A stretch of DNA of 64,000 nt from Gemmatimonadota bacterium. Lineage in GTDB: Bacteria; Gemmatimonadota; Gemmatimonadetes; Longimicrobiales; Gaopeijiaceae. Of this stretch, positions 1 through 64,000 are shown in pieces. The position numbers and the translations under genes are program-made. A model generated the notes under the pieces. It was not told where the DNA came from. It saw only the letters and a list, made by a program, of their open reading frames with translations, and did not search any database. The DNA lies in the NCBI GenBank assembly GCA_022826565.1, contig JAJDUP010000035.1:124001-188000 (forward strand), given 5' to 3'. The stretch's first letter is position 1. Each line of letters opens with the position of its first letter.

Positions 1-20
1 ATCGGGTAAGCGAGGACCGG

Positions 21-788
21 GTGAGCAAGGATCGGAACGTGGGTCGGCCGGATTCCGGAGTCGGCGCTTCCGGTGAGGCGGACGCGGCTGCCCGGCCAAT
101 CGAGCCCGGCGCGATCTCCCGCCGCGGCGCGCTCAAGGTGATCGCCGCGGGCGCGGCCCTCGGCGCGGCCGGCTCGTGCGCGCCCGAGGATGCCGCCCAG
201 TCTGCAGACTCCGCCCACGAGGCCCTCTCCGGCTTCAATCCCCTGCCCCCGAGCAACCCCATGGCCGCCGGCACACCGACCGATCCGGACATGCTGGCGC
301 CCGTGGTCCCGTGGGACATGGTCCTCACCGACGAGGAGATGCGGCTCGTCGCGGCGCTGGCCGACGTGATCATCCCGGCCGACGATCGGTCCCCGGCGGC
401 GAGCGCGGTGGGCGTGGCCGACTACGTGAACGAGTTCGTGTCGGCGCCCGGACACGAGGACAGCCTGATCTCGCTGCGGGGCGGGCTCGCCTGGCTCAAC
501 CGCACCGCGCGGGAGCGGTTCGGCGCAGCCGACTTCCCGAGCCTCGACCCTGCCCGGAAGCACGAGATCTGCGACGAGATCTGCTTCGAGCCCGATGCGC
601 CAGACGCGCTCAAACCGCAGGCGCGCTTCTTCGACCAGTTCCGCGACATGGTATCGACCGGCTTCTGGACCACGGAGGAGGGGATGCGCGACATCGGCTA
701 TGTGGGGAATACCCCGCTTCCGAGTTTCGATGGTCCGCCGCCGGAGGTGCTGGAACGGTTGGGGTTGGCGGGGGAGGATCTGGTCTGA
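21..788 (+). CDS. Tat-exported gluconate 2-dehydrogenase subunit 3 family protein
   Basis: Predicted small partner subunit of a periplasmic FAD (GMC-type) sugar/alcohol dehydrogenase. The N-terminus carries a twin-arginine motif (SRRGALK, about residues 33-39), a hydrophobic stretch and a cysteine at the end of the signal (GSCAP), so it may be exported by Tat and lipid-anchored. The mature part has the family's conserved start (LTDEEMRLVAALADVIIPADD, split around residue 105-125) and a helical body; 255 aa is normal for the family. The start is GTG at 21. A TAA at 7-9, preceded by codons for Ile-Gly, may end an upstream gene; in known operons that partner is a GMC oxidoreductase, but this is inferred because the window begins there. 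The substrate cannot be told from sequence. Confidence 0.8.
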   Translation: MSKDRNVGRPDSGVGASGEADAAARPIEPGAISRRGALKVIAAGAALGAAGSCAPEDAAQSADSAHEALSGFNPLPPSNPMAAGTPTDPDMLAPVVPWDMVLTDEEMRLVAALADVIIPADDRSPAASAVGVADYVNEFVSAPGHEDSLISLRGGLAWLNRTARERFGAADFPSLDPARKHEICDEICFEPDAPDALKPQARFFDQFRDMVSTGFWTTEEGMRDIGYVGNTPLPSFDGPPPEVLERLGLAGEDLV

Positions 789-889
789 GGGGCGGTCCCC
801 GCGGAGATGCGTACTCGTCGTAAAGGAACAGTCGGCCACGCCGCTTGCCGGTAACCTCGAGAAGCATTCCCGCTTGCAAGCAGACGGGG

Positions 890-951
890 CTATTTCGGTT
901 TTCGGAATAGGCGCGATCGCTATTCTGACTTGGGGCGCGAAATCAGAATAG
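890..951 (+). promoter_or_regulatory. Two inverted repeats upstream of the DUF4143/NTPase operon
   Basis: In an unusually AT-rich 216-base gap lie two related inverted repeats. The first is CTATTTCG (890-897) with CGGAATAG (903-910), 7 of 8 positions pairing. The second is a perfect 9-bp repeat, CTATTCTGA (920-928) and TCAGAATAG (943-951), with a 14-base spacer. Arms in both begin or end with CTATT/AATAG. A TATATT (958-963) that could be a -10 box follows. The position about 50 bases before the ATG at 1005 fits an operator controlling the operon. That role is inferred. Confidence 0.4.
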
Positions 952-1004
952 CCATTGTATATTACTCGTTGTAGTATTTCATACAGCTGGTTATCATTCT
1001 TTTC

Positions 1005-2315
1005 ATGAGTCCTTACCAACGCCCCCAGGTGGATGAACTCGTCCGCCTTCTCCTGAACGACGCTGTCCCTCCTCGGATCGTCGCCATCACTGGACCGCGC
1101 CAGTCCGGCAAGACCACCATCGTCCGGCAGGCGCTGCACCAGCTGAGTGCAGCCAGCCGGCACGGTCGCATTGTCGCCGTCGACGATCCGCAGGCACCGC
1201 ACGACCTGTCCCTCGGCCGGCCGGGAGAGACGGTCGTCCCCGATCCTCGGCGGCGCAATGTGGATTGGCTCATCGGGGTATGGGAGTCGGCCAGAGCGAG
1301 GGCGTGGGAGCATCCGCGCGGATTCGTGCTCGCGCTCGACGAAATCCAGGACATCCCGGATTGGTCGCGTGCGGTCAAGGGGCTCTGGGACCGGGACCGG
1401 GAGATGGAATGCCCCCTCAGGGTGATCATCCTGGGATCGGCGCCCTGGGCACTCCTCACAGGCCGGGGAGAAAGCCTCGCCGGGAGGTTCATTCCTTTCG
1501 ACGTCCGGCACTGGTCGCTGGTGGAAATGGTCGACGCCTTCGACTTCACGGTCGACGAGTACCTGTATTTCGGCGGCTACCCCGGCGCGGCGCCCCTGAT
1601 CCGGGACCTGGGGACCTGGCGCCGTTACGTCGCCTACTCGATCATCGCCCCGGTCTTCGGACGCGACATCCTGGCCCTCACACGCGTCGACCGCCCCGCA
1701 CTCATGCGGCAACTCGTCGACCTGGTGCCGGAATACTCGGGCCAGATCGTCAAGCTCGACCGCTTGGCGGGACGACTCCGGGGCGCAGGACACGTGACCA
1801 CGATCGCCCACTACCTCGACATGCTCTCCGATGCGGGCATCCTGGGCCAGCTGTCCAGGCACTCGGGGAGTGCCGTCAAGCGGACCGCATCCGTTCCCAA
1901 GCTCAACGTGCTCAACACCGGTCTGATGACGGCGCTGTCCGGCTACTCGTTCGAGGAGGCCCGCGCTGACCGCACCTTCTGGGGCCGCGTGTTCGAGAGC
2001 GCGGTGGGCGCACACCTGCACAACACCCTCGACACCTCGATGCGGCTCTCCTATTGGCGGGACGAGCCCGACGAGGCCGACTTCGTCATCTCGCAAGGTC
2101 CGCGCGTGCTCGGAATCGAGGTCAAGAGCGGTCCGCGAGCGCGTTCCCTGCGGGGACTGGAGGGGTTCAGGAAGCGGTTTCCCAGAGCAGGCACCCTGGT
2201 GGTGGCTGGCGGGGACGCGGTCGAGTGGCGAGGAGCGCTGCGGGGAGCGCGGGTCGTTCCGGTAAACGAGTTCCTGAGTCGGCCGGCGTCGTGGTGGTTG
2301 GAGGATTCGTCGTGA
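1005..2315 (+). CDS. AAA ATPase with DUF4143 domain
   Basis: A P-loop ATPase of the AAA_14/DUF4143 type. Walker A is GPRQSGKTT (residues 30-38) and the Walker B region is LALDEIQDI (about 108-116). The C-terminal part has the DUF4143 signature, which has a PD-(D/E)XK-like core: an acidic EADFV near 357 and IEVKSG near 371-376. Family members are common in accessory and defence-rich regions but their function is not established. The ATG at 1005 follows an AT-rich leader with inverted repeats. The stop overlaps the GTG start of the next gene (GTGA at 2312-2315), so the two are almost certainly co-translated. Length (436 aa) is typical for an intact member. Cytoplasmic; a role in nucleic-acid or defence processes is an inference from the C-terminal fold and its partner. 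Confidence 0.85.
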   Translation: MSPYQRPQVDELVRLLLNDAVPPRIVAITGPRQSGKTTIVRQALHQLSAASRHGRIVAVDDPQAPHDLSLGRPGETVVPDPRRRNVDWLIGVWESARARAWEHPRGFVLALDEIQDIPDWSRAVKGLWDRDREMECPLRVIILGSAPWALLTGRGESLAGRFIPFDVRHWSLVEMVDAFDFTVDEYLYFGGYPGAAPLIRDLGTWRRYVAYSIIAPVFGRDILALTRVDRPALMRQLVDLVPEYSGQIVKLDRLAGRLRGAGHVTTIAHYLDMLSDAGILGQLSRHSGSAVKRTASVPKLNVLNTGLMTALSGYSFEEARADRTFWGRVFESAVGAHLHNTLDTSMRLSYWRDEPDEADFVISQGPRVLGIEVKSGPRARSLRGLEGFRKRFPRAGTLVVAGGDAVEWRGALRGARVVPVNEFLSRPASWWLEDSS

Positions 2316-5300
2316 GCGTGGTTGTGCCGCGCACGGTAACGGTGGTCGGTCGTGCACCCGCGATGGGTCGCCGCCCGCAACCGCGCCAGCGCTCCGCACC
2401 GCTGGAGGAATGCCGATCTGCGCGGGCCTATGTGCTGCTCGGGGATCCGGGGGCTGGGAAGACGACGGCGTTTCAGGCGGAGGCGGGCGCGGATCGCGAT
2501 GGGAGCGAATTCGTCACGGCGCGGCGGTTCATCAGCCGCAGCCTCGAACACCACCCCGAGTGGTGGGGCAAGACCCTGTTCCTTGACGGACTGGACGAAG
2601 TGAGGGCGGGGCGGCGGGATGGCCGGACGCCGCTGGACCACATCCTGAACCGGCTGGAGAAACTCGGCAGGCCGGATTTCAGACTGACCTGCCGGGCAGC
2701 GGACTGGCTCGGTTCCAACGACCTGCGGGAAATCGTGGCGACGGCGGGCTACGAGAATGTGTGTGTTCTGCAACTTGACCCACTGACCGATGCGGACATC
2801 TCCAGAATCATCTCCAGCCTTGGAGAAGAGAACCCCGGCCAATTCGTGGGCGGGGCCAGTGCCCGGGGATTGGGGGGACTGCTGAGCAATCCGCATCTCC
2901 TGCGCCTGGCGGTGAAGGCCATGGGGGCCCCCGTGGGCGCTGGGCAGACCGACCCACGGCCTCGTGGTCGCCTTGACCTGCTGAAGTCCGCCTGCCGCGC
3001 ACTGGCCCGGGAACGGAACGAGGAACACCGCGCCGTGCATCGCGCTTCGCCAGGTGTCTCGACAAAACGGATCCTTTCTGCGGCGGGCCACGTGTCGGCG
3101 CTGCTGCTGCTTTCGGACCGGGACTTCGTATCGCTGGACGAGACGGATGACCCCGACGCCCTCTGTCTTGGCAGCATCGAAGAGGGTGACCGGCACGCGC
3201 TGTTGCGGGCGCTGAAGTCGAATCTCTTCGCCGGAACGCGCGACGGGTTCGCCCCCGTACACCGCCAGCTGGCGGAGTTCCTCGGGGCACGCTTCCTTCG
3301 CGACCGCATCAAGTCGGGGCTGCCCGCGAGTCGTGTGCTCGCGCTCATTGCCGGTGAGGACGGTGGGGTTGTAACCGAGCTCCGCGGGCTGTCCGCCTGG
3401 CTGGCTGCCTTCGAACCCGCGTCGCGAGAAGCGCTTATCGAAACGGATCCGATCGGGATCACGCTGTACGGTGATGTGGGCCGTTTCCGGCAGGATGAGG
3501 TGGAGGGCCTGTTCGATGCGTTGGCGCAGAAAACCGACGAGATCAGGCCATGGTCGTGGCCGCCCATCGCTCTGGCTTCATTGATCGGGCCCCACACTGT
3601 CAGTCTGCTGAACCGATACCTGGGGAACGCGGACCGGAGTGAGGGTCGGCGGGCCGTCGTTGGCCTGATGTTGCATGCGCTGTCGGGCGCCGAAGGAGTC
3701 AGTGTTTGCCGGAAGAGCCTCGAAGGCGCCGTAAGGGATGCCGCGTGGGGACAGTCCGTTCGTGACTCCGCGCTCCGCGCCCTGCTCCATCACTCCCGGA
3801 ACCACGACTCCTGGATGCGGCCACTCGTCGCGCTGCTCGACGATCTCCGCGATGGGACCATCGATGATCGCGACAGGACGCTGCTCGGGAGGCTGCTCAA
3901 GGCGCTTTATCCAGAGTACGTGGGACCCGAACAGATCTGGGATTACCTGGTGCCTGCCCGCAAGGACGGACATTACGGCTTCTTCTGGCTGAGTCTCCCC
4001 GAGAAGTCGAGGAAGACCAACCTGTTTCCACTTATGCAATCGCTCGTCGCTCGCGGACCCGAGGTTTGGGGCAATCTGGAATATAATCACCTGCCAGATA
4101 TTGCCGATCGGCTTATACAAGAGATGCTGAAGCCTGGCGGGGACTTTCCGGTTCCGACGCTGTACGACTGGCTGGAACTGGTCAACTCCCAGCGATTTCA
4201 CCGTGGGGCGAGCGGACATTCAGCGTTGTGCCGGTGGCTCGCGGCGCGCCCGGCGCTGCAGAAGGAAGTGGCGCTGGAGGGGTTGGGGCGGCATTCGGGT
4301 CACGAGGATTCGCAGTACCGGACATGGAAGGTTTGGGAGTTCGTATTCCGGGCTGGCAGGCCGGCTGGCTTTCCGGAGTGGTGCCTGCAGCAGGCCATTG
4401 AGACGGCTGGAAATCGGATGGACACGGCGGTCGCGCTGCTGGACTGGAGTGGGCTTTGGCACGACGGGGACACCGGCGCAGGATTGTCGACTGAAGACGT
4501 TCTGGCGGCAACGGGGCAGATCCCGGAACTGCGGCGGGCGGCCGAGAAGAGGATCGACGCGCAAAAGGAGCACGAGAGACGCCTACAGGTACGGGAGGCG
4601 AGACAGGTCGATTACCAGCACGAACAGAGACGAAAGGAGTCGCAGTTCGTCGGCTGGATGAGGGGCGAGGCCCAGGCATTCCGAGAGGGCATGGCCACCC
4701 CCGGGCTGATGCATGAAGTGGCCGAGGCGTATCACGGCCTCTTTCCGAAAAACCGGGCGGATACGCCCCGTGAGAGAGTCGCAATACTCCTTGGGGGCGA
4801 CGCGGATCTGGCGGACGCCGCCATCGCAGGGTTCCGCCGAGTGGCAGGCCGCGCGGACCTTCCCAGCCTCCGGGATCTGATCCGCCTGAACCAACAGGAG
4901 ATGAGGTCGCTGCTTGCTCTCCCCTTGCTCGCGGGGCTCGACGCTTCGGAGCCTGAATGGCTGGACTACCGGAGTCCGGCCGAGATTTCGAGAGCGGCAG
5001 GTGTCTACCTTCTGACCACGCTCACCGGCAGTAGCCACCCGGCGTGGTACCAGCGGGCGCTCGATGTTCATCCGGAAGCGGTGGCCGAAGGTTTGGTGAA
5101 GGTGACCCGCGCCCGGATTCGCGGGAAGCGTGAATGCCTCTATCTGTGGGCGCTCCCGCGGGAGTCGGTGTACGCTTCCGTGGCTCGGTTGGCCGTGTTT
5201 CCTCTCCTGCGCGCGTTCCCCACACGGTGCACCGAGCCCCAGGTGTCGGCGTTGCACGAGGTTCTGTTGGCGGCCGTTCGATGGGAGGTGGATGGCGTGG

Positions 5301-6379
5301 AGGAATTCATCCGGCAGAGGCTTGCGAAGACCGATCTGGACGTTGCACAGCGCGCGCTCTGGCTGGTCGCGGGGCTATGCATGTCGCCGGAGAAGTACGC
5401 GGCGCAGGTGGCGGAATTCGTGGAGAGGGGAGAGGAGGCCCGGTCACAGCATGTCGTCCGGTTCCTGGCACCGGACCACATGGAACAGCGGCGCATGAGC
5501 TGGGGGACGGGGGAGCTGAAGGCGCTGGTCGAGTTGCTGGGGAGTCGCTATTCGCCGTGGCGGCCTGAGTCTGTGGGTGTAGCGACGGTCGTCGACGAGG
5601 ACCGTGAGAGGGTGGAGATCCTGATTGCTGGCTGGGCGGACACCCTCGCTTCACGCACCGACGTCGAGGCTTGTGAGGTGCTCCAGTCACTGGCCGAAGA
5701 CTCCCGGCTGGAGGCTTGGCACCAGATCCTCCGTGACAAGCGCGACGGGCAGGTGGTCGCCCGTCGCACAGCCACGTTCGCGGTACCGGACCTCGCCGCG
5801 GTCCAGAGGACCCTGGCGAACAAAGAGCCCTCCAACGCAGCGGACCTGGCCGCACTGGTGGCAGACCGGCTGGAGGAGCTCGGGGAGCATATGGGCCGCG
5901 ACAACACCGACGACTGGCGCCAGTATTGGAAGACGGACAGCCACCGCAAGCCCATCGACCCCGACCACGAGGAATCGTGCCGCGATGCCCTGCTGTCGGA
6001 CCTGCGACTCCGCTTGCCAGAGGCTGTGGACGCTCAGCCGGAAGCCCGCCATGCGCGCGGCAGCAGGGCAGATATCCGGGTCTCGTTCCGGAATCATGGG
6101 ATTCCCATCGAGATCAAGAAGCACTCCCACCCGCGGCTCTGGAGCGCGGTCATGGACCAGCTCGTGGCAAAGTACTCGGTTGCTCCGGACTCTTCCGGGT
6201 TTGGCATCTATCTGGTGCTCTGGTTCGGACCGGACGGGACGCCCGTCCCACCAACGGGCCGCCGTCCGAAGACACCTGGAGCGCTGCGCGAACGACTTGA
6301 AGAGCAACTCAGCGGCCGCTATCGACACAAGATCAGGGTGATTGTGATTGACGTGAGCGGGTCGATTCAGCGCGGATGA
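2312..6379 (+). CDS. STAND/NACHT-like NTPase with C-terminal PD-(D/E)XK nuclease domain
   Basis: A 1,355-residue protein. The N-terminal NTPase has Walker A GDPGAGKTT (about 44-52) and a NACHT-like Walker B, LFLDGLDEVR (about 89-98). A very long helical, probably HEAT/TPR-like region follows, including a charged coiled-coil-like stretch in the middle. The last 110 residues look like a restriction-endonuclease fold: acidic EESCRD, RADIRV, then IEIKK (about 1266-1270) and a following glutamine in MDQL. This architecture (switch NTPase, sensing repeats, nuclease effector) is that of bacterial antiviral STAND proteins, but here the effector is at the C-terminus. The GTG start at 2312 has a perfect GGAGG at 2300-2304 and overlaps the stop of the DUF4143 gene. 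The frame is open back to 2054, but that part is a shadow of the upstream gene. The exact family is not recognised; the defence role is inferred. Confidence 0.8.
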   Translation: MSVVVPRTVTVVGRAPAMGRRPQPRQRSAPLEECRSARAYVLLGDPGAGKTTAFQAEAGADRDGSEFVTARRFISRSLEHHPEWWGKTLFLDGLDEVRAGRRDGRTPLDHILNRLEKLGRPDFRLTCRAADWLGSNDLREIVATAGYENVCVLQLDPLTDADISRIISSLGEENPGQFVGGASARGLGGLLSNPHLLRLAVKAMGAPVGAGQTDPRPRGRLDLLKSACRALARERNEEHRAVHRASPGVSTKRILSAAGHVSALLLLSDRDFVSLDETDDPDALCLGSIEEGDRHALLRALKSNLFAGTRDGFAPVHRQLAEFLGARFLRDRIKSGLPASRVLALIAGEDGGVVTELRGLSAWLAAFEPASREALIETDPIGITLYGDVGRFRQDEVEGLFDALAQKTDEIRPWSWPPIALASLIGPHTVSLLNRYLGNADRSEGRRAVVGLMLHALSGAEGVSVCRKSLEGAVRDAAWGQSVRDSALRALLHHSRNHDSWMRPLVALLDDLRDGTIDDRDRTLLGRLLKALYPEYVGPEQIWDYLVPARKDGHYGFFWLSLPEKSRKTNLFPLMQSLVARGPEVWGNLEYNHLPDIADRLIQEMLKPGGDFPVPTLYDWLELVNSQRFHRGASGHSALCRWLAARPALQKEVALEGLGRHSGHEDSQYRTWKVWEFVFRAGRPAGFPEWCLQQAIETAGNRMDTAVALLDWSGLWHDGDTGAGLSTEDVLAATGQIPELRRAAEKRIDAQKEHERRLQVREARQVDYQHEQRRKESQFVGWMRGEAQAFREGMATPGLMHEVAEAYHGLFPKNRADTPRERVAILLGGDADLADAAIAGFRRVAGRADLPSLRDLIRLNQQEMRSLLALPLLAGLDASEPEWLDYRSPAEISRAAGVYLLTTLTGSSHPAWYQRALDVHPEAVAEGLVKVTRARIRGKRECLYLWALPRESVYASVARLAVFPLLRAFPTRCTEPQVSALHEVLLAAVRWEVDGVEEFIRQRLAKTDLDVAQRALWLVAGLCMSPEKYAAQVAEFVERGEEARSQHVVRFLAPDHMEQRRMSWGTGELKALVELLGSRYSPWRPESVGVATVVDEDRERVEILIAGWADTLASRTDVEACEVLQSLAEDSRLEAWHQILRDKRDGQVVARRTATFAVPDLAAVQRTLANKEPSNAADLAALVADRLEELGEHMGRDNTDDWRQYWKTDSHRKPIDPDHEESCRDALLSDLRLRLPEAVDAQPEARHARGSRADIRVSFRNHGIPIEIKKHSHPRLWSAVMDQLVAKYSVAPDSSGFGIYLVLWFGPDGTPVPPTGRRPKTPGALRERLEEQLSGRYRHKIRVIVIDVSGSIQRG

Positions 6380-6449
6380 CTGGCGCACCTGACAGTCCAC
6401 CGAGTATCTCAAACTCCAGCCGACCTTCTGGTTCTCCTCGACCCGTGCG

Positions 6450-7169
6450 GTGCCGACCATGATTCCGACTTCATCCATATCCGTCGCTGGCAGACCCCTT
6501 CCCGCGTTCGTTGCTGCCTCGCTCCTCACTGCCACGGCGTGCGTCCCCGCCCCACAGGAGCCCGATCCGACCCTCCTCGAAGCCATCGACTGGTACACCG
6601 GCGTCGCCGGTGCAGTGGATAACGACCGGGCCCGCGAACTCCTGGAAGAGGCGATCGCCGGCGGCGGGCCGCTCGCGACGATGTGGCTGGCGCGGGTCCA
6701 CTCGACGGGTCGCATGGGGTTTGCCCACGACCTGGACCAGGCCCGCGAGATCGCCGACGGCGTCATCGGCAGGGTCCAGCGCGCGGCCGAGTCGGGCGTG
6801 CTGGAAGCGGTCTTCCTGATGGGTACCGCCTTCGACGAAGGGCTGGGCAAGACCCTCGATCACGAGCGGGCGGCGGTGTGGCACCGGCGGGCAGCCGAGC
6901 GGGGACACGTCCTCGGCGCCCACAACATCGGCAACCAGTACAGCGAGGGCCGGGGGGTAGCCGTGGATCCGGCGCTGGCGGTGGAGTGGTGGACCCGGGC
7001 CGCGGAGAAGGGCGACGCGATCACCCAGCTCCGGCTGGGCGAGGCCTACGAGGCCGGGCGGGGGGTGACGCAGGACATTGATGCCGCGTGGGAGTGGTAC
7101 TCGCGATCGGCGGCCGCCGGGAATGAGGACGCGAGGGAGGCGCTGGACCGGTTGGAGCACCAGCAGTAG
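6450..7169 (+). CDS. Sel1-repeat (SLR) lipoprotein-like protein
   Basis: Secreted or lipid-anchored solenoid protein, up to 239 aa. A hydrophobic signal ends in TATAC (cysteine near residue 31), a weak lipobox. The rest is a run of Sel1-like repeats of about 36 residues, with recurrent A-x-x-x-x-x-x-A-A-E-x-G and GRGVxxD patterns, for example near 150, 165 and 200. Such repeats mediate protein-protein contacts, and no enzymatic motif is visible. Start is GTG 6450 or ATG 6459; neither has a clear ribosome-binding site. It sits 70 bases after the NTPase-nuclease gene on the same strand and could be read with it, but nothing ties it to that function. Confidence 0.7.
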   Translation: MPTMIPTSSISVAGRPLPAFVAASLLTATACVPAPQEPDPTLLEAIDWYTGVAGAVDNDRARELLEEAIAGGGPLATMWLARVHSTGRMGFAHDLDQAREIADGVIGRVQRAAESGVLEAVFLMGTAFDEGLGKTLDHERAAVWHRRAAERGHVLGAHNIGNQYSEGRGVAVDPALAVEWWTRAAEKGDAITQLRLGEAYEAGRGVTQDIDAAWEWYSRSAAAGNEDAREALDRLEHQQ

Positions 7170-7275
7170 CGGTACACCGCCGGACAGCCTCTGGAACCGC
7201 GACACGCCGGGCGGGCGGAGCCTGCCGGGCGGGCGGCACTTGCTGGCCGGTCGGTTCCTGCTCGACAGACGGTTC

Positions 7276-8229
7276 CTAAGGCCGAAAACCCGCCACCGCG
7301 CGCTGCAGAGCCCGCAATACCATTCCCCGGTCACCCAGGCGGCGCCTCAACTCCCGCTCGAGCCCCGCGATCGGATACAGGTTTTGCGGCGCGCGGTCAT
7401 CCTTGTGCGGCTCCGACGCGAACTTCGGTAGCGCGGCGGCCGTCGCGTCGGCAAGCTTCCTGACCCTCTCCAGGCCGCTCTCGGACCAGGCCTCGCACCG
7501 GACGATCCCGGCCCAGGGGTGACCCGCGGCCTCGCTGAGCCGCATGTACCAGGAAAAGCGCGTCCACTTCGTCTGGAGTAGGAAGACCGGAGAGCGCTGT
7601 CCGGGAGCGAGACTCGCCACGACTGCGCGCGGAGCCGCGGCCAGGTACTGCACCCGGTGGCTCTTGACGTAGCCGATCGCGCCCGGGATGCGCTGCCCGC
7701 CCCTCAGGGGTCCGTCAAGGATGATCAGCGCCTCCGAGCCGACCGGCCCGCCGGCTCCCGCCACCTTGACCTCCAGCTGGCCCATCCGCTCCTGCAGCCC
7801 GTTCACCAGCTGCTGAATGTCGTCCTCGGACACGGGACACCCGGCGAAGTTGCCGGCGCGGGTGACCAGATCCGGCACCGGAGCCAGTCCGAAGAAGCCG
7901 CGGCCGACATCGACCGCCCGGATATCCGCCCTGCGGTCGCACCGGACCACGCCGGCCGCGTAGGACGCGCAGATTCCCAGGCGCGCGTCGCCGTCCGCGC
8001 CGGTGATCCAGATTCTGGCTTCGATCCGCCGGACCCCGTCGACGAAATCCACGCAGCCGGGAACCCATGTGTCGGGACCTGGACCGAGGGGCCGCCACTC
8101 ATCCTCCGGCACCTCCGCTCCGGCGTCGACGTGGGCCGCCGGAGCCTCGTCCGGATCGCCTTCGACCGGAGTCCCGTACTCGGGCGACCATCCCTCGATC
8201 GCCAGACCCGCGACTTGCCGGGGGTTCAT
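7276..8229 (-). CDS. nurA: NurA-like 5'-3' nuclease
   Basis: Predicted NurA-domain nuclease, 317 aa, last gene of the herA-sbcD-sbcC-nurA operon. It shows the family's acidic motifs: CVDFVDGVRR near residue 54-63 and LIILDGPLRG near 167-176, then the IGYVKSHRVQYL block with its conserved lysine and histidine near 184-195. In archaea NurA works inside a complex with the HerA hexamer, degrading 5' strands after Mre11-Rad50 has processed a DNA end. The ATG at 8229 overlaps the sbcC stop by 4 bases, which supports translational coupling and a shared role. The family call comes from motifs; divergence from archaeal NurA is large. Confidence 0.72.
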   Translation of the reverse strand: MNPRQVAGLAIEGWSPEYGTPVEGDPDEAPAAHVDAGAEVPEDEWRPLGPGPDTWVPGCVDFVDGVRRIEARIWITGADGDARLGICASYAAGVVRCDRRADIRAVDVGRGFFGLAPVPDLVTRAGNFAGCPVSEDDIQQLVNGLQERMGQLEVKVAGAGGPVGSEALIILDGPLRGGQRIPGAIGYVKSHRVQYLAAAPRAVVASLAPGQRSPVFLLQTKWTRFSWYMRLSEAAGHPWAGIVRCEAWSESGLERVRKLADATAAALPKFASEPHKDDRAPQNLYPIAGLERELRRRLGDRGMVLRALQRAVAGFRP

Positions 8230-11006
8230 GTCTCCACGCGCTCCACGGACGACGCGTTGCCGACCTTCGTCACCCGGTACTGTACCGGAATGCGGCCCGC
8301 CAGCTCGGGAACGTGGGTCACCAGCCCCACCATGCGCTCCGTGCCCAGTTGTTCGATGGTGGCGGCCACGACATCGAGCGTCTCCGCATCGAGGGTGCCG
8401 AAGCCCTCGTCCAGGAAGAGCGCTTCCAGCTTCGCGCTGCCGCGCGCGGCGAGGTTGGCGACCTGCTCGGCCAGCGACAGCGCGAGGGCCAGGGAGGCGA
8501 GGAAGGTCTCGCCGCCGGAGAGGGTCTTGGCCAGCCTCGGCTCGTCGGCGTTGCGGTGGTCGATGACCAGGAACTCATTGCGAGCCGAGAGATCGAGCGA
8601 GTACTGGCCGCTCGACAGTTCGTGCAGCCGGGTGGTCGCGCCTTCGACGAGCCAGTTGAGGATCTGGTTCTGCATCCAGGCCCCGAACTTCTTCGCGCCG
8701 AGGTGGTTGCCAAGATCCTTGGCGATGAGGGCGCGGGCGCGGGTCTCTTCGGCCTCGGCAACGATGCGCTTCCGGTCGGCGTCGGCGGCGCGGAGGTGAT
8801 CGAGTTCCCTGCGGGCGGCTCCGAGCGCTTCCGAGACCTTCTGCGCCGGGTCCTGATCCGGCTCCAGAGGCAGGCCGTCGCGCGCGCACCTTTCCCGGAT
8901 TCGGACTTCGAGTCGCTGCTTCTCGCGGGCGGCTGCATTCCGGTCGGCGTCGGCCTGGGCGCGAACGGCTTCGGTGGTCGTCCGGGTGTGCTCCGCCCAC
9001 TGCGACAGCGCCTCCCAGGAGCCCGCGAGGTCGCCCTCGGCGACGTCCGGCGGCCTCATTTCGGCGACGCGGTCGCGCGCGGTGTGGTATGCGCGCCATG
9101 CTCCGCCGAGCCGGGACTTCCAGCGCTCCTGCGCCTCGCTGGCAGCTTCGTGTGCCTTCCGCGAGGCTTCCTCTTCGGTGCGGGCCCGGCGGACCATTTC
9201 GTCGGCGGCCATGATTTCGTCGAGCAGTCGGGTGGTCTCCTCCGGGGACGGGGCCCTGGCGAGTTCGTCACGCAGGGCGGCGGCGGATTTCTCCTGCTCC
9301 CTCAGCGTGGCGGCTGCGCGGTTCGCCTCGCGTTCGCACTCGGTGCGCTCGGCGGTCGCAGCGTTGAGGCGCTTCTCACGGAGGCGGACCTGTGCCGCCG
9401 TCTTCGCGACCTCGGCCATGAGCGTGGTGATCTCGGCCGGGGCGGGCGCCGCCGCCAGGGAATGCCGCAGCGACTGGACGGACCTTGTCTGCAGTTCGAA
9501 GGCGGTGGCACGGGCGGTGCGCGTGGAGGCGCAACGGTCCCGGTCCGCGCCCGACTGCGCGGCGGTTTCCCGGGCTGCGTTGTGCCGCTGGCGCGCCGCG
9601 TCGAGGTCGGCGGGGGCGGCGTGGTCGGGCAGGCGGGCGACCGTCTGGAGACAGACGGGGCAGGGCTCGCCTTGCTGAAGATGATGAGCCATGTCGGCCG
9701 CGCTGTGGGCGGCGCGCAGTGACTCGAAGGCCTGCGCCGCGGCATCGAGTTCGAGGTCCGCGTCGGCCTTGCGGCGAGCGGCTTCGGCGTAAGCCTGCCC
9801 GGCCGAAGCCAGGTCGGTATTCGCGCGCTCCAGATCGCCTTCACGGGCCCGGAGTTCCTCGTGCCCTTGAGCGAGGCTCTCGAGCTTCGACTGCTCGGGA
9901 AGCTCCTTCAAGCGCTGTCTGGCCTGCTCGAACTCCTCGCGTGCGGATGCCTCGTGCCGAACCGCCTCCACCGCGGTCTGAGCCGCCACCTCATGACCCT
10001 GGCGGGTCTGCGCGATCCCGGTTTCGCGGCGCGCCAGATCCTCGCGCTTCGCCACCACCGTCTCGATGGCCGCCTTCTCGGGCAGGCCCTCCCGCACCGC
10101 TCGGACGTCGCGCAGCCGCCGGGCAGCGGCCGTCCAGGCGTCGGCGCACCGTTGCAGGTGCTGCTCGGCCTCACGGTGGCGGGTTGCCAGCTGTGCGATT
10201 CCGTCCGGGATCTTCACCCTGGCCAGGCGGTCGAGCTGCTCGGCGGCGGTCTTTGCGCCATCGGCGGCGGCCCGGACCCGCGCGCCGAGGCCGGTGAGCT
10301 GAATCGCGACCTCGTCGACGGTTTCGCGGAGCGCGTCCAGCGCCTCGACCCGGTCCTGGGCCGCCCGAAGGGCCTCCGGGGTGACGTGGGCGAGCGTCGA
10401 TTCGAGCTGCCACTGCAGGTTATCCGCCCTGCCCTCCTCGACCTTCCACCGCATGGTGGCTGCCCGGCGCAGCCGTTCATACAGCCCCAGCCCGAGCAAC
10501 TGTTCCAGCAACTGCCTGCGTGCGGCGGGTTTGGCTTGCAGGAAGGCGGCAAACTGGCCCTGCGGGAGCACCACGCACTTCGTGAAGTGGTCGAGGCCGA
10601 GCCCGATCACGTCGTTCTGGACGCTCGCCGACAACTCGGACTCGGTAGCCGCCAGCGTCTTCACGGGCTTGCCGTCGGCGTGCTCCTCAAGGCGGGCTTC
10701 CCGCGTGGTCGCGCCGGCCGCGGTGCGCTGCACGACCCGCACCGCCGTGTAGGTGCGGCCCCGCGCCTGGAAGTCGAGCCGCACTCGCGCGCGGACCTTG
10801 CCCTGGCTGATGACGGGCGCGATCAGGCTGGCGTGGTCGTAGCGCGGGACCGAGCCGTAGAGCGCGAAGATCATCGCGTCGATGAGGCTGGACTTGCCTG
10901 AACCGGTGGCCCCGGTGAAGACGAGGAGGTCGGTATCGACGAAGTCCACGGCCGTTGGCTCGCGGTAGGAGGTGAAGCCTTCCAGCTCAAGCCGAAGCGG
11001 ACGCAT
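8226..11006 (-). CDS. sbcC: SbcC/Rad50-type SMC ATPase
   Basis: DNA double-strand-end processing ATPase, 926 aa. The N-terminus has the Rad50/SbcC start and Walker A GATGSGKSS (about 32-40). Two long Ala/Glu/Arg-rich coiled-coil arms surround a zinc-hook CPVC near residue 447-450, which dimerises the protein through zinc. The C-terminal ATPase half has the ABC signature TLSGGETFLASLALALSLAE and Walker B ALFLDEGFGTLD near 860-890. With SbcD it forms an ATP-dependent nuclease that opens hairpins and trims blocked ends. Start overlaps the sbcD end by 20 bases and its stop overlaps the nurA ATG by 4, so all four genes are read as one unit. Confidence 0.95.
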   Translation of the reverse strand: MRPLRLELEGFTSYREPTAVDFVDTDLLVFTGATGSGKSSLIDAMIFALYGSVPRYDHASLIAPVISQGKVRARVRLDFQARGRTYTAVRVVQRTAAGATTREARLEEHADGKPVKTLAATESELSASVQNDVIGLGLDHFTKCVVLPQGQFAAFLQAKPAARRQLLEQLLGLGLYERLRRAATMRWKVEEGRADNLQWQLESTLAHVTPEALRAAQDRVEALDALRETVDEVAIQLTGLGARVRAAADGAKTAAEQLDRLARVKIPDGIAQLATRHREAEQHLQRCADAWTAAARRLRDVRAVREGLPEKAAIETVVAKREDLARRETGIAQTRQGHEVAAQTAVEAVRHEASAREEFEQARQRLKELPEQSKLESLAQGHEELRAREGDLERANTDLASAGQAYAEAARRKADADLELDAAAQAFESLRAAHSAADMAHHLQQGEPCPVCLQTVARLPDHAAPADLDAARQRHNAARETAAQSGADRDRCASTRTARATAFELQTRSVQSLRHSLAAAPAPAEITTLMAEVAKTAAQVRLREKRLNAATAERTECEREANRAAATLREQEKSAAALRDELARAPSPEETTRLLDEIMAADEMVRRARTEEEASRKAHEAASEAQERWKSRLGGAWRAYHTARDRVAEMRPPDVAEGDLAGSWEALSQWAEHTRTTTEAVRAQADADRNAAAREKQRLEVRIRERCARDGLPLEPDQDPAQKVSEALGAARRELDHLRAADADRKRIVAEAEETRARALIAKDLGNHLGAKKFGAWMQNQILNWLVEGATTRLHELSSGQYSLDLSARNEFLVIDHRNADEPRLAKTLSGGETFLASLALALSLAEQVANLAARGSAKLEALFLDEGFGTLDAETLDVVAATIEQLGTERMVGLVTHVPELAGRIPVQYRVTKVGNASSVERVET

Positions 11007-12144
11007 ACTCCTCCTCCAGCAGCTCCGCGAACAGCTTCGTCAATGCATCGCCCTCGATTCCGCGCTCCTCCAGGTACCGCTGGAACTGGGTGCGGGGGTC
11101 GCGCAGTTCGCCCGGATCGATCGCCTTTCGCTCGGCCCCGGTTTGATCCGGCCGGGCCACGATCACGTCCACGGCGTTGGGGAACATGTCGCGCACCCGC
11201 TCGGCCAGTCCGGGCGACGGCGCCTCCTCGATGTACACGCGCAGGAAGTCGTCGCCGGTCGTGCCCGCCAACTGCTCCAGTTCGAGGCTGCAGCCGCGAA
11301 TCGTGGCGAGCGAGCGCCCCGACTTGAGGGGGACCAGCTCGACCCGCGCCGGCCTTCCCGCTTCCGCCTCGATGAGCATCACGCTGTGCTCGCCGTGGGT
11401 CTCCCCGAAGTCGAGGGCGAATGGCGACCCGGCGTACCAGATCGGGCAGCGCCCCGGGATCTTCTGCGGCCTGTGGATGTGACCCAGGGCGACGTAGTGT
11501 GCGGCCGCAGGGAAGATGTCGGCGGGAACGTAGTAATCGAAGATGTGGGCCGTGCGCTCGCTGCCGTCACCCGCCGCGCCGACGACGGTCAGGTGTCCCA
11601 CGACCAGATTGACGGTGTCGGACGCAAAGTCGCTGCACAGGACGCCCGCGATGGCGCGGCAGCGGTCGGCATACTCCTTCTGATGGTCGTCGGGATCCCC
11701 TGTCATCAGGGCTTCGGCCTTGACGATCCCGCGCTTTGACTGGAAGGGGAAGAGCGCAACGCTGGCGGTCTCGCCCGAGCGGGTTGTGAGGCGGACGACG
11801 CCCCCCTTGCCAGGCGGCGCCACGTACGAGGCCGACGTGACGCTGGCCAGCTCCAGCAGGGGACGGATGGCGGTCAGGCGGCGGGGATTGTCGTGATTGC
11901 CGGCGATGACCACGACCTGGGCCCCGGTCCGCGCCAGGCGCAGCAGCGCGTCGTAGACGATCTGCTCGGACTCGGGGGTAGGCACGGCGCGGTCGAACTG
12001 GTCGCCCGCGACGAGGACCAGATCGGCCCGTTCATCTTCGGCGATCTTGACGATTTCGTCGAGGATCGCCCGGTGCTCGTCGGCGCGGCTGTGGCCGCGG
12101 AGGGTCCGGCCGACGTGCCAGTCCGCAGTGTGGAGGATCCTCAC
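10987..12144 (-). CDS. sbcD: SbcD/Mre11-type exonuclease
   Basis: Metallophosphoesterase nuclease subunit, 385 aa. The two-metal-site motifs are all present: D8 and H10 in TADWH, the GDQFD acidic motif at 47-51, GNHDN at 82-86, VVGHL in the middle and ALGHIHRPQ further on. It supplies the Mn-dependent nuclease activity of the SbcCD complex; the C-terminal part contacts the SbcC coiled coil. The ATG at 12144 overlaps the herA stop (ATGA), and the gene ends 20 bases inside sbcC. Cytoplasmic, nucleoid associated. Confidence 0.94.
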   Translation of the reverse strand: MRILHTADWHVGRTLRGHSRADEHRAILDEIVKIAEDERADLVLVAGDQFDRAVPTPESEQIVYDALLRLARTGAQVVVIAGNHDNPRRLTAIRPLLELASVTSASYVAPPGKGGVVRLTTRSGETASVALFPFQSKRGIVKAEALMTGDPDDHQKEYADRCRAIAGVLCSDFASDTVNLVVGHLTVVGAAGDGSERTAHIFDYYVPADIFPAAAHYVALGHIHRPQKIPGRCPIWYAGSPFALDFGETHGEHSVMLIEAEAGRPARVELVPLKSGRSLATIRGCSLELEQLAGTTGDDFLRVYIEEAPSPGLAERVRDMFPNAVDVIVARPDQTGAERKAIDPGELRDPRTQFQRYLEERGIEGDALTKLFAELLEEEYASASA

Positions 12145-13865
12145 TCACCCAGGCCCTCGAAGAGGTCGGCGACCGAGGATCCCGAGCCGACGCCCGGGCC
12201 GTCGCCGTCACCGGCACTCTCGGCGCCCGCCGCCTCGTCCGGGCGCGTCGCCCATGCCGGGAACGGGAACTCCAGCACCAGCGGCACCGGCAGCTCCGGC
12301 TGGGACAGGATCATGGTGCCGGGTTTGGAGATGGTCGCGCGCTGGCGGTGGGCCGGTGGCAGGAAGGCATACTCGGGCCGCCCGGCTTCGGCGCTGTCCA
12401 GCCGCCCCACCACCCTTAGCGACGAGTTGGCGATGATCCGCCGCTCGACCTCGCTGGCCGTTTGCTGGGCGCCGATCAGGATCACCCCGAGGGAGCGCCC
12501 GCGCTCCGCGATGTCGAGGAGGATCTCCTTGATCGGGCTGCGGCCCTCGCGCGGGGCGTACTTGTTGAGCTCGTCCAGCACCACGAAGAGGAGCGGTTCG
12601 CGCGCGCCGGTGTCTTCCTTGTGCTGGAAGGTCCTGCGCAGCACCACCCCCACCACGAAGCGCTGGGCGCGCCGCGACAGCTTGGCGATGTCCACCACGG
12701 CCAGCTGTGCCTGGAAGTCGAGGCGGTGCTTGCCGGGGTTGGGGACATCGCCGCGCACCAGGTGCTGCACATCTTTCCGCGCCGCGTGGAGGCGCCGCAC
12801 GAAAGCGTTGACCGTGCCGCCGCCGATCGCCCGCCCTGCCCAATCCCCCTCTTCCCCCTCGACCCGGTCGCTGATCACCTCGATCAGCTGCTCGAAGGTG
12901 CGGCAGGTCACGCCGCCCACCCGCACTCCGCCGTCGCCCACCGGCCTTGCCTCGCGGCGCAGCTTCGCCGTGACGTTGTGCACGACGATCGTGTACTGCT
13001 GCCGCTCGTCGTCCGCGTCGGCGAAGAGGAAGGGGAGCAGCTCATCGCGGCAGAACTCCTCGAGCGTCCAGAAGAACGACGTGACTCCGTCGGAACGGCT
13101 TCCGGTGCGGGGCGCGGCGGACGGATCGCCGGGACGCGGCGGGGCCCAGAGTTCGACGCTCGTGAACGGCTGGGCGGGAAGCCCCAGCGCGGTGTAGCGC
13201 GCTTGCTGCTCGCCGTCGAGGTTGCGGTTCGCGCGGTCGAGGAAGAGCAGGTCCTCGCCCTTGACGTTGAAGATCAGCGCCTTGGTGTTGACGGCCGCTT
13301 CGCCGAGCTGTCCCGAGGTAAAGAGGCTGTGCAACAGGAAGACGGCGTAGCTGGTCTTGGTGGCCACGCCGGAGATGCCGCTGATGTTCACGTGCGCGCC
13401 GCGGGTGCCGTCGATGAATTCGATATTGGCGTGCACGATTTCGCCGTCGCGGGAAAGGCCCACCGGAACCTTGCGCTTCATCCCGTCGAAGAAGAGCGCC
13501 TGGTCGCGGGCCTCGCCGGTCGCCTTGCGGACGACCTCACCGGGCACCGGCGCGACGAATACCTCCGGCTCGAACCGCGTTGCCAGCACCCTGGCCGCCT
13601 CGGTGACCTGGGCGGGAAGGACGCCGTCCTCGATGAGAAAGACGTCGCTGTCGAAGCGGGCGCCCTCGTGCCGGGCGCGAAGATCGGCGACCATCCCGTA
13701 GATCCTCACCGGTTCGCCGCGCCCCGGCAGCTTCCGTTCGAGCACCAGCACGTCGTCGAGCTGGAGGAAGCAGCCCTCGCTGACGGCGACCCAGAATTCG
13801 AGCGGCGTGGCCGGATCGGTCCCGATGACCCGGCCGATCGGAGGGGAGGAGGAGTGTTCGCTCAT
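12141..13865 (-). CDS. herA: HerA-like (DUF87) ATPase with atypical P-loop
   Basis: Predicted hexameric DNA translocase of the HerA/FtsK clan, 574 aa, first gene of the operon. The N-terminal half has the HAS-barrel-like region expected of HerA. The P-loop reads GISGVATKTS (residues 163-172), so the residue before the catalytic lysine is Thr instead of Gly. The Walker B stretch FVVLDELNKYAP and the downstream ILIGAQQTASEVERRI block match HerA. The same P-loop variant occurs, from memory, in a bacterial HerA subfamily, so it is probably functional. HerA drives the NurA nuclease along DNA in archaea. The ATG at 13865 has no gene immediately upstream; the TonB-receptor terminator lies just before it, so the operon promoter should be within 13866-13890 or upstream read-through. 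Confidence 0.82.
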   Translation of the reverse strand: MSEHSSSPPIGRVIGTDPATPLEFWVAVSEGCFLQLDDVLVLERKLPGRGEPVRIYGMVADLRARHEGARFDSDVFLIEDGVLPAQVTEAARVLATRFEPEVFVAPVPGEVVRKATGEARDQALFFDGMKRKVPVGLSRDGEIVHANIEFIDGTRGAHVNISGISGVATKTSYAVFLLHSLFTSGQLGEAAVNTKALIFNVKGEDLLFLDRANRNLDGEQQARYTALGLPAQPFTSVELWAPPRPGDPSAAPRTGSRSDGVTSFFWTLEEFCRDELLPFLFADADDERQQYTIVVHNVTAKLRREARPVGDGGVRVGGVTCRTFEQLIEVISDRVEGEEGDWAGRAIGGGTVNAFVRRLHAARKDVQHLVRGDVPNPGKHRLDFQAQLAVVDIAKLSRRAQRFVVGVVLRRTFQHKEDTGAREPLLFVVLDELNKYAPREGRSPIKEILLDIAERGRSLGVILIGAQQTASEVERRIIANSSLRVVGRLDSAEAGRPEYAFLPPAHRQRATISKPGTMILSQPELPVPLVLEFPFPAWATRPDEAAGAESAGDGDGPGVGSGSSVADLFEGLGE

Positions 13866-13888
13866 GGTCGGCCATCAAGATAAGCGAA

Positions 13889-13923
13889 CGGCCCCGGACC
13901 GGCATCACGCCGGCCCGGAGCCG
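13889..13923 (-). terminator. Hairpin terminator after the first TonB receptor
   Basis: A 15-bp stem (arms 13909-13923 and 13889-13903) with a 5-base loop. The two plus-strand mismatches become G-U pairs only in minus-strand RNA, which shows that the minus transcript is the functional one. A T-rich but interrupted stretch follows (13876-13888). It lies 76 bases after the receptor stop. Confidence 0.65.
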
Positions 13924-13998
13924 CACTACGCCGCACTTCAGGCACCCCCGGATCCGATCCCCGGGCCAGCCCGCACGGTCAGCCCGCCGGCGGTCACC

Positions 13999-16896
13999 CT
14001 ACCAGCTGTACCCCACCCGCGTGTAGTAGTAGCCCCCGTTGAACCCGAACGGTGTGAACTGGCCGAAGCGGTTGCCGACGCCGGCCGCCGCGCCCGGGTA
14101 CTCCTCCGGGTAGGTATTGAGCAGGTTCTGGGCGCCGACCGTAAGTGTCCAGCGGTCGGCGAATGCCCGGCCCGCCTCCGCATCGAAGATGATGCGCGCC
14201 GGGTAGTCGATGGTGTTGTCCGGGCTCGACTCGTAGTAGGGCTGTTCGCCGTCGAAGTAGCCGCCCCAGTAGCTGGCGCGCACCAGGAAGCGGGTGCCGC
14301 TGGCGAAGCTGTGATTCATCGCGAGATTGCCGCGCACGCCCGGGAGGCCTTCTTCGAGAATCCGGATGCGGTGCGCGGTCAGGGTGTTCGCGTTGAAGTC
14401 CGTCACCGTGGTGCGGGTCCAGTTCCACGCGCTGCTCAGCGTCGTGGTGGAGCCGCCCGCTCCCTCGATATCGTAGGCGCCCACCAGGTCGATCCCGTCC
14501 GTTCGGGTCGTGAAGTCGTTGATGAAGAAGCGGAACCGTGCGAGCACGCCACCCGGCCGGATGATCCCCTCGGCGATGAGCTGCTCGATCTCCGTCGCGC
14601 TGAGCGACCTGTCGGCGCTCGTCGTCAGACGGTCGGACACGCGGATCTGGAAGAAGTCCATCGAGAGACTGAGGGGACCATCGTCGTACACCGCCCCCAA
14701 TGCCAGGTTGACGGACTTCTCGGGCGTGAGCGGCTCGCCGCCGAAATTCACCGCCAGCGGTGACGTGGACGGGATTGTCCCGTTGTTCGTCAGGTCCATG
14801 ATCGCGGGATCGTAAATCGTCGAAATGTTGAAGGCGTTCTGTTGCCCGGGGGTGGGCGCGCGGAAGCCGGTGCTGACGCTGGCCCGAAGCCCGAGGCTCT
14901 CCGACGCACTCACGCGTCCCGCGACCTTGCCGTTGATCGTGGTCCCGAAGTCCGAGAACCGCTCGACGCGTCCCGCCATGCCGAATGTCCAGGCACCCGC
15001 GGGTTCACGGATCTCCATGTCGCCGTAGGCGGCGAAGTTGTTGCGGTTCCAGACTCCTTCGGTCAGCGGTCCGAACCCGGTGAACCCATTGGAGCCGGGG
15101 GTGAATCCCTGCGTTGCGAGCGGCCCCTCGGTCCACGATTCCGTGCTGCCCCGGATGATCTCGAAGCGCTCGTTTCGCCACTCGGCGCCGCCGGCGAGGT
15201 TGACCCGCTCGTTCAACGCGTACGAAAGATCGACGTTCAGATTGACTTCCTGCTGGTCGTACACACCCGGATTGAACCACGGGGTGCACGGCTGGTCCGG
15301 CACGACGAAGGAGAGCGTTCTGTCATCCCCGGCGCACGGCTGGTTCGGTCCCAGCGAGGCGTTGACCGTGTTGTACATGTAGAAGTCCAGGTTGGACTTG
15401 CCCCACGCCGCGCTTGCATCCCAGTCGAGGTTTCCGCTGGCGCCCCTGAGGCCCGCCACAGCAGATGCGTCCAGCAGGTAGGAGCCGAACTGCGGGGTGA
15501 ACCCGCCGGGGAAGAGCTTCTGGAAGGTGAAGCAGTCGGGATCGTTCATGACCTGGGTGTATGCACCCTTGTTCCCGGGAGTGTCGATCACCACACCATC
15601 GTCGGTGACCCGGACTTCAGGGCACATCGCCGCTCCGACGGGTACGTCGGGGTCCGCCGCGGCCAGCATGTCGCCGATCAGGAGAACCCGCTCACCGTCG
15701 GCGTTCCGGGTCCCGAACACGCCGCTGCGCGTGCCCGGATTGCGGTAGTAGAAGCCGCCCTCGACCTGCTTGCTCACGTAGTTGCCGTGGCCATAGAACT
15801 GCATTGCCGCGTCGAACAGGTAGCCCATGTTCGCCCACAGCTTGATTTCGTTCGAGACCTGCGGGGAGCCCCAGATCTGCGCGGGCGACCGGACGCTCGT
15901 GTTGCCGGCGCCGAGCAGCGCCAGGGCGTCGTTGCGCTGCGTGCTGCGGTCCGTGGGATTGGCGTTTCCGTACTCGCCGGTCAGGTTCAGGAAGCCGGTC
16001 TCGCCGAGCGGCAATCCGAAGTTCCCGGACAGGTTGTACATCTCGCCATCCCCGGGAAACACGCCCTCCTCGAAGGGCTCGCTGGTCGCGCCGAAGGGGT
16101 ATCCGCCGGTCTTGAGCTCGATCAGGCCGCCCGACCGGTCGTTCCTCAGCACCATATTCATGACGCCGGCGATCGCGTCGGAGCCGTACTGCGCGGATGC
16201 GCCGTCGCGGAGCACCTCGATCTGCTCCAGCGCCATACCGGGAATGAGCGCGATGTCGGGGCCCTGGGAGCCGTCGGCGAGACCGTTGCCGTACCAGGTG
16301 ATGACCGCCGCGCGGTGACGCCGCTTCCCGTTGATGAGCACCAGGGTGTGGTCGGGGGCGAGGCCGCGCAGGTTGGCGGGCCGCACGAAGGTGGCAGCGT
16401 CGCTGATCGGCTGGATGTTGACGTTGAACGACGGCACCACGTTGCGCACCAGGTTGGCAAAGTCGGTGTCGCCCTGCTGCGCGATCTCACGCGTCGGGAT
16501 CACGTCGACGGGAACCGGCGACTCCGTCACGATGCGAGGCCGCGCGCGGCTGCCCACCGCGACCAGGCCTTCGAGTTCAAGCGTCGTCTCGCTGATCGCG
16601 ACGTTCAGCGTGGTGGGCTGGCCGTCGACCACGGTCACCTGCCGCCGCTCTGTCTGGTATCCGATCAGCACGACCACCACTTCGTGCGTTCCAGCCGGAA
16701 TGCTCCCGACCTCGTAGGTGCCGTCAGGGCCGGTTATGGCCCCGAGCGCCAGGTCCGCGAGGCTGACCTGTGCCCCTGCAACGGCACCCCCCGTGCCGGC
16801 CGCGGTCACCCTTCCCCGCAGGCTCCCCTGCGCGGCGGCCGAACCGGCCTGCGTGAGCACCAAGAGTGTAGCGATCAGCGCCGCTCTCCTCACCAT
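13999..16896 (-). CDS. TonB-dependent receptor, copy 1
   Basis: Outer-membrane active-transport gate, 965 aa. A signal peptide ending at AAAQG is followed by a carboxypeptidase-regulatory-like beta-sandwich (about 25-110), a plug domain (about 120-250, including PVPVDVIPT and a plug block ending LRDGASAQYGSDAIAGVMN) and a 22-strand-type barrel ending in an aromatic residue (YTRVGYSW). The ATG at 16896 has a GGAGAGGGGG ribosome-binding site; the open frame upstream is not coding. It starts 49 bases after the binding-protein gene and is probably in the same transcript. It is very similar to the receptor at 18635-21529. Substrate unknown; an amino-acid or peptide ligand is only suggested by neighbours. 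Confidence 0.92.
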   Translation of the reverse strand: MVRRAALIATLLVLTQAGSAAAQGSLRGRVTAAGTGGAVAGAQVSLADLALGAITGPDGTYEVGSIPAGTHEVVVVLIGYQTERRQVTVVDGQPTTLNVAISETTLELEGLVAVGSRARPRIVTESPVPVDVIPTREIAQQGDTDFANLVRNVVPSFNVNIQPISDAATFVRPANLRGLAPDHTLVLINGKRRHRAAVITWYGNGLADGSQGPDIALIPGMALEQIEVLRDGASAQYGSDAIAGVMNMVLRNDRSGGLIELKTGGYPFGATSEPFEEGVFPGDGEMYNLSGNFGLPLGETGFLNLTGEYGNANPTDRSTQRNDALALLGAGNTSVRSPAQIWGSPQVSNEIKLWANMGYLFDAAMQFYGHGNYVSKQVEGGFYYRNPGTRSGVFGTRNADGERVLLIGDMLAAADPDVPVGAAMCPEVRVTDDGVVIDTPGNKGAYTQVMNDPDCFTFQKLFPGGFTPQFGSYLLDASAVAGLRGASGNLDWDASAAWGKSNLDFYMYNTVNASLGPNQPCAGDDRTLSFVVPDQPCTPWFNPGVYDQQEVNLNVDLSYALNERVNLAGGAEWRNERFEIIRGSTESWTEGPLATQGFTPGSNGFTGFGPLTEGVWNRNNFAAYGDMEIREPAGAWTFGMAGRVERFSDFGTTINGKVAGRVSASESLGLRASVSTGFRAPTPGQQNAFNISTIYDPAIMDLTNNGTIPSTSPLAVNFGGEPLTPEKSVNLALGAVYDDGPLSLSMDFFQIRVSDRLTTSADRSLSATEIEQLIAEGIIRPGGVLARFRFFINDFTTRTDGIDLVGAYDIEGAGGSTTTLSSAWNWTRTTVTDFNANTLTAHRIRILEEGLPGVRGNLAMNHSFASGTRFLVRASYWGGYFDGEQPYYESSPDNTIDYPARIIFDAEAGRAFADRWTLTVGAQNLLNTYPEEYPGAAAGVGNRFGQFTPFGFNGGYYYTRVGYSW

Positions 16897-16945
16897 TTGA
16901 ACCCCCTCTCCTGCGATAGTGGTTCCGTAAGCAGTGTTTCTCGTC

Positions 16946-18343
16946 TCATGACATGCCGAACCTGGCCTCCCAGTCGCGGAGGAGCGCGAAGTGGCTGCCG
17001 TCGGCAACGGTGTAGTAGACTCTCTGCATCCCCTGCCGGCGGTCGGGCCTGAAGGACACCGGTTCGCCGATTCCCAGGGGGAAGTTGCGCACGCTGAAGA
17101 CCGCCTGCTCCAGCCGGGACCTGTCCGGACGTCCGCCCAGGCGCCGGAGGATTTCCGTGATCACCTTGGCGTTGAGGAACCCTTCCAGGCTGACGAAGCC
17201 GCGGGCAAGGGGCTGATACGAATCGCCCTCGGTCAGCAACTGAAGGTCATCGGGCAGCTGGGGATCGTACCGGAACATCAGGCGGTGATACTCGTTCACT
17301 GCAGGCAGCGAGGCGTTGTCGTAGGCGGGCACAACCTGTGAATTGACCAGGAACCGGGTGTACGAATCCGGGTTGCCGCGTCGCTCGCGTACGGTCCGCT
17401 GCAGGTTTTCGCTCCCGACGAAGGACAGGTTGGCCACCGGAACGTGCAGCCCGAGATCGACGGCGTCGCGGGCGAATGCGGCACACGCGGCGTAGGCGCC
17501 GATGCAGATGACGGCGTCGGGCGACACGGCCTTCAGGATATCCACCTGGCGCCTCATGCTCGCGCCAAACGGGGTGCCGCGGCTGTAGGTGGCCTCGCCC
17601 ACGATCGTCTCGCCGTGCCGTGCCAGCGCCTCGCGCACTCCGGCCCATCCGCTGCGGCCATACGCGTCGATCTGATAGAAGACCGCCACTCGCCGGCGTC
17701 CGATGCTGACGAAATTGTCGACCAGCCCGGCCGTCTCCTGCCGGTAGGAAGCACGCAGGTTGAAGGCGAACTCGCCGTAGGGAGGTTCGCGCTGCGGTTC
17801 CGCCCCCGTAAAGGGGAAGAACAGGTAGACCCGCCGGTCGCGGAATCTCTTCAGCAAAGGCAGTACCCGGGTAACGGTCGGGGTGCCGACATACCCGAAG
17901 AGGAGGAAGACGTTGTCCTCCTGCATGAGCCGGAGGGTGTTCGCTACGCACGCGTCGGGCTGGTAGCCGTCGTCGTAGAGTTTCAGGACGATCCGGCGGC
18001 CGTTTACTCCTCCGGTGTCGTTGACGTAGCTGAAGTATGCCTGCGCGCCGCGATACAGCTCGGTGCCCAGGCCGCGGGAAGGGCCAGAGAACGCGGCCGA
18101 CACGCCAAGCACGATTTGATCGTCCTGGGTGGCAGCGATGCGCGGGCGCCGGCGACTCGACCGGGAGGAAGCGGCCAGCGGGTTCGCCCAGGGCGCGGCG
18201 GCCAGCGCGGCGAGCCCCGAGCGCAGGAGCGATCTGCGCGTCAGCGGGTTCGAACTTCGCAGTGCTTCGGCGGAGGACGCAGCGGTAGCGGTACCCCCGT
18301 CCGGTCGCGCCTCAAACACCGTCCGGTCTCGCCGTCCAGCCAT
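16946..18343 (-). CDS. Branched-chain amino-acid-type ABC substrate-binding protein, Tat-exported
   Basis: Type I periplasmic binding protein of the LivJ/LivK family, 465 aa. A twin-arginine segment (TRRSLLRSG, about 35-43) and hydrophobic stretch export it. The mature part has the two-lobe pattern, with ILGVSAAFSGPSRGLGTELYRG split near residue 75, YVNDTGGVNGRRI and a VAVFYQIDAYGRSG block. No permease or ATPase lies nearby, so it may hand ligand to a transporter elsewhere or act as a sensor. It lies between two near-identical TonB receptors, suggesting that outer-membrane uptake and periplasmic capture are linked. Start ATG at 18343; AAAGGGG lies 13 bases upstream. Confidence 0.85.
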   Translation of the reverse strand: MAGRRDRTVFEARPDGGTATAASSAEALRSSNPLTRRSLLRSGLAALAAAPWANPLAASSRSSRRRPRIAATQDDQIVLGVSAAFSGPSRGLGTELYRGAQAYFSYVNDTGGVNGRRIVLKLYDDGYQPDACVANTLRLMQEDNVFLLFGYVGTPTVTRVLPLLKRFRDRRVYLFFPFTGAEPQREPPYGEFAFNLRASYRQETAGLVDNFVSIGRRRVAVFYQIDAYGRSGWAGVREALARHGETIVGEATYSRGTPFGASMRRQVDILKAVSPDAVICIGAYAACAAFARDAVDLGLHVPVANLSFVGSENLQRTVRERRGNPDSYTRFLVNSQVVPAYDNASLPAVNEYHRLMFRYDPQLPDDLQLLTEGDSYQPLARGFVSLEGFLNAKVITEILRRLGGRPDRSRLEQAVFSVRNFPLGIGEPVSFRPDRRQGMQRVYYTVADGSHFALLRDWEARFGMS

Positions 18344-18634
18344 GCGAGCGGGTCCCCTTTGTCTGTCATTAACGGGCTTTCAAGCGGCCTGCACCACACA
18401 CTTCCCCGACACCCTGTTGCAGCGTACCGGCTGGTCGGCAAACCTGCAACCGACAAGAGAATGCAAACGACCGACAGGATCCTGCGACGCGGGATCCGCG
18501 GGGGAATTCTCGGGTTGCGGATACCATCGGGACGGTCCTGCCCTGGCCAAACGAGGCCCCGGCCCGGCGCGATGCCGAGCCGGGGCCATCGTCGGGCCGA
18601 CCTGCGTCGAGCCCGGACTGCCCGCGGGGTCAGC
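18344..18634 (-). promoter_or_regulatory. Intergenic region with promoter of the binding-protein operon
   Basis: A 291-base gap. Besides the hairpin at 18555-18587 it holds a 7-bp inverted repeat (GTTGCAG near 18416 and CTGCAAC near 18444, 21-base spacer) and several CCGAC/GTCGG copies. No convincing -35/-10 pair or open frame is visible. It must contain the promoter for the minus-strand gene beginning at 18343 if the terminator works. Confidence 0.35.
18555..18587 (-). terminator. Hairpin terminator after the second TonB receptor
   Basis: A 14-bp stem (arms 18574-18587 and 18555-18568) with a GCGAT/ATCGC loop, perfect in minus-strand RNA with one G-U pair, followed by a short T-containing tail. 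It lies about 48 bases after the receptor stop. It resembles the hairpin after copy 1 in size, loop length and arm composition. Confidence 0.65.
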
Positions 18635-21529
18635 CTACCAGCTGTAGCCGATCCGCGTGTAGTAGAAGCCGCCGTTGAAGCCGAACGGCGTGAACTGGCC
18701 GAAACGGTTGCCGACGCCGGCTGCCGCGCCCGGATACTCCTCCGGGAAGGTGTTCAGCACGTTCTGCGCACCGACCGTGAGCGTCCACTGGTCGGCGAAG
18801 GTGTGGGCCGCCTCCATGTCGAAGAGGATGCGAGACGGGTAATCGATCGTGTTGTCGGGGCTCGACTCGTAGTAGGGCTGCTCGCCGTCGAAATAGCCGC
18901 CCCAGTGGCTGCCGCGCACCAGGAAACGGGTGCCGCCGGCGAAGACGTGATTCATGGCGAGGTTGCCGCGCACGCCGGGAAGTCCTTCCTCGAGGATCCG
19001 GATGCGGTGATCGGTGAGGGTGACGGGATCAAAATCCGTTACCGTGGTCCGGGTCCAGTTCCACGCGCTGGTGAAGGTCGTGGTGGCACCGTCCGCTCCG
19101 TCGATCCTGTACGCGCCCACCAGGTCGATGCCGTCCGTCCGGGTAGCGAAATCGTTGATGAAGAAGCGGAACCGCGCGAGCACGCCACCGGGGCGGATGA
19201 TGCCCTCGGCGATCAGCTGCTGGATTTCCTCCGGGCTGAGCTGCCTGTCGGCGCTGGTTGTCAGGCGGTCGGAAACCCGGATCTGGAAGAAGTCCATTGA
19301 AAGGCTGAAGGGCCCATCGTCGTACACGGCCCCAAGCGCCAGGTTGACGGACTTCTCAGGGGTCAGCGGCTCGCCACCGAAGTTCACCGCCAGCGGTGAG
19401 GTCGACGGGATCGTGCCGTTGTTCGTCAGATCCATGATCGCGGGATCATAGATCGTCGAGATGTTGAAGGCATTCTGCTGTCCCGGCGTGGGGGCACGGA
19501 AGCCGGTGCTGAAGCTGCCCCGCAGGCCCAGGTTCTCCGACGCGCTCACGCGTCCCGCGACCTTGCCGTTCACTGTCGTTCCGAAGTCCGAGAACCGCTC
19601 GACTCGCGCGGCCACGCCCAGGGTCCAGGCACCCTCGGGCTCCCGGACCTCCAGGTCGCCGTAGGCGGCGAAGTTGTTCCGGTTCCAGTTCCCCTCGGTC
19701 AGCGGTCCGAACCCGGTGAACCCGTTGGACCCGGGGGTGAATCCCTGTGTCGCGAGCGGACCCTCGGTCCACGACTCCGTGCTGCCCTGGACGATCTCGA
19801 ACCCTTCGTTGCGCCACTCGGTGCCGCCGGCGAGGTTGACCCGATCGTTCAGTGCGTATGACAGATCGACGTTGAGGTTGATTTCCTGCTGGTCGTAGAT
19901 CCCCGGGTGGAACCAGGGGGTGCAGGGCTGGTCGGGCACGACGAAGGACAGCGTCCGGTCGGATCCGGCGCAGGGCTGGTTCGGTCCCAGTGAAGCGTTG
20001 ACCGTGTTGTACATGTAGAAGTCCATGTTGGACTGGCCCCAGGCCGCGCTCGCATCCCAGCTCAGGTCGCCGCTGGTGCCCCTGAGGCCCGCCACCGCGG
20101 ATGCGTCCTGGACGTTCGCGCCGAACTGCGGGGTAAACCCGCCGGGAAAGAGCTTCCGGAACGTGAAGCAGTTGGGATCGCCCATGATCCGGTTGAACGC
20201 AGCCATGTTGTCTGCGTTGTTGATCACCACACCATCGTCGGTGACCCGGACTTCGGGGCACATCGCCGATCCGTCCAGCACACCGTCCGAAGCGTCGAGC
20301 ATGTCGCCGATCAGAAGGATCCTGTCGCCATCGGCATTCCTCGTTCCGAAGACGCCGCTGCGAGTGCCCGGATTACGGAAGTAGAAGCCGCCCTCGACCT
20401 GCTTGCTCACGTAGTTGCCGTGGCCGTAGAACTGCGTGTTGTCGCTGAAGAGGTAGCCCGTGTTGGCCCAGAGCTTGAGCTCGTTGGAGATCTGGGGCGA
20501 TCCCCAGATCTGGGCTGGCGACCGGACGGCCGTGTTGCCGGCACCGAGCAGCGCCAGCGCGTCGAGGCGCTGGGTGCTGCGGTCGGTGGGATTGGCGTTG
20601 CCGTATTCGCCGGTCAGGTTCAGGAATCCGGTCTCGCCGAGCGGCAGACCCACGTTCCCGGACAGGGTGTACATCTCGCCATCACCCGGGAACGAGCCCT
20701 CGTCGAACGGCTCGCTGGTCTCGCCGAAGGGGTGCCCGCCGGTCTTGAGCTCGATCGTGCCGCCGGACCGGTTGTTCTTCAGCACGAAGTTCATGACGCC
20801 GGCGATCGCGTCGGAGCCGTACTGGGCCGACGCGCCGTCGCGCAGCACCTCGGCCTGCAGAAGAGCCAATCCGGGTACGAGCGCGATGTCGGGGCCCTGG
20901 GAGCCGTCGGCGAGGCCGTTGCCGTACCAGGTGATTACCGCGGTGCGGTGGCGGCGCTTTCCGTTGACCAGGACCAGGGTGTGGTCCGGGGCGAGGCCGC
21001 GCAGGTTTGCGGGCCGCGCGAAGGTCGCCGCGTCGGAGATCGGCTGGATGTTGACGTTGAACGACGGGACGACGTTGCGCAGCAGGTTGGCGAAGTCGGT
21101 GTCGCCCTGCTGCACGATGTCCGTCGTGGGGATCACGTCGACGGGGACCGGAGACTCCGTGACGGTCCTGGGCCGCGCGCGGCTCCCCACCGCGACGAGG
21201 CCCTCCAGTTCAACCGCCGCCTCGCTGAGCGAGAAGTTCAGCTCCGCGGTCTGGCCAGAGGTGATGGTGACTTGCCTGCGCTCCGTCCCGTAGCCGAGCA
21301 GCACGACCATCACTTCGTGGGTGCCGGCGGGGATGTCGGTGATCTCGTAACCGCCCCCCGGTCCGGCGTTGGCGCCGAGGCTCAGGTCCGGCAGGCTCAC
21401 TTGCGCCCCGCCGAGGGCGGCGCCCGTGCCGGCGGCCGTCACCGTCCCCCGGAGGGTGCCTTGCGCCGCCACCGACCCCGTCTGGGCCAGCGCACCGATA
21501 ACGGCGGCAATCGCAACTCTTCGCAGCAT
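18635..21529 (-). CDS. TonB-dependent receptor, copy 2
   Basis: Outer-membrane receptor, 964 aa, same order as copy 1: signal peptide, carboxypeptidase-regulatory-like domain, plug, long barrel ending YTRIGYSW. Long stretches of the barrel, such as the region around TIYDPAIMDLTNNG, are identical to copy 1, so this is a recent duplication. The ATG at 21529 comes one base after the aminotransferase stop (TAA at 21531-21533), with AAAGGATGG as ribosome-binding site inside the upstream gene, so the two are translationally linked. Differences are concentrated in the extracellular-loop region following EVRVTDDGVV and in the N-terminal domain, as expected if ligand preference differs. Ligand unknown. 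Confidence 0.92.
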   Translation of the reverse strand: MLRRVAIAAVIGALAQTGSVAAQGTLRGTVTAAGTGAALGGAQVSLPDLSLGANAGPGGGYEITDIPAGTHEVMVVLLGYGTERRQVTITSGQTAELNFSLSEAAVELEGLVAVGSRARPRTVTESPVPVDVIPTTDIVQQGDTDFANLLRNVVPSFNVNIQPISDAATFARPANLRGLAPDHTLVLVNGKRRHRTAVITWYGNGLADGSQGPDIALVPGLALLQAEVLRDGASAQYGSDAIAGVMNFVLKNNRSGGTIELKTGGHPFGETSEPFDEGSFPGDGEMYTLSGNVGLPLGETGFLNLTGEYGNANPTDRSTQRLDALALLGAGNTAVRSPAQIWGSPQISNELKLWANTGYLFSDNTQFYGHGNYVSKQVEGGFYFRNPGTRSGVFGTRNADGDRILLIGDMLDASDGVLDGSAMCPEVRVTDDGVVINNADNMAAFNRIMGDPNCFTFRKLFPGGFTPQFGANVQDASAVAGLRGTSGDLSWDASAAWGQSNMDFYMYNTVNASLGPNQPCAGSDRTLSFVVPDQPCTPWFHPGIYDQQEINLNVDLSYALNDRVNLAGGTEWRNEGFEIVQGSTESWTEGPLATQGFTPGSNGFTGFGPLTEGNWNRNNFAAYGDLEVREPEGAWTLGVAARVERFSDFGTTVNGKVAGRVSASENLGLRGSFSTGFRAPTPGQQNAFNISTIYDPAIMDLTNNGTIPSTSPLAVNFGGEPLTPEKSVNLALGAVYDDGPFSLSMDFFQIRVSDRLTTSADRQLSPEEIQQLIAEGIIRPGGVLARFRFFINDFATRTDGIDLVGAYRIDGADGATTTFTSAWNWTRTTVTDFDPVTLTDHRIRILEEGLPGVRGNLAMNHVFAGGTRFLVRGSHWGGYFDGEQPYYESSPDNTIDYPSRILFDMEAAHTFADQWTLTVGAQNVLNTFPEEYPGAAAGVGNRFGQFTPFGFNGGFYYTRIGYSW

Positions 21530-21530
21530 T

Positions 21531-22670
21531 TTAGATCCATCCTTTCTTGCGGAAATCCCGCAGGGTGTCACAAAAGCGCCCCATGTCCTCCGGCAGTCCG
21601 AAGGAGAGGCGGTTCCAATCAAGCTTCGGCGGAAAATCCCTTCCCACCAGGAATCCCGCATCCGCCATGCGGTTCCGGTATGTGGCCAGATCCCCGCTGA
21701 TGCGGTGCATCAGGAAGTTGGCCTGAGTGGGCATGCGCTCGAGCCCCAGCTCGTCGAGCGTCGCTTCGGTCATTTCTCGGGACTGCCGGTTGACCTCGCG
21801 GCTTTTCGTGATCAGCTCGTCGTCCCGGAACGATGCCCCGGCCGCGGCGATCGCAATCTGGTTCGCGTTGTTCCGCGAGGCGAAGTCGGTCAGGCGGGCC
21901 GCGGTGTCGGGATGCGCGATCCCGTAGCCCAGGCGAAGCCCGGCCATCCCGTAGATCTTCGAGAAGGTCTTCACGACGACGATGTTGCGCTTCTTGTGGA
22001 TCCAGGGCAGCGAACTCCACATGCGCTGGTCTTCCACGTATTCGATGTACGCCTCGTCGGAGAGGAAGAAGACGTGCTCCGGCGCATCCGCGATCCACTC
22101 GTCGATCGCCGCGCTGGGGGTGATCGTCGCGGTCGGGTTGTTGGGGTTGCAGAGGTAGACGAGCGCGGGATGCCCCGAACTCTCCGCCGCCTCGCGCATT
22201 CGGTCCAGATCGTGCTCGTAGTTGGTCGTCAGCGGCACCTTGATGAGCTCATACGCCTCGGTGCGCTGATAGTTGGTGACGGCCTCGTAGGTGGGGTCGG
22301 CCATGACGAGCTTCGCGCGCGGCGCGGCGTAGGCCTGCACCACCATCTGCAGCACCTCCGCCGACCCGGTCCCGACCACGATCTGGTTCTCGCTCACCTC
22401 GTGGGCCGCGGCCAGCTTCGTCACCAACGCAGCCTGCTGGTCCGACGGATACCGGTTCGCCACCGTGATCGCCTCGATCACCGCATCCTTCGCGGCCGGC
22501 GAGATGCCCAGCGGGTTTTCGTTCGAGTTGAGACGGACGCTGTCGTTGCTGGTCCGCCTTCCCGGCGCCGCGACGAGAGCCGAAAGCGGGTCCGCCGAAA
22601 CGCCCAGGGCACCGGTCCCGGCCACGATCCCGGACAGGGTTCCTGCCCTGATGAATTCACGCCGACGCAT
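21531..22670 (-). CDS. Tat-exported class I/II PLP aminotransferase (HisC-like)
   Basis: Fold-type I PLP enzyme, 379 aa. The catalytic core has NSNENPLG at the start, CNPNNPT (about 172-178), SDEAYIEY and the PLP-lysine block FSKIYGMAGLRLGYG. Unusually the N-terminus is a clear Tat signal: RRREF at 2-6, then a hydrophobic segment with an Ala-Asp-Pro junction near 27. Tat exports folded, cofactor-loaded proteins, so a periplasmic PLP enzyme is plausible. HisC-type enzymes use histidinol phosphate or aromatic amino acids; the real substrate here is unknown, and a biosynthetic role is unlikely for an exported copy. It is followed after 1 base by TonB receptor copy 2. Start ATG at 22670. Confidence 0.85.
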   Translation of the reverse strand: MRRREFIRAGTLSGIVAGTGALGVSADPLSALVAAPGRRTSNDSVRLNSNENPLGISPAAKDAVIEAITVANRYPSDQQAALVTKLAAAHEVSENQIVVGTGSAEVLQMVVQAYAAPRAKLVMADPTYEAVTNYQRTEAYELIKVPLTTNYEHDLDRMREAAESSGHPALVYLCNPNNPTATITPSAAIDEWIADAPEHVFFLSDEAYIEYVEDQRMWSSLPWIHKKRNIVVVKTFSKIYGMAGLRLGYGIAHPDTAARLTDFASRNNANQIAIAAAGASFRDDELITKSREVNRQSREMTEATLDELGLERMPTQANFLMHRISGDLATYRNRMADAGFLVGRDFPPKLDWNRLSFGLPEDMGRFCDTLRDFRKKGWI

Positions 22671-22702
22671 GCATCGCCTCCTTCACTGTGGCAGTTCCAA
22701 AA

Positions 22703-22730
22703 CGGTTTCGTCGCAAGAGTCGGGAAACCG
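22703..22730 (-). promoter_or_regulatory. Inverted repeat upstream of the exported aminotransferase
   Basis: CGGTTTC (22703-22709) and GAAACCG (22724-22730) form a perfect 7-bp inverted repeat with a 14-base spacer, ending 32 bases before the ATG. A 7-bp repeat can occur by chance; it is recorded because spacer and position match other repeats in this window. Confidence 0.25.
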
Positions 22731-22823
22731 ACAGTACTTTTATTCTGCCCGGAACAGGTCCCCGGGACAAGGCCAATAGTGTGCTGAAACGCCTTCCGGG
22801 GCGGTTTCTCGACCCGTCCGCCG

Positions 22824-24473
22824 TCATGGGTTCACCAACAGTTCGTCCATGTTCCCCGTCATCTCCCACCTCGTGAGCACCACCGGGATCACGCCCGCCG
22901 CGAAAAAGCCGTCGAAGAAGCGGCTCACGAAGAAGCCCGGGCCCTGCTGCAACGCCCATTCCCCCATCAGCTCTTCGATCTGGATCTTGCCCGTAAGGTA
23001 ACTTGTTCCGTACCCGGGCTGTCGCAAGTAGAGGTGCTGCTCGTTGCGTACAAGGTCGGCGTCGGGCAGCCAGCCGCGCGGCGTCCAGGTAGTGGCGTGG
23101 GCCACCGCCTCCTCCATGTCGAAGACGTTGCCGTGCAGGTACAGGCCGCTCAGGGCGCGCGCCGCCCGCTGGGCAAGCATGATCCAGACGAGTTCACGTG
23201 ATCTGGGACTCTCGTCGAAGAGCCCCGCGTGCATCATCATCTCCTCCATGCCGGTCGCCAGCCCCTCGGAGCGGGCATCCCAGATGTTGTACAGGAGCGG
23301 CTCGCTGCGCACCGTGCTGGGGTGGGGCGCTTCCACCATCGTGGCCAGCTCGATCCAGTGGTGCAGGTGCGTCCGCATCACCACCGGATCCCGGTAGTTG
23401 ACCTCGCTGAAGAAGTTGCGGATCTCGCCGGGCCCGGCCGGAGTGAACGCGCCGTTCTTCGCGCGCAGCGCGGGGTCCATGTAGGGGCGGACGCTCTGGA
23501 TCTCGTCCTCCTCCAGGAAGCGCATGTACTCGGACACCGCCTCGTTCAGCCGCCGGTCGTATTCCGCCGCGGTCTGGATCCGCTCGAGCTCGGGCAGGTT
23601 GCGGTTGCGATGCTCCTCGAGCCGCAGCGACGCGTGGGCCCGGGCCAGCTCGCGCCGCATCAGCGTGACCTGCTCCTCCCACGAGTACGGGACGAGGTGG
23701 ACGTTGTGCATGTACCAGGTGTAGTTGTCCCTGCCGATCCCGGAGGGCGCCGTCCTGGACAGGGCGAGCCCTTCGACCCAGTCGTGGAACTCGTCGGTCG
23801 CGATCCTGGCGCCTGAGATGGCCGCGTCCAGAGCCGCGCTCGTGCCCTCCACCTGCCCGGCGAAGTCCTCCAGGACGGCCGCCTGGGCCCGGAAGGAACG
23901 GAGGCCCGCGACCCAGAGGTCGTACGCGTCACCGTCGAGGTTGTCGCGCGCCCGCGCCAACAGCTCCGGTATGGCCCCGATCCGCGACGCCAGCTCTTCC
24001 GCATCCTCGGGAGACAGCGGGTAGTCATAGGTCCACAGATCGATCCAGCCGTGGATGGTGGGGCCCTCGTGGGCGGGCACATCGCTCTGCGCCGCGTGGA
24101 CATTGGCGTAGAAGGCCGGGTCGCGGGCCCACGGACGGCGGATCCGGTGGTCGAAGTCGAACCCGTTCATCTCCGCTCGCACCAGGTGCCAGTCGATTTG
24201 CCGAGATACCGACCAGTCGGTCGGGTCCAGCGCCTCCAGCCGGGCCCGCCACGCAGGAAGCTCGGCGTGCTTGGTAGCCATCGCTCCGCGGGAGTAGTCG
24301 GGCGCCCCGCTCACGTAGTCGGGCGCCTCGAACTCCCGCCATTCGGCAAAGAGCCGGACGAGATCCTCGTAGGTTCCAGTGCCTGCGGCCGCCGGAGGCT
24401 CCGGCTGGGCGCACCCCGCCGCCGACAGCACCGCGGCCAGACACAGGTTGATCCTCGGGTCTATGCGCTTCAT
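22824..24473 (-). CDS. DUF885-like lipoprotein lacking the zinc motif
   Basis: Helical lipoprotein, 549 aa. The signal ends in a good lipobox (LSAAGC, cysteine near 21). The body resembles DUF885 proteins, which belong to the MA-like metallopeptidase clan, including a segment WDARSEGLATGMEEMMMHAG that matches the family's EG-W-A-x-Y-x-E helix. The HExxGHH zinc motif usual for active members is missing; the equivalent place has HHWIELATMVEAPHP. It is probably an inactive or altered homologue with a binding role. It follows the DinB lipoprotein gene by 12 bases, so both are likely one operon. ATG at 24473. Confidence 0.6.
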   Translation of the reverse strand: MKRIDPRINLCLAAVLSAAGCAQPEPPAAAGTGTYEDLVRLFAEWREFEAPDYVSGAPDYSRGAMATKHAELPAWRARLEALDPTDWSVSRQIDWHLVRAEMNGFDFDHRIRRPWARDPAFYANVHAAQSDVPAHEGPTIHGWIDLWTYDYPLSPEDAEELASRIGAIPELLARARDNLDGDAYDLWVAGLRSFRAQAAVLEDFAGQVEGTSAALDAAISGARIATDEFHDWVEGLALSRTAPSGIGRDNYTWYMHNVHLVPYSWEEQVTLMRRELARAHASLRLEEHRNRNLPELERIQTAAEYDRRLNEAVSEYMRFLEEDEIQSVRPYMDPALRAKNGAFTPAGPGEIRNFFSEVNYRDPVVMRTHLHHWIELATMVEAPHPSTVRSEPLLYNIWDARSEGLATGMEEMMMHAGLFDESPRSRELVWIMLAQRAARALSGLYLHGNVFDMEEAVAHATTWTPRGWLPDADLVRNEQHLYLRQPGYGTSYLTGKIQIEELMGEWALQQGPGFFVSRFFDGFFAAGVIPVVLTRWEMTGNMDELLVNP

Positions 24474-24485
24474 CGGTTTGCCTCC

Positions 24486-25082
24486 CTACATGGACCAGGG
24501 CGGAACGACGCCGTTCATGCGGGCGTACGCGATGGACTGCCCCAGGTGCTCGTGGCAGTGCGCGAGGGTGAAGGTCATCGCGCCGCGCACGCTGGTGGCG
24601 CCGAAGAGTTCGATCCCCTCGGGCCAGCGGTCGTCGCCCGTCGACGCGATCGCTTCGGCCATGAATTCGAACGAAGCTCCGACCGCCTGGACCACCGTCG
24701 CCTTGTCGGTGATCGACTCGGCGTCCTGGCCGTACCATGCCGCCGCAGCCTCGGGCGGAGTGGTACCCGCAACCCGCGACACCAGACCGAAATTCGCGGA
24801 TGCCACGTGCATGAAGACCTCGGAGACCGACCGCACGCCCTCTGCGGGGCGCCAGCCGTACGCGGATTCGGGCATCGACTCGGCCAGGCCGACGTACTTC
24901 TCGCGCAGGGTGCCCAGGTCGGCCAGGAGTTCGGACTGAACCGTGGACTGAGGAGCCGCGGTCTCTGCCTCCGCGGCCATCTCTCCGGCGGCTTCGGCGT
25001 CGCCGGTCTCCGCCGCGGGGGCGCAGGCGCCCATCGCGAGTGCGCTGGCGGAGGCGAAGGCGGTCAGGAATTCTCTATTCAT
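24486..25082 (-). CDS. DinB-family lipoprotein
   Basis: Secreted four-helix DinB/YfiT-type protein, 198 aa. A lipoprotein signal (cysteine at about 19, MGACAP) and an acidic Ala/Glu linker precede the domain. Candidate metal ligands are the histidine of EVFMHVAS and the histidines of LAHCHEHLGQ; many DinB proteins bind one metal and act as thiol-dependent transferases or hydrolases. The ATG at 25082 has GGGAG eight bases upstream; the longer open frame (to 25193) lacks a signal peptide. First gene of a short operon with the DUF885-like gene. Function not known. Confidence 0.75.
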   Translation of the reverse strand: MNREFLTAFASASALAMGACAPAAETGDAEAAGEMAAEAETAAPQSTVQSELLADLGTLREKYVGLAESMPESAYGWRPAEGVRSVSEVFMHVASANFGLVSRVAGTTPPEAAAAWYGQDAESITDKATVVQAVGASFEFMAEAIASTGDDRWPEGIELFGATSVRGAMTFTLAHCHEHLGQSIAYARMNGVVPPWSM

Positions 25083-25208
25083 GTCATCGCTCCCTGTGAT
25101 TTGGAGTGGGCCGGCGCGAGTGAGCACCTCACCCCGGAGCGCTTGCCGCCGCCGGGAATGATCCCCGCCCCTTCCTGTATTTGACATTCCCACTGTGAAT
25201 AGACGGTG

Positions 25209-26534
25209 CTACGTCGCCGCGTGCCACCAGCGAGAGGGCTTCAGGCGCTCTCCTCGCCCGCTGCGGCGGTCCAGCCACAGCGCCAGGCGCCGCAGCGGCG
25301 TCCCCGCCATCCATCGCCACGCGCGGCTCCACCAGCCGGTGTAGTCGCGGTTATAGGGGCAGACGCGCACACAGATCGAGCAGTCGGTGTTCTGGTTGGC
25401 CCAGAAGCGGAAGCACTTCTCGGCGTCGGTGGTCCATTTGCGGATGCCCCGGATGTTGGAGCGGTTGTGGACCTCGGCGGACGGCTCGGCGTCGGCGATC
25501 GCCCGGGCGGGACAGCCCACGGTGCAGGCCCGGCAGATGTCGCAGGTCTCCTTCACTCCGAACGAGATCGGGCGGTCGTGGGCCAGCGGCATGTCGGTGA
25601 AGATCTTGCCGAGGCGGACGCGCGGGCCGAATTCGCGGGTGATCAGGAGGCCGTGGCGACCGTATTCCCCGAGCCCCGCCTGGATGGCGAGGGGGATGGC
25701 GAGCGCCGAATCGTTCATGCTCGCCACGGCGCGGTAGCCCAGGTTGGTGATGTACTGCGCGATCGCCAGCAGCACGATCGTGTCGCGGGAGTAGGTGGCC
25801 CCGGTCGCGGTGCCGCTCAGGGCCGAAGGGGCCGTACGCAGGAGTTCCCGGTCCATGGACTGCGCGATGACGATCACGTTGCCGAGATCGGTGGAGATTT
25901 CCTGCGGCTTTTCGGCCTCGTTCTCACGGCTGTAGGCGTGGGTGTAGAGCCAGCGCTGGTCGTTGCGGGTGATGCCGACCAGGTCCGCCCCGAGCGTTTT
26001 GGCCGCGTACTTGATCTCGCTGGCCATCTCCGCCGGTGACGAAACCGGCAGGGCGCTGCCCGGGCCGTCGCGCACGGCTGTGTACGGATCCAGGAAACCC
26101 TCGCGCCGGTCGTCGCCGTCGCGCATCTCCGCGAAGATGTCCGTGACATGCCACGATGCGTTGCGCAGGGCGTAGTCGCGCTGCGTGAAGCCGTCCGCCT
26201 TCCGCCAGGTCAGCTTCGGCGTCCGGTACGTCTCGTAGAACATGTCGGAGCGGTGGGAGCGCACCCGGGGGTCCCAGAAGGAGCGGCAGAAGATGTCGTC
26301 CTTCTGGGAGAAGCGGGTGAAGTCGCCGCCGATCTCGAAGCCGGCTTCGCGGTCGAGGGCGGCGAGCGCGGGATCGGCGGCGGAGCCGGTGGGGGCGGGG
26401 CCGGGGGCAGCAGGGTCGTCGGCAACGGGGCGGGCCGGACCGACGGAGGGCGCCGGCCTGCGCGTGGCCGTTCCGGTCGCGAGTCCGGCCTGCGGGAGAG
26501 CGCGGCCGGATTGGGTGGGGCGATCGTCGTCCAT
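25209..26534 (-). CDS. Reductive dehalogenase (RdhA)-like corrinoid iron-sulfur protein, soluble type
   Basis: Homologue of cobamide-dependent reductive dehalogenases, about 441 aa. It has AKTLGADLVGI, the LGYRAV block, the highly conserved AIPLAIQAGLGEYGRHGLLI segment, FGPRVRLGKIFTDMPL, then two iron-sulfur motifs: CDICRACTVGCP (about 329-340) and a C-x12-CSICVRVCP arrangement (about 381-400). No Tat signal and no membrane anchor gene (rdhB) are present, as in soluble, non-respiratory RdhA. The QueG epoxyqueuosine reductase family is related, but the GLGEYGRHGLL/TDMPL pattern favours RdhA. Substrate unknown. Start chosen at ATG 26534 in front of a proline-rich linker; ATG 26648 is also open and cannot be excluded. 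Confidence 0.75.
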   Translation of the reverse strand: MDDDRPTQSGRALPQAGLATGTATRRPAPSVGPARPVADDPAAPGPAPTGSAADPALAALDREAGFEIGGDFTRFSQKDDIFCRSFWDPRVRSHRSDMFYETYRTPKLTWRKADGFTQRDYALRNASWHVTDIFAEMRDGDDRREGFLDPYTAVRDGPGSALPVSSPAEMASEIKYAAKTLGADLVGITRNDQRWLYTHAYSRENEAEKPQEISTDLGNVIVIAQSMDRELLRTAPSALSGTATGATYSRDTIVLLAIAQYITNLGYRAVASMNDSALAIPLAIQAGLGEYGRHGLLITREFGPRVRLGKIFTDMPLAHDRPISFGVKETCDICRACTVGCPARAIADAEPSAEVHNRSNIRGIRKWTTDAEKCFRFWANQNTDCSICVRVCPYNRDYTGWWSRAWRWMAGTPLRRLALWLDRRSGRGERLKPSRWWHAAT

Positions 26535-26663
26535 CGGATTCAATGTACTGCTGGGGCGCCCGTTTGTCCGCCAGGAAAGGATGACTGGGGCAAGGGACGG
26601 CCTCAGGGGCCTGTAAGCCAGCACGGTGCGAAGCCGGAAGCCAACCATGCTTCAAGGTTTCTT

Positions 26664-26694
26664 GTCGGCCACAAAGGGTGTGAATCTGGCCGAC
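26664..26694 (-). repeat. Inverted-repeat element copy A
   Basis: GTCGGCCA (26664-26671) and TGGCCGAC (26687-26694) form a perfect 8-bp inverted repeat with a 15-base spacer. It lies between the ABC exporter and the RdhA gene. It shares TTGTC-S-GCCA and GAATCTGGC-S-GAC with the repeat at 60628-60661, where one stem base pair is swapped on both sides. A half-site, TTGTCCGCCA, recurs at 26564-26573, 30 bases before the RdhA ATG. Confidence 0.45.
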
Positions 26695-26696
26695 GC

Positions 26697-28523
26697 TCAG
26701 GATCGACTACGGATCCTGACCACCGCGCCCGGGCCCAGCTCCTCGCCCGGGTTCACGAAGCGGTTCATTTCGATCCGGTACTGGCGATCGTGAAGTTCCC
26801 TGTAGCGCCCGTCGAGCTCCATCAGATCGGCGTGAGTCCCCCGTTCCACCACCCTGCCCTCCTCGATCACCAGGATCTGGTCCGCGCTGCGGATCGTCGA
26901 CAGGCGGTGGGCGATGACGAAGGTCGTGCGTCCGGCGCGCAGCGTGCGCAGTCCCTCCTGGATCTGCGCTTCGCTCTCGGAGTCGAGGCTGGAGGTGGCT
27001 TCGTCGAGGATCAGGATGCGCGGATCGGCGAGGATGGCGCGCGCAATCGCCAGGCGCTGGCGCTGGCCGCCCGACACCTTGACGCCGCGCTCGCCGATGA
27101 TGGTGTCGTAGCCATCGGGAAAGGCGGTGACGAACTCGTGGCAGTGCGCGAGCTTCGCGGCGCGGATCACGTCGTCACGGGTCGCGCGCGTACGGCCGTA
27201 GCGGATGTTGTACTCGACGGTGTCGTCGAAGAGGAAGTTGTCCTGCAGCACCACCCCCACCTGGCGCCGGTAGTCGGCGAGTCGGACTCCGGCCAGGTCG
27301 CGCCCGTCGACGAGAACGCGCCCCGAATCCGGCGCGTTGAAGGACAGGACAAGGCTGACCAGGGTGCTCTTCCCCGACCCCGAGGACCCCACGAGCGCCG
27401 TGGTCGACCCCGGCGGCGCGTCCAGCGAGACGCCCTGGAGGACCGGCGTATCCTCATCGTAGGCGAACCACACGTCCTCGAAGGCGATGTGGCCGTCGGT
27501 CGCGGACATCGCCGCCCTGTCCACGTCTCCGTCAGCTTCGGTCACCATCCCCCGGATCTCGCGGATGCGGTCGAGTCCCGCGAACGCCTCCGTGATCTGG
27601 GTGCCGATGCTGGCCATCTGCACAAGCGGAGTGATCATCCAGCCGGTGACGAGGACGTACATGATGAGGTCGCCCAGGGTCATCTCCCCGGCGAGCACCG
27701 CGCGCCCCCCGATCAGGATTATCATGGTGCCGATCGCGCCGGTGATGACCGACGAGAAGGCCGTGATCGCCGACACGCCGGTGACGGCCTGGGCGACGTT
27801 GCGAAGGAGCCGGTGCGCCCCCCGCGCGAAGACCAGGTTCTCCTTCCGCTCGGAGGTGTAGGCCTTGACGATGCGCACGCCCGAGAGGCTTTCGCCGAGC
27901 CTGCCAGTGACGTCGGCGTTGATCTTGCCGCGCTCGCGGAAGAGGGGCCGCAGGCGCCGGAAGGCGAAGGCCATGGCGCCGCCGAAGACGATCAGCACCG
28001 CGACCGTGTACAGGGTGAGCGACAAGTTGAGGTAGAGCAGGAGGGCGAGCGACAGCGCCGCCGTGAGGAGGCCGCCCGTCAGCTGCACGAGCCCCGTCCC
28101 GACAAGGTTCCGGATCCCCTCGGCGTCGGTCATGATGCGCGAGATGAGGACGCCGGACTTGGTCGAGTCGAAGTAGTTGACGGGAAGGCGCGCGACGTGG
28201 GCCTGCACCGTCTTGCGCATCTCGGTGATCGCCCGCTGGGCGGTGACGCCGAGGATCTGGGAGAGGGCGAAGGAGCTGCCGCCCTGGAGGAGGGCGGCCA
28301 GCGCGACGCCGAGGGCGAGGGGGAGGAGCAGGTCGGCTCGTCCCCCGCCCACGACATCGTCGATGAGGAACTTCGACGACGCCGGGATCGCCATCCCCAC
28401 CACCCGTCCGATGGTCATGACGACCAGGCCGAGGGCGACGCGCCGGCGATACCGCCAGATGATCTGCCGCGCTTCGCGCCAGACCCTGCCCGGCTGGAGT
28501 TTCTGCTTCTGCTTGTCCGGCAA
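26697..28523 (-). CDS. ABC exporter, fused permease-ATPase (MsbA-like)
   Basis: Half-transporter of about 608 aa: six transmembrane helices (about 25-330) followed by a nucleotide-binding domain with Walker A GSSGSGKST, Q-loop in VVLQDNFLFDD, signature VSGGQRQR, Walker B ILILDEATSSLD and H-loop IAHRLST. It functions as a homodimer or with a similar protein; relatives export lipids, lipopeptides or drugs. The start chosen is TTG at 28523, which has a textbook GGAGG six bases upstream. The frame is open to 28733, but that stretch is Arg/Pro-rich and uncharacteristic. No partner half-transporter is adjacent, which fits a homodimer. Substrate unknown. Confidence 0.9.
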   Translation of the reverse strand: MPDKQKQKLQPGRVWREARQIIWRYRRRVALGLVVMTIGRVVGMAIPASSKFLIDDVVGGGRADLLLPLALGVALAALLQGGSSFALSQILGVTAQRAITEMRKTVQAHVARLPVNYFDSTKSGVLISRIMTDAEGIRNLVGTGLVQLTGGLLTAALSLALLLYLNLSLTLYTVAVLIVFGGAMAFAFRRLRPLFRERGKINADVTGRLGESLSGVRIVKAYTSERKENLVFARGAHRLLRNVAQAVTGVSAITAFSSVITGAIGTMIILIGGRAVLAGEMTLGDLIMYVLVTGWMITPLVQMASIGTQITEAFAGLDRIREIRGMVTEADGDVDRAAMSATDGHIAFEDVWFAYDEDTPVLQGVSLDAPPGSTTALVGSSGSGKSTLVSLVLSFNAPDSGRVLVDGRDLAGVRLADYRRQVGVVLQDNFLFDDTVEYNIRYGRTRATRDDVIRAAKLAHCHEFVTAFPDGYDTIIGERGVKVSGGQRQRLAIARAILADPRILILDEATSSLDSESEAQIQEGLRTLRAGRTTFVIAHRLSTIRSADQILVIEEGRVVERGTHADLMELDGRYRELHDRQYRIEMNRFVNPGEELGPGAVVRIRSRS

Positions 28524-28732
28524 CCGGTTCCTCCGTGATGGGCGGCGGGTCCGCGGGGCTTCCGGCGCGATCCGCGGCGGGCGCCGCCCGGGCGTTTCTC
28601 CGCGTGAACGGTAGCGGAGGCCCCGGAAAGGGCCAAGCCGACGCAGGTGGGGGAACTCCCTCCTCGAGAGTCCCCCCTTGCCCGTGGACAACTGCGCCTC
28701 CGGGAGACCCGGACGCCACCCGCGCGTCCACA

Positions 28733-29827
28733 TCAGTCCACGTCAGGCGGCTCACGGTGAGCGGCCGAGTCGGCGGGCTCGCCCCCGCACACCGCCAGGT
28801 CCGAGAGGAACCTCTGGGCGATCGCGTCGGTGTCCACCTCGCTCACCGCCCCCTCGTCCACAAACGCGCGCAGCCGCCCGGCGCTCATCTCGGCCCTTGC
28901 ATGCCCCGGGTCGAGCGCGGCCGCGGCTCCGTACGCCTCCAGCGCCGCCACCCGGTACCCCGCGCCCTCCAGCGCGCTGCCCAGGTTGTTCCGGAAGGTC
29001 GCGTTGGCGCTGTCCAGGTGGACCGCCAGCGCCAGCGGCCCGACGGCCTCGGCGGCCTCTCCGCGCTGGATGAGCAGGTATCCCATGTTGTTCAGCGACC
29101 AGGTGTCCTCGGGATCGAGCCACAGCGCCTCGTCGTATTTGGCGAGGGCTTCGTGGTGGTCGCCGGCCGCGGCCAGGGAGCGGGCGAGGGTGCGCTTCGC
29201 GGCGACGGACTCCGGGTCGAGGGACTCGGCGAGGGCGGCGTGCTCGGCAGCTGCCGCCCCCTGCCCGAGGTCGATCAGCACGCGGGCCAGGTTGATCCGC
29301 CCCTTGAGATGGTCGGGGTCGATCATGAGCGACTCGACCAGGTGCGCCTCGGCCAGTTCGAGGTAGCCCCCCTTCCAGGCGGCGAGCCCGAGCATGTAGT
29401 GGCCCCAGGGGTTCGTCGGCGCGCGCTCCACATGGCGGATGAACAGGTCCACGGCCTCGCCGTAGCGTCCCGCGCGATAGGCCGACTCCGCATGGCCGTA
29501 GGTGACGGGGGCGGCCTCGTCCCATGTCGTTGCGGCGGGGGGCATGGCGGGCGCGTATTCGTACAGCGCCGTCCCGGTCGGGGTGGTGCCGGGCGGCGGC
29601 GAAGTGGCGGGCGGCGGCGGCAGCGAGGCGGTGTGCGCCGAGGGGGCCTGTGGCAGCGCCGGTGCGGCCGCCACGGTCATTGCCTCGGCGGAGATGTCCC
29701 CGCGCCGCGCAAGGGCATCGTCCTCCCGACACGCTGCGGCGAGTACGAAGATCATGATCGCCAGCGCCGCCGCGATCCAGCGCAACACCCTCTCCGAGCG
29801 GTCCCCTCCTGTTGTCCTGCTGTTCAT
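28733..29827 (-). CDS. TPR-repeat lipoprotein
   Basis: Periplasm-facing lipoprotein, 364 aa. The signal ends LAAACRED (cysteine about 26). A Pro/Ala/Thr-rich linker is followed by about six TPR units (about 125-335) with the usual W-LG-Y-A-P spacing, for example near NPWGHYMLGLAAWKGG and TWSLNNMGYLLIQRG. TPR solenoids bind proteins; no catalytic motif is seen. The ATG at 29827 has GGGAGG five bases before it, whereas the longer open frame to 30079 is proline/arginine-rich and probably not coding. 209 bases separate it from the ABC exporter gene downstream. Confidence 0.8.
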   Translation of the reverse strand: MNSRTTGGDRSERVLRWIAAALAIMIFVLAAACREDDALARRGDISAEAMTVAAAPALPQAPSAHTASLPPPPATSPPPGTTPTGTALYEYAPAMPPAATTWDEAAPVTYGHAESAYRAGRYGEAVDLFIRHVERAPTNPWGHYMLGLAAWKGGYLELAEAHLVESLMIDPDHLKGRINLARVLIDLGQGAAAAEHAALAESLDPESVAAKRTLARSLAAAGDHHEALAKYDEALWLDPEDTWSLNNMGYLLIQRGEAAEAVGPLALAVHLDSANATFRNNLGSALEGAGYRVAALEAYGAAAALDPGHARAEMSAGRLRAFVDEGAVSEVDTDAIAQRFLSDLAVCGGEPADSAAHREPPDVD

Positions 29828-30170
29828 CGTGGCCTCCCAGCCTGGTGCCCCTGGCGGCGCGGCGGGCCGGTCCCGGCCGCGCCAGACGGGGCGTCTTGGT
29901 TGGCCCGGAGTAGGGGCAACGGGCGGGCCAGAACGGGGGAGGGGTGCGGCGCGTGGACCTAACCGGTTGCGGTTGCGCGGTTTGGGGGGTGCGGGGGAGG
30001 TCGGGGTTGGGCGAGGCCGGACCGCGGATGTGGCCGTCGCTACACAGCGTGCGTGCGCGTCATGTGATGCGCGGTCCACAGGTACCCGGTCCTGCGGCGC
30101 TCAACCGGGGCGTGTCCGATCCGGTTTTGGCGGGGCGCGGTGGCGCCGATCCGGTCCGGCCGGCAAGCGC
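29828..30170 (-). other. Gene-free gap with a 30-bp-spaced direct repeat
   Basis: No credible gene is seen in this 343-base, GC-rich stretch. It contains the exact 10-mer CCGATCCGGT twice, at 30116-30125 and 30146-30155, that is 30 bases apart or about three helical turns. It should hold the promoter of the TPR gene and the end of the regulator transcript, but I see no clear -10/-35 or T-tailed hairpin. Confidence 0.4.
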
Positions 30171-31595
30171 CTACTTCCCCGGGCGGCGCACCCCCAGGCG
30201 GTTCATGATCTTGATCAGGCTCGAATGGTCGGACAGCCCGAGCGACCGGGCGGTGCGGCTGATCACCCATTCGTTCGCCTGGAGCGCCGCCACGATGATC
30301 GCGCGTTCGGCGGCGCGCTTCTGCTCCTGGTAGCTGGGAGCAGGTGCGTCGGCGCGAGGGGGTGGGGGCGCGAAGGACGCGGCGGCGCGCGGACGGGGAC
30401 GCGCCAGGTCCGGGGGCAGGTGCGCCAGATCCAGCACCGGGCCGTCCGAGGCGATGATCATGCGCTCGATGGTGTTCCTGAGCTCGCGGACGTTGTTGCG
30501 CTCCCAACTGCGGGCGCGCAGTTCGGCGAGGGCAGCCTCCGTGACGGGGCGGGGCGAGCGGCCCAGGCGGGCGGGGAGCGTCGAAGCGAAGTGCGCCGCC
30601 AGCAGGGGGATGTCGCGAGGGCGGTCGCGGAGCGGCGGCACGCGGATGACGTGGACGTTGACGCGATGGAGCAGGTCGTCGCGGAAATCGCCCGCTTCGG
30701 CGGCCGCATCGAGGTCGCGGTGGGTGGCGGCCACGATCCGCGCCCCCACGGTGATTGGCTCTTCGGCTCCCAGGCGGACGATCTCGCCGCCCTCGAGCAC
30801 GCGCAGCAGCCTGGCCTGCACACCCCCCGGGAGTTCGCCGATCTCGTCGAGGAAGAGCGTGCCCGAGGTCGCGCGCTCGAAGGCGCCCCGCCTGGCCTTC
30901 AGGGCGCCGGTGAACGCGCCGCGGTCATGTCCGAACAGGTCGCTGTCGACCAGCCCTTCCGCGATGCCGCCGCAGTTGACCGCCACGAAGGCCTCGCTCT
31001 GCCGCCGGCTCCGCCGGTGCAGCTCCCTCGCCACCAGCTCCTTGCCCGTGCCGCTCTCGCCCAGCACCAGGACCGGGCTGGGGATGTCGGCCAGCCTGTC
31101 GATCGCCGCGCCCACCTCGATCATCGCGGCGCTCTCGCCGATCAGCGGCGACGATTCGGCGGCCCCCCGCTCCAGCTCGCCCAGCCGCTGGCGCAGGTCG
31201 GTCTGCCGCAGCGCCAGGCGCACTTCCTGCACGACCCGCTCCATCGGCTCGGCCTTGTCGATGAAGCTGAAGGCGCCGAGGCGCACCGCCTCCACGCAGC
31301 GGTCGAAGCTGCCCGTCCCCGTGTAGACGATCACCGGGACGTCGATCGAGCGGTGTTCCATGGCGCGGAGCACGTCGAAGCCGTCGAGCCCGGGCATTTC
31401 GAGGTCGAGGATGACGCAGTCGACCACTTCGCGCCCGAGAATCTCCAGCCCCTCGGCGCCCCCGTGGGCGATGCGCGTGCGGAATCCGCCGAGACGCCGG
31501 ATGTCGTATGCGTACTGCTCGGCCAGCGGGGGCACGTCGTCGACGATCAGCACCATCGCCCCCGACGGGTGGATCCGTCTGCCTGCGGTCGTCAT
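30171..31595 (-). CDS. NtrC-family sigma-54-dependent response regulator
   Basis: Transcription activator, 474 aa. A receiver domain (about 14-130; phospho-acceptor D64 in [11 protein letters not shown], conserved K114) is followed by an AAA+ sigma-54 activator domain with Walker A GESGTGKE (about 175-182), the GAFTGA loop that contacts sigma-54, and Walker [13 protein letters not shown]. The C-terminus (about 430-474) has a Fis-type helix-turn-helix, [20 protein letters not shown]. The ATG overlaps the stop of the kinase gene (ATGA), so the two form a cognate pair. It activates sigma-54 promoters on phosphorylation; its targets cannot be named. Confidence 0.93.
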
Positions 31596-33370
31596 GCGGA
31601 AGCCTCCCCGGCTGCCTTCAGAATCACATGCACGGTGGTGCCCCGCCCCTCCTCGCTCTCCAGCCGGATCTCCCCGCCCACATCCCGCACCAGCCGTCGG
31701 GTGATCGCCAGCCCGAGTCCCGTGCCTTCGGCGCGCGTGGTGAAGAAAGGCTCGAAGACGCGGCTCCGGACCTCGGGCGGGATGCCGGGGCCGTCGTCGG
31801 CGACGGTCAAACGATAGCGTGGCTGGCCGTCACTCCACTCGGCATCGACCGACACCCGAACCTCTCGCCCGTCCGCGCCGGCCGCCGCGACCGCATTGGC
31901 GACGATGTTCTCGACGACGCGCCGCAGCGAGAGCGCGTCCATCTCGACCCATGCCGGATTGCGCCCGAGGTCGTGAGTCACCCGGACCCCGGCCTGTGCC
32001 TGGTTGGCCTCGACGACCGACCGCGCCACCGCGCGCAGCTCCGAGCGGTCCCGGGCTCCGTGGACGGCCACGGCGCGATACTGCTCGGCAAGGCCGCCGA
32101 GGTAGTCCAGGCTCGCGTCGAGGGTGGGGGCACGGGCATCGAAGGCCCCCGCCAGGGCGCCGGGGCCGGTGTTGCGGGCCTCCGAGAGGTGTCTGACGAC
32201 GTTGCGGATGGGAACCAGCCCGTTGCGCACATCGTGATTTACCTGGCGGGCGAATTCCCCCCGCGTGGCGCGCTTCTCCGCGTCCTTCACGCGCGAGATG
32301 CCGTCACGGATGCGTTGCAGCATCCCGTTCAGGAAGACGGCGAGCCGGTCCAGCTCGCGCGCGCCCCCGCGCCCGAAGGTCGTGTCGAGCCGTCCCAGGT
32401 GTACCCGCCTCGCGGTGGCGGCGAGGCGTTCGACCGGATCGGAGAGCCGCCGGGCCATGAAGCGCCCCAGGATCACCGCGAGCAGTGCCGCCGCAACGAG
32501 GGAGATGATGAGCACCCGGTCGAAAGACCGCACCATGGCCGCGAGGAGCGGGTCGTTCCAGACGATGACCAGGTCTACCGGCACGATCTCCGCAGCGGTC
32601 GCCGGAGCTTCGCCCACGGCACTGCCGCCACCGGAACCGGCCCGCACCGCACTCGGCCAGTCCTGCCAGAGAACGCGGCCGATCGTGCGGCGTCCCTCGT
32701 AGCCGCCGCCGTCCTGGGCGTCCCCGCCACCGCCCTCCCCACCGCGCCCGGCCCCCGCAATCCGGACGCTCTCGGCCCCGACTCCCCCCTCCGCCACGAG
32801 CGCTGCCCGGGCATCGGCCGGCGCCAGGCCCAGCCCGGACACGCTGCCTCCCACGATCCCGATGATCTCGACACCTCCGATGTCGAACCGTTCGCCGCGC
32901 GTCAGGACCAGTCCATCCGGCGTGGGGAAGGGAACGCGGGTGACGATCGGGGCTCCCGCGCGGCCGGCGAGGGCGGCCAGCGCCGGATCGCGCCGGCCCG
33001 CGTCGCCCGCGAAGTGACTGGCGGCCAGAATCTCGCCGGTCGTGTCCAGCAGAAACGCCACATCCAGCCCGCTCGACGACGCGAACCGCGCCAGCGCCGC
33101 CTGCAGTCCCGGGCGGCTTCGCGACCGCGCCGCGATCCGTACCGTGTTGTCCCCGGTGAGCAGGGCGCCGAGCGCGGCCAGGCGGTCCTCCAGCCGGGCC
33201 GCACCCTGCAGCCACGCCTCGGCGATGCGGTCTCCCCTCTCGCGCATCCGCTGCTCGTTCGCGTCGGCGAGGCGGCGGGTGCCGGCCGAGCGGACCACCA
33301 GGCCGAGACAGAGCACCGGGATCCACGCCACCACGATCCCGGCGAGGATCAGCCTGCCGCGAAAGGTCAT
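31592..33370 (-). CDS. Membrane sensor histidine kinase (NtrB/NtrY-like)
   Basis: Sensor kinase, 592 aa. One transmembrane helix lies near 9-27, a periplasmic sensor region of about 240 residues with a low-complexity Gly-rich insert follows, then a second helix (near 275-297), a HAMP-like linker, and the catalytic core: phospho-accepting histidine in NHDVRNGL (about 378), N-box [12 protein letters not shown]-boxes DDGPGIP and GTGLGLAI. The ATG at 33370 overlaps the TGA of the upstream lipoprotein gene, and the stop overlaps the ATG of the regulator. The open frame continues upstream to 34636 but only as a shadow of the lipoprotein gene. The signal is unknown; the upstream lipoprotein may supply it. 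Confidence 0.92.
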
Positions 33371-34659
33371 TGCGGCCATCCCGAAGGTCCCGCTGCATGG
33401 CACGATTTCGCGGCATGGCACAATTCCGCGATATGGTATGATTCCGGTTGTATGGCACGTTCCCGTCGCATGGCAGGCGCAGGCGGGCCGATTTCGAAAA
33501 CGGCGGCCTCTCCGACCAGGACAGTGGCAGCCCCGGCAGCGCGCATCGGTCCCCACGCCTCCAGCGCGCGCAGCACCTCCGCGTGCAGCGAACAGGGATG
33601 ACCGGGACCCGACTCCACCCTCAAGACCGCGGCCACATCGGACTGCGCCCGCCCGGGCCGCGCTCCTCCCGCCGCACGCACCGACGGCCTCGCAGCCGAC
33701 CCGGCCAGGGCGCGCGCCGTGGAGCCGTGCCGGTCGCGGCGCATGATGGCGGAGACGATTCTCTCGGCGAGTTGAAGGCCCGGCAGATCGCCTTCCCGGT
33801 AGCTCACCGTGGGCTCCGCCGGAGCGGGCCGGGCCCGCCCCCCTTCCGCGTCGCCGGCCAGCGAGGACGCGCCGCACCGACCGGCAAGTTCGCCCCAGGT
33901 GAACGCGGCAGCCCTCCTGGCGCCCTCCGCACCCCATTGCACCCAGTCCGCCGCAACCGCTCGCCCGAGTTCCACCGCCGCCGCTCCCCCCGCATCCCCG
34001 GCATCGCCCGCGAACACCACCATGTAGAGCCGATCGAACGCCACCATCCGCACCGGGCGGCCCATCGACCGCGCATACTCGACCGAGGCGCCGTGGCGCG
34101 TCAGCACAGTCTGCCCGGCGTCGATCGCGTCGCGCGCATCTCCCTCCCGCACCGCGAGCGGCACCCCCGACAGCCTCTGATCGGCGAACAGCCGTTCCGG
34201 CTCCGTCCCCGGCGCCTGCGGCGGCCCTCCAAAGCGAACCTCCACGCTTCCGCCGGGGAGCACCGTGATCGCCTCGATCCGGTGCCCCAGCCAGGGCGGC
34301 TCCGTGAGCGGCGGCCACGCCTCGACAAGCTCGGCGCCGGTGGGCCCGCCGGTCGGCTCCGCGAAGTCGAGGGTCACCTCGTCCCCATCCCGCGACCAGC
34401 CCGCCCTGCCCGGCAGCACCTCGCCGCCGCATCCGAGCCGAAGGAGCGCATGCGCATACCCGGCGCCCGCCGCGCTTTCCGGGCATGCCTCGCCTCCAAC
34501 GGGCGCGGGCGCGATGGGTTCGGACGCCACGGGCTCGCGCGCCACGCGCTCGGGGGCGGCGGACCCGGGCGCCACGGGCGCCGGCACCCCACCCTCCATC
34601 GGCACCGGACCGCAGGCGGCGGGCAGCAGGCAGCATGCAAACCGCATCCAGTGGGTCAT
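33367..34659 (-). CDS. Lipoprotein upstream of the kinase, solute-binding-like
   Basis: 430-aa lipoprotein: the signal ends LLPAACGP (cysteine about 16), followed by a Pro/Ala/Glu linker. The body has traits of family-5 solute-binding proteins, such as [16 protein letters not shown] and a [15 protein letters not shown] segment, but is strongly diverged, so the assignment is tentative. Cysteines near 68, 82, 265, 363 and the C-terminus could form disulfides. It is the first gene of a three-gene operon with the histidine kinase (ATGA overlap) and the sigma-54 regulator, so a ligand-sensing role for the kinase is a reasonable inference. The C-terminal codons overlap an 18-bp tandem repeat. Start ATG 34659 was preferred over GTG 34701 because it begins the signal peptide. 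Confidence 0.6.
33396..33476. repeat. 18-bp imperfect tandem repeat
   Basis: About four and a half units of a YATGGCACRATTYCGCGG-type sequence: 33396-33413, 33414-33431, 33432-33450, 33451-33468 and a partial unit 33469-33476. They lie inside the 3' end of the lipoprotein gene, ending 25 bases before the kinase ATG. In the lipoprotein frame they give related hexapeptides such as AELCHA and AKSCHA. Confidence 0.6.
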
Positions 34660-34719
34660 CGGCCAGTGCTCCTCATCGTCGCTGGCAGTCGCGGCGGGCA
34701 CGCCGTTAGAATCGCAAGC

Positions 34720-35619
34720 ATGAACAAGTCATCGGAAAACCGCAAAGTCGTGCTGCCGGGCCCATCGGTCTCCTGCGAGTGGCTGGCCGGGCATCTGGGC
34801 AGCCCCGAAGTCGTCGTCCTCGACGGATCCTGGTACCTCCCCGGGTCCGGCCGCGATCCCGCCGCCGAGTTCGTCGAGCGGCGCATCCCCGGGGCCCGCT
34901 TCCTTGATATCGATAGGTGCAGCGACCCGGACGCGCAGTTGCCGCACACGGTCGCGCCGCCGGAGCACTTCCGCGCCTGCGCCGAGGAGGCCGGCGTGTC
35001 CGACGCATCCGCGGTGGTCATCTACGACGGCTCGGGGGTGAACCTCAGCGCGGCGCGGGTGTGGTGGAACTTCCGCTACTTCGGCCACGACGACGTGGCG
35101 GTGCTGGACGGAGGACTCCGGCGCTGGGTCGCCGCGGGTCATCCCATCGAGTCGGGACCGGCGCTTCGCACGCTCGAGGCCCCCGCGCCCTTCACCCCCG
35201 TCCCCCAGCCGCACCTGATCCGCGATGTCGACGATATCCTGAACGCGATCGGGGCGGACGGCACGCAGATCGTGGACATGCGCCCCCCCGGGCGTTTCGC
35301 GGGGACCGAGCCGGAGCCGCGCGCCGGGCTGCGCGGAGGCCATGTGCCGGAGAGCCGGAACGTCCCCTACGTCGACCTCGTGGACCGCGCGACCGGTCTC
35401 GCGATCGACGCCGAAGCCTTCATGCGGCTGGTGGAGGCGGCAGGCGTCGACCCCGCGAAGGAACTGGTGGGCACCTGCGGATCGGGAACCAGCGCCTGCG
35501 CCTTCGCCTGGCTCATGGCCCGGGCGGGCCACGGCGACGTGGCGATCTACGACGGCTCCTGGTCGGAGTGGGGCGGACGCGCGGACCTGCCGGTCGACAC
35601 GGGACCGCCGGATGGATGA
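34720..35619 (+). CDS. Sulfurtransferase, two rhodanese domains (SseA-like)
   Basis: Thiosulfate/3-mercaptopyruvate sulfurtransferase, 299 aa. Two rhodanese folds are visible: the first (about 15-140) is inactive; the second (about 160-295) has the active cysteine at about 253 in GTCGSGTSA. The CGSGT/CGSGV active loop is typical of mercaptopyruvate sulfurtransferases, which move sulfane sulfur to thiols or cyanide. Segments IPGARFLDID, YDGSGVNLSAARVWW and YDGSWSEWG are conserved family landmarks. Start ATG at 34720 fits the family N-terminus; the much longer open frame upstream is antisense to the lipoprotein gene. Its 3' end overlaps the convergent lipoprotein gene by 73 bases. Cytoplasmic. 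Confidence 0.92.
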   Translation: MNKSSENRKVVLPGPSVSCEWLAGHLGSPEVVVLDGSWYLPGSGRDPAAEFVERRIPGARFLDIDRCSDPDAQLPHTVAPPEHFRACAEEAGVSDASAVVIYDGSGVNLSAARVWWNFRYFGHDDVAVLDGGLRRWVAAGHPIESGPALRTLEAPAPFTPVPQPHLIRDVDDILNAIGADGTQIVDMRPPGRFAGTEPEPRAGLRGGHVPESRNVPYVDLVDRATGLAIDAEAFMRLVEAAGVDPAKELVGTCGSGTSACAFAWLMARAGHGDVAIYDGSWSEWGGRADLPVDTGPPDG

Positions 35620-36044
35620 CCGGGCTGCTTTCGTCCCAGGAAGGTGCCCCGCTGGGGCCCCAGGATCCAGTTGCCGGAAAGGTACTCCCCGTCCCAGGCG
35701 AGCCTGAGGATCAGGGTGCCCTGCGATGCGATCGCCTGAACCGTCATGTGGTCGTCGCCCGCATCCACGTTCACGATGCGGGCCGTGACCGAACCCACGG
35801 TGATCACCCCCGTGTAGGACCCCGGCTCGTCGGGGATGCCGCGGACCTCCATCGTCCCCTCCGAGACCATGCGCTCGCTGGACATGGTCACTTCGTATCC
35901 GCCGGCCGGATCGAAGACCCCGCCGGGCGCGGGCCCGTCTTCCGAACCCGGTGGACTCGAAGCGGTGCAGCCGGCCGCCAGACCGATCGCAAGCAGCGGC
36001 GTCAGCAATCCGCGACCGCCGGCGGCGGCAATCCACCGCCTCAC
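35547..36044 (-). CDS. Small lipoprotein of unknown function
   Basis: 165-aa lipoprotein. The signal ends GLAAGCTAS (cysteine about 23). The mature part is a beta-rich domain: GGYEVTMSSERMVSEGTMEV, SYTGVITVGSVTARIVNVD and TLILRLAWDGEYLSGNWILG. The last pattern, with a GNW-x-L turn, is reminiscent of small lipocalin-like or carboxypeptidase-associated beta domains, but no family is recognised. GTG at 36044 overlaps the TGA of the small membrane-protein gene (GTGA), so they are co-translated. Its C-terminus overlaps the convergent sulfurtransferase gene. Confidence 0.7.
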   Translation of the reverse strand: MRRWIAAAGGRGLLTPLLAIGLAAGCTASSPPGSEDGPAPGGVFDPAGGYEVTMSSERMVSEGTMEVRGIPDEPGSYTGVITVGSVTARIVNVDAGDDHMTVQAIASQGTLILRLAWDGEYLSGNWILGPQRGTFLGRKQPGHPSGGPVSTGRSARPPHSDQEPS

Positions 36045-36304
36045 GGAGCGCCTGCCGGGCCGCGGAAACGGTCCGCGACGGCGTTGTAGACCGACATCGC
36101 CCATTCGCCGACCGCGGACAGAAGGTCCCCCGCCAGGGAGCTGTCCAGCCATCCGAACCACATCGCCACACCTCCGAGGATCACCACCAGGGCGATGATC
36201 TTGAGCGTGATTCGCACGAAGTCCCGGAGCAGCAGCACGACGAGCCCCAGCACGAAGAGCAGGATCAGCGCACCTCCGATCAGCACCGGAATGGATTCGT
36301 TCAT
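36041..36304 (-). CDS. Small two-helix membrane protein
   Basis: 87-aa inner-membrane protein. Two hydrophobic helices (about 6-25 and 31-47), then an amphipathic C-terminal part. The ATG at 36304 was chosen over the longer frame because it starts right at the first helix and lies after the HU terminator. No known domain. Downstream it overlaps the lipoprotein gene (GTGA), suggesting that the two act together at the envelope. Confidence 0.7.
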   Translation of the reverse strand: MNESIPVLIGGALILLFVLGLVVLLLRDFVRITLKIIALVVILGGVAMWFGWLDSSLAGDLLSAVGEWAMSVYNAVADRFRGPAGAP

Positions 36305-36331
36305 CGGGCCGCCTTCAGCCGCGGGGCACGA

Positions 36332-36365
36332 GAAAGGGGCGGCCCCGGCGATCCGGAGCCACCCC
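36332..36365 (-). terminator. Rho-independent terminator after HU
   Basis: An 11-bp stem (36355-36365 with 36336-36346, two G-U pairs in the minus RNA), an 8-base loop and a following TTT. It lies 33 bases beyond the HU stop. Confidence 0.8.
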
Positions 36366-36398
36366 TCATTTCGTCCTTCCTTACTTCGGGCACTGACG

Positions 36399-36683
36399 CT
36401 AGGCGATCCTGTCATTCAGGCTCTTGGCGGCCTTGAAGGCGGGATAGTTCTTTGCAGCGATGGTGATCGATTCGCCGGTCCTGGGGTTGCGCCCCGTACG
36501 AGCCGCCCGCTGGCGCGCCTCGAAGGTGCCGAATCCACCGATCGACACCTTGTCGCCCGCCTGGAGCTGGTCGGCGATGATTCCGAAGACGGGATTGAAG
36601 ATCATCTCCAACACCTCCGCTGACATCGCTTGAGTCAGCCCGGATTTGTTGGCGAGACTCTTGGCCATCTCGGACTTGTTCAT
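36399..36683 (-). CDS. hup: HU-family DNA-binding protein
   Basis: Nucleoid protein, 94 aa, full length for HU/IHF. It has the N-terminal dimer helices, the GDKVSIGGFGTFEARQRAAR signature near 43-62 and the DNA-binding arm GRNPRTGESITIAAKNYPAFKA, where the proline that intercalates into DNA sits in RNP. HU bends and compacts DNA as a dimer. The ATG at 36683 has AAGGAG six bases before it. The gene is single, flanked downstream by a good terminator and upstream by a 17-bp palindrome that could bind a regulator or HU itself. Confidence 0.96.
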   Translation of the reverse strand: MNKSEMAKSLANKSGLTQAMSAEVLEMIFNPVFGIIADQLQAGDKVSIGGFGTFEARQRAARTGRNPRTGESITIAAKNYPAFKAAKSLNDRIA

Positions 36684-36743
36684 TCAAGACTCCTTGGTTG
36701 GTTGCATCTCCGGACTCCGTGCCGAGCCCGGATCGTGAGTAAT

Positions 36744-36760
36744 GCGCGTGGTCCACGCGC
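36744..36760. promoter_or_regulatory. 17-bp palindrome upstream of HU
   Basis: GCGCGTGG (36744-36751) and CCACGCGC (36753-36760) around a single T: perfect 8-bp arms. It lies 61 bases before the HU ATG. A TATACT (36776-36781) next to it could be a -10 element on the plus strand, toward the alcohol dehydrogenase, but no matching -35 is seen. Confidence 0.4.
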
Positions 36761-36970
36761 GCTGAATGGGCCTTGTATACTGTCAATCTGGCTATGCGTT
36801 CCCCGGTTCCCCACCATCACCGCCTCCAAAGTCTGGAGCAAAAGGCGGCGAAAGGGAAGCGTTTGAGGCCAAAAGCGGGGACACGAGGGTGCTGATTGTG
36901 AGGGGTCGAAACGTGACATGGATTCCGGTGCACCGTTGCCCGGGTCCTGTCCCAACAAGGGAGGACCGCC

Positions 36971-38014
36971 TTGAAGGCTGCAATCTACAGGGAGTACCGA
37001 GGCCCCATCGTGATCGAGACCTTTCCGGATCCGGAACCGGCGCCGGACGGAGTCGTCCTCCGCGTGGAGGCCAACGGGGTCTGCCGGAGCGACTGGCACG
37101 GCTGGGTGGGTCACGACCCGGACATCGTGCTCCCTCACGTGCCAGGGCACGAGATCGCGGGGGTCGTGGTGGATGTCGGGCGCGATGTCAGGCGCTGGCG
37201 GAAGGGGGACCGCGTTTCGGTGCCCTTCATTGCCGGGTGCGGACGGTGCCGGCCGTGCCGCGCCGGAAACCAGCAGGTTTGCGCCCATCAGTTCCAGCCC
37301 GGGTTCCACGGCTGGGGCGGATTCGCCGACCTGGTGGCGCTCCGTCAGGCCGACCTCACCCTCGCGCCCCTGCCGGACGACCTCGGATTCGTCACGGCCG
37401 CCAGTCTGGGTTGTCGCTTCGCGACTTCCTTCCGGGCTGTGCAGGCGCAGGGACGGGTGACCGCGGGTGACTGGGTGGCGATTCACGGGTGCGGCGGGGT
37501 CGGTCTGTCGGCCGTAATGATTGCGCGCGCTCTGGGCGCCAACGTGGTGGCGGTGGACATCCGCGAGGAGGCGCTCGCGATGGCGCGGGATCTCGGGGCG
37601 GTCGCGGCCGTCAATGCGGCCGACTCACCGGATGTCCCCGAAGAGATCCACAGCATCACGGGCGGCGGCGCGCACGCCTCCATCGACGCCCTGGGCCACC
37701 CGGACACCTGCTTCAACTCGGTGGCCTCCCTCCGCCGCCGCGGACGGCACGTTCAGGTGGGGCTGATGACCGGCGACCACCGCAACGCCCCCGTCCCCAT
37801 GGACCGGGTCATCGCCTGGGAGCTGGAAATGGTGGGCAGCCACGGCCTGCAGGCATGGGAGTACGACAGGATGCTCCGAATGGTCGCCTCCGGCTTCGTC
37901 GACCTCGACAGGCTGGTGACCCGCACGGTGACCCTCGAGGAGGGCATCGACGTGCTGACCGGGATGGACGACTACACGGTGGACGGGGTCGTCGTCATCG
38001 ACCGCTTCGGGTAG
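36971..38014 (+). CDS. Zinc-dependent alcohol dehydrogenase (MDR family)
   Basis: NAD(P)-dependent medium-chain dehydrogenase, 347 aa. Catalytic-zinc ligands are the cysteine of NGVCRSDWHGW (about 37) and GHE (about 59-61). The structural-zinc loop has CGRCRPCRAGNQQVC (about 90-104), and the Rossmann motif GCGGVGLSAVMIA is near 176. The substrate is not predictable; secondary or polyhydroxy alcohols are typical of the group. Start is TTG at 36971 with GGGAGG about seven bases before it. Convergent with the metalloprotease gene (31-base gap). A small nested hairpin (36827-36853) precedes it. Confidence 0.93.
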   Translation: MKAAIYREYRGPIVIETFPDPEPAPDGVVLRVEANGVCRSDWHGWVGHDPDIVLPHVPGHEIAGVVVDVGRDVRRWRKGDRVSVPFIAGCGRCRPCRAGNQQVCAHQFQPGFHGWGGFADLVALRQADLTLAPLPDDLGFVTAASLGCRFATSFRAVQAQGRVTAGDWVAIHGCGGVGLSAVMIARALGANVVAVDIREEALAMARDLGAVAAVNAADSPDVPEEIHSITGGGAHASIDALGHPDTCFNSVASLRRRGRHVQVGLMTGDHRNAPVPMDRVIAWELEMVGSHGLQAWEYDRMLRMVASGFVDLDRLVTRTVTLEEGIDVLTGMDDYTVDGVVVIDRFG

Positions 38015-38045
38015 TCGCCACCCCCATCGCGCCGCGCGGCAGGGC

Positions 38046-40607
38046 TCACCGCTCCTCGAAGGTGCACAGCGGACCCGTCCAGCTGGTCCAGGTATCGATC
38101 CAGTCGCGGGCCGGGGTGCCGATGGGCGCGCCCGGCGGCGCCTGCTGGGTGACGATCGGCGCCCAGGCCTCGTGGGGCCGGTCCTCGAAGCGGGCGATGT
38201 CGGCGGCGAGCAGCGCGAAGTGCGCGGCGATCGCGTCGCCGCCCGCCGCGCGGCCCCGCGCCGCCTCCCGCAGCTGCCCAAGCTGCTGTGACGCGACCGC
38301 CCTCACCTGGGGCATCGCCGCACCGCCCGCCAGGCGCATCAGCCCGTCCGCGACCACCCGTCCGACCGCGCGCCGCACCTCCGCCTCGTAGCGCGTGTCG
38401 CCGGCGGCCGGGTCCCCCACGGCCACCAGGGCGCCGATCACATCCTCTAGACCCGGCAGCGACGCGTCGAGCGTGTTCTGCTCCAGCAGCCGCGCCGCGC
38501 GGCTCGGGTTGAACACCTCGCCCACCACGTGGCCCGTCGCGACCACCGCCGGCGAGATCGCGTCGAACGTGGATCCCGTGTAGCGCGGGAAGAGCTCCCG
38601 GGTGCGGCCGTAGCCGGCGGGCCGCGGCGGCAGCCGGTCGAGCACCGTGGCCGGGATGGTCAGTTCGGCGGGCTGAATGGCACGCACCAGCCCATCGAGG
38701 GCGCGCTGCTGCTCCGCGGCCGAGGCCGGGCGCACGGGGTCCATCCCGTCGCCGCGCGTGGCGTACGTGTAGTGAGCGCCGCCGAGCACCGAGGCCGCGG
38801 CGGTCACCTGGTAGCGGTGGTGCAGGTACAGCGGGACCAGCACCTCCTCCATCTGCGCCATCGGACGCCCGGTGCGGATCGCCCGCTCCCCGAAGCGATC
38901 GAGGGCGGCCCTGCGCACGTCGAGCATGCGGTCCAGCTCCGCACCCGCGTCCGTCCCGTTGGACCACTGATCGACTCGCGCGTGCGCGGACACGTCCTGG
39001 TTGGAGAAGTAGCGGATGTCGTCCTCCCACGCCTCCTCGAGGATGCGGTCCAGCTCCGCCTTCTCGTCGGTGCCGGGCGGGAAGTGCGAGTACCCGTAGC
39101 GGACCGCGACCTTGTCCCACTCGCCGATGTCGACGTCGTAGACCTCCGAGTAGTCGAAGTCGGTGCCGTCGTGGGTGATGAGCGGGTGCGGGTAGTCGAG
39201 GACCGAGATCCGGCCCAGGTCGCTGTCGTAGTAGTTGTGGCCCAGGCCGATGGTGTGTCCGACTTCGTGCGCCGAGAGCTGACGGATGCGCGCCAGCGCC
39301 CACTCCGCGAGCCCGGCGGGGTCTTCGTCGCCGTTCTCGTAGGGAGCCAGCAGGCCCTCGGCGATCAGGTAGTCCTGGCGGACCCGCAGCGAGCCCAGGG
39401 TGACGTTGCCCTTGAGGATTTCACCGGTGCGGGGATCGGTGATCGAGCCGCCCGTGCTCCAGCCCCGGGTCGAGCGGTGGACCCAGTTGATGACGTTGTA
39501 GCGGACATCGTGGCTGCTGACGTCCTCGGGACGGATCTCGACCTGGAAAGCGTCGATGAACCCCGCCGCCTCGAAGGCCTGGTTCCACCAGCGGGCGCCG
39601 TCCAGCAGGGCGGAGCGCACCGGTTCGGGCGTTCCCGGATCGAGATAGTAGACGATCGGCTCGACGGGTTCGCTCATCGCCGCCGTCGGGTCCCGCTTCT
39701 CCAGACGGTGGCGCCGTATGAAGCGCTGGGTCATCGGAGCACCGAGCGGGGCCGAGTAGTCCTGGAAGGTCATGCCGCCGTAACCCGCCCTGGAGTCGTA
39801 CGCGCGCGGTGTGTACTCGCCCAGTTCGGGCAGCTTGATGAAGGAGTGATGCATGCGGACCGTGGCCGCCGCACCGGAAGCCGCGACGTTGGACACGCCT
39901 TCGAACGCGCCGCCGCCCCCGCCGAAGAAGCCGCCGCCCTGTCCCCCACCCTGCCGCACGAACGTCAGCGAGGCCTCCATCTCGGTGTTCTCGGGAAAGT
40001 TCATCACCATCGGCAGGTACACCGCGCTGCGGCTGGCATCCAGGCGGTACGTCCCTGGCCGCATGCGCCCGGCGAACCCGGCGATGTCCTGCATGAGGAA
40101 GGGGGTGAAGTCGATCAGCACCCGGTCACCGGTCGCGGCGGCGGCATCGAATCCCCACAGCGTCGAGGGTGCGAAGGCGTCCTCCACCGCCTTGCGCTCG
40201 GCGGGGTTGTCGCTCGACGCGCGGAAGCGGTAGTTCGGCTGCGTCATCATGACCTTGGGGCCGATGCGCTGGAAGCGGACGACGCGTGAGCCGGCAAGCT
40301 GGCCGCGGTCGATGCCGATGTCGTTGGAGCCGAGCCCCGCGCCGATCCCCGACGCGTGGAGGACATCGGTGTCCCACTGGTCGATTTCAAGCCAGATGCG
40401 GCCGCCCGCGTCGTCCCAGTACATGGGGAGGAAGCCGTCCATTAGCTCCATCGAGGCGGTTCGCTCCTCTATGGTGGGGAGGGGGGCGGGTTCGCCCGTG
40501 CCGCGCTGGGCGGCCAGGGGAGTGGCCGCGGTGGCGGTGGCGGTGAGCGCCGCGAGGGCGAGGGGGGTGGCCGTCGCTCGCATCGGCCGGATCCAGGTGG
40601 TCTTCAT
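38046..40607 (-). CDS. Secreted zinc-dependent metalloprotease (DUF4953/DUF5117 type)
   Basis: Exported protease, 853 aa. A signal peptide (ends near PLAAQRG, about 34) precedes a long N-terminal region of the DUF5117/5118 kind and a metzincin-like catalytic domain with HEVGHTIGLGHNY (about 448-460). The downstream turn is SVLDYP, where relatives mostly have SVMDYP, so the Met-turn methionine is replaced by leucine. A glycine-rich loop (GGGQGGGFFGGGGG, about 220-235) is inserted in the N-terminal region. The ATG at 40607 has AGAGGA upstream. Located 33 bases after the aminotransferase gene, at the end of the run of LPS-related genes, but a functional link is not obvious. Probably degrades peptides outside the inner membrane. 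Confidence 0.88.
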   Translation of the reverse strand: MKTTWIRPMRATATPLALAALTATATAATPLAAQRGTGEPAPLPTIEERTASMELMDGFLPMYWDDAGGRIWLEIDQWDTDVLHASGIGAGLGSNDIGIDRGQLAGSRVVRFQRIGPKVMMTQPNYRFRASSDNPAERKAVEDAFAPSTLWGFDAAAATGDRVLIDFTPFLMQDIAGFAGRMRPGTYRLDASRSAVYLPMVMNFPENTEMEASLTFVRQGGGQGGGFFGGGGGAFEGVSNVAASGAAATVRMHHSFIKLPELGEYTPRAYDSRAGYGGMTFQDYSAPLGAPMTQRFIRRHRLEKRDPTAAMSEPVEPIVYYLDPGTPEPVRSALLDGARWWNQAFEAAGFIDAFQVEIRPEDVSSHDVRYNVINWVHRSTRGWSTGGSITDPRTGEILKGNVTLGSLRVRQDYLIAEGLLAPYENGDEDPAGLAEWALARIRQLSAHEVGHTIGLGHNYYDSDLGRISVLDYPHPLITHDGTDFDYSEVYDVDIGEWDKVAVRYGYSHFPPGTDEKAELDRILEEAWEDDIRYFSNQDVSAHARVDQWSNGTDAGAELDRMLDVRRAALDRFGERAIRTGRPMAQMEEVLVPLYLHHRYQVTAAASVLGGAHYTYATRGDGMDPVRPASAAEQQRALDGLVRAIQPAELTIPATVLDRLPPRPAGYGRTRELFPRYTGSTFDAISPAVVATGHVVGEVFNPSRAARLLEQNTLDASLPGLEDVIGALVAVGDPAAGDTRYEAEVRRAVGRVVADGLMRLAGGAAMPQVRAVASQQLGQLREAARGRAAGGDAIAAHFALLAADIARFEDRPHEAWAPIVTQQAPPGAPIGTPARDWIDTWTSWTGPLCTFEER

Positions 40608-40640
40608 CGTCTTCGGTCCTCTTCGGGGTGATACTTAACA

Positions 40641-41825
40641 TTATTGTTTAGTGTCTACGTTTTCTCGGCGCATCACCGGCCGCGGCCCAGACAGCAGGGC
40701 CGCCACCGCGTCGGCCAGGCGTTCCATCTCTTCGTGCGTGTTGTAGAGGTGCGGCGAGATCCGGACGCGGCCTCTCCGCAGCGACACAACCGCTCCGGCT
40801 TCCGTCAGCCCGTCGAGCAGCTCCTCATCGCCCAGGTCGGGGTGGCGGAAGGTCAATATGTGGCGGCGCAGCGCGGGCTCGGGCGCAACCTCGCAGCCGA
40901 GGGCCTCCAGACGGTCGGCCAGATCGGCGATCAGCGAACACACGTGCGCGGCAATTGTGTCGATCCCCACCTCTTCCAGCAACGCGAGAATCGCCGAGAA
41001 TCCCGCAATCAGCGGGTAGGCCAGGCTGCCCTCCTCATAGCGGCCGGCGTTGTCGAGCAGCTCGAAGTGCACCCGGTCGAAGTTGAAGTTGTCGGTCGTG
41101 CTCCTCCAGCCCACGAGCGGCGGGCGGATGCGCGTGACGACCGAGCGATCGACGAAGACCGCGCCGATTCCCATGATCCCGAGCATCCACTTGTGGCTGT
41201 CGGCCGACAGGAAGTGGACGCCGGACGCCTTCACGTCGGTGGGTAGCGCGCCGACCGTCTGGATGCCGTCGACGCAGAGTAGCACGCCGCGCTCGCGGCA
41301 CAGCGCGCCGAGGCCGGTGAGGTCGGTGACGGCTCCGCTGGCGTACTGGGCCGAACTCACCGCCAGGACGCGTGTATCGCTTGTGAGCACACGAGCGGCG
41401 GCCTCGACGGTCACCGTGCCGGACTCCCCCGCTTGAATCACGTCCATCGCCGCGATGCCCCGCCGGTCCAGGTCGATCCAGGGGTAGACGTTGGAGGGAT
41501 ACTCGACCGAGGCGCCGACGGCGACCCGGTCGCCCGGCTGCCAGTCCAGCCCCGCCGCGAAGAGCGACAGTCCGTGCGAGGTGTTGCGGACGAAGGCGAC
41601 CTCGTCCCACTCGCACCCGACCAGGCGCGCGAACCGCTCCCGGCACTCATCGGCCAGCGACTCCCAGTCGTCGAAGCTGGGGCGGCCGACCTTCGCCAGC
41701 ATGTCCATGAAGCCGTGCACGGCCTCGACGGTGCGCGTCGACGTGGGCGCGACACCTGCGTGGTTCAGGAAGATGTGGGTGCGCGAGACGGGGAACTCGT
41801 CCCGATAGGAGTGCAGTGGTTTCAT
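40641..41825 (-). CDS. Class V aminotransferase (cysteine desulfurase/isopenicillin-N epimerase-like)
   Basis: PLP enzyme of fold type I, class V, 394 aa. Landmarks: FLNHAGVAPTS at the start, FVRNTSHGLS, CVDGIQTVG with the PLP-nitrogen aspartate, the Schiff-base lysine in SADSHKWMLG (about 215), and YEEGSLAYPLI. The group includes cysteine desulfurases, kynureninases and epimerases; the missing conserved desulfurase cysteine loop argues against SufS/IscS. The ATG at 41825 overlaps the stop of the GT4 gene (ATGA), so it is expressed with the glycosyltransferases and might make or modify an amino sugar or amino-acid decoration. That role is inferred. Cytoplasmic. Confidence 0.85.
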   Translation of the reverse strand: MKPLHSYRDEFPVSRTHIFLNHAGVAPTSTRTVEAVHGFMDMLAKVGRPSFDDWESLADECRERFARLVGCEWDEVAFVRNTSHGLSLFAAGLDWQPGDRVAVGASVEYPSNVYPWIDLDRRGIAAMDVIQAGESGTVTVEAAARVLTSDTRVLAVSSAQYASGAVTDLTGLGALCRERGVLLCVDGIQTVGALPTDVKASGVHFLSADSHKWMLGIMGIGAVFVDRSVVTRIRPPLVGWRSTTDNFNFDRVHFELLDNAGRYEEGSLAYPLIAGFSAILALLEEVGIDTIAAHVCSLIADLADRLEALGCEVAPEPALRRHILTFRHPDLGDEELLDGLTEAGAVVSLRRGRVRISPHLYNTHEEMERLADAVAALLSGPRPVMRRENVDTKQ

Positions 41826-42943
41826 TGGCTGTTCGGGTTGCGGTGTCGTCCTCGTCTGTGCGCCTGCACGACGCTGCGGTAGACATCCAGGTTGCCCTCG
41901 ACCATCGCATCTACGGAAAAGTGGGATTCGATCCGCTCGCGGGCGCGCCTTCCCATTGCGCGGGCGGCATCGGAGTCCTGCAGCAGCCGTGCGATGGCGT
42001 CCGCCACGGCTCCCGCGTCGCCGGGCGGACAGAGGATCCCCGTTCTGCCGTCTTCGATGACTTCGGGAATCCCTCCGGCCTTGCCACCCACGACCGGGAC
42101 GCCTGCGGCACCGGCTTGCAGTGCGGCAACGCCCAGGCCTTCCTGCAGCGCGGGGTGCACGGAGAAGTCGAAGGAGCCCAGCCACTCGTGCAGGTCGTCA
42201 CGGAAACCCGCGAAGCGGATCTGATCGGCGACGCCCGCGGCTTCCGCCAGGGCGGCGACGTTGGCACGCATCGGACCCCGTCCGAAGAGGACGATCGACG
42301 GCCTCACGCCGCGGCCCTTCAGAATCGACAGCGCGTGCACCAGGACCCAGTGACCCTTGCGGGGGACGAACTGGGCGACCATCGCGCCCGCCGGAGCGCC
42401 CGGCTCCAGTGCGAATTCCTCGTCGCGCTCGGCGGCTGCGCGCGGGGTCAGCCACTTGCTCGCGTCGACCGCGGAGTGCACCAGCGAGATCTTCTCACGC
42501 GGCACGCCCTGGTCGGCCAGCACGTCGCGCACGGCACCCGAGATGGCGACGATGCGCCGGTAGAGCCGGTACTTCGCGCCGACCAGCCACCCCACATCGC
42601 GGTTGTCCACCCGGCGCGTCAGTACGACCGGCGCGCGGATCGCGGCCGCGGCTACCCCGCCGAGTGTGTCGGCGCCGCGGCGCGAGTGCAGGTGCACCAC
42701 CTCGACATCGGGCCGGCTGAAGCGCCACGCCATCTTGCCGAGGGCGAGGACGTCACCCTCTCCGCGGTAGCGGAACTCCTCCACGCGCAGCCACCGCTGC
42801 CGGGCCGCTTCCGCGATCTCGGAGCCGCGCGGCACCATCAGGACCGACTTGACGCCCCGCTCTTCCAGGCCCTGCGCGAGGTAGAGCACCTGGAGGGCGC
42901 CGCCGTAGAGGTGGCGGCCGGTCTCGACATGGATCACGCTCAC
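41822..42943 (-). CDS. Glycosyltransferase family 4
   Basis: GT-B retaining glycosyltransferase, 373 aa. The N-terminal domain starts VSVIHVETGRHLYGGALQV split around the conserved GG; the C-terminal donor domain has VAQFVPRKGHWVLVHAL, ILFGRGPMR and the EGLGVAALQAGAAGVPVVG acidic motif near 275-295. It uses a nucleotide sugar and probably builds LPS core or another surface glycan. Start is GTG at 42943, overlapping the GT9 stop (GTGA); the frame further upstream is a shadow of GT9. Middle gene of an operon GT9-GT4-aminotransferase. Confidence 0.88.
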   Translation of the reverse strand: MSVIHVETGRHLYGGALQVLYLAQGLEERGVKSVLMVPRGSEIAEAARQRWLRVEEFRYRGEGDVLALGKMAWRFSRPDVEVVHLHSRRGADTLGGVAAAAIRAPVVLTRRVDNRDVGWLVGAKYRLYRRIVAISGAVRDVLADQGVPREKISLVHSAVDASKWLTPRAAAERDEEFALEPGAPAGAMVAQFVPRKGHWVLVHALSILKGRGVRPSIVLFGRGPMRANVAALAEAAGVADQIRFAGFRDDLHEWLGSFDFSVHPALQEGLGVAALQAGAAGVPVVGGKAGGIPEVIEDGRTGILCPPGDAGAVADAIARLLQDSDAARAMGRRARERIESHFSVDAMVEGNLDVYRSVVQAHRRGRHRNPNSQ

Positions 42944-44136
42944 GCGGATGCTCCGGCCGTGGCCGCGGTGGTGGCGGGCCGCGTCCGCATGGGCCTCGGC
43001 GGGACCGCGGCGTCGCGTGGCCGTCGCGGCACCTGGGCGCCCAGGCCCGCAGCCAGCGCCGCGAAGACCTGCTCGACGGGGATGTCGCGCATGCAGTCGA
43101 TGCGGCCGTCGCAGACGAGTCTGCCGCGGCACGGCGAGCAGGGGCGCCCCGAGTGGAGAATCGTCGCGCGTGGGCCGGGCGGGTCGAGGTACGGGGTGTT
43201 GGATCCGAAGAGCAGCGTGGCGGGGCGCCCGAATGCGTGGGCCATGTGGCTGAGTCCGGTGTCGACACCGACGAGGGCGCTACAGCGGGACACGACGGTG
43301 GCCGCCTCGCCTAGCGTCGTCTTGCCGACGAGATCGGCGACGGGCGGGGCGTCGGGGTCGGCATCCGCGACCTCGCCCAGGATCCGCTCGGCGGCGGCGC
43401 GGTCGGCCGGGCCCCCGAGCAGCGCGACGCCCACGCCGAGTCGAGTGTGCACGACATCGATCAGCGCGGACCACCGATCCTCGAACCAGTGCTTGTGGTC
43501 ACGCGTCGTGAAGGGACACACGGCCACGAAGTCGCCCGCCAGCCCTGCCTCCTCCAGCATCGCGGCCACTCTGGCCGTTTCCTCCCGGCCCCGCGGAATC
43601 TCCATCGCAAAGCGGTCCGTCGGCAGCCCCAGCGCCTCGGCCAGGTGGCGGTACTCCGACGCGATCCCGCGCTCGTCGCCACCACGCTCCACAACCTGCG
43701 TCATCAGCAGCCGCGAGCCTTCCCGCGACCCCAGCCCGATGCGCACCGGCGCCCCCGCCAGGAACGCCACCAGTCCGCTGCGCAGCAGCCCCTGCGCGTC
43801 GATCGCGACATCGAAGTGGCGCTCCCGCAGCGCGCCGAAAAAGTCCACCACTTCGAGCGCCAGTGTCCCCCACCGCCCTCGCCGCAGCAGGCGCTTCCAC
43901 GCGCTCCGCTCCCACACGATCACCTCGTCCAGATGCGGATTGTGCAGGATCACGTCAGCGGTCCGCTCTTCCGCCACCCAGGCAATGTGCGCCTCGGGAT
44001 AGCGGCGCCTCAGCGCGCCGGCCAGCGGCGATGCGAATACCAGGTCGCCCCTTGCCGAGAGCCGAACGACGAGGATTCGGTCGACACGGCCGGCGGGCAG
44101 CGGCCGACCGCGGCGCGCGCGCGCCCGGGCTGTCAT
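42940..44136 (-). CDS. Glycosyltransferase family 9 (ADP-heptose:LPS heptosyltransferase-like)
   Basis: GT-B inverting glycosyltransferase of the WaaC/WaaF/RfaF family, 398 aa. The N-terminus has ILVVRLSARGDLVFASPLAGAL with the catalytic aspartate; the C-terminal domain has VAVCPFTTRDHKHW, LLGGPADRA, LVGVDTGLSHMAHAFGRPA and an ATLLFGSNTP block. It most likely adds heptose to LPS core. Cysteines CSPCRGRLVC and DCM near 340-355 may bind zinc or form a loop seen in some members. Divergent from waaA (93 bases between starts), making an LPS-core locus. ATG at 44136. Confidence 0.9.
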   Translation of the reverse strand: MTARARARRGRPLPAGRVDRILVVRLSARGDLVFASPLAGALRRRYPEAHIAWVAEERTADVILHNPHLDEVIVWERSAWKRLLRRGRWGTLALEVVDFFGALRERHFDVAIDAQGLLRSGLVAFLAGAPVRIGLGSREGSRLLMTQVVERGGDERGIASEYRHLAEALGLPTDRFAMEIPRGREETARVAAMLEEAGLAGDFVAVCPFTTRDHKHWFEDRWSALIDVVHTRLGVGVALLGGPADRAAAERILGEVADADPDAPPVADLVGKTTLGEAATVVSRCSALVGVDTGLSHMAHAFGRPATLLFGSNTPYLDPPGPRATILHSGRPCSPCRGRLVCDGRIDCMRDIPVEQVFAALAAGLGAQVPRRPRDAAVPPRPMRTRPATTAATAGASA

Positions 44137-44229
44137 CGAGTCTTTCCACGATTCATTGATGGAAGGTTATGATTGGCCACCTCCCGTACAACTCCCCGGG
44201 GCTCCCCGGTCCCCGCGGGGCGCGCGCAC

Positions 44230-45561
44230 ATGACCGCACAGCTACGCAATCTCGCCCTCGGCCTCGGCTTCGCCATCCACCTTGTGCGGAAGCGACTGCA
44301 GACCGGGGTGTGGCGGAACGACGCGCGGACGCGCAGCGGCAGGCTGGGCGATGTGCCGCGGCGTGGGGACGGCCCCAGGATCCTCGTTCACGGGGTAAGC
44401 GTGGGCGAGACCAGCGCGCTGGCGCCCCTGGTGGACGCGCTTGCGAACTCGCCGCTGGCTCCCGACGTCGTGGTGAGCGCCAGTACGGAGACCGGATTCG
44501 CGCGGGCCCGCAGCATCCATGGCACGGACCGGGAGGTTGTGCGCTTCCCTCTGGATTTCACCTGGATGGCGAGGCGGTTCCTGGATGACCTGCGCCCCGA
44601 TCTCGTCGTCCTGGCCGAGCTGGAGCTGTGGCCCACGTTCCTGGCCGAGTGCGGCCGCCGCGGCATCCCGGTGTGTGTGGTGAACGCACGGATGTCCGCA
44701 CGAAGCTACCGCGGCTATCGGATGTGGCGACCCTTCGTCCGTGGCATGTTCTCGCGGCTCGCGCTGGTTGCGGCGCAGACGGAGGCCTGGCGGGAGCGGT
44801 TCGCGGCGCTGGGGGTCCCGGCAGTGCGCACCTGCGTGACTGGCAGCCTCAAGTGGGACGCCGCGTGCCAGGCCCCCGACGCGGGGACCGCTCGCGAGAT
44901 CGCCGAAGCGCTGGGGATCGACAGGTCCAGGCCACTGATCGTGGCCGGGTCGACCGGTCCCGGTGAGGAGGCGGCGCTGGTAAGGGAGTTCCCGCCCGGC
45001 TGCCAGCTCCTCCTCGCACCCCGCAATCCCGACCGCTGGGACGAGGTCGCCCGGCTGCGGCCTGGAATGCCCCGGCGCAGCGCGGGACAGGGGCAGCAGA
45101 CGGGGGCGGGCGGCGATCGGGAGTCATCGAGCAGAGCGGCGATCAGCCGCAGCAGAGGCGGGCGACCCGCGCAAGCGCAGCCGCCCGATGTCTTCCTTCT
45201 GGACACCCTCGGCGAACTCGACGCCGCCTACCAGCTCGCCGACGCCGTCTTCATTGGGCGCAGCCTCACGCCGATGGGCGGCTCCAACCCGCTCGAACCC
45301 GTCGCGCTGGGCAAGCCCACCGTGATCGGGCCATGCCACGAGAACTTCGCCGGCGTGGTCGCCGACCTGGTTGCGGAGGGGGGTGTGGTGGTCAGCGCAC
45401 AGCCGATGAAGGTGATCGCGCGGTGGATCGCGCAGCCGGCGGAGGGCGAAGCCGTCGCGTCGGCTGGCCTGCGCGCGGTGGAGCGCCACCGGGGCGTTGC
45501 CGCCAGAACGGCGAAGCGTGTGCTGGGATTGCTCTCTGCGGCCGACCAGCAGGGGTGCTGA
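44230..45561 (+). CDS. waaA: 3-deoxy-D-manno-octulosonate (Kdo) transferase
   Basis: Adds Kdo from CMP-Kdo to lipid IVA, the first committed step of LPS core assembly, at the inner membrane. 443 aa. An N-terminal hydrophobic helix, HGVSVGETSALAPLV with the catalytic glutamate, STETGFARA, DLVVLAELELWPTFL, VNARMS and a C-terminal SLTPMGGSNPLEPVALGKPTVIGP split over the donor site are all present. A low-complexity insertion (about 295-325) between the Rossmann domains is unusual. Start ATG 44230 is preferred over TTG 44173. Presence of this gene shows that the organism makes LPS. The 3' end overlaps the convergent propeller gene. Confidence 0.94.
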   Translation: MTAQLRNLALGLGFAIHLVRKRLQTGVWRNDARTRSGRLGDVPRRGDGPRILVHGVSVGETSALAPLVDALANSPLAPDVVVSASTETGFARARSIHGTDREVVRFPLDFTWMARRFLDDLRPDLVVLAELELWPTFLAECGRRGIPVCVVNARMSARSYRGYRMWRPFVRGMFSRLALVAAQTEAWRERFAALGVPAVRTCVTGSLKWDAACQAPDAGTAREIAEALGIDRSRPLIVAGSTGPGEEAALVREFPPGCQLLLAPRNPDRWDEVARLRPGMPRRSAGQGQQTGAGGDRESSSRAAISRSRGGRPAQAQPPDVFLLDTLGELDAAYQLADAVFIGRSLTPMGGSNPLEPVALGKPTVIGPCHENFAGVVADLVAEGGVVVSAQPMKVIARWIAQPAEGEAVASAGLRAVERHRGVAARTAKRVLGLLSAADQQGC

Positions 45562-46799
45562 GCCGGAGTCTGTCCACCCGCAACTGGCCACACACGGTCG
45601 CCGGCGAAGATGGGCGTGGCCGGGGAAGTGAGGAACCCGTCGGGGGCGGCAAGCGTGCCCAGGTAGGTGCCGTCCGGCTCGAACGCGTCGTATCGCACCG
45701 GTGACTCCCACGTCACCGGTAGCGAGCGAGGGTCGTCCGGGTTGTGATCCTCGTTGACGACCGGGCGGGCCTCGGTCCAGAGCTCGACCCAGATGCGTCC
45801 GTCTCGACCGGCCACGAGACCGCGGAACGCCCGCTTGGTATCCGGGATCGGCGGACCGTTCCAGTCCCAGTCCGGCTGGGTGACGCGCATGCGCTCCGTA
45901 AGGCGTTCGCGGTGATAGCCGCGTTCGGCCTCCGAAATCCCAACCGGCTCCCGGTTTGTGCGCTCGATTCGCAATACGCCATCGTCGCGGCCGAGGTTTA
46001 CGCGGTAGTCGCTGGAGATTCCCGTCACGAAGTGGCCGTTGGAATGCATCGTCCAGTAGTGGCGGGCCGTGAGGGGAACCGCGACAGCGGCCGATGACCG
46101 GCCCCCGATCGGGTAGGGAAAGCGTAGTTCCAGGGAGGGGGGCTCGAAGGCTGTGCCGGGAGGGTAGAGCGAGTCCAGGAGCTCCCCGTCCGGACTCATT
46201 GCAATGACGTATTGCGAGATTCGCCCTCCTGCTGTGGTTCCGGCCGTGGCAACCAGGATGCGACCGCTCCGATCCAGGCGCAGCGGCTTCACGGGAAGGA
46301 CGATGGCACCCTGGGGGTAGGACCAGTGCTCTCCGGCGACGGTTGTGGGCCCCACTACCTTGACCAGCATTTCCGTCGGCTCGTGCGCTACCACGCGACC
46401 GTCGGACAGGACCGCGACCGACATGGCGTTCCTGAGCTCGCCCGGCCCTTCGCCCCGCCTTGTCACCGTCTCCATGAAGTAGCCGTCCGAATCGAAGACC
46501 CGTATGTCCTGGGCCTGTCCGTCGAGAACGTACACTCGTCCGGCCCCATCCACCGTGATCCCGTAGATGTTGCCGAAGAGGTACTCTTCCGCGCCGTCCA
46601 GCTCCCCGATCGATACCTCCGGGACCAGGGTGGCTTCAGCGCCCCATGCGCTTCCGGAAAGAGTGCGGACAACGGCGGTGTCGCCGATTGTCTCGACAAC
46701 GACCCGCCGCACCTCGGGGTCGACCGGAGCGTCGGGCGTGCAGGCGGCCATGGCCAACGTGGCCGTCGTGATGGCCACGTACGGGATCGGAACTCGCAT
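45228..46799 (-). CDS. Six-bladed beta-propeller lipoprotein with abnormal C-terminus
   Basis: Lipoprotein (LAMAACTP, cysteine about 20) with NHL/6-bladed-propeller repeats: YLFGNIYGITVDGAGRVYVLD, IRVFDSDG, TRRGEGPGEL, AVLSDGRV and VAGRDGRIWVEL. The GEGPGEF/L turn is a hallmark of this family. Normal relatives end soon after the last blade (FAGDRVW, about residue 393-399). Here the frame then runs on for about 125 codons of Ala/Pro/Thr/Ser-rich sequence that is antisense to the last 330 bases of waaA. That tail is unlikely to be native: the gene seems to have lost its true 3' end by frameshift or deletion next to waaA. Function probably extracytoplasmic binding. ATG at 46799. Confidence 0.65.
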   Translation of the reverse strand: MRVPIPYVAITTATLAMAACTPDAPVDPEVRRVVVETIGDTAVVRTLSGSAWGAEATLVPEVSIGELDGAEEYLFGNIYGITVDGAGRVYVLDGQAQDIRVFDSDGYFMETVTRRGEGPGELRNAMSVAVLSDGRVVAHEPTEMLVKVVGPTTVAGEHWSYPQGAIVLPVKPLRLDRSGRILVATAGTTAGGRISQYVIAMSPDGELLDSLYPPGTAFEPPSLELRFPYPIGGRSSAAVAVPLTARHYWTMHSNGHFVTGISSDYRVNLGRDDGVLRIERTNREPVGISEAERGYHRERLTERMRVTQPDWDWNGPPIPDTKRAFRGLVAGRDGRIWVELWTEARPVVNEDHNPDDPRSLPVTWESPVRYDAFEPDGTYLGTLAAPDGFLTSPATPIFAGDRVWPVAGGQTPAQHPCWSAAESNPSTRFAVLAATPRWRSTARRPADATASPSAGCAIHRAITFIGCALTTTPPSATRSATTPAKFSWHGPITVGLPSATGSSGLEPPIGVRLRPMKTASASW

Positions 46800-46853
46800 C
46801 GCGTGATCTCTTCGTCCTACGCGGGTCTGGTCGAAGCAGCAGTCTGTCGAACC

Positions 46854-48095
46854 CTAAAAGAAAAAGTTCATCGAGCTGTACAGAAACCGCGGCACGCTCC
46901 CGTACTCCGAACGCAGCCGCGGCAGCCCGCCTTCCATCACGGCCCCCACGCCCACGCCCGTGAAGGCCCCGAGCCGGAACCCCACGCTCTGCGAGACGGA
47001 ATAGCTCAGCGACGGACCGAGCAGCATCGATCCGTCCCGCAGGCTGCCCAGCAGCAGCGCCCCGCCCGAGAGGAGCGGGTGCAGCTGATATGAGAGCTGA
47101 AGCGCGCCCACGTCGCGGCCAAGCACCTGCATCTCGCCCTGCGTGAAGGCCCGGCTGGATGCCGCCGCAATGAGCCCGTCCGCCGAGTTCGCCCCGAGGC
47201 CGTCACGCTGGTACTCGATCACCACGTACAGGTCGCGCCGCGCGATGGCGAAGGTGCGGTCGAGCCCGACTGTGCTGCGCACCACCAGGCGGTCGTCCAG
47301 GTCGCGCACCGCGGCTTCGGCCCGCAGCGCCCAGAGTCCCACCGCGCCGCTCACAGAGGCCGACGCGCCGAAGGTGTCGTGCACGATCCCGGCCCACACG
47401 CCCAGGTCCCATCCGGCGTAGTTGGAGGTGGCCCGCCCGAGCAGCGTCATCGTCAAGTCGCCGGCGAGGCCGACGCGTGCCGGCCGCGCCACGACCTCCA
47501 GCTGCGTAAAGGCGCCCCGGTAGTAGCGCAGCCGCGCCGCATCCACGCCGGCGCGGTACTCGCGGAAGGGGTCGGCCGGGTCGAAGGGCGAAAACGGATC
47601 GGAGGGTGTGAGGAAGAGGGTCGTCGCCCACGACACGGGCTGGCGCCCGATGACCAGGTCGGCGTTTTCGCCCAGGTCGAAGCGGAGGCTCAGGCGGTCG
47701 ATCCGGTGCCGCCAGTGGATCCCTCCGCCCTCCTCGATATCGCCGCCGAGCGACAGCCAGTCTCCGCCCGTGCCGGTGGCGGCCGCCGCCGTGAAGAACT
47801 GCGCGCCGAGCGTCCCCGGTTCCCGCAGGGCCAGGGTGTGCTCGTAGCCGACATCGAGGCCGGCCGGACCCGCGTCGCCCGTCCACATAAGCCGGAACCG
47901 GTTGAATCCCGAGCCGCTGGACGGGCTCAGGACACTGCTCCCCACCTGGGTCCAGAGGTTGAGGTAGTAGCCCGAGAATCCCGACGGCTGGGCGGCGGCC
48001 GGCGGCGGGGCGAGTGCCGTCGGCAGCGACAGCGCCGCGGCCATTAGAAAGGTCCGGCCAAATGTACTTGCGTCCGACGGACCTGCACCGCCCAT
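46854..48095 (-). CDS. Outer-membrane beta-barrel protein of the ABC operon
   Basis: 413-aa predicted porin-like barrel: signal peptide (ends AAAQPS, about 36), then alternating hydrophobic strands with aromatic girdles and a terminal phenylalanine run (MNFFF), the usual outer-membrane assembly signal. The start of the barrel, GFSGYYLNLWTQVGS, is typical of this uncharacterised group. Its ATG shares the A of the upstream ATPase gene's TGA (TGATG at 48093-48097), so it is tightly coupled with the LolD-like ATPase. Last gene of the transport operon: it could be the outer-membrane exit point. No known family is recognised. Confidence 0.72.
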   Translation of the reverse strand: MGGAGPSDASTFGRTFLMAAALSLPTALAPPPAAAQPSGFSGYYLNLWTQVGSSVLSPSSGSGFNRFRLMWTGDAGPAGLDVGYEHTLALREPGTLGAQFFTAAAATGTGGDWLSLGGDIEEGGGIHWRHRIDRLSLRFDLGENADLVIGRQPVSWATTLFLTPSDPFSPFDPADPFREYRAGVDAARLRYYRGAFTQLEVVARPARVGLAGDLTMTLLGRATSNYAGWDLGVWAGIVHDTFGASASVSGAVGLWALRAEAAVRDLDDRLVVRSTVGLDRTFAIARRDLYVVIEYQRDGLGANSADGLIAAASSRAFTQGEMQVLGRDVGALQLSYQLHPLLSGGALLLGSLRDGSMLLGPSLSYSVSQSVGFRLGAFTGVGVGAVMEGGLPRLRSEYGSVPRFLYSSMNFFF

Positions 48096-48793
48096 CAGCC
48101 CGTCCCCACCGCCGAATTCTCGATGCGTCCGTCCACCAGCCGAATCAGCCTGCCGGCCCGCTCCATCACCCGCGGATCGTGGGTGGAGAAGACGAAGGTG
48201 GTGCCCTTGTCGCGGTTGAGCTTCTCCATCACGTCGAGAAGGGCCTCGGCGGTTGCCGAATCCAGGTTGGCGGTCGGCTCGTCGGCGAGCACGAGAGCCG
48301 GCTCGCCCAGGACCGCCCGCGCCACCGCCACCCGCTGCTGCTGTCCTCCCGACAGTTTCGGCGGAAGGCGGTCTTCCATCCCTTCGAGACCGATTTCGCT
48401 GAAGAGCTCCCGCACCCTCCGACGGCGTTCGGGCGCCGGCACCCCCTGCAGCAGCAGGGTGAATTCGGCGTTTTCCATCGCGGTCAGCACGGGCAGCAGA
48501 TTGTAGGACTGAAAGACGAATCCGATCCGGTTCATGCGGACCTCGGCGAGCGCCCGGTCGGTTAGCGAGCTGATCTCCAGCCCCTCGATCCATACCTCCC
48601 CCCGAGTGGGACGGGTCAACCCGCCCAGCAAGTTCAGCACGGTGGTCTTGCCCGAACCGGAGGGGCCGGCCATCGCCACGAATTCACCCATCGCCACCAT
48701 GAGATCGACACCCCTCACGGCCTCCACGGGACGAGGTTCCTGCGGGTAGATCTTCCAGAGGTCCCGGGTGCGTACGGCGTACTCGTCACTCAT
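48095..48793 (-). CDS. LolD/MacB-type ABC transporter ATPase
   Basis: 232-aa ATPase: Walker A GPSGSGKTT (about 43-51), Q-loop FVFQSYNLLP, signature LSGGQQQR, Walker B ALVLADEPTANLD and the H-loop STHDPRV. This subgroup pairs with FtsX-like permeases to extract lipoproteins (LolCDE) or power MacB-type efflux and cell-wall hydrolase control, all by mechanotransmission across the inner membrane. Two FtsX-like permease genes lie directly upstream and a barrel gene directly downstream, overlapping. ATG at 48793. Confidence 0.93.
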   Translation of the reverse strand: MSDEYAVRTRDLWKIYPQEPRPVEAVRGVDLMVAMGEFVAMAGPSGSGKTTVLNLLGGLTRPTRGEVWIEGLEISSLTDRALAEVRMNRIGFVFQSYNLLPVLTAMENAEFTLLLQGVPAPERRRRVRELFSEIGLEGMEDRLPPKLSGGQQQRVAVARAVLGEPALVLADEPTANLDSATAEALLDVMEKLNRDKGTTFVFSTHDPRVMERAGRLIRLVDGRIENSAVGTG

Positions 48794-48822
48794 ATGCTCG
48801 TATTCTCATGGCTCATGTGGGA

Positions 48823-50079
48823 TCACTCCACCTTGACGGACTCGGCGGGGTCCAGAGCGGCGGCCTGCCAAGCGGGATAAACGGAGGCGGAGAGTCCGAT
48901 CACCGCCGTGAAGAAAAGGCTCTGGGTGAGGTGCTTCACCTCGATCACGGGGTAGAGAACCGGATCGAAGACGATGCCGCCGAAGGTCAGATCGGGCGGC
49001 ATCATTTCGCTCAGGTCGAGTCCGTTTCGGAAGAACACCCAGACCAGAGCGAAGCCGAGGGACACGCCGATGACACCGCTTGCCGCCGTGAGCAGGACTC
49101 CCTCGATGAACACGATCAGTCCGGTGTCGCGCGCGCTCAGGCCGAGGGCGCGAAGCAGGCCGAACTCCCGCTTTCTGTGGAGCACCGACATGAAGACGGC
49201 GTTGAGGATGGCCAGCGCGACGATGGCGAAGAGGATGAAGTGGAAGACCCAGTCGCCGGCATCGTCCATCTTGACCGCGGAATAGAGATCCGGCGTCGAC
49301 TCCTCCCAGCCCGTGACGTCCACACCGGCCCGCGCGAGCGCGGCCGTCGCCTGCTCGACGACCTGCCGGGTGAAGGCCGAGTGGGGAAGGAGGGTCGCGA
49401 CGCTGGTGGCCCCATCCACTCCGAGCCAGCTTTGCGCGGTGGCCAGCGGAATGTGAACCAGCGCGTCATCCAGCTCGTCAGCTCCAGTCCTGAAGAGTCC
49501 GACCACCCGGACGAGCTGCCCTTCGATTCCCCCCTCGGCAACCTGCGCCGTCAGAACCATCCGGGATCCGATTCGGAGGCCGAGGCGCGTGGCCATGCCC
49601 TGGCCAATGAAGGCGTGAAGCCGGTCGCCCTGCTGCAGATACCGCCCCTCCAGCACATCGGCGCCGAGCTCCGAGAAGATCAGTTCCACGTCGGGATCGA
49701 CGCCGAGAATCCAGGCGGGCATGGCGCCGTCGGCGGAAGACGCCAGCCCGCGGGCCGCGATCCTCACCGAGTTGACTTCGCCTCCCGGCAGTTCTGACAG
49801 TCCCGCGGCCGCGACCGACGCGGCGACCTGATCCGGCGACAGGTGGTCTTCGAGGCTCTCGCTGTCCCGGTAGCCCGCAGCGTTGAAGACGAGGTGGCCT
49901 TCGCCGAGCCGCACGCCCGCCTCGATCCAGTCTTCGTGAGCGCCGTCCGACAGCGTTCGGGAAACGATGAGCAGGGCCAGGCCCAGCGCCATCGCCGCGG
50001 CCGTCAAGGCACTCCGGCGCAGCTCCCGCCCCAGGTTGCGCAGAGCAAGCCGGACGAGGGTCGGATACCGGGTCTTCAC
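48823..50079 (-). CDS. FtsX-like ABC permease (LolC/LolE type) A
   Basis: 418-aa permease: a first membrane helix (about 23-42), a large periplasmic MacB-like domain (about 45-270), then three helices near 275-410 containing the FtsX signature HRKREFGLLRALGLSARDTG. It lacks an ATPase domain. GTG at 50079 overlaps the TGA of permease B (GTGA), so both form a heterodimer with the ATPase encoded 29 bases downstream. Ends in PAESVKVE, a typical FtsX coupling-helix-like tail. The frame extending upstream to 51288 is a shadow of permease B. Confidence 0.9.
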   Translation of the reverse strand: MKTRYPTLVRLALRNLGRELRRSALTAAAMALGLALLIVSRTLSDGAHEDWIEAGVRLGEGHLVFNAAGYRDSESLEDHLSPDQVAASVAAAGLSELPGGEVNSVRIAARGLASSADGAMPAWILGVDPDVELIFSELGADVLEGRYLQQGDRLHAFIGQGMATRLGLRIGSRMVLTAQVAEGGIEGQLVRVVGLFRTGADELDDALVHIPLATAQSWLGVDGATSVATLLPHSAFTRQVVEQATAALARAGVDVTGWEESTPDLYSAVKMDDAGDWVFHFILFAIVALAILNAVFMSVLHRKREFGLLRALGLSARDTGLIVFIEGVLLTAASGVIGVSLGFALVWVFFRNGLDLSEMMPPDLTFGGIVFDPVLYPVIEVKHLTQSLFFTAVIGLSASVYPAWQAAALDPAESVKVE

Positions 50080-51338
50080 CGGCCCGCCAGCGCGTCGGCC
50101 GGGGGCACGCGGAGGGTGCGCCAGGCGGGATAGAGCGCGGACACGATGCCCGTCGCAACCAGCGCGAGGGCCGAGACCAGGGGACCGTCCCACGAGTACT
50201 CGGCGGTGAGCACGGGACGCACGGCGGATCCCATCATGGAGTAGGTGCCCACGAACCGGCTGAGGTCCAGGGGGAACTCGTGGAAGTAGACGACGACCGG
50301 CACCGCCAGCGCGGCCCCGGCCGCGAGGGAGACAAGTCCCAGGAACAACCCTTCGATCACCACGATCCTCATGATCGCTCCCCCCGAAGTCCCGAGCGCG
50401 CGAGCCACCGCGAACTCCCGGCGGCGCTCGAAGGTGGCGAGCAACATCGTGTTCGCCACGCCGAAGACCGCCATACCGAAGATCATCACGGCGATCATGG
50501 TGTTCATCGCGGCTGCCAGACTGGTCACGAAGTACAGCCGTGCCTGAAAGACCGACCAGGGTTCGGTCAGCAGCCCCTCCGACAGTCCCGCGACCGCCTC
50601 TTCGACGCGGTCCGCCACCGCCTCCGCGTCGCCGGTCCGCTCCACCGCGATCGCAACCTCGTGGATGCGGTCGCGGTCCATCGCCACCAGATCCTGCAGC
50701 GACCCCATGTCCAGCAGCGCAAAGGTCTCGTCGAACCCTCCCATGCCGAGGCTGAAGATCCCCGACACGGCAAAGAGCTCGTTGCCCGTCGACCCGTCGG
50801 CCGCGGGAGCCACCAGCACCACCTCCCCACCCGTCCCGACCCCAAGCGACTCGGCCATGTCCGCGCCGATGGCGATCTCGCCCGGCCCCGGCATCCGTCC
50901 CTCGACCAGTGCCGCCCCGAAACGGCTGACGCCCTCCTCGCGGGCCGGATCCATGCCCATCAGCACCGCACCCGCGGACTCGTCGCCGGTGCTGACCAGT
51001 CCGCCGCCGTAGACGCGCGGGGCCGCCCCCGTCACCCCGCCGACCGCATCGACCGCATCCATCAGCGCAGCCACGTCCAGCCCCCCGCGCCCGCCCATCG
51101 TGTCGTGGATGCTGCGCTCGGGATCGTAGTTCTGGGCATGGATCTGCACCTGGCCGGTAACCACCCGGGTGCCGTTGGAAACCATCTCCTCGAGCATGCC
51201 GTCCATCAGCGCGATCATCAGGACGGCCGCCGCGAATGCGAACGACAGCGCGGAGGCGGTGATGACCGTGCGGCGCCGGTTGCGCCACAGGTTGCGCCAG
51301 GCGATCCGCCGCCAGATGTCGCCGTCGTGTTTCGGCAT
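50076..51338 (-). CDS. FtsX-like ABC permease (LolC/LolE type) B
   Basis: 420-aa partner permease: a cytoplasmic start RRIAWRNLWRNRRRT, helix 1 (about 24-44), a periplasmic domain (about 50-260), three C-terminal helices with FERRREFAVARALGTSGG and PAWRTLRVPPADAL at the end. It begins 74 bases after the LolA-like gene. With permease A and the LolD-type ATPase it would make a LolCDE-like complex. Substrate could be lipoproteins or other envelope lipids; sequence alone does not decide. ATG at 51338. Confidence 0.9.
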   Translation of the reverse strand: MPKHDGDIWRRIAWRNLWRNRRRTVITASALSFAFAAAVLMIALMDGMLEEMVSNGTRVVTGQVQIHAQNYDPERSIHDTMGGRGGLDVAALMDAVDAVGGVTGAAPRVYGGGLVSTGDESAGAVLMGMDPAREEGVSRFGAALVEGRMPGPGEIAIGADMAESLGVGTGGEVVLVAPAADGSTGNELFAVSGIFSLGMGGFDETFALLDMGSLQDLVAMDRDRIHEVAIAVERTGDAEAVADRVEEAVAGLSEGLLTEPWSVFQARLYFVTSLAAAMNTMIAVMIFGMAVFGVANTMLLATFERRREFAVARALGTSGGAIMRIVVIEGLFLGLVSLAAGAALAVPVVVYFHEFPLDLSRFVGTYSMMGSAVRPVLTAEYSWDGPLVSALALVATGIVSALYPAWRTLRVPPADALAGR

Positions 51339-51412
51339 GGGTTCAGCGCCCTTCGCGCGGCCCGAGTGCGTGCGCGGCCCCGGTCATGCGTCCCGCGCCC
51401 GCGATCGCGGCT

Positions 51413-52270
51413 TCACCTCCGCGCCCGCAGATTTCGCAGGCTGAAGAAGTCCTCATCCAGGCCGACGTCGAATTCCAGCTCCAGGTAGGTCACCACCGTG
51501 CGCTCTTCGCCGTCGGTCGGTTCCATGACCATCCGCGTCGGCAGCGTCCTCCCGCCCATGACCTGGAACCCGGAGAAATTCATGGTGCGGACCAGCGTTC
51601 CGTCCTCGTCGAAGTAGCGCGCCCAGATCGGCATCCGGTCCCCCTTGCGGATCTGCTGCTCGATCCTGCCCCAGATCACCGGGGCGTCGGGCTTCGGCGT
51701 GAGCGTGAACTCCCACACGTCCTGTCCGTCGCGCGGACCTTCGTGTGAGATGACGATGTCGTAGTCCTCGATCAGGCGGCTCTCCTTCACCAGGTCGTCG
51801 TTGGTGAAGTGGGAGCCCATCCAGGAGCCGAGCATCATGGAGGGCGGGACCTTGATGGTGCGGTCGACGTTGGGCAGGTAGTTCCAGACCTCGTTCTCGA
51901 CCATGAGGGTCGCGGTGCCGGCCTCGCGGGCCGGGCTCTCGACGCGCACCAGCGAATGCTCGGTGCCGAGCGACCAGATCCGCATTTCGAGCGCCCGCGA
52001 CCAGTGCTCGGTGTCGATTTCCATGCGCATGAGGCCCGAGCTCGATTCGCCCCGCATGAGCCGGTCCACCTCGTCGATGATCTCGAGGACCCGCGGATCG
52101 GTCTGCGCGCGGGCCGGACCGGCCGCCGCCAGCGTGGCAAGCGCGGCCAGGGTGAAGGCGGACAGCGCCGTTCGGCACAACGCGGGCATCCCCGCAGGCG
52201 CACCGCGGGACACCGCGCCGCCGGTCCTTGCGGTCCGCGCCGGCCGTTCAGCCTGCGCGGATCTCTTCAT
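51413..52270 (-). CDS. Outer membrane lipoprotein-sorting protein (LolA-like, PF17131 type)
   Basis: Periplasmic lipid or lipoprotein carrier, 285 aa. A signal peptide (ends near PARAQTDP, about 55) and the LolA-like half-barrel: EHWSRALEMRIWSLG, MVENEVWNYLPNVDRTIKVPPSMMLGSWMG (split over the family's key block) and FTNDDLVKESRLIEDYD. PF17131 members are encoded next to RND or ABC permeases and are thought to shuttle hydrophobic cargo. The start is ATG 52270 (GAGG seven bases before); ATG 52276 lies within the ribosome-binding site. First gene of the five-gene operon with permeases, ATPase and barrel. The unusually long, charged stretch before the hydrophobic signal core is odd. Confidence 0.88.
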   Translation of the reverse strand: MKRSAQAERPARTARTGGAVSRGAPAGMPALCRTALSAFTLAALATLAAAGPARAQTDPRVLEIIDEVDRLMRGESSSGLMRMEIDTEHWSRALEMRIWSLGTEHSLVRVESPAREAGTATLMVENEVWNYLPNVDRTIKVPPSMMLGSWMGSHFTNDDLVKESRLIEDYDIVISHEGPRDGQDVWEFTLTPKPDAPVIWGRIEQQIRKGDRMPIWARYFDEDGTLVRTMNFSGFQVMGGRTLPTRMVMEPTDGEERTVVTYLELEFDVGLDEDFFSLRNLRARR

Positions 52271-52454
52271 CTCCATACCTCTTCGCCTCCTTCGCGGCCC
52301 GGTGAGCAACGCGGGGACCCCGATGCGTGCGCCCGGCCCGGTAAACTGGCCCGAGTCCCTTCGAGAGACTATTCTGCCGTCCTTCCGGCGGCCCCGTCCC
52401 CCGAGCGGACGGGAACCGCTCCCATACACTCATCTTACTGGAGACCGACGCCCC

Positions 52455-53015
52455 GTGGTTACAATCGCCGCCCTGTGGCTCCCGATTCTTCTCTCCGCCG
52501 TGGTCGTGTTCGTCGTGAGCGCCGCGGTCTGGATGTTCATGCCCCACCACAAGCACGACTTCGCGCCGGCGTCGGACCAGGACAAGCTGATGGACGCGGT
52601 CCGCAGCAGCACGCCGGGACCCGGGATGTACTACTTCCCCTGGGCGATCGGCGGTGACGAGCGGTCGCCCGAGTACCAGGAACAGGTACGGGCGGGCCCT
52701 GTGGGGATCCTGCGGGTGCGTGATCCACAGTCGGTCGTCAACATGGGGCCGGCGATGCTCAAGTCCGTACTGCTGTACGCTGTGATCGGTGTGTTCGTCG
52801 CCTACCTGGCGTCGGTCACGCTCGCCGCCGGCGCTTCCTACCTGTCCGTCTTCCAGGTGACCGGAACGGCGGCCTTCATGGCCTACGGCTTCGTCGGCTA
52901 CCAGGAGGCCATCTGGTTCGGACTCCCGGCGTCGGTCGCCTTCAAGCACAGCCTCGACGGACTCGCCTACGCACTTCTCACCGCCGGCATCTTCGGCTGG
53001 CTCTGGCCCGCATAA
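52455..53015 (+). CDS. Conserved membrane protein of unknown function
   Basis: 186-aa inner-membrane protein. Helix 1 at about 4-24 (IAALWLPILLSAVVVFVVSA), a periplasmic or cytosolic loop starting MPHHKHDF with HHKH and then a PGMYYFPWA segment, then three helices near 103-125, 130-150 and 163-185, ending GWLWPA. The pattern HHKxDF ... GPVG ... NMG ... DGLAYALLTAG is one I have seen in uncharacterised proteins of Gemmatimonadota and Acidobacteriota. GTG at 52455 with GGAG upstream. It is divergent from the LolA-like gene and 27 bases upstream of the OsmC gene. Confidence 0.75.
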   Translation: MVTIAALWLPILLSAVVVFVVSAAVWMFMPHHKHDFAPASDQDKLMDAVRSSTPGPGMYYFPWAIGGDERSPEYQEQVRAGPVGILRVRDPQSVVNMGPAMLKSVLLYAVIGVFVAYLASVTLAAGASYLSVFQVTGTAAFMAYGFVGYQEAIWFGLPASVAFKHSLDGLAYALLTAGIFGWLWPA

Positions 53016-53042
53016 CCCACTCTCCACCCATACCCAACACCA

Positions 53043-53504
53043 ATGAGCGACACAGTCTACCAATCGAATGTGCGCATCGAGCGCACGCGCGGGCCGCACC
53101 GGCTCGCCTATCTCCCCGCCCGCGAGGGACCCGTAGAATTCGGGGTCCACGGAGCGATCGCCGAGCACTATGGTGTCAGCGGCGTGGTCACCGAGACCAC
53201 CACCACGCTCGACTACGTGATCGCGGCCACCGGCGGCTGACTCGTCGGCACCTTCGGGGGCGTGCTGGAGGCACGCGGGATCGGAGCGGCGGGCGGCAGG
53301 CTGACGGCCGAGGTTGTGGGGAAGGTCGGCAAGGAGGAGGGCGTCCTCGTCATCCGGCAGATTCACGTGAAGTACCTGCTGAAGGAGGCGGGCGAGGACG
53401 GGGCGAAGATCCAGCGCGCCTTGGACCTGCACCCCATGCGATGTCCCGTCTACCGGACGCTGCACGAATGCATCGAGATCACGACCGAGCTGGCGATCGT
53501 CTGA
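53043..53504 (+). CDS. OsmC-family protein with in-frame UGA at the redox-cysteine position (probable selenoprotein)
   Basis: Read through one TGA (53238-53240) the frame gives a 153-residue OsmC/Ohr-like protein; codon 66 is the TGA. The sequence before it (LDYVIAATGG) and after it (LVGTFGGVLEARGI) match the family block in which the missing residue is normally the first redox cysteine. The second cysteine is present at 134 (HPMRCPVYRTL). The downstream frame stays open without a break to the normal end, with coding composition unchanged. A hairpin with a G-containing loop follows the TGA at a SECIS-like distance. Sec-containing OsmC-like proteins are known from marine metagenomes. It would reduce peroxides at a selenol. 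A simple TGC to TGA nonsense mutation or sequencing error is the alternative. ATG at 53043. Confidence 0.75.
53252..53286 (+). promoter_or_regulatory. Candidate bacterial SECIS element
   Basis: Upper stem GCGTGC (53260-53265) with GCACGC (53271-53276), six perfect pairs, 5-base loop TGGAG (53266-53270). A lower stem CTTCG (53252-53256) with CGGAG (53282-53286) pairs across an internal loop. The apical loop begins 26 bases after the TGA and has G at its second and third positions, within the known bacterial SECIS range (about 16-37 bases; G early in the loop). The hairpin also encodes conserved residues (VLEAR), so coding constraint could contribute. Confidence 0.6.
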
Positions 53505-53660
53505 CCGCGCGCGGCGTGCGGGCAGAGGCTGCGCTGAAATGGCGGGGCTCCTCCGACGAATGAACCTTTGACAGCGGACCGTTCGTAATGCTCACTTTGT
53601 TACCCGTGCGAAGTTTGCCGAACCGCCACGGGACGGAACCCAACCGAAGGGATGACGGCC

Positions 53661-53723
53661 ATGGTACAGATCCTCAAGACCATCGCCCGCGCCGTCCTGA
53701 GGTGGCTGCTGAAGAAGATCTGA
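53661..53723 (+). CDS. 20-residue cationic amphipathic micro-ORF coupled to the cytochrome gene
   Basis: A 20-codon frame giving MVQILKTIARAVLRWLLKKI, a very regular amphipathic helix with basic residues at 6, 10, 14, 18 and 19 and otherwise hydrophobic. An ATG (53661) lies eight bases after AAGGGA, a good ribosome-binding site; an ATG at 53652 would add three residues. Its TGA shares an A with the ATG of the cytochrome gene (TGATG at 53721-53725). It could be a leader peptide for translational coupling, a membrane-binding microprotein, or both. Too short for homology from sequence alone. Confidence 0.5.
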   Translation: MVQILKTIARAVLRWLLKKI

Positions 53724-54973
53724 TGGCGCCCGGGTCGCGGCGCCTCCCTTCCGCAGTCTCGCCCCAGGCCGGCTCCAGCCCGGCTGTTCGCGCCTTCCTG
53801 GCGGCATTCCTCGCTGCCTTCCTCCAGTTGAGCGCCTCGGCTCCCGCCTCCGCCCAGCTCCCCCGCGCCGCCAACGGGGAGGACCTTGCCAACGCCCCCG
53901 GCGACGCGATCTATGCCGCATCGTGCGCGAACTGCCACGGCCTCGACGGAATCGGCCTCGCCCCGGCCCTCCTCGCCTTCGAGGAAGAGGTCCCCGACTT
54001 CACCGACTGCGACTTCGCGGCGCGCGAGCCCGACGGCGACTGGATCGCGGTGGCGCACGAGGGCGGCCCGGTCCGCGGCTTCAGCGAAATGATGCCGGCC
54101 TTCCGCGGCGCGCTCACCGAGGAGCAGCTCGGCCGCGTGATGGGCTACATTCGCACCCTCTGCACCGACGACAACTGGCCCCGCGGCGAGCTGAACCTCC
54201 CCCGCCCCCTGCTCACCGAGAAGGCCTACCCCGAGGACGAATGGGTGGTCGAGGCGGGCCTGGACCTGGAGAGCGGCGGCGGCTTCACGGGCGCGTACGT
54301 CTACGAGCAGCGGTTCGGCCCACGCAGCCAGGTCGAGATCGTGATCCCCTACGGATGGCTGCCCACGCATTCCGGCGACCCCCACGACGAGCACGATCAC
54401 GACCATGACGCCGAGCCCCACGACGACGAAGGGCGGCGGCTCGGCCTGGGCGACTTCGTGGTCGGACTCAAGCACGCCCTCCATCACGACCTCGAGACGG
54501 GCACGATCTTCTCGGTCGGCGGCGAGGTGATCCTGTCCACCGGCGACTCCGACACGGGACTGGGCGCCCCCGGCAGCGCCCTCGAAGCGTTCGCCGCATT
54601 CGGCAAGATCCTGCCCCAGGACGGCTTTGTGCAGGCGCAGACCGGCCTCGAAGCGCCGCTCTACACGGACGGCGCCCTCGAGTGGTTCGGCCGTTTCGTG
54701 CTGGGAAGGAGCTTCACGGAGGGCCAGTGGGGCCGCACCTGGACTCCCATGTTCGAGACGCAGGTCAAACGGGAGTTCGAATCGGGGGCCGGCACCCAGT
54801 TCGACCTGGTGCCGCAGTTCCAGGTCTCGCTGAACACCCGTCAACACGTGCTGGCCAACTTCGGGCTGCTGGTCCCGCTGGGCGGCGACAGCGGGCACGC
54901 CGCACGTCACGTCCGCTTCGTTTCGTACCTGCTGCTCGACTGGTTCGACGGCGGGTTTTTCGAGGGGTGGTGA
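53723..54973 (+). CDS. Exported c-type cytochrome fused to an outer-membrane barrel-like domain
   Basis: 416 aa. A signal peptide (about 1-45, ends ASAQ) leads to a monohaem cytochrome c domain: CANCH (about 69-73) and a candidate axial methionine in MMPAFRG (about 116-117). From about 170 on, the protein turns into strand-rich sequence (VVEAGLDLESGGGF, FGPRSQVEIVIPYGW, GTIFSVGGEVILSTG, TQFDLVPQFQVSLNT) ending GGFFEGW, like a transporter-type barrel. A metal-binding-like loop of alternating His and Asp (about 220-233) lies between strands. A haem domain joined to a barrel suggests electron exchange at the outer membrane. It begins at the TGATG junction with the micro-ORF and ends 2 bases before the multihaem gene. 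Confidence 0.8.
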   Translation: MAPGSRRLPSAVSPQAGSSPAVRAFLAAFLAAFLQLSASAPASAQLPRAANGEDLANAPGDAIYAASCANCHGLDGIGLAPALLAFEEEVPDFTDCDFAAREPDGDWIAVAHEGGPVRGFSEMMPAFRGALTEEQLGRVMGYIRTLCTDDNWPRGELNLPRPLLTEKAYPEDEWVVEAGLDLESGGGFTGAYVYEQRFGPRSQVEIVIPYGWLPTHSGDPHDEHDHDHDAEPHDDEGRRLGLGDFVVGLKHALHHDLETGTIFSVGGEVILSTGDSDTGLGAPGSALEAFAAFGKILPQDGFVQAQTGLEAPLYTDGALEWFGRFVLGRSFTEGQWGRTWTPMFETQVKREFESGAGTQFDLVPQFQVSLNTRQHVLANFGLLVPLGGDSGHAARHVRFVSYLLLDWFDGGFFEGW

Positions 54974-54975
54974 GG

Positions 54976-56682
54976 ATGACGACGCTCCGATTCCGGCTTC
55001 GCTTTCCGATGATCGCCTGCCCCCTCCTGGGCGCGGTGCTGATCGCTGCCGGCGCGTCCCCGGCGGACGCTCCGGACGCGGGCCCGCCCTGGCCGCACAC
55101 CGCGGCCGGCCTCGCGACCCCAGCGGACACCACCGATCCCGCGGACGACTTCCGCACCGCCGACCGCTGCATCGCCTGCCACAAGGACGTCTCCGCCTCC
55201 GAAGGCACCGACGTCTCGATCGGCTTCGACTGGCGCGCGTCCATGATGGCCAACGCCGCGCGCGACCCGTACTTCCACGCGGCGGTGCGGCGTGAGATCA
55301 TGGACCATCCCGAGGCGGCGGCCGAGATCGAGGCCGAGTGCTCGCGCTGCCACATGCCGATGGCGACGGTCGCGGCGCTGAGGGACGGGGGGGCCGGCCA
55401 GGTCTTCGTCAACCTGCCGATCGGCGACGCCGAAGGTCCCTACGCCGACCTGGCCGCCGACGGCGTCTCCTGCGCCCTCTGCCACCAGATCCAGCCCGAC
55501 GGCCTGGGCACCGAGGAGACCTTCACCGCCCGTTTCCACGTTTCAGCCGAAACGCCGCCCGAGGGCCGCCCGGTCTTCGGCCCCTTCGAGCCCGACGAAG
55601 GCGGCGTCGGCATCATGCATTCCGCGACCGGATTCCGTCCCACGCTCGGCGACCATGTCACCTCGTCGGGGCTGTGCGCCTCCTGCCACACGGTGGTCAC
55701 CCATGCGGTCGGCGATGGCGGCCCCGGCCCCGCCTTCCCCGAGCAGGCACCCTACCTCGAATGGCAGGCGAGCATCTACGCCGAAGGCGCCGAACGGGAA
55801 CACTCCTGCCAGGACTGCCACATGCCCGAGGTCGGCGAGGATGTCCCCGTCACCCGCGTCCTGGGCCGGGCCCGCCCCGAGGTCTCGCGGCACGTCTTCC
55901 GCGGCGGCAACTTCTTCATGCTGCGGATGCTCAACCGCTACCGGGAAGAACTCGACGTAGTCGCGCTGCCCCAGGAGCTGGAACTCGCGGCCCTGCGAAC
56001 CGCCGAACACCTCCGCACGGCCACCGCCACCGTCGAGATCGGCAGAATCGGCGTCGGCGGCGGCCGCCTCGAGGCCACCGTGACCGTCCGCAACCAGGCC
56101 GGCCACAAGTTCCCGACCGCCTATCCGTCGCGGCGCGCCTGGCTGCGCTTCGCCGTCACGGACCGGTGGGGCGACCGCGTCTTCGAATCCGGCGCCCTGT
56201 CACCCGACGGCAGCGTCGTCGGCGACGATCACGACGCCGACGGCGCGAGCTACGAGGCGCACCATACCGTCATCACTTCGCCGGGCGATGTGCAGATCTA
56301 CCAGGCCGTCATGGTCGACGGCGACGGTGCGGTCACCACCGGCCTCATGTCTGCCCACCGCTGGGTGAAGGACAACCGCATCCTCCCCGACGGCTTCGAC
56401 CGCGCCACCGCCGACGCCCGCGTCCAGGTCGTCGGCATCGCCGCGGACGACCCCGATTTCGCCGCCGGCTCGGACCGGGTGCACTACACCGTCCCGGTGG
56501 ACCCCCGGGACGCCCCCTTCACCATCGAGGCCGAACTCTGGTTCCAGCCGATCGGCTACCGCTGGGCGGAGAACCTGGCCACCTACGACGCCTTCGAGAC
56601 ACGGCGCTTCGTGCGGTACTATCGCGAGATGGCGGAGGGATCGGCGCTGTTGCTGGCGCGGGCTGAGGCGGAGGGGGGTTGA
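54976..56682 (+). CDS. Five-haem c-type cytochrome, exported
   Basis: 568-aa periplasmic multihaem cytochrome. Five CXXCH motifs: CIACH, CSRCH, CALCH, CASCH and CQDCH within about residues 64-290, plus extra histidines for axial ligation. The C-terminal 250 residues are a beta-rich domain (ATVTVRNQAGHKFPTAYPS, where NQAGHKFPTGYP-like motifs occur in cytochrome c554/MauG-adjacent proteins). It resembles cytochrome c554/hydroxylamine-type electron carriers. The ATG at 54976 follows GGTGAGG; a GTG at 54970 is in frame too. Co-transcribed with the cytochrome-barrel gene two bases upstream, so the two may move electrons across the periplasm to the outer membrane. Confidence 0.88.
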   Translation: MTTLRFRLRFPMIACPLLGAVLIAAGASPADAPDAGPPWPHTAAGLATPADTTDPADDFRTADRCIACHKDVSASEGTDVSIGFDWRASMMANAARDPYFHAAVRREIMDHPEAAAEIEAECSRCHMPMATVAALRDGGAGQVFVNLPIGDAEGPYADLAADGVSCALCHQIQPDGLGTEETFTARFHVSAETPPEGRPVFGPFEPDEGGVGIMHSATGFRPTLGDHVTSSGLCASCHTVVTHAVGDGGPGPAFPEQAPYLEWQASIYAEGAEREHSCQDCHMPEVGEDVPVTRVLGRARPEVSRHVFRGGNFFMLRMLNRYREELDVVALPQELELAALRTAEHLRTATATVEIGRIGVGGGRLEATVTVRNQAGHKFPTAYPSRRAWLRFAVTDRWGDRVFESGALSPDGSVVGDDHDADGASYEAHHTVITSPGDVQIYQAVMVDGDGAVTTGLMSAHRWVKDNRILPDGFDRATADARVQVVGIAADDPDFAAGSDRVHYTVPVDPRDAPFTIEAELWFQPIGYRWAENLATYDAFETRRFVRYYREMAEGSALLLARAEAEGG

Positions 56683-56821
56683 CCGTCCGCGCCTACACGC
56701 GGCACTTCATGAGGCGCACGACGGGCGTGCATCTGGGATCGCTGCCATTCTTCCACTGAGGCGACATCGGTCTCGACGCACCCAGGCGTTTCGGCACAAC
56801 TCACGAGAATAGTAATGTTTA

Positions 56822-56838
56822 CATTACATTATGTAATG
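56822..56838. repeat. 17-bp AT-rich perfect palindrome between convergent genes
   Basis: CATTACAT (56822-56829), T, ATGTAATG (56831-56838). It lies in a 175-base gap between the ends of the multihaem cytochrome and the acetoacetyl-CoA synthetase genes. The gap has no open frame of note. The AT-rich tract around it (56808-56838) contrasts sharply with the genome. No T-run follows on either side, so it does not look like a standard terminator. Confidence 0.5.
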
Positions 56839-56857
56839 GCGAGGCTACATTCCGGCG

Positions 56858-58966
56858 TCATCCCTCCAGCTCCACCCGCCCCCGGAAGTACTCCAGTGCC
56901 TCCGGGTTCGCCAGCGCCTCCACGTTCCGGACCGGCTCGCCGTGCACGACAGCGGTGACCGCAAGCTCCACGATCTTGCCGCTGCGGGTCCGCGGGATGT
57001 CCTCTACCTCGACGATCTTCGCGGGTACGTGCCGGGGACTCGCCTGCGTCCTCAGCACGGTGCGGACCCTGTCGCGGAGCGCGTCATCGAGCCGCAGGCC
57101 GGGCGCGAGGCGGACGAACAGCACCATGCGGGTGCCCTCCCCCCAGCGCTGCCCCACCGCAATCGCCTCGGCCACTTCGGGCATTCCCTCCACGGGCCGG
57201 TAGACCTCCGCGGTGCCGATTCGCACGCCATGCACGTTCAGCGTCGCGTCGGAGCGGCCGTGGATCACGTACCCGCCGGCCGGCGTCTTCTCCGCGTAGT
57301 CGCCGTGGTGCCAGACCCCGGGGAAGCGCCCGAAGTAGGTGCCCCGATAGCGGGAGCCGTCGTCGTCGTTCAGGAAACCCAGCGGGAGCGACGGGAAGGG
57401 CCGGGTGCAGACGAGTTCGCCCTTCCCCTCGTCCAACGGGCTGCCGTCGGGTGAGTAGACATCGGCTGCCATGCCCAGCACGGGCCCCTGAATCTCGCCC
57501 GAGTGGACCGGCCAGCCGGGGATGGCGCCGACGAAGCACGCGCACAGGTCGGTCCCGCCGGAGATCGACACGAGGTGGATGTCGCGCTTGATGCCCCGGT
57601 AGACGTACTCGAAGCCCTCAGGTCCGAGCGGCGAGCCGGTGGACAGCAGGGTGCGGAGCGACGAGAGGTCGTGGGTCTCGCGGGGGCTGACGCCGGCCTT
57701 GCGCGAAGCTTCCAGGAAGCCGGGCGAGACGCCCATCAGCGTCATGCCGGTGGCGTCGGCGAAGTCGAAGATGGACTCGTCGCGGGGATGCACGGGCGAG
57801 CCGTCCCAAAGCAGGATCGTCGCCTCCGACGCCAGCGTCGAGACCAGCCAGTTCCACATCATCCAGCCGAGCGTGGTGAAGTAGAAGACGCGGTCGCCGG
57901 CCTTGATGTCGCAGTGGAGCTGGTGCTCCTTGATGTGCTGCAGCAGCACGCCACCCGCACGGTGCACGATGCACTTGGGCACACCCGTGGTGCCGGAGGA
58001 GAAGAGGATGAAGAGGGGGTGGTCGAAGGGCAGCCTGGCAAAGTCGATGTCGCGGGGCTCGAAGGTGTGGACGAAGGCGTCGAAGGGTATCGCGGCGGGG
58101 ATTTCGGGCGCACGGCTGGCGCCCCGCGCGGTGCCCAGGTTCGGCACCACCACCGTCCGCTCCACCGTCGGCAGCCCTTCGAGGATCGCAGGGACGCGCG
58201 CCAGCGTATCGTAGCGCCTGCCGCGGTAGCTGTAGCCGTCGGTCACGAAGAGCAGACGCGGGCCGACCTGCCCGAAACGGTCGATCACGCCCTTGGCGCC
58301 GAAGTCGGGTGACGCGGTGGAGAGGACGGCGCCGATCGAGGTAGCCGCGAGGAGGACAACCACCGCCTCGGGCACGTTGGGGAGCAGCGCGGCGACCCGG
58401 TCGCCGGGGCCGATCCCGGCTTCGCGCATGGCCTGGGCGAGGCGTGAGGTGAGGTCGTGCAGCTGCCGCCAGCTCACCGTCCGGCGCCGGCCGTCCTCGG
58501 ACCAGGCGATGATGGCCGGCTCGTCGGTGCGGCGGCGCAGGAGGTTCTCGGCGAAGTTGAGCCGCGCGTCCGGGAAGTAGCGGGCTCCGTGCATGCGGTC
58601 GCCCTCGATGAACACCCGCTCGCCCTTCTCGCCCACGATGCCGGACCAGTCCCACACCGCGCCCCAGAACAGCTCCTGCTGCTCGATCGACCAGCGCCAG
58701 AGGGCGTCGTAGCCGCCGGTGGGATCGTCCGGCTGCGCGGTCAGGGCTGCCGTGAAGGCGGCGGGGGCCTCACCCGAATCGGGGCCTGACCCTGCCACCC
58801 ACGCCGCAAAGTGGACGAGGTTGCTCGCGCGGAGGCGTTCCCGCGAGGGGATCCAGAGCGGCGGCTTCGCTGCCGGCCCGTCAGGGACGGCCTCGGCAGC
58901 CGGCGGCGCGGTGTCGCCGCCACCCGGCGATGATGCCGGACGCGGGCTGCCTCGTCCCGCGCTCAC
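56858..58966 (-). CDS. Acetoacetyl-CoA synthetase (acetoacetate-CoA ligase)
   Basis: ANL-superfamily acyl-CoA synthetase, 702 aa. The N-terminal ACS region (WDWSGIVGEKGERVF, ARLNFAENLL) and the AMP-binding core are complete: the P-loop-like FSSGTTGVPKCIVH (about 305-318), YFTTLGWMMWNWL, SISGGTDLCACFVG, the hinge HGRSDATLNVHGVRIG and the C-terminal catalytic lysine in RTRSGKIVEL (about 665). The GGTDLC...F and TTxGWMMWN blocks mark acetoacetyl-CoA rather than acetyl-CoA synthetases. It activates acetoacetate, from ketone bodies or polyhydroxybutyrate, to acetoacetyl-CoA. The GTG at 58966 overlaps the upstream amidohydrolase stop (GTGA). An internal low-complexity start (about 1-30) is poorly conserved. 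Confidence 0.9.
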   Translation of the reverse strand: MSAGRGSPRPASSPGGGDTAPPAAEAVPDGPAAKPPLWIPSRERLRASNLVHFAAWVAGSGPDSGEAPAAFTAALTAQPDDPTGGYDALWRWSIEQQELFWGAVWDWSGIVGEKGERVFIEGDRMHGARYFPDARLNFAENLLRRRTDEPAIIAWSEDGRRRTVSWRQLHDLTSRLAQAMREAGIGPGDRVAALLPNVPEAVVVLLAATSIGAVLSTASPDFGAKGVIDRFGQVGPRLLFVTDGYSYRGRRYDTLARVPAILEGLPTVERTVVVPNLGTARGASRAPEIPAAIPFDAFVHTFEPRDIDFARLPFDHPLFILFSSGTTGVPKCIVHRAGGVLLQHIKEHQLHCDIKAGDRVFYFTTLGWMMWNWLVSTLASEATILLWDGSPVHPRDESIFDFADATGMTLMGVSPGFLEASRKAGVSPRETHDLSSLRTLLSTGSPLGPEGFEYVYRGIKRDIHLVSISGGTDLCACFVGAIPGWPVHSGEIQGPVLGMAADVYSPDGSPLDEGKGELVCTRPFPSLPLGFLNDDDGSRYRGTYFGRFPGVWHHGDYAEKTPAGGYVIHGRSDATLNVHGVRIGTAEVYRPVEGMPEVAEAIAVGQRWGEGTRMVLFVRLAPGLRLDDALRDRVRTVLRTQASPRHVPAKIVEVEDIPRTRSGKIVELAVTAVVHGEPVRNVEALANPEALEYFRGRVELEG

Positions 58967-60594
58967 CCGTCCGAAACCGCCGCCCGCTCCCTCTTCTGCT
59001 CCTCCACCATCCGTGCCACGTCCTCGAGAAGCTGTCTGGCGTCGTAGATGATCCCGTCCTTGATCGTGTACTTGATCCCGCCGATGCGCTCCTTGACGCC
59101 CGTGTCGGGGTTGAGGCGCTCGTGGCCCGTGCCGTACAGCACCTTGAGGTTTTCGATCGGGTTCTCGGGCGAGATCACGAGGTCGGCCAGCAGGCCTTCG
59201 CGCACGATCCCGAATTCGGGCATCTGGCCCTTGGGGTCGAAGATCGCCTGCGCGCCGTGCATGGTCGCGCCGCGGATGACCTCGAGCGGATGGAATCCGG
59301 CCTCCTGGAGCAGTTCCATCTCCTCGACGGTCGAGAAGCCGAAGAGGTTGTAGATGAAGCCGGCGTCGGAGCCGATGGTGACGCGGCCGCCCATGTCCTT
59401 GTAGTCGTCGAGCAGCGCCATCCAGATGTGGTAGAAGTTCTTCCACCGGATCTCGTCGTGGGTGGTCCAGTCGTAGTAGTAGGAGCCGTGGTTCGCGCGG
59501 CTGGGCTCGTAGAAGTCCCACAGGCTGGGCAGCGTGTAGCGCTCGTGCCACTCGGCGGTGCGGGCGCGCATCACGTCGCGGCTGGCCAGGTATGCGGTCA
59601 TGGTGGGGTCGAGGATGACGTCGTACGACAGCAGTTCCTCGAGCATGGCGTTCCACTCGTCGCTTCCCTGCGCGTGGATCAGGTCCCACTGGGCCGCGAC
59701 CTGGCCGAAGCGGTGCTGCTCGTTGGCGTAGTTCATGTCGGACGGCCAGGGCTGCACGTCGTGGTCGTCGTACAACGCCTCGAAGAGCCCGTAGAAGTGC
59801 GTGACGGTACCGAGGCCGAGGCGTGCGGCGTCGATGGCGTTCATCTGAGCGACCCCGAGCTGGGCGAGGTGGGCCACGCTGCCCATCCCGAGCTGACCCG
59901 CCTCGTCGAGGAGCGCCTCCATGATCTCGGGCGCGTAGGCGACAAACTTGATCCCGTCGATGCCCTGGCCGTGCGCCCAGCGGACCCACTCGCGGGCCTG
60001 TTCCGGCGTAAATACGGGGCCCCGGTCCCAGCCCTGTCCCGGACGCTGGTAGACGAACATGCGAGGCGCGGTGATCTCGTTGTTGTTGGCGCGTTCGCGC
60101 TCGGAGAGCGAGAAGTCGACCGGACCGTACTCGATGCCGCGGCCGGCCGTGACCCCGTGCGCCATCCAGAGCTTGTAGACGTACTCGGCCTTCGGGGTCT
60201 TGGGCAGGCCGCCCGTGTGCAGATGCATGTCGACGAAGCCGGGCAGCACGTACATGCCGTGCGCGTCGATCTCGTGGTCTCCGGCGGCGGGGCGGCGGGA
60301 TTCGTCGATGGGGAGGCCGGGGTAGCCGACGCCCGCGATGCGGGTGATCCGGTTGCCCTCGATGACGATGTCGACGGGGCCGCGGGGAGGGGCGCCGGTG
60401 CCGTCGATGACGATCGCGCCGCGGATGACCAGCCGGTCGAAGGGGCCGTCGCCCTCGGCGCGGTCGGGTGCCGGTTCGACGAACTGGGCGGCGGCGGGGG
60501 CTGCGGGGACTGCGATCGCAGCGGCGAGGACAGCGGCGGCGAGGGCGATCGCCAACCGGGATCGATGGGCAGGGGTCGGGAAACGGCGTGTCAT
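58963..60594 (-). CDS. Exported amidohydrolase (imidazolonepropionase/prolidase-like)
   Basis: Secreted metal-dependent hydrolase, about 543 aa. A signal peptide (about 1-30, ends APAAAQF) is followed by the composite domain and TIM barrel: metal ligands in VDMHLHTGG, candidate carbamylated lysine in GIKFVAYA, histidines in SVAHLAQ and VTHFYG, and the catalytic aspartate in TIGSDAG. The C-terminal sandwich has MHGAQAIFDPKGQMPEFGIV and LLADLVISPENP. Relatives are exported dipeptidases or amidases that cleave cyclic amides or X-Pro peptides. Starts: ATG 60594 (chosen; GGAG upstream) or ATG 60624. It is upstream of acetoacetyl-CoA synthetase with a GTGA overlap. An inverted repeat lies 34 bases before the start. 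Confidence 0.88.
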   Translation of the reverse strand: MTRRFPTPAHRSRLAIALAAAVLAAAIAVPAAPAAAQFVEPAPDRAEGDGPFDRLVIRGAIVIDGTGAPPRGPVDIVIEGNRITRIAGVGYPGLPIDESRRPAAGDHEIDAHGMYVLPGFVDMHLHTGGLPKTPKAEYVYKLWMAHGVTAGRGIEYGPVDFSLSERERANNNEITAPRMFVYQRPGQGWDRGPVFTPEQAREWVRWAHGQGIDGIKFVAYAPEIMEALLDEAGQLGMGSVAHLAQLGVAQMNAIDAARLGLGTVTHFYGLFEALYDDHDVQPWPSDMNYANEQHRFGQVAAQWDLIHAQGSDEWNAMLEELLSYDVILDPTMTAYLASRDVMRARTAEWHERYTLPSLWDFYEPSRANHGSYYYDWTTHDEIRWKNFYHIWMALLDDYKDMGGRVTIGSDAGFIYNLFGFSTVEEMELLQEAGFHPLEVIRGATMHGAQAIFDPKGQMPEFGIVREGLLADLVISPENPIENLKVLYGTGHERLNPDTGVKERIGGIKYTIKDGIIYDARQLLEDVARMVEEQKRERAAVSDG

Positions 60595-60627
60595 GGAGCG
60601 GGCTCCGGTCGGATGGACATTCATCTG

Positions 60628-60661
60628 TTGTCCGCCATTTCCGGGCGAATCTGGCGGACAA
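60628..60661 (-). repeat. Inverted-repeat element copy B
   Basis: TTGTCCGCCA (60628-60637) and TGGCGGACAA (60652-60661), a perfect 10-bp inverted repeat with a 14-base spacer, 34 bases before the amidohydrolase ATG. It shares the arm pattern and the GAATC before the right arm with copy A at 26664-26694; the one differing stem pair (C-G against G-C) is changed on both sides. Confidence 0.5.
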
Positions 60662-60858
60662 ACTTCAACAAGGGCGGGAAGCAGAAGCTGTTGCGGGGCG
60701 GCGATGCGCCGCAAGTCGGATTGCCGGGGTGCCGAAGGGAACATGGGAACCGTGGAGTGCCGCCGGGGTATTCTGAATCAGCGCTTGAAGCGCCCGGCCG
60801 TTCGCTGATCCGGCTGGGCTGATCGTCAGACTTCCGTCAACAGGCCGACAGCCGAACC

Positions 60859-61635
60859 GTGATGCGAGCCGGACAGACATCGAAGCCGCGCGGCAGTCGG
60901 CTGCCCGTCCGTCCGGTCGCGTCGGTGCCGGTGCTCGTCCTGGCCGCGGGTTTCGCGTCGCCGGCCGCCGCACAGGATGCGCAGCCGATTTGCCGAGACG
61001 GTGAGGCCCGAATCGTCGGTGTGATCGTCGACGCCGTCACCGAGGCGCCGCTGGCTGGTGCGTCCGTGTCGGTGGCGAGATCGGACTGGCAGTCGCTCAC
61101 CACCGACAGCGGTCGCTTCCTGCTGTGCGGGATCGGGGCCGGTGCCCACCGGTTAACCGCGGAACGGCTCGGATACAGGACGGTTACGGCCCTGGTCGAG
61201 GCTGCCGCATCGGGGGATCCGCTGCGCGTGAGAATGCAGGCCGATCCAATCCTGCTGGAGGGTCTCGAGGTGGTCATGGACCGTTTCAGGCACCGGCGGC
61301 GCGCCGTGGCGACCACAGTCCGGTCCTACGACGAGGAGGAACTCGCGGGCAGCAGCTACTGGTCGGTTGCCGACTTCATCGACTCTCGCCCGGGCATCAT
61401 GGCGGGACCCTGCCGCTTCCGGGCATGTGTGCATGTCCGAGGTGGCAGGGTTGAATCCGACATCTACCTGGACGAGATGCCGTTGATCGGGGGCTGGGCC
61501 GCGCTGGAGTCGATTCCGACCGCCCAGCTCTACATGGTCGAGATATACGGCCGGGGAAGGCACATCCGGGCCTATTCGCACTCCTTCATGCAGCGCGCCG
61601 CGAAGATCCGTCTGCTGCCCATGCCCATCTGGTAG
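60859..61635 (+). CDS. Secreted carboxypeptidase-regulatory-like/TonB-plug-only protein, paralogue 1
   Basis: 258 aa. A signal peptide (ends SPAAAQDA, about 39) is followed by a carboxypeptidase-D regulatory-like beta-sandwich (about 48-120: GVIVDAVTEAPLAGASVSVARS, LTTDSGRFLLCGIG) and then a plug-domain-like part (about 130-258) starting DPILLEGLEVV, with YWSVADFIDSRPGIM and YLDEMPLIGGW. It stops at the point where the 22-stranded barrel of a receptor would begin. Four cysteines shared by all three paralogues (near 45, 94, 186, 191) may form two disulfides. No barrel, so it cannot be a receptor itself. First of three tandem copies. GTG 60859 or ATG 60862. Confidence 0.75.
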   Translation: MMRAGQTSKPRGSRLPVRPVASVPVLVLAAGFASPAAAQDAQPICRDGEARIVGVIVDAVTEAPLAGASVSVARSDWQSLTTDSGRFLLCGIGAGAHRLTAERLGYRTVTALVEAAASGDPLRVRMQADPILLEGLEVVMDRFRHRRRAVATTVRSYDEEELAGSSYWSVADFIDSRPGIMAGPCRFRACVHVRGGRVESDIYLDEMPLIGGWAALESIPTAQLYMVEIYGRGRHIRAYSHSFMQRAAKIRLLPMPIW

Positions 61636-61708
61636 TGCCCGCAACCAATTCCATGTCCACTTGACCCGGCTACGACCAAACGACAATCATTCCCGACAGG
61701 AGGATCCG

Positions 61709-62473
61709 ATGTCGATTTCCCGCAGCACCCACCGCCTCATGCCGTTTTGGGCAGCACTGCCGGGAGCGCTCGCCCTGTCCGCGGGCTTCCCGGTCGCGGC
61801 TGTCGCACAGGACGAGCAACCCGTATGCGAGGATGACCAGGCCCGGATCGTCGGGGTTGTCATCGATGCCGGCACCGACAATCCGCTGGCGGGAGCCCAT
61901 GTTTCGGTCAGAGCATCGGACTGGGGGTCGCTCACGACCGACAATGGCCGGTTTCTCCTGTGCGAGATCGGGGCCGGAAACCATGTGGTCACGGTGGAGC
62001 GGCTCGGGTACGTGACGCTGGAGTCCTGGATCGAGGCCGACGCATCGGGGGACCCGGTTGCCCTTCACATGCAGCCCGACCCGATTCTGCTGGAAGGGCT
62101 CGAGGTTATCACCGACCGGTTCGAACGCCGGCGCCGGGCCGTGGCGACCACGGTTCGCGCCTTCGATCAGGAGGACCTGGCGAGCAGCGGCTACTGGTCG
62201 GCCGCCGACTTCGTCGACAGGCAAACGGGCGTCATGACGACCCCCTGCGGAATCAACAGGTGCGTGTACTACCGGGGAAGGGTAGTCAACCCGAGGGTGT
62301 ACCTCGACGAATTCCCGCTAATCGGTGGCTGGTCGCACCTGGAAACGATTCCGACCAGCGAATTGTACATGATCGAGGTCTATCGCAGAGGTACGCACAT
62401 CCGGGCATACACCCACAACTTCATGAAGCGCGCCGCGAGGGTGCGGCTGGCGCCCATGATGATCTGGCAATGA
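61709..62473 (+). CDS. Secreted carboxypeptidase-regulatory-like/TonB-plug-only protein, paralogue 2
   Basis: 254 aa, same organisation as its neighbour: signal peptide (ends VAQDEQ, about 33), regulatory-like sandwich (GVVIDAGTDNPLAGAHVSV, LTTDNGRFLLCEIG), plug-like domain (DPILLEGLEVITDRF, YWSAADFVDRQTGVM, YLDEFPLIGGW, YMIEVYRRGTHIRAY). The ATG at 61709 has AGGAGG five bases before it. Cysteines at the four family positions are kept. It runs into paralogue 3 with an ATGA overlap. Likely periplasmic; role unknown. Confidence 0.75.
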   Translation: MSISRSTHRLMPFWAALPGALALSAGFPVAAVAQDEQPVCEDDQARIVGVVIDAGTDNPLAGAHVSVRASDWGSLTTDNGRFLLCEIGAGNHVVTVERLGYVTLESWIEADASGDPVALHMQPDPILLEGLEVITDRFERRRRAVATTVRAFDQEDLASSGYWSAADFVDRQTGVMTTPCGINRCVYYRGRVVNPRVYLDEFPLIGGWSHLETIPTSELYMIEVYRRGTHIRAYTHNFMKRAARVRLAPMMIWQ

Positions 62474-63312
62474 TGAGGCTGACCCGACTTTTGTCCGACC
62501 CGCGCCTGACCTGTCGACAGCTTCTGCCGCCGCTTGGGGCGATTGCCGTGTCCGCGGGTGTCGCGTTGCCGGCGGCCGCGCAGGAAGATCCTGCCTGCGA
62601 GGACGACCAGCCCCGCATCGCCGGGGTGGTCATCGATGTCTCCACGGAAGCGCCGCTGGAGGGCGCCTTCGTGTCCGTGGAAGCCATGGAGCGGGGATCG
62701 CTGACAGCCGGCGACGGCCGGTTCACGCTGTGCCGGGTCGACTCGGGTGTCCACATCGTCACGGTGGAGCGGCTCGGGTATGAAACGGTGACGCTGAACG
62801 TGGAAGCCGATGTGTCGGCAGGTCCGGTTGAAATGCGGATGAAGCCCGATCCGATTCTGCTGGAAGGGCTCGAGATCGTTTCGGACCGCTTCGACCGCCG
62901 GCGACGGGCCACGGCGCGCACCGTCTGGGCGTATGATCAACAGGACCTCGCCAAGGCGGTACATTGGTCCGCTGCGGACTTCGTCGACTCCCGTCCGGGC
63001 GTCTTCACCGCACCGTGTTGGGTCGGCCGGTGCATCTACCGGCGCGGAGAATACGTCGCCCCTGCGGTCTTCCTCGACGAATTCCAGCTGGTGGGGGGTT
63101 GGGCCGATCTCGAATTGCTGCCCATCAGCCACCTGTACATGATCGAGGTGTACGGCAGGGGCACGCACGTTCGAGCCTACACCCACCGCTTCATGGAGCG
63201 CGCCGCCAAGGCGCGTCTTGCGCCGCTGCCAATCTGGGAGGACATCCGGTGGGTGGACGGTTTCGACGCCCTCGGCCGGCCTCGATCAAGGCGACCACCC
63301 GGTCTCGACTAG
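62470..63312 (+). CDS. Secreted carboxypeptidase-regulatory-like/TonB-plug-only protein, paralogue 3
   Basis: 280 aa, third tandem copy: signal (ends LPAAAQEDP, about 38), sandwich (GVVIDVSTEAPLEGAFVSV, LTAGDGRFTLCRVD), plug-like domain (DPILLEGLEIVSDRF, HWSAADFVDSRPGVF, FLDEFQLVGGW, YMIEVYGRGTHVRAY) plus a C-terminal extension of about 25 residues (EDIRWVDGFDALG...) absent from the other two. All four cysteines conserved. The ATG at 62470 overlaps the stop of copy 2. Its TAG (63310-63312) shares CTA with the convergent permease stop, so the two genes end back to back on CTAG. Confidence 0.75.
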   Translation: MMRLTRLLSDPRLTCRQLLPPLGAIAVSAGVALPAAAQEDPACEDDQPRIAGVVIDVSTEAPLEGAFVSVEAMERGSLTAGDGRFTLCRVDSGVHIVTVERLGYETVTLNVEADVSAGPVEMRMKPDPILLEGLEIVSDRFDRRRRATARTVWAYDQQDLAKAVHWSAADFVDSRPGVFTAPCWVGRCIYRRGEYVAPAVFLDEFQLVGGWADLELLPISHLYMIEVYGRGTHVRAYTHRFMERAAKARLAPLPIWEDIRWVDGFDALGRPRSRRPPGLD

Positions 63313-64000
63313 TGCGCCCAGCCAAGCCCTTCCCGCAGTTCTCCAACGAAGCTCCGTAGCCCGCGGCGCACGACCGAGCGCAGGAAAAGTCCCAGGAGCA
63401 GGACCAGGCTGACCTGCTGGAGCAGACTGGGCGTCTCTTCGGTGAGTGCCGCCAGCGATGGAACCGGGAGCGCACCGAACGCGGCGTTGACCGCGATGCC
63501 TGCCGAAACCGCAAGGGCGACCATGGTCGCGGCGAAGGTGATCGCTGCGCGCCTTCCGTGCAGGCTGCTGACCAGGCCGAGAGTCGAGATGTTGGTGGCC
63601 GGTCCGGTGATGAGGAAGGCGATTCCGGCGCCCGGTGACAGCCCGGTTGCCAGGAACGCGGCGACAAGGGGCGTGGCCGAGGCCGCGCAAACGTAGGTCG
63701 GGAAGCCGAGGAGGGCGAAGAGGAGGACGTCCGTCACCGGGGGGAGGCTGCCGAGCCAGCCGCTCTCCAGGAAAGGTGTGACCAGGGCCGCCACGCCGAG
63801 GCCGAGGATGATCCAAGGGGCCGTGTGGTCGACGACCTCGCCGGTTCCCGTCCGCAGCGCGGTGGTCAGGCTGTGGAGAAGGCCGGGCCGCTCGTCCTCC
63901 GGCCCGTCCTCCGTGTCGGGAGCGCGGACTGCCGATTTCAGCCTCCCGCCCACCCACCAACCGACCAACAGCGCGACGACGGCCGCGGTGGCGAGGCGCA
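63309..64000 (-). CDS. ArsP/YraQ-type (DUF318) permease, partial at the window edge
   Basis: C-terminal 230 residues of a polytopic membrane protein; the frame stays open without a stop to base 64000 and the visible start of the piece is itself hydrophobic (ATAAVVALLVGWW), so the N-terminus lies outside. Motifs of the predicted-permease family: FPTYVCAASATPLVAAFLATGLSPGAGIAFLITGPATNIS split over two membrane helices; the Cys-Ala-Ser and GPATN blocks are typical of ArsP-like organoarsenical efflux and related DUF318 proteins. At least five membrane helices are seen. Substrate is not known; the family includes methylarsenite exporters. Convergent with paralogue 3. Confidence 0.82.
   Translation of the reverse strand, partial: RLATAAVVALLVGWWVGGRLKSAVRAPDTEDGPEDERPGLLHSLTTALRTGTGEVVDHTAPWIILGLGVAALVTPFLESGWLGSLPPVTDVLLFALLGFPTYVCAASATPLVAAFLATGLSPGAGIAFLITGPATNISTLGLVSSLHGRRAAITFAATMVALAVSAGIAVNAAFGALPVPSLAALTEETPSLLQQVSLVLLLGLFLRSVVRRGLRSFVGELREGLGWAH

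Follow-up and report, generated by a model that had tools for sequence, protein, structure and literature searches.

A gene in the genome of a Gemmatimonadota bacterium very probably (a probability of roughly 0.95, judged from sequence evidence) directs the insertion of selenocysteine (Sec) through an in-frame UGA codon at the active site of a small redox protein of the OsmC type. It occupies positions 53043..53504 on the forward (+) strand of the window, by which is meant the whole stretch of 64,000 nucleotides that was analysed, and encodes 153 residues with Sec at residue 66, ending at a TGA stop at 53502-53504. As the first-pass annotation of this DNA had claimed, translation of 53043-53504 gives 65 codons, one TGA (53238..53240, + strand) and then 87 codons in the same frame; the read-through protein matches the OsmC domain (PF02566, E 3.9e-13) with 50.1 bits against a curated cut-off of 27.5. 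The TGA indeed occupies the position of a redox cysteine, column 66 being aligned with a Cys of the PDB entries 2opl, 2onf and 1ml8, and relatives do carry Cys in that column, including the host genome's own third OsmC protein. The retained second cysteine was likewise found, as a TGT codon at 53442..53444 (+ strand); this residue, Cys134, is the likely resolving partner of Sec66 and is aligned with the second Cys of 1ml8. There is strong support for selenocysteine from the presence of the machinery, from the conservation of the stop at column 66 and from a hairpin that is kept in homologues.

The host genome (4.39 Mb, 93% complete) contains three OsmC-domain matches: the window gene, a second gene with an in-frame TGA and 34% identity, and a distant Cys-type protein. 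The second TGA gene (G000:C61:135703-136143, L014) carries the hairpin GCGCAC/GTGCGC and belongs to group B, a set of distant paralogues of group A, in which the window gene is placed; group B relatives of L014 are present in further genomes of the class. The nearest named relative of the window protein is encoded in a Gemmatimonadetes metagenome-assembled genome and is 95% identical over the protein.

Structure prediction suggests that the protein has the OsmC/Ohr fold. With Cys modelled in place of Sec, the best of five AlphaFold models reached a mean pLDDT of 91.2 and a pTM of 0.86 (mean pLDDT 71-83 for the others), and it matches OsmC-, YhfA- and Ohr-type structures, with 6-18% identity to the OsmC/Ohr rows. 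In fold, 2onf and 1ml8 come closest, the latter presumably E. coli YhfA. Searching solved structures with the sequence alone gave weak matches (best E 0.49), and aligning profiles places U66 and C134 at two cysteines in 1ml8 and likewise in 2onf. Residue conservation was read from an alignment that kept 131 of the 139 matches obtained with both groups as queries (132 with TGA and 7 with TAG at column 66), 109 of them distinct, together with the window protein, which is identical to its own genome copy. Across 89 group A and 21 group B rows the invariant positions are Y6, G17, R20, H36, D57, residue 66, G69, T70, G73, L75, R78 and G93; the motif U66-x-x-G69-T70 occurs in all 110 aligned rows, and C134 and P135 in 88/89 group A and 21/21 group B rows. 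R20 and D57, both invariant, are at most candidate counterparts of the catalytic pair Arg19/Glu51 of Ohr.

A plausible catalytic cycle can be modelled on Ohr, which is described as being reduced by a lipoylated donor (PMC5962072). SelB carrying Sec-tRNA-Sec would bind the hairpin and insert Sec66; this residue, which the model places in a long helix (55-77), may then attack peroxide or another oxidised substrate, and Cys134 would resolve the oxidised selenium to form a selenylsulfide. A dithiol donor would subsequently reduce the selenylsulfide, perhaps a lipoylated protein by analogy with Ohr. The proposal of a peroxide-type reductase fits the predicted fold and the Sec/Cys pair, and the chances that peroxide is the substrate are about even. 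A selenoprotein that is not a peroxidase, i.e. a thiol-disulfide or other redox enzyme that applies the OsmC fold to another substrate, is a serious contender at a little short of even odds; it is compatible with Sec insertion and rivals the peroxide step only. Such an enzyme would suit the nearest folds, 2onf and 1ml8, YhfA being described as lacking a known activity (PMC5962072), the identity of only 6-18% to OsmC/Ohr rows, and the conserved set H36, D57, U66xxGTxxGxLxxR and CP, whose equivalence to Ohr Arg19/Glu51 would be tentative. On the other hand, the positions of R20 and of the Sec/Cys pair recall those of the Ohr set, and a peroxiredoxin-like UGA gene lies 0.8-1.6 kb upstream in six Acidobacteriota loci.

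That upstream frame, which reads W-TGA-P[FY]C (UxxC type), was seen in 6/80 loci (L067, about 1.1 kb from the osmC Sec codon, and L065, L074, L079, L082 and L086), which raises the possibility of two adjacent Sec redox genes; the 80 loci are those kept, from named genomes, out of 89 relatives. Just upstream of the window gene itself lies a frame for a small membrane-type protein (52455-53015, + strand, start assumed), with a sub-threshold Pfam match to DUF6112 (E 0.01), which is kept in near relatives. Downstream are cytochrome-like frames. One of these is multihaem (54682-56682, + strand), lacks an in-frame TGA and matches the ExtKL (seleno)protein model weakly, at 25.6 bits where the cut-off is 250. 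Gene context, compared with a purpose-written gene caller, is common only to near relatives, and the neighbourhood comparison returned no partner gene common across lineages and pointing to a substrate.

Absence of selB and selC would have counted against Sec, but both, as well as selA and selD, are found in the host genome. Its tRNA-Sec scores 76.5 bits and has the anticodon tca, the C-terminal wing domain of SelB (E 7.1e-9) lies within an 847-residue frame, and both SelA and SelD are present. The SelD frame (G000:C25:28908-29828, L011) has one in-frame TGA of its own, so that SelD may be a selenoprotein too. When the window protein was used as query at E 1e-8, matches were obtained in 136/394 genomes of the class, a count that takes in the more distant group B paralogues. 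A SelB wing was detected in 283/394 genomes, and in 127/136 of those with a match (Fisher p 1.2e-13, an optimistic value because the genomes are related); 156 genomes have SelB without the OsmC gene. Among the nine matching genomes without a SelB match (9/136), six have tRNA-Sec and three (64, 83 and 91% complete) show neither.

A bacterial SECIS-type hairpin follows the codon at 53260..53276 (+ strand). The coordinates given for it previously hold: a 6-bp stem (GCGTGC, 53260-53265, pairing with GCACGC, 53271-53276) encloses the loop TGGAG (53266-53270), which starts 26 bases past the TGA. The hairpin is thus of the SECIS kind, shortly past the UGA and with a G in its small loop. An additional lower stem had also been proposed; RNAfold does draw outer pairs across an internal loop, yet when 58 sequences are folded to a consensus, the apical stem alone remains. 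The Rfam scan of the window gave no match. When the window was scanned for other UGA genes, strict criteria missed even the 53043-53504 gene, and looser ones listed 25 candidates, with a 7-pair hairpin only at 53238. Synonymous recoding of the window sequence (20,000 samples) yields six pairs in 8.8% and six Watson-Crick pairs in 0.5% of cases, and the window hairpin alone is therefore modest evidence; across homologues the evidence becomes strong. There, all six pairs are formed in 82/84 group A and 23/23 group B distinct UGA sequences (113 distinct sequences in total, including 6 with UAG). The synonymous null under local codon usage has a mean of 7.3 for group A (maximum 16 in 500 runs) and of 1.9 for group B (maximum 8), and the uniform and GC3-rich codon models give means that are lower still.

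Codon choice and covariation further point to a maintained stem. In 18 group A sequences, including that of the window gene, Val is encoded by GTG in the 5' arm and Ala by GCA in the 3' arm, GCA being rare here (8/218 Ala codons counted); in 18 sequences of group B the 5' arm has GCA (Ala) opposite GTG (Val), and the Leu codon that spans the stem-loop border is CTG in 106/107 UGA sequences. Covariation was assessed in 58 distinct 45-mers (36/72 from group A and all 22 from group B, UAG sequences omitted), in which 99.7% of cells are paired, against at most 71.8% in slid controls, and two pairs show changes on both sides, in 22 cells. The number of paired cells, the 22 cells with both-side changes and the covariation score exceeded all 500 shuffles; the other two of the five measures were no higher than the shuffles, the number of pairs with both-side changes (2) being reached by 214/500 and that of further pair types (4) by 500/500. 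The hairpin zone folds no more stably than its synonymous shuffles (median z of the folding energy -0.18 for 80 group A and -0.75 for 23 group B sequences), and support for the hairpin consequently rests on the specific stem. The homologous sequences thus show a hairpin that is conserved, with compensating changes, 20-36 bases past the UGA.

In seven of the 111 homologous loci whose match covers column 66 the codon is TAG; two are from Modestobacter, four from Blastococcus and one from Geodermatophilus. Each of these genomes has one tRNA-Sec above the Rfam cut-off (E 1e-9), and its anticodon is cta by ARAGORN, as against tca in four UGA genomes compared. Such a joint difference in codon and anticodon is difficult to account for without Sec insertion at column 66. 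In the tree, the UAG rows form one clade (100/100) within the UGA rows, adjoining four Gemmatimonadota rows (95/80). None of the six distinct UAG sequences has the 6-bp stem of the UGA genes (0/6, with a mean of 0.6 under synonymous recoding); a different hairpin is drawn at a similar distance (median z -2.45). ARAGORN labels the CUA tRNA-Sec of these Geodermatophilaceae (L128-L134) as tRNA-Pyl because the anticodon is read as cta, and derived annotation could repeat the label.

The decoding of the UGA as another amino acid, such as Trp or Cys through a suppressor tRNA, would be in keeping with the conserved frame, which by itself is silent on the residue inserted; it is nonetheless very unlikely in view of the Sec machinery in the genome, the SECIS-type hairpin with its compensating changes, the pairing of UAG with a CUA tRNA-Sec in Geodermatophilaceae, and the fact that the gene's own terminal stop is also UGA. 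The least likely alternative is a pseudogene or assembly error, in which a nonsense change or miscalled base, a single base separating TGA from a Cys codon, would split an ordinary Cys OsmC gene, since a stop stands at column 66 in 111/111 matches from independently assembled genomes of four phylum titles and the frame and residues past it are conserved.

Selenocysteine insertion is further favoured by the details of column 66. The alignment of homologues returned TGA in 104/111, TAG in 7/111 and Cys in 0/111 of the loci with a match covering the column, some genomes being present in both of the sets that underlie this count. The homologues with an in-frame stop come from independently assembled genomes titled Gemmatimonadota, Acidobacteriota, Actinomycetota and Calditrichota, and the reading frame and residues downstream of column 66 are conserved among them. 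A stop kept in all relatives examined is the mark of a real selenoprotein gene, not a broken one. The TGC-to-TGA error that the first-pass annotation had allowed for is practically excluded, the TGA being shared by independently assembled genomes down to about 30% identity.

Cys forms were sought in several sets, in searches where a close Cys form would match equally well. None was found in the host genome at E 1e-3, its third, Cys-type OsmC protein being too distant to match at that threshold. In 23 chosen genomes, also at E 1e-3, none appeared: 30/32 matches have one TGA and the other two stop short of column 66. The search of the 394 class genomes at E 1e-8 likewise showed no Cys form among the matches listed; all have one TGA except one, a fragment ending at residue 48. 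A profile termed A1, built from 41 of 81 rows (the window gene and the 80 loci), was run at E 1e-8 against 394 genomes from the class to which a Blastococcus genome belongs, and its sole match was the UAG gene of that centre genome; in both 394-genome searches at most nine candidates were scored per genome after a loose first pass. A plasmid search for Cys forms gave no match. In the tree, the group B rows do not form one supported group and the Cys row sits on a very long branch. The balance of these results leans towards a Sec-obligate OsmC subfamily, with a recoded stop always at the active site and no surviving Cys form, in group A (records titled as four phyla) as well as in the distant paralogue group B; in Geodermatophilaceae, UGA would have moved to UAG together with the tRNA-Sec anticodon, adding an OsmC gene to the natural UAG-selenoproteome.

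The window gene is a widespread selenoprotein gene that pipelines taking UGA solely as a stop would split in two. The method of a 2005 survey demanded Cys homologues (PMC1088965), and methods of this type could miss this selenoprotein, for which no Cys form was found. The UGA/UAG split is also a natural experiment on the requirements of SelB and the hairpin upon a change of Sec codon. In the open-licence literature, neither a subfamily without Cys forms nor UAG-encoded OsmC members were found, and no paper treating selenoproteome and Gemmatimonadota jointly was found.

OsmC-like selenoproteins (COG1765/PF02566, motif UxxT) were reported in the Sargasso Sea survey of 2005 and the GOS survey of 2008 (PMC1088965, PMC2398784) and are listed in reviews of 2022 and 2026 (PMC9312934, PMC13188914), which name the deposited proteins MBR72571.1 and MCS5647933.1. 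The window gene is therefore a further member of a kind in print since 2005 (PMC1088965), with which it shares the OsmC domain, Sec in place of a redox Cys and a bacterial SECIS. It differs from the survey family, as far as that is described by its motif, in having UxxGT, with T at U+4 and not at U+3. The tally of Cys forms in the 2005 survey was 10 for the Sargasso set and 17 for genomes (PMC1088965), whereas none was found in the sample of the window subfamily. This subfamily shows UxxGT, members with UAG and two Sec paralogues within one genome, and its sample lacks a Cys form. Sec encoded by UAG in Geodermatophilaceae has been published for FDH, a protein with the UGSC motif and AhpC (PMC5330540), which cites a 2016 report of the phenomenon; the main text of PMC5330540 does not include OsmC, and the OsmC TAG loci resemble the genes described there in the CUA tRNA-Sec and in UAG at the Sec site. 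Among Cys proteins, 1ml8, titled 'hypothetical protein (crp region)', and 2onf, Thermoplasma Ta0195, are 16% identical to the window protein. Ohr, finally, is Cys-based, unlike the window protein with its Sec, and for Glu51 of Ohr the window protein offers at best an Asp, D57, close to the corresponding position.
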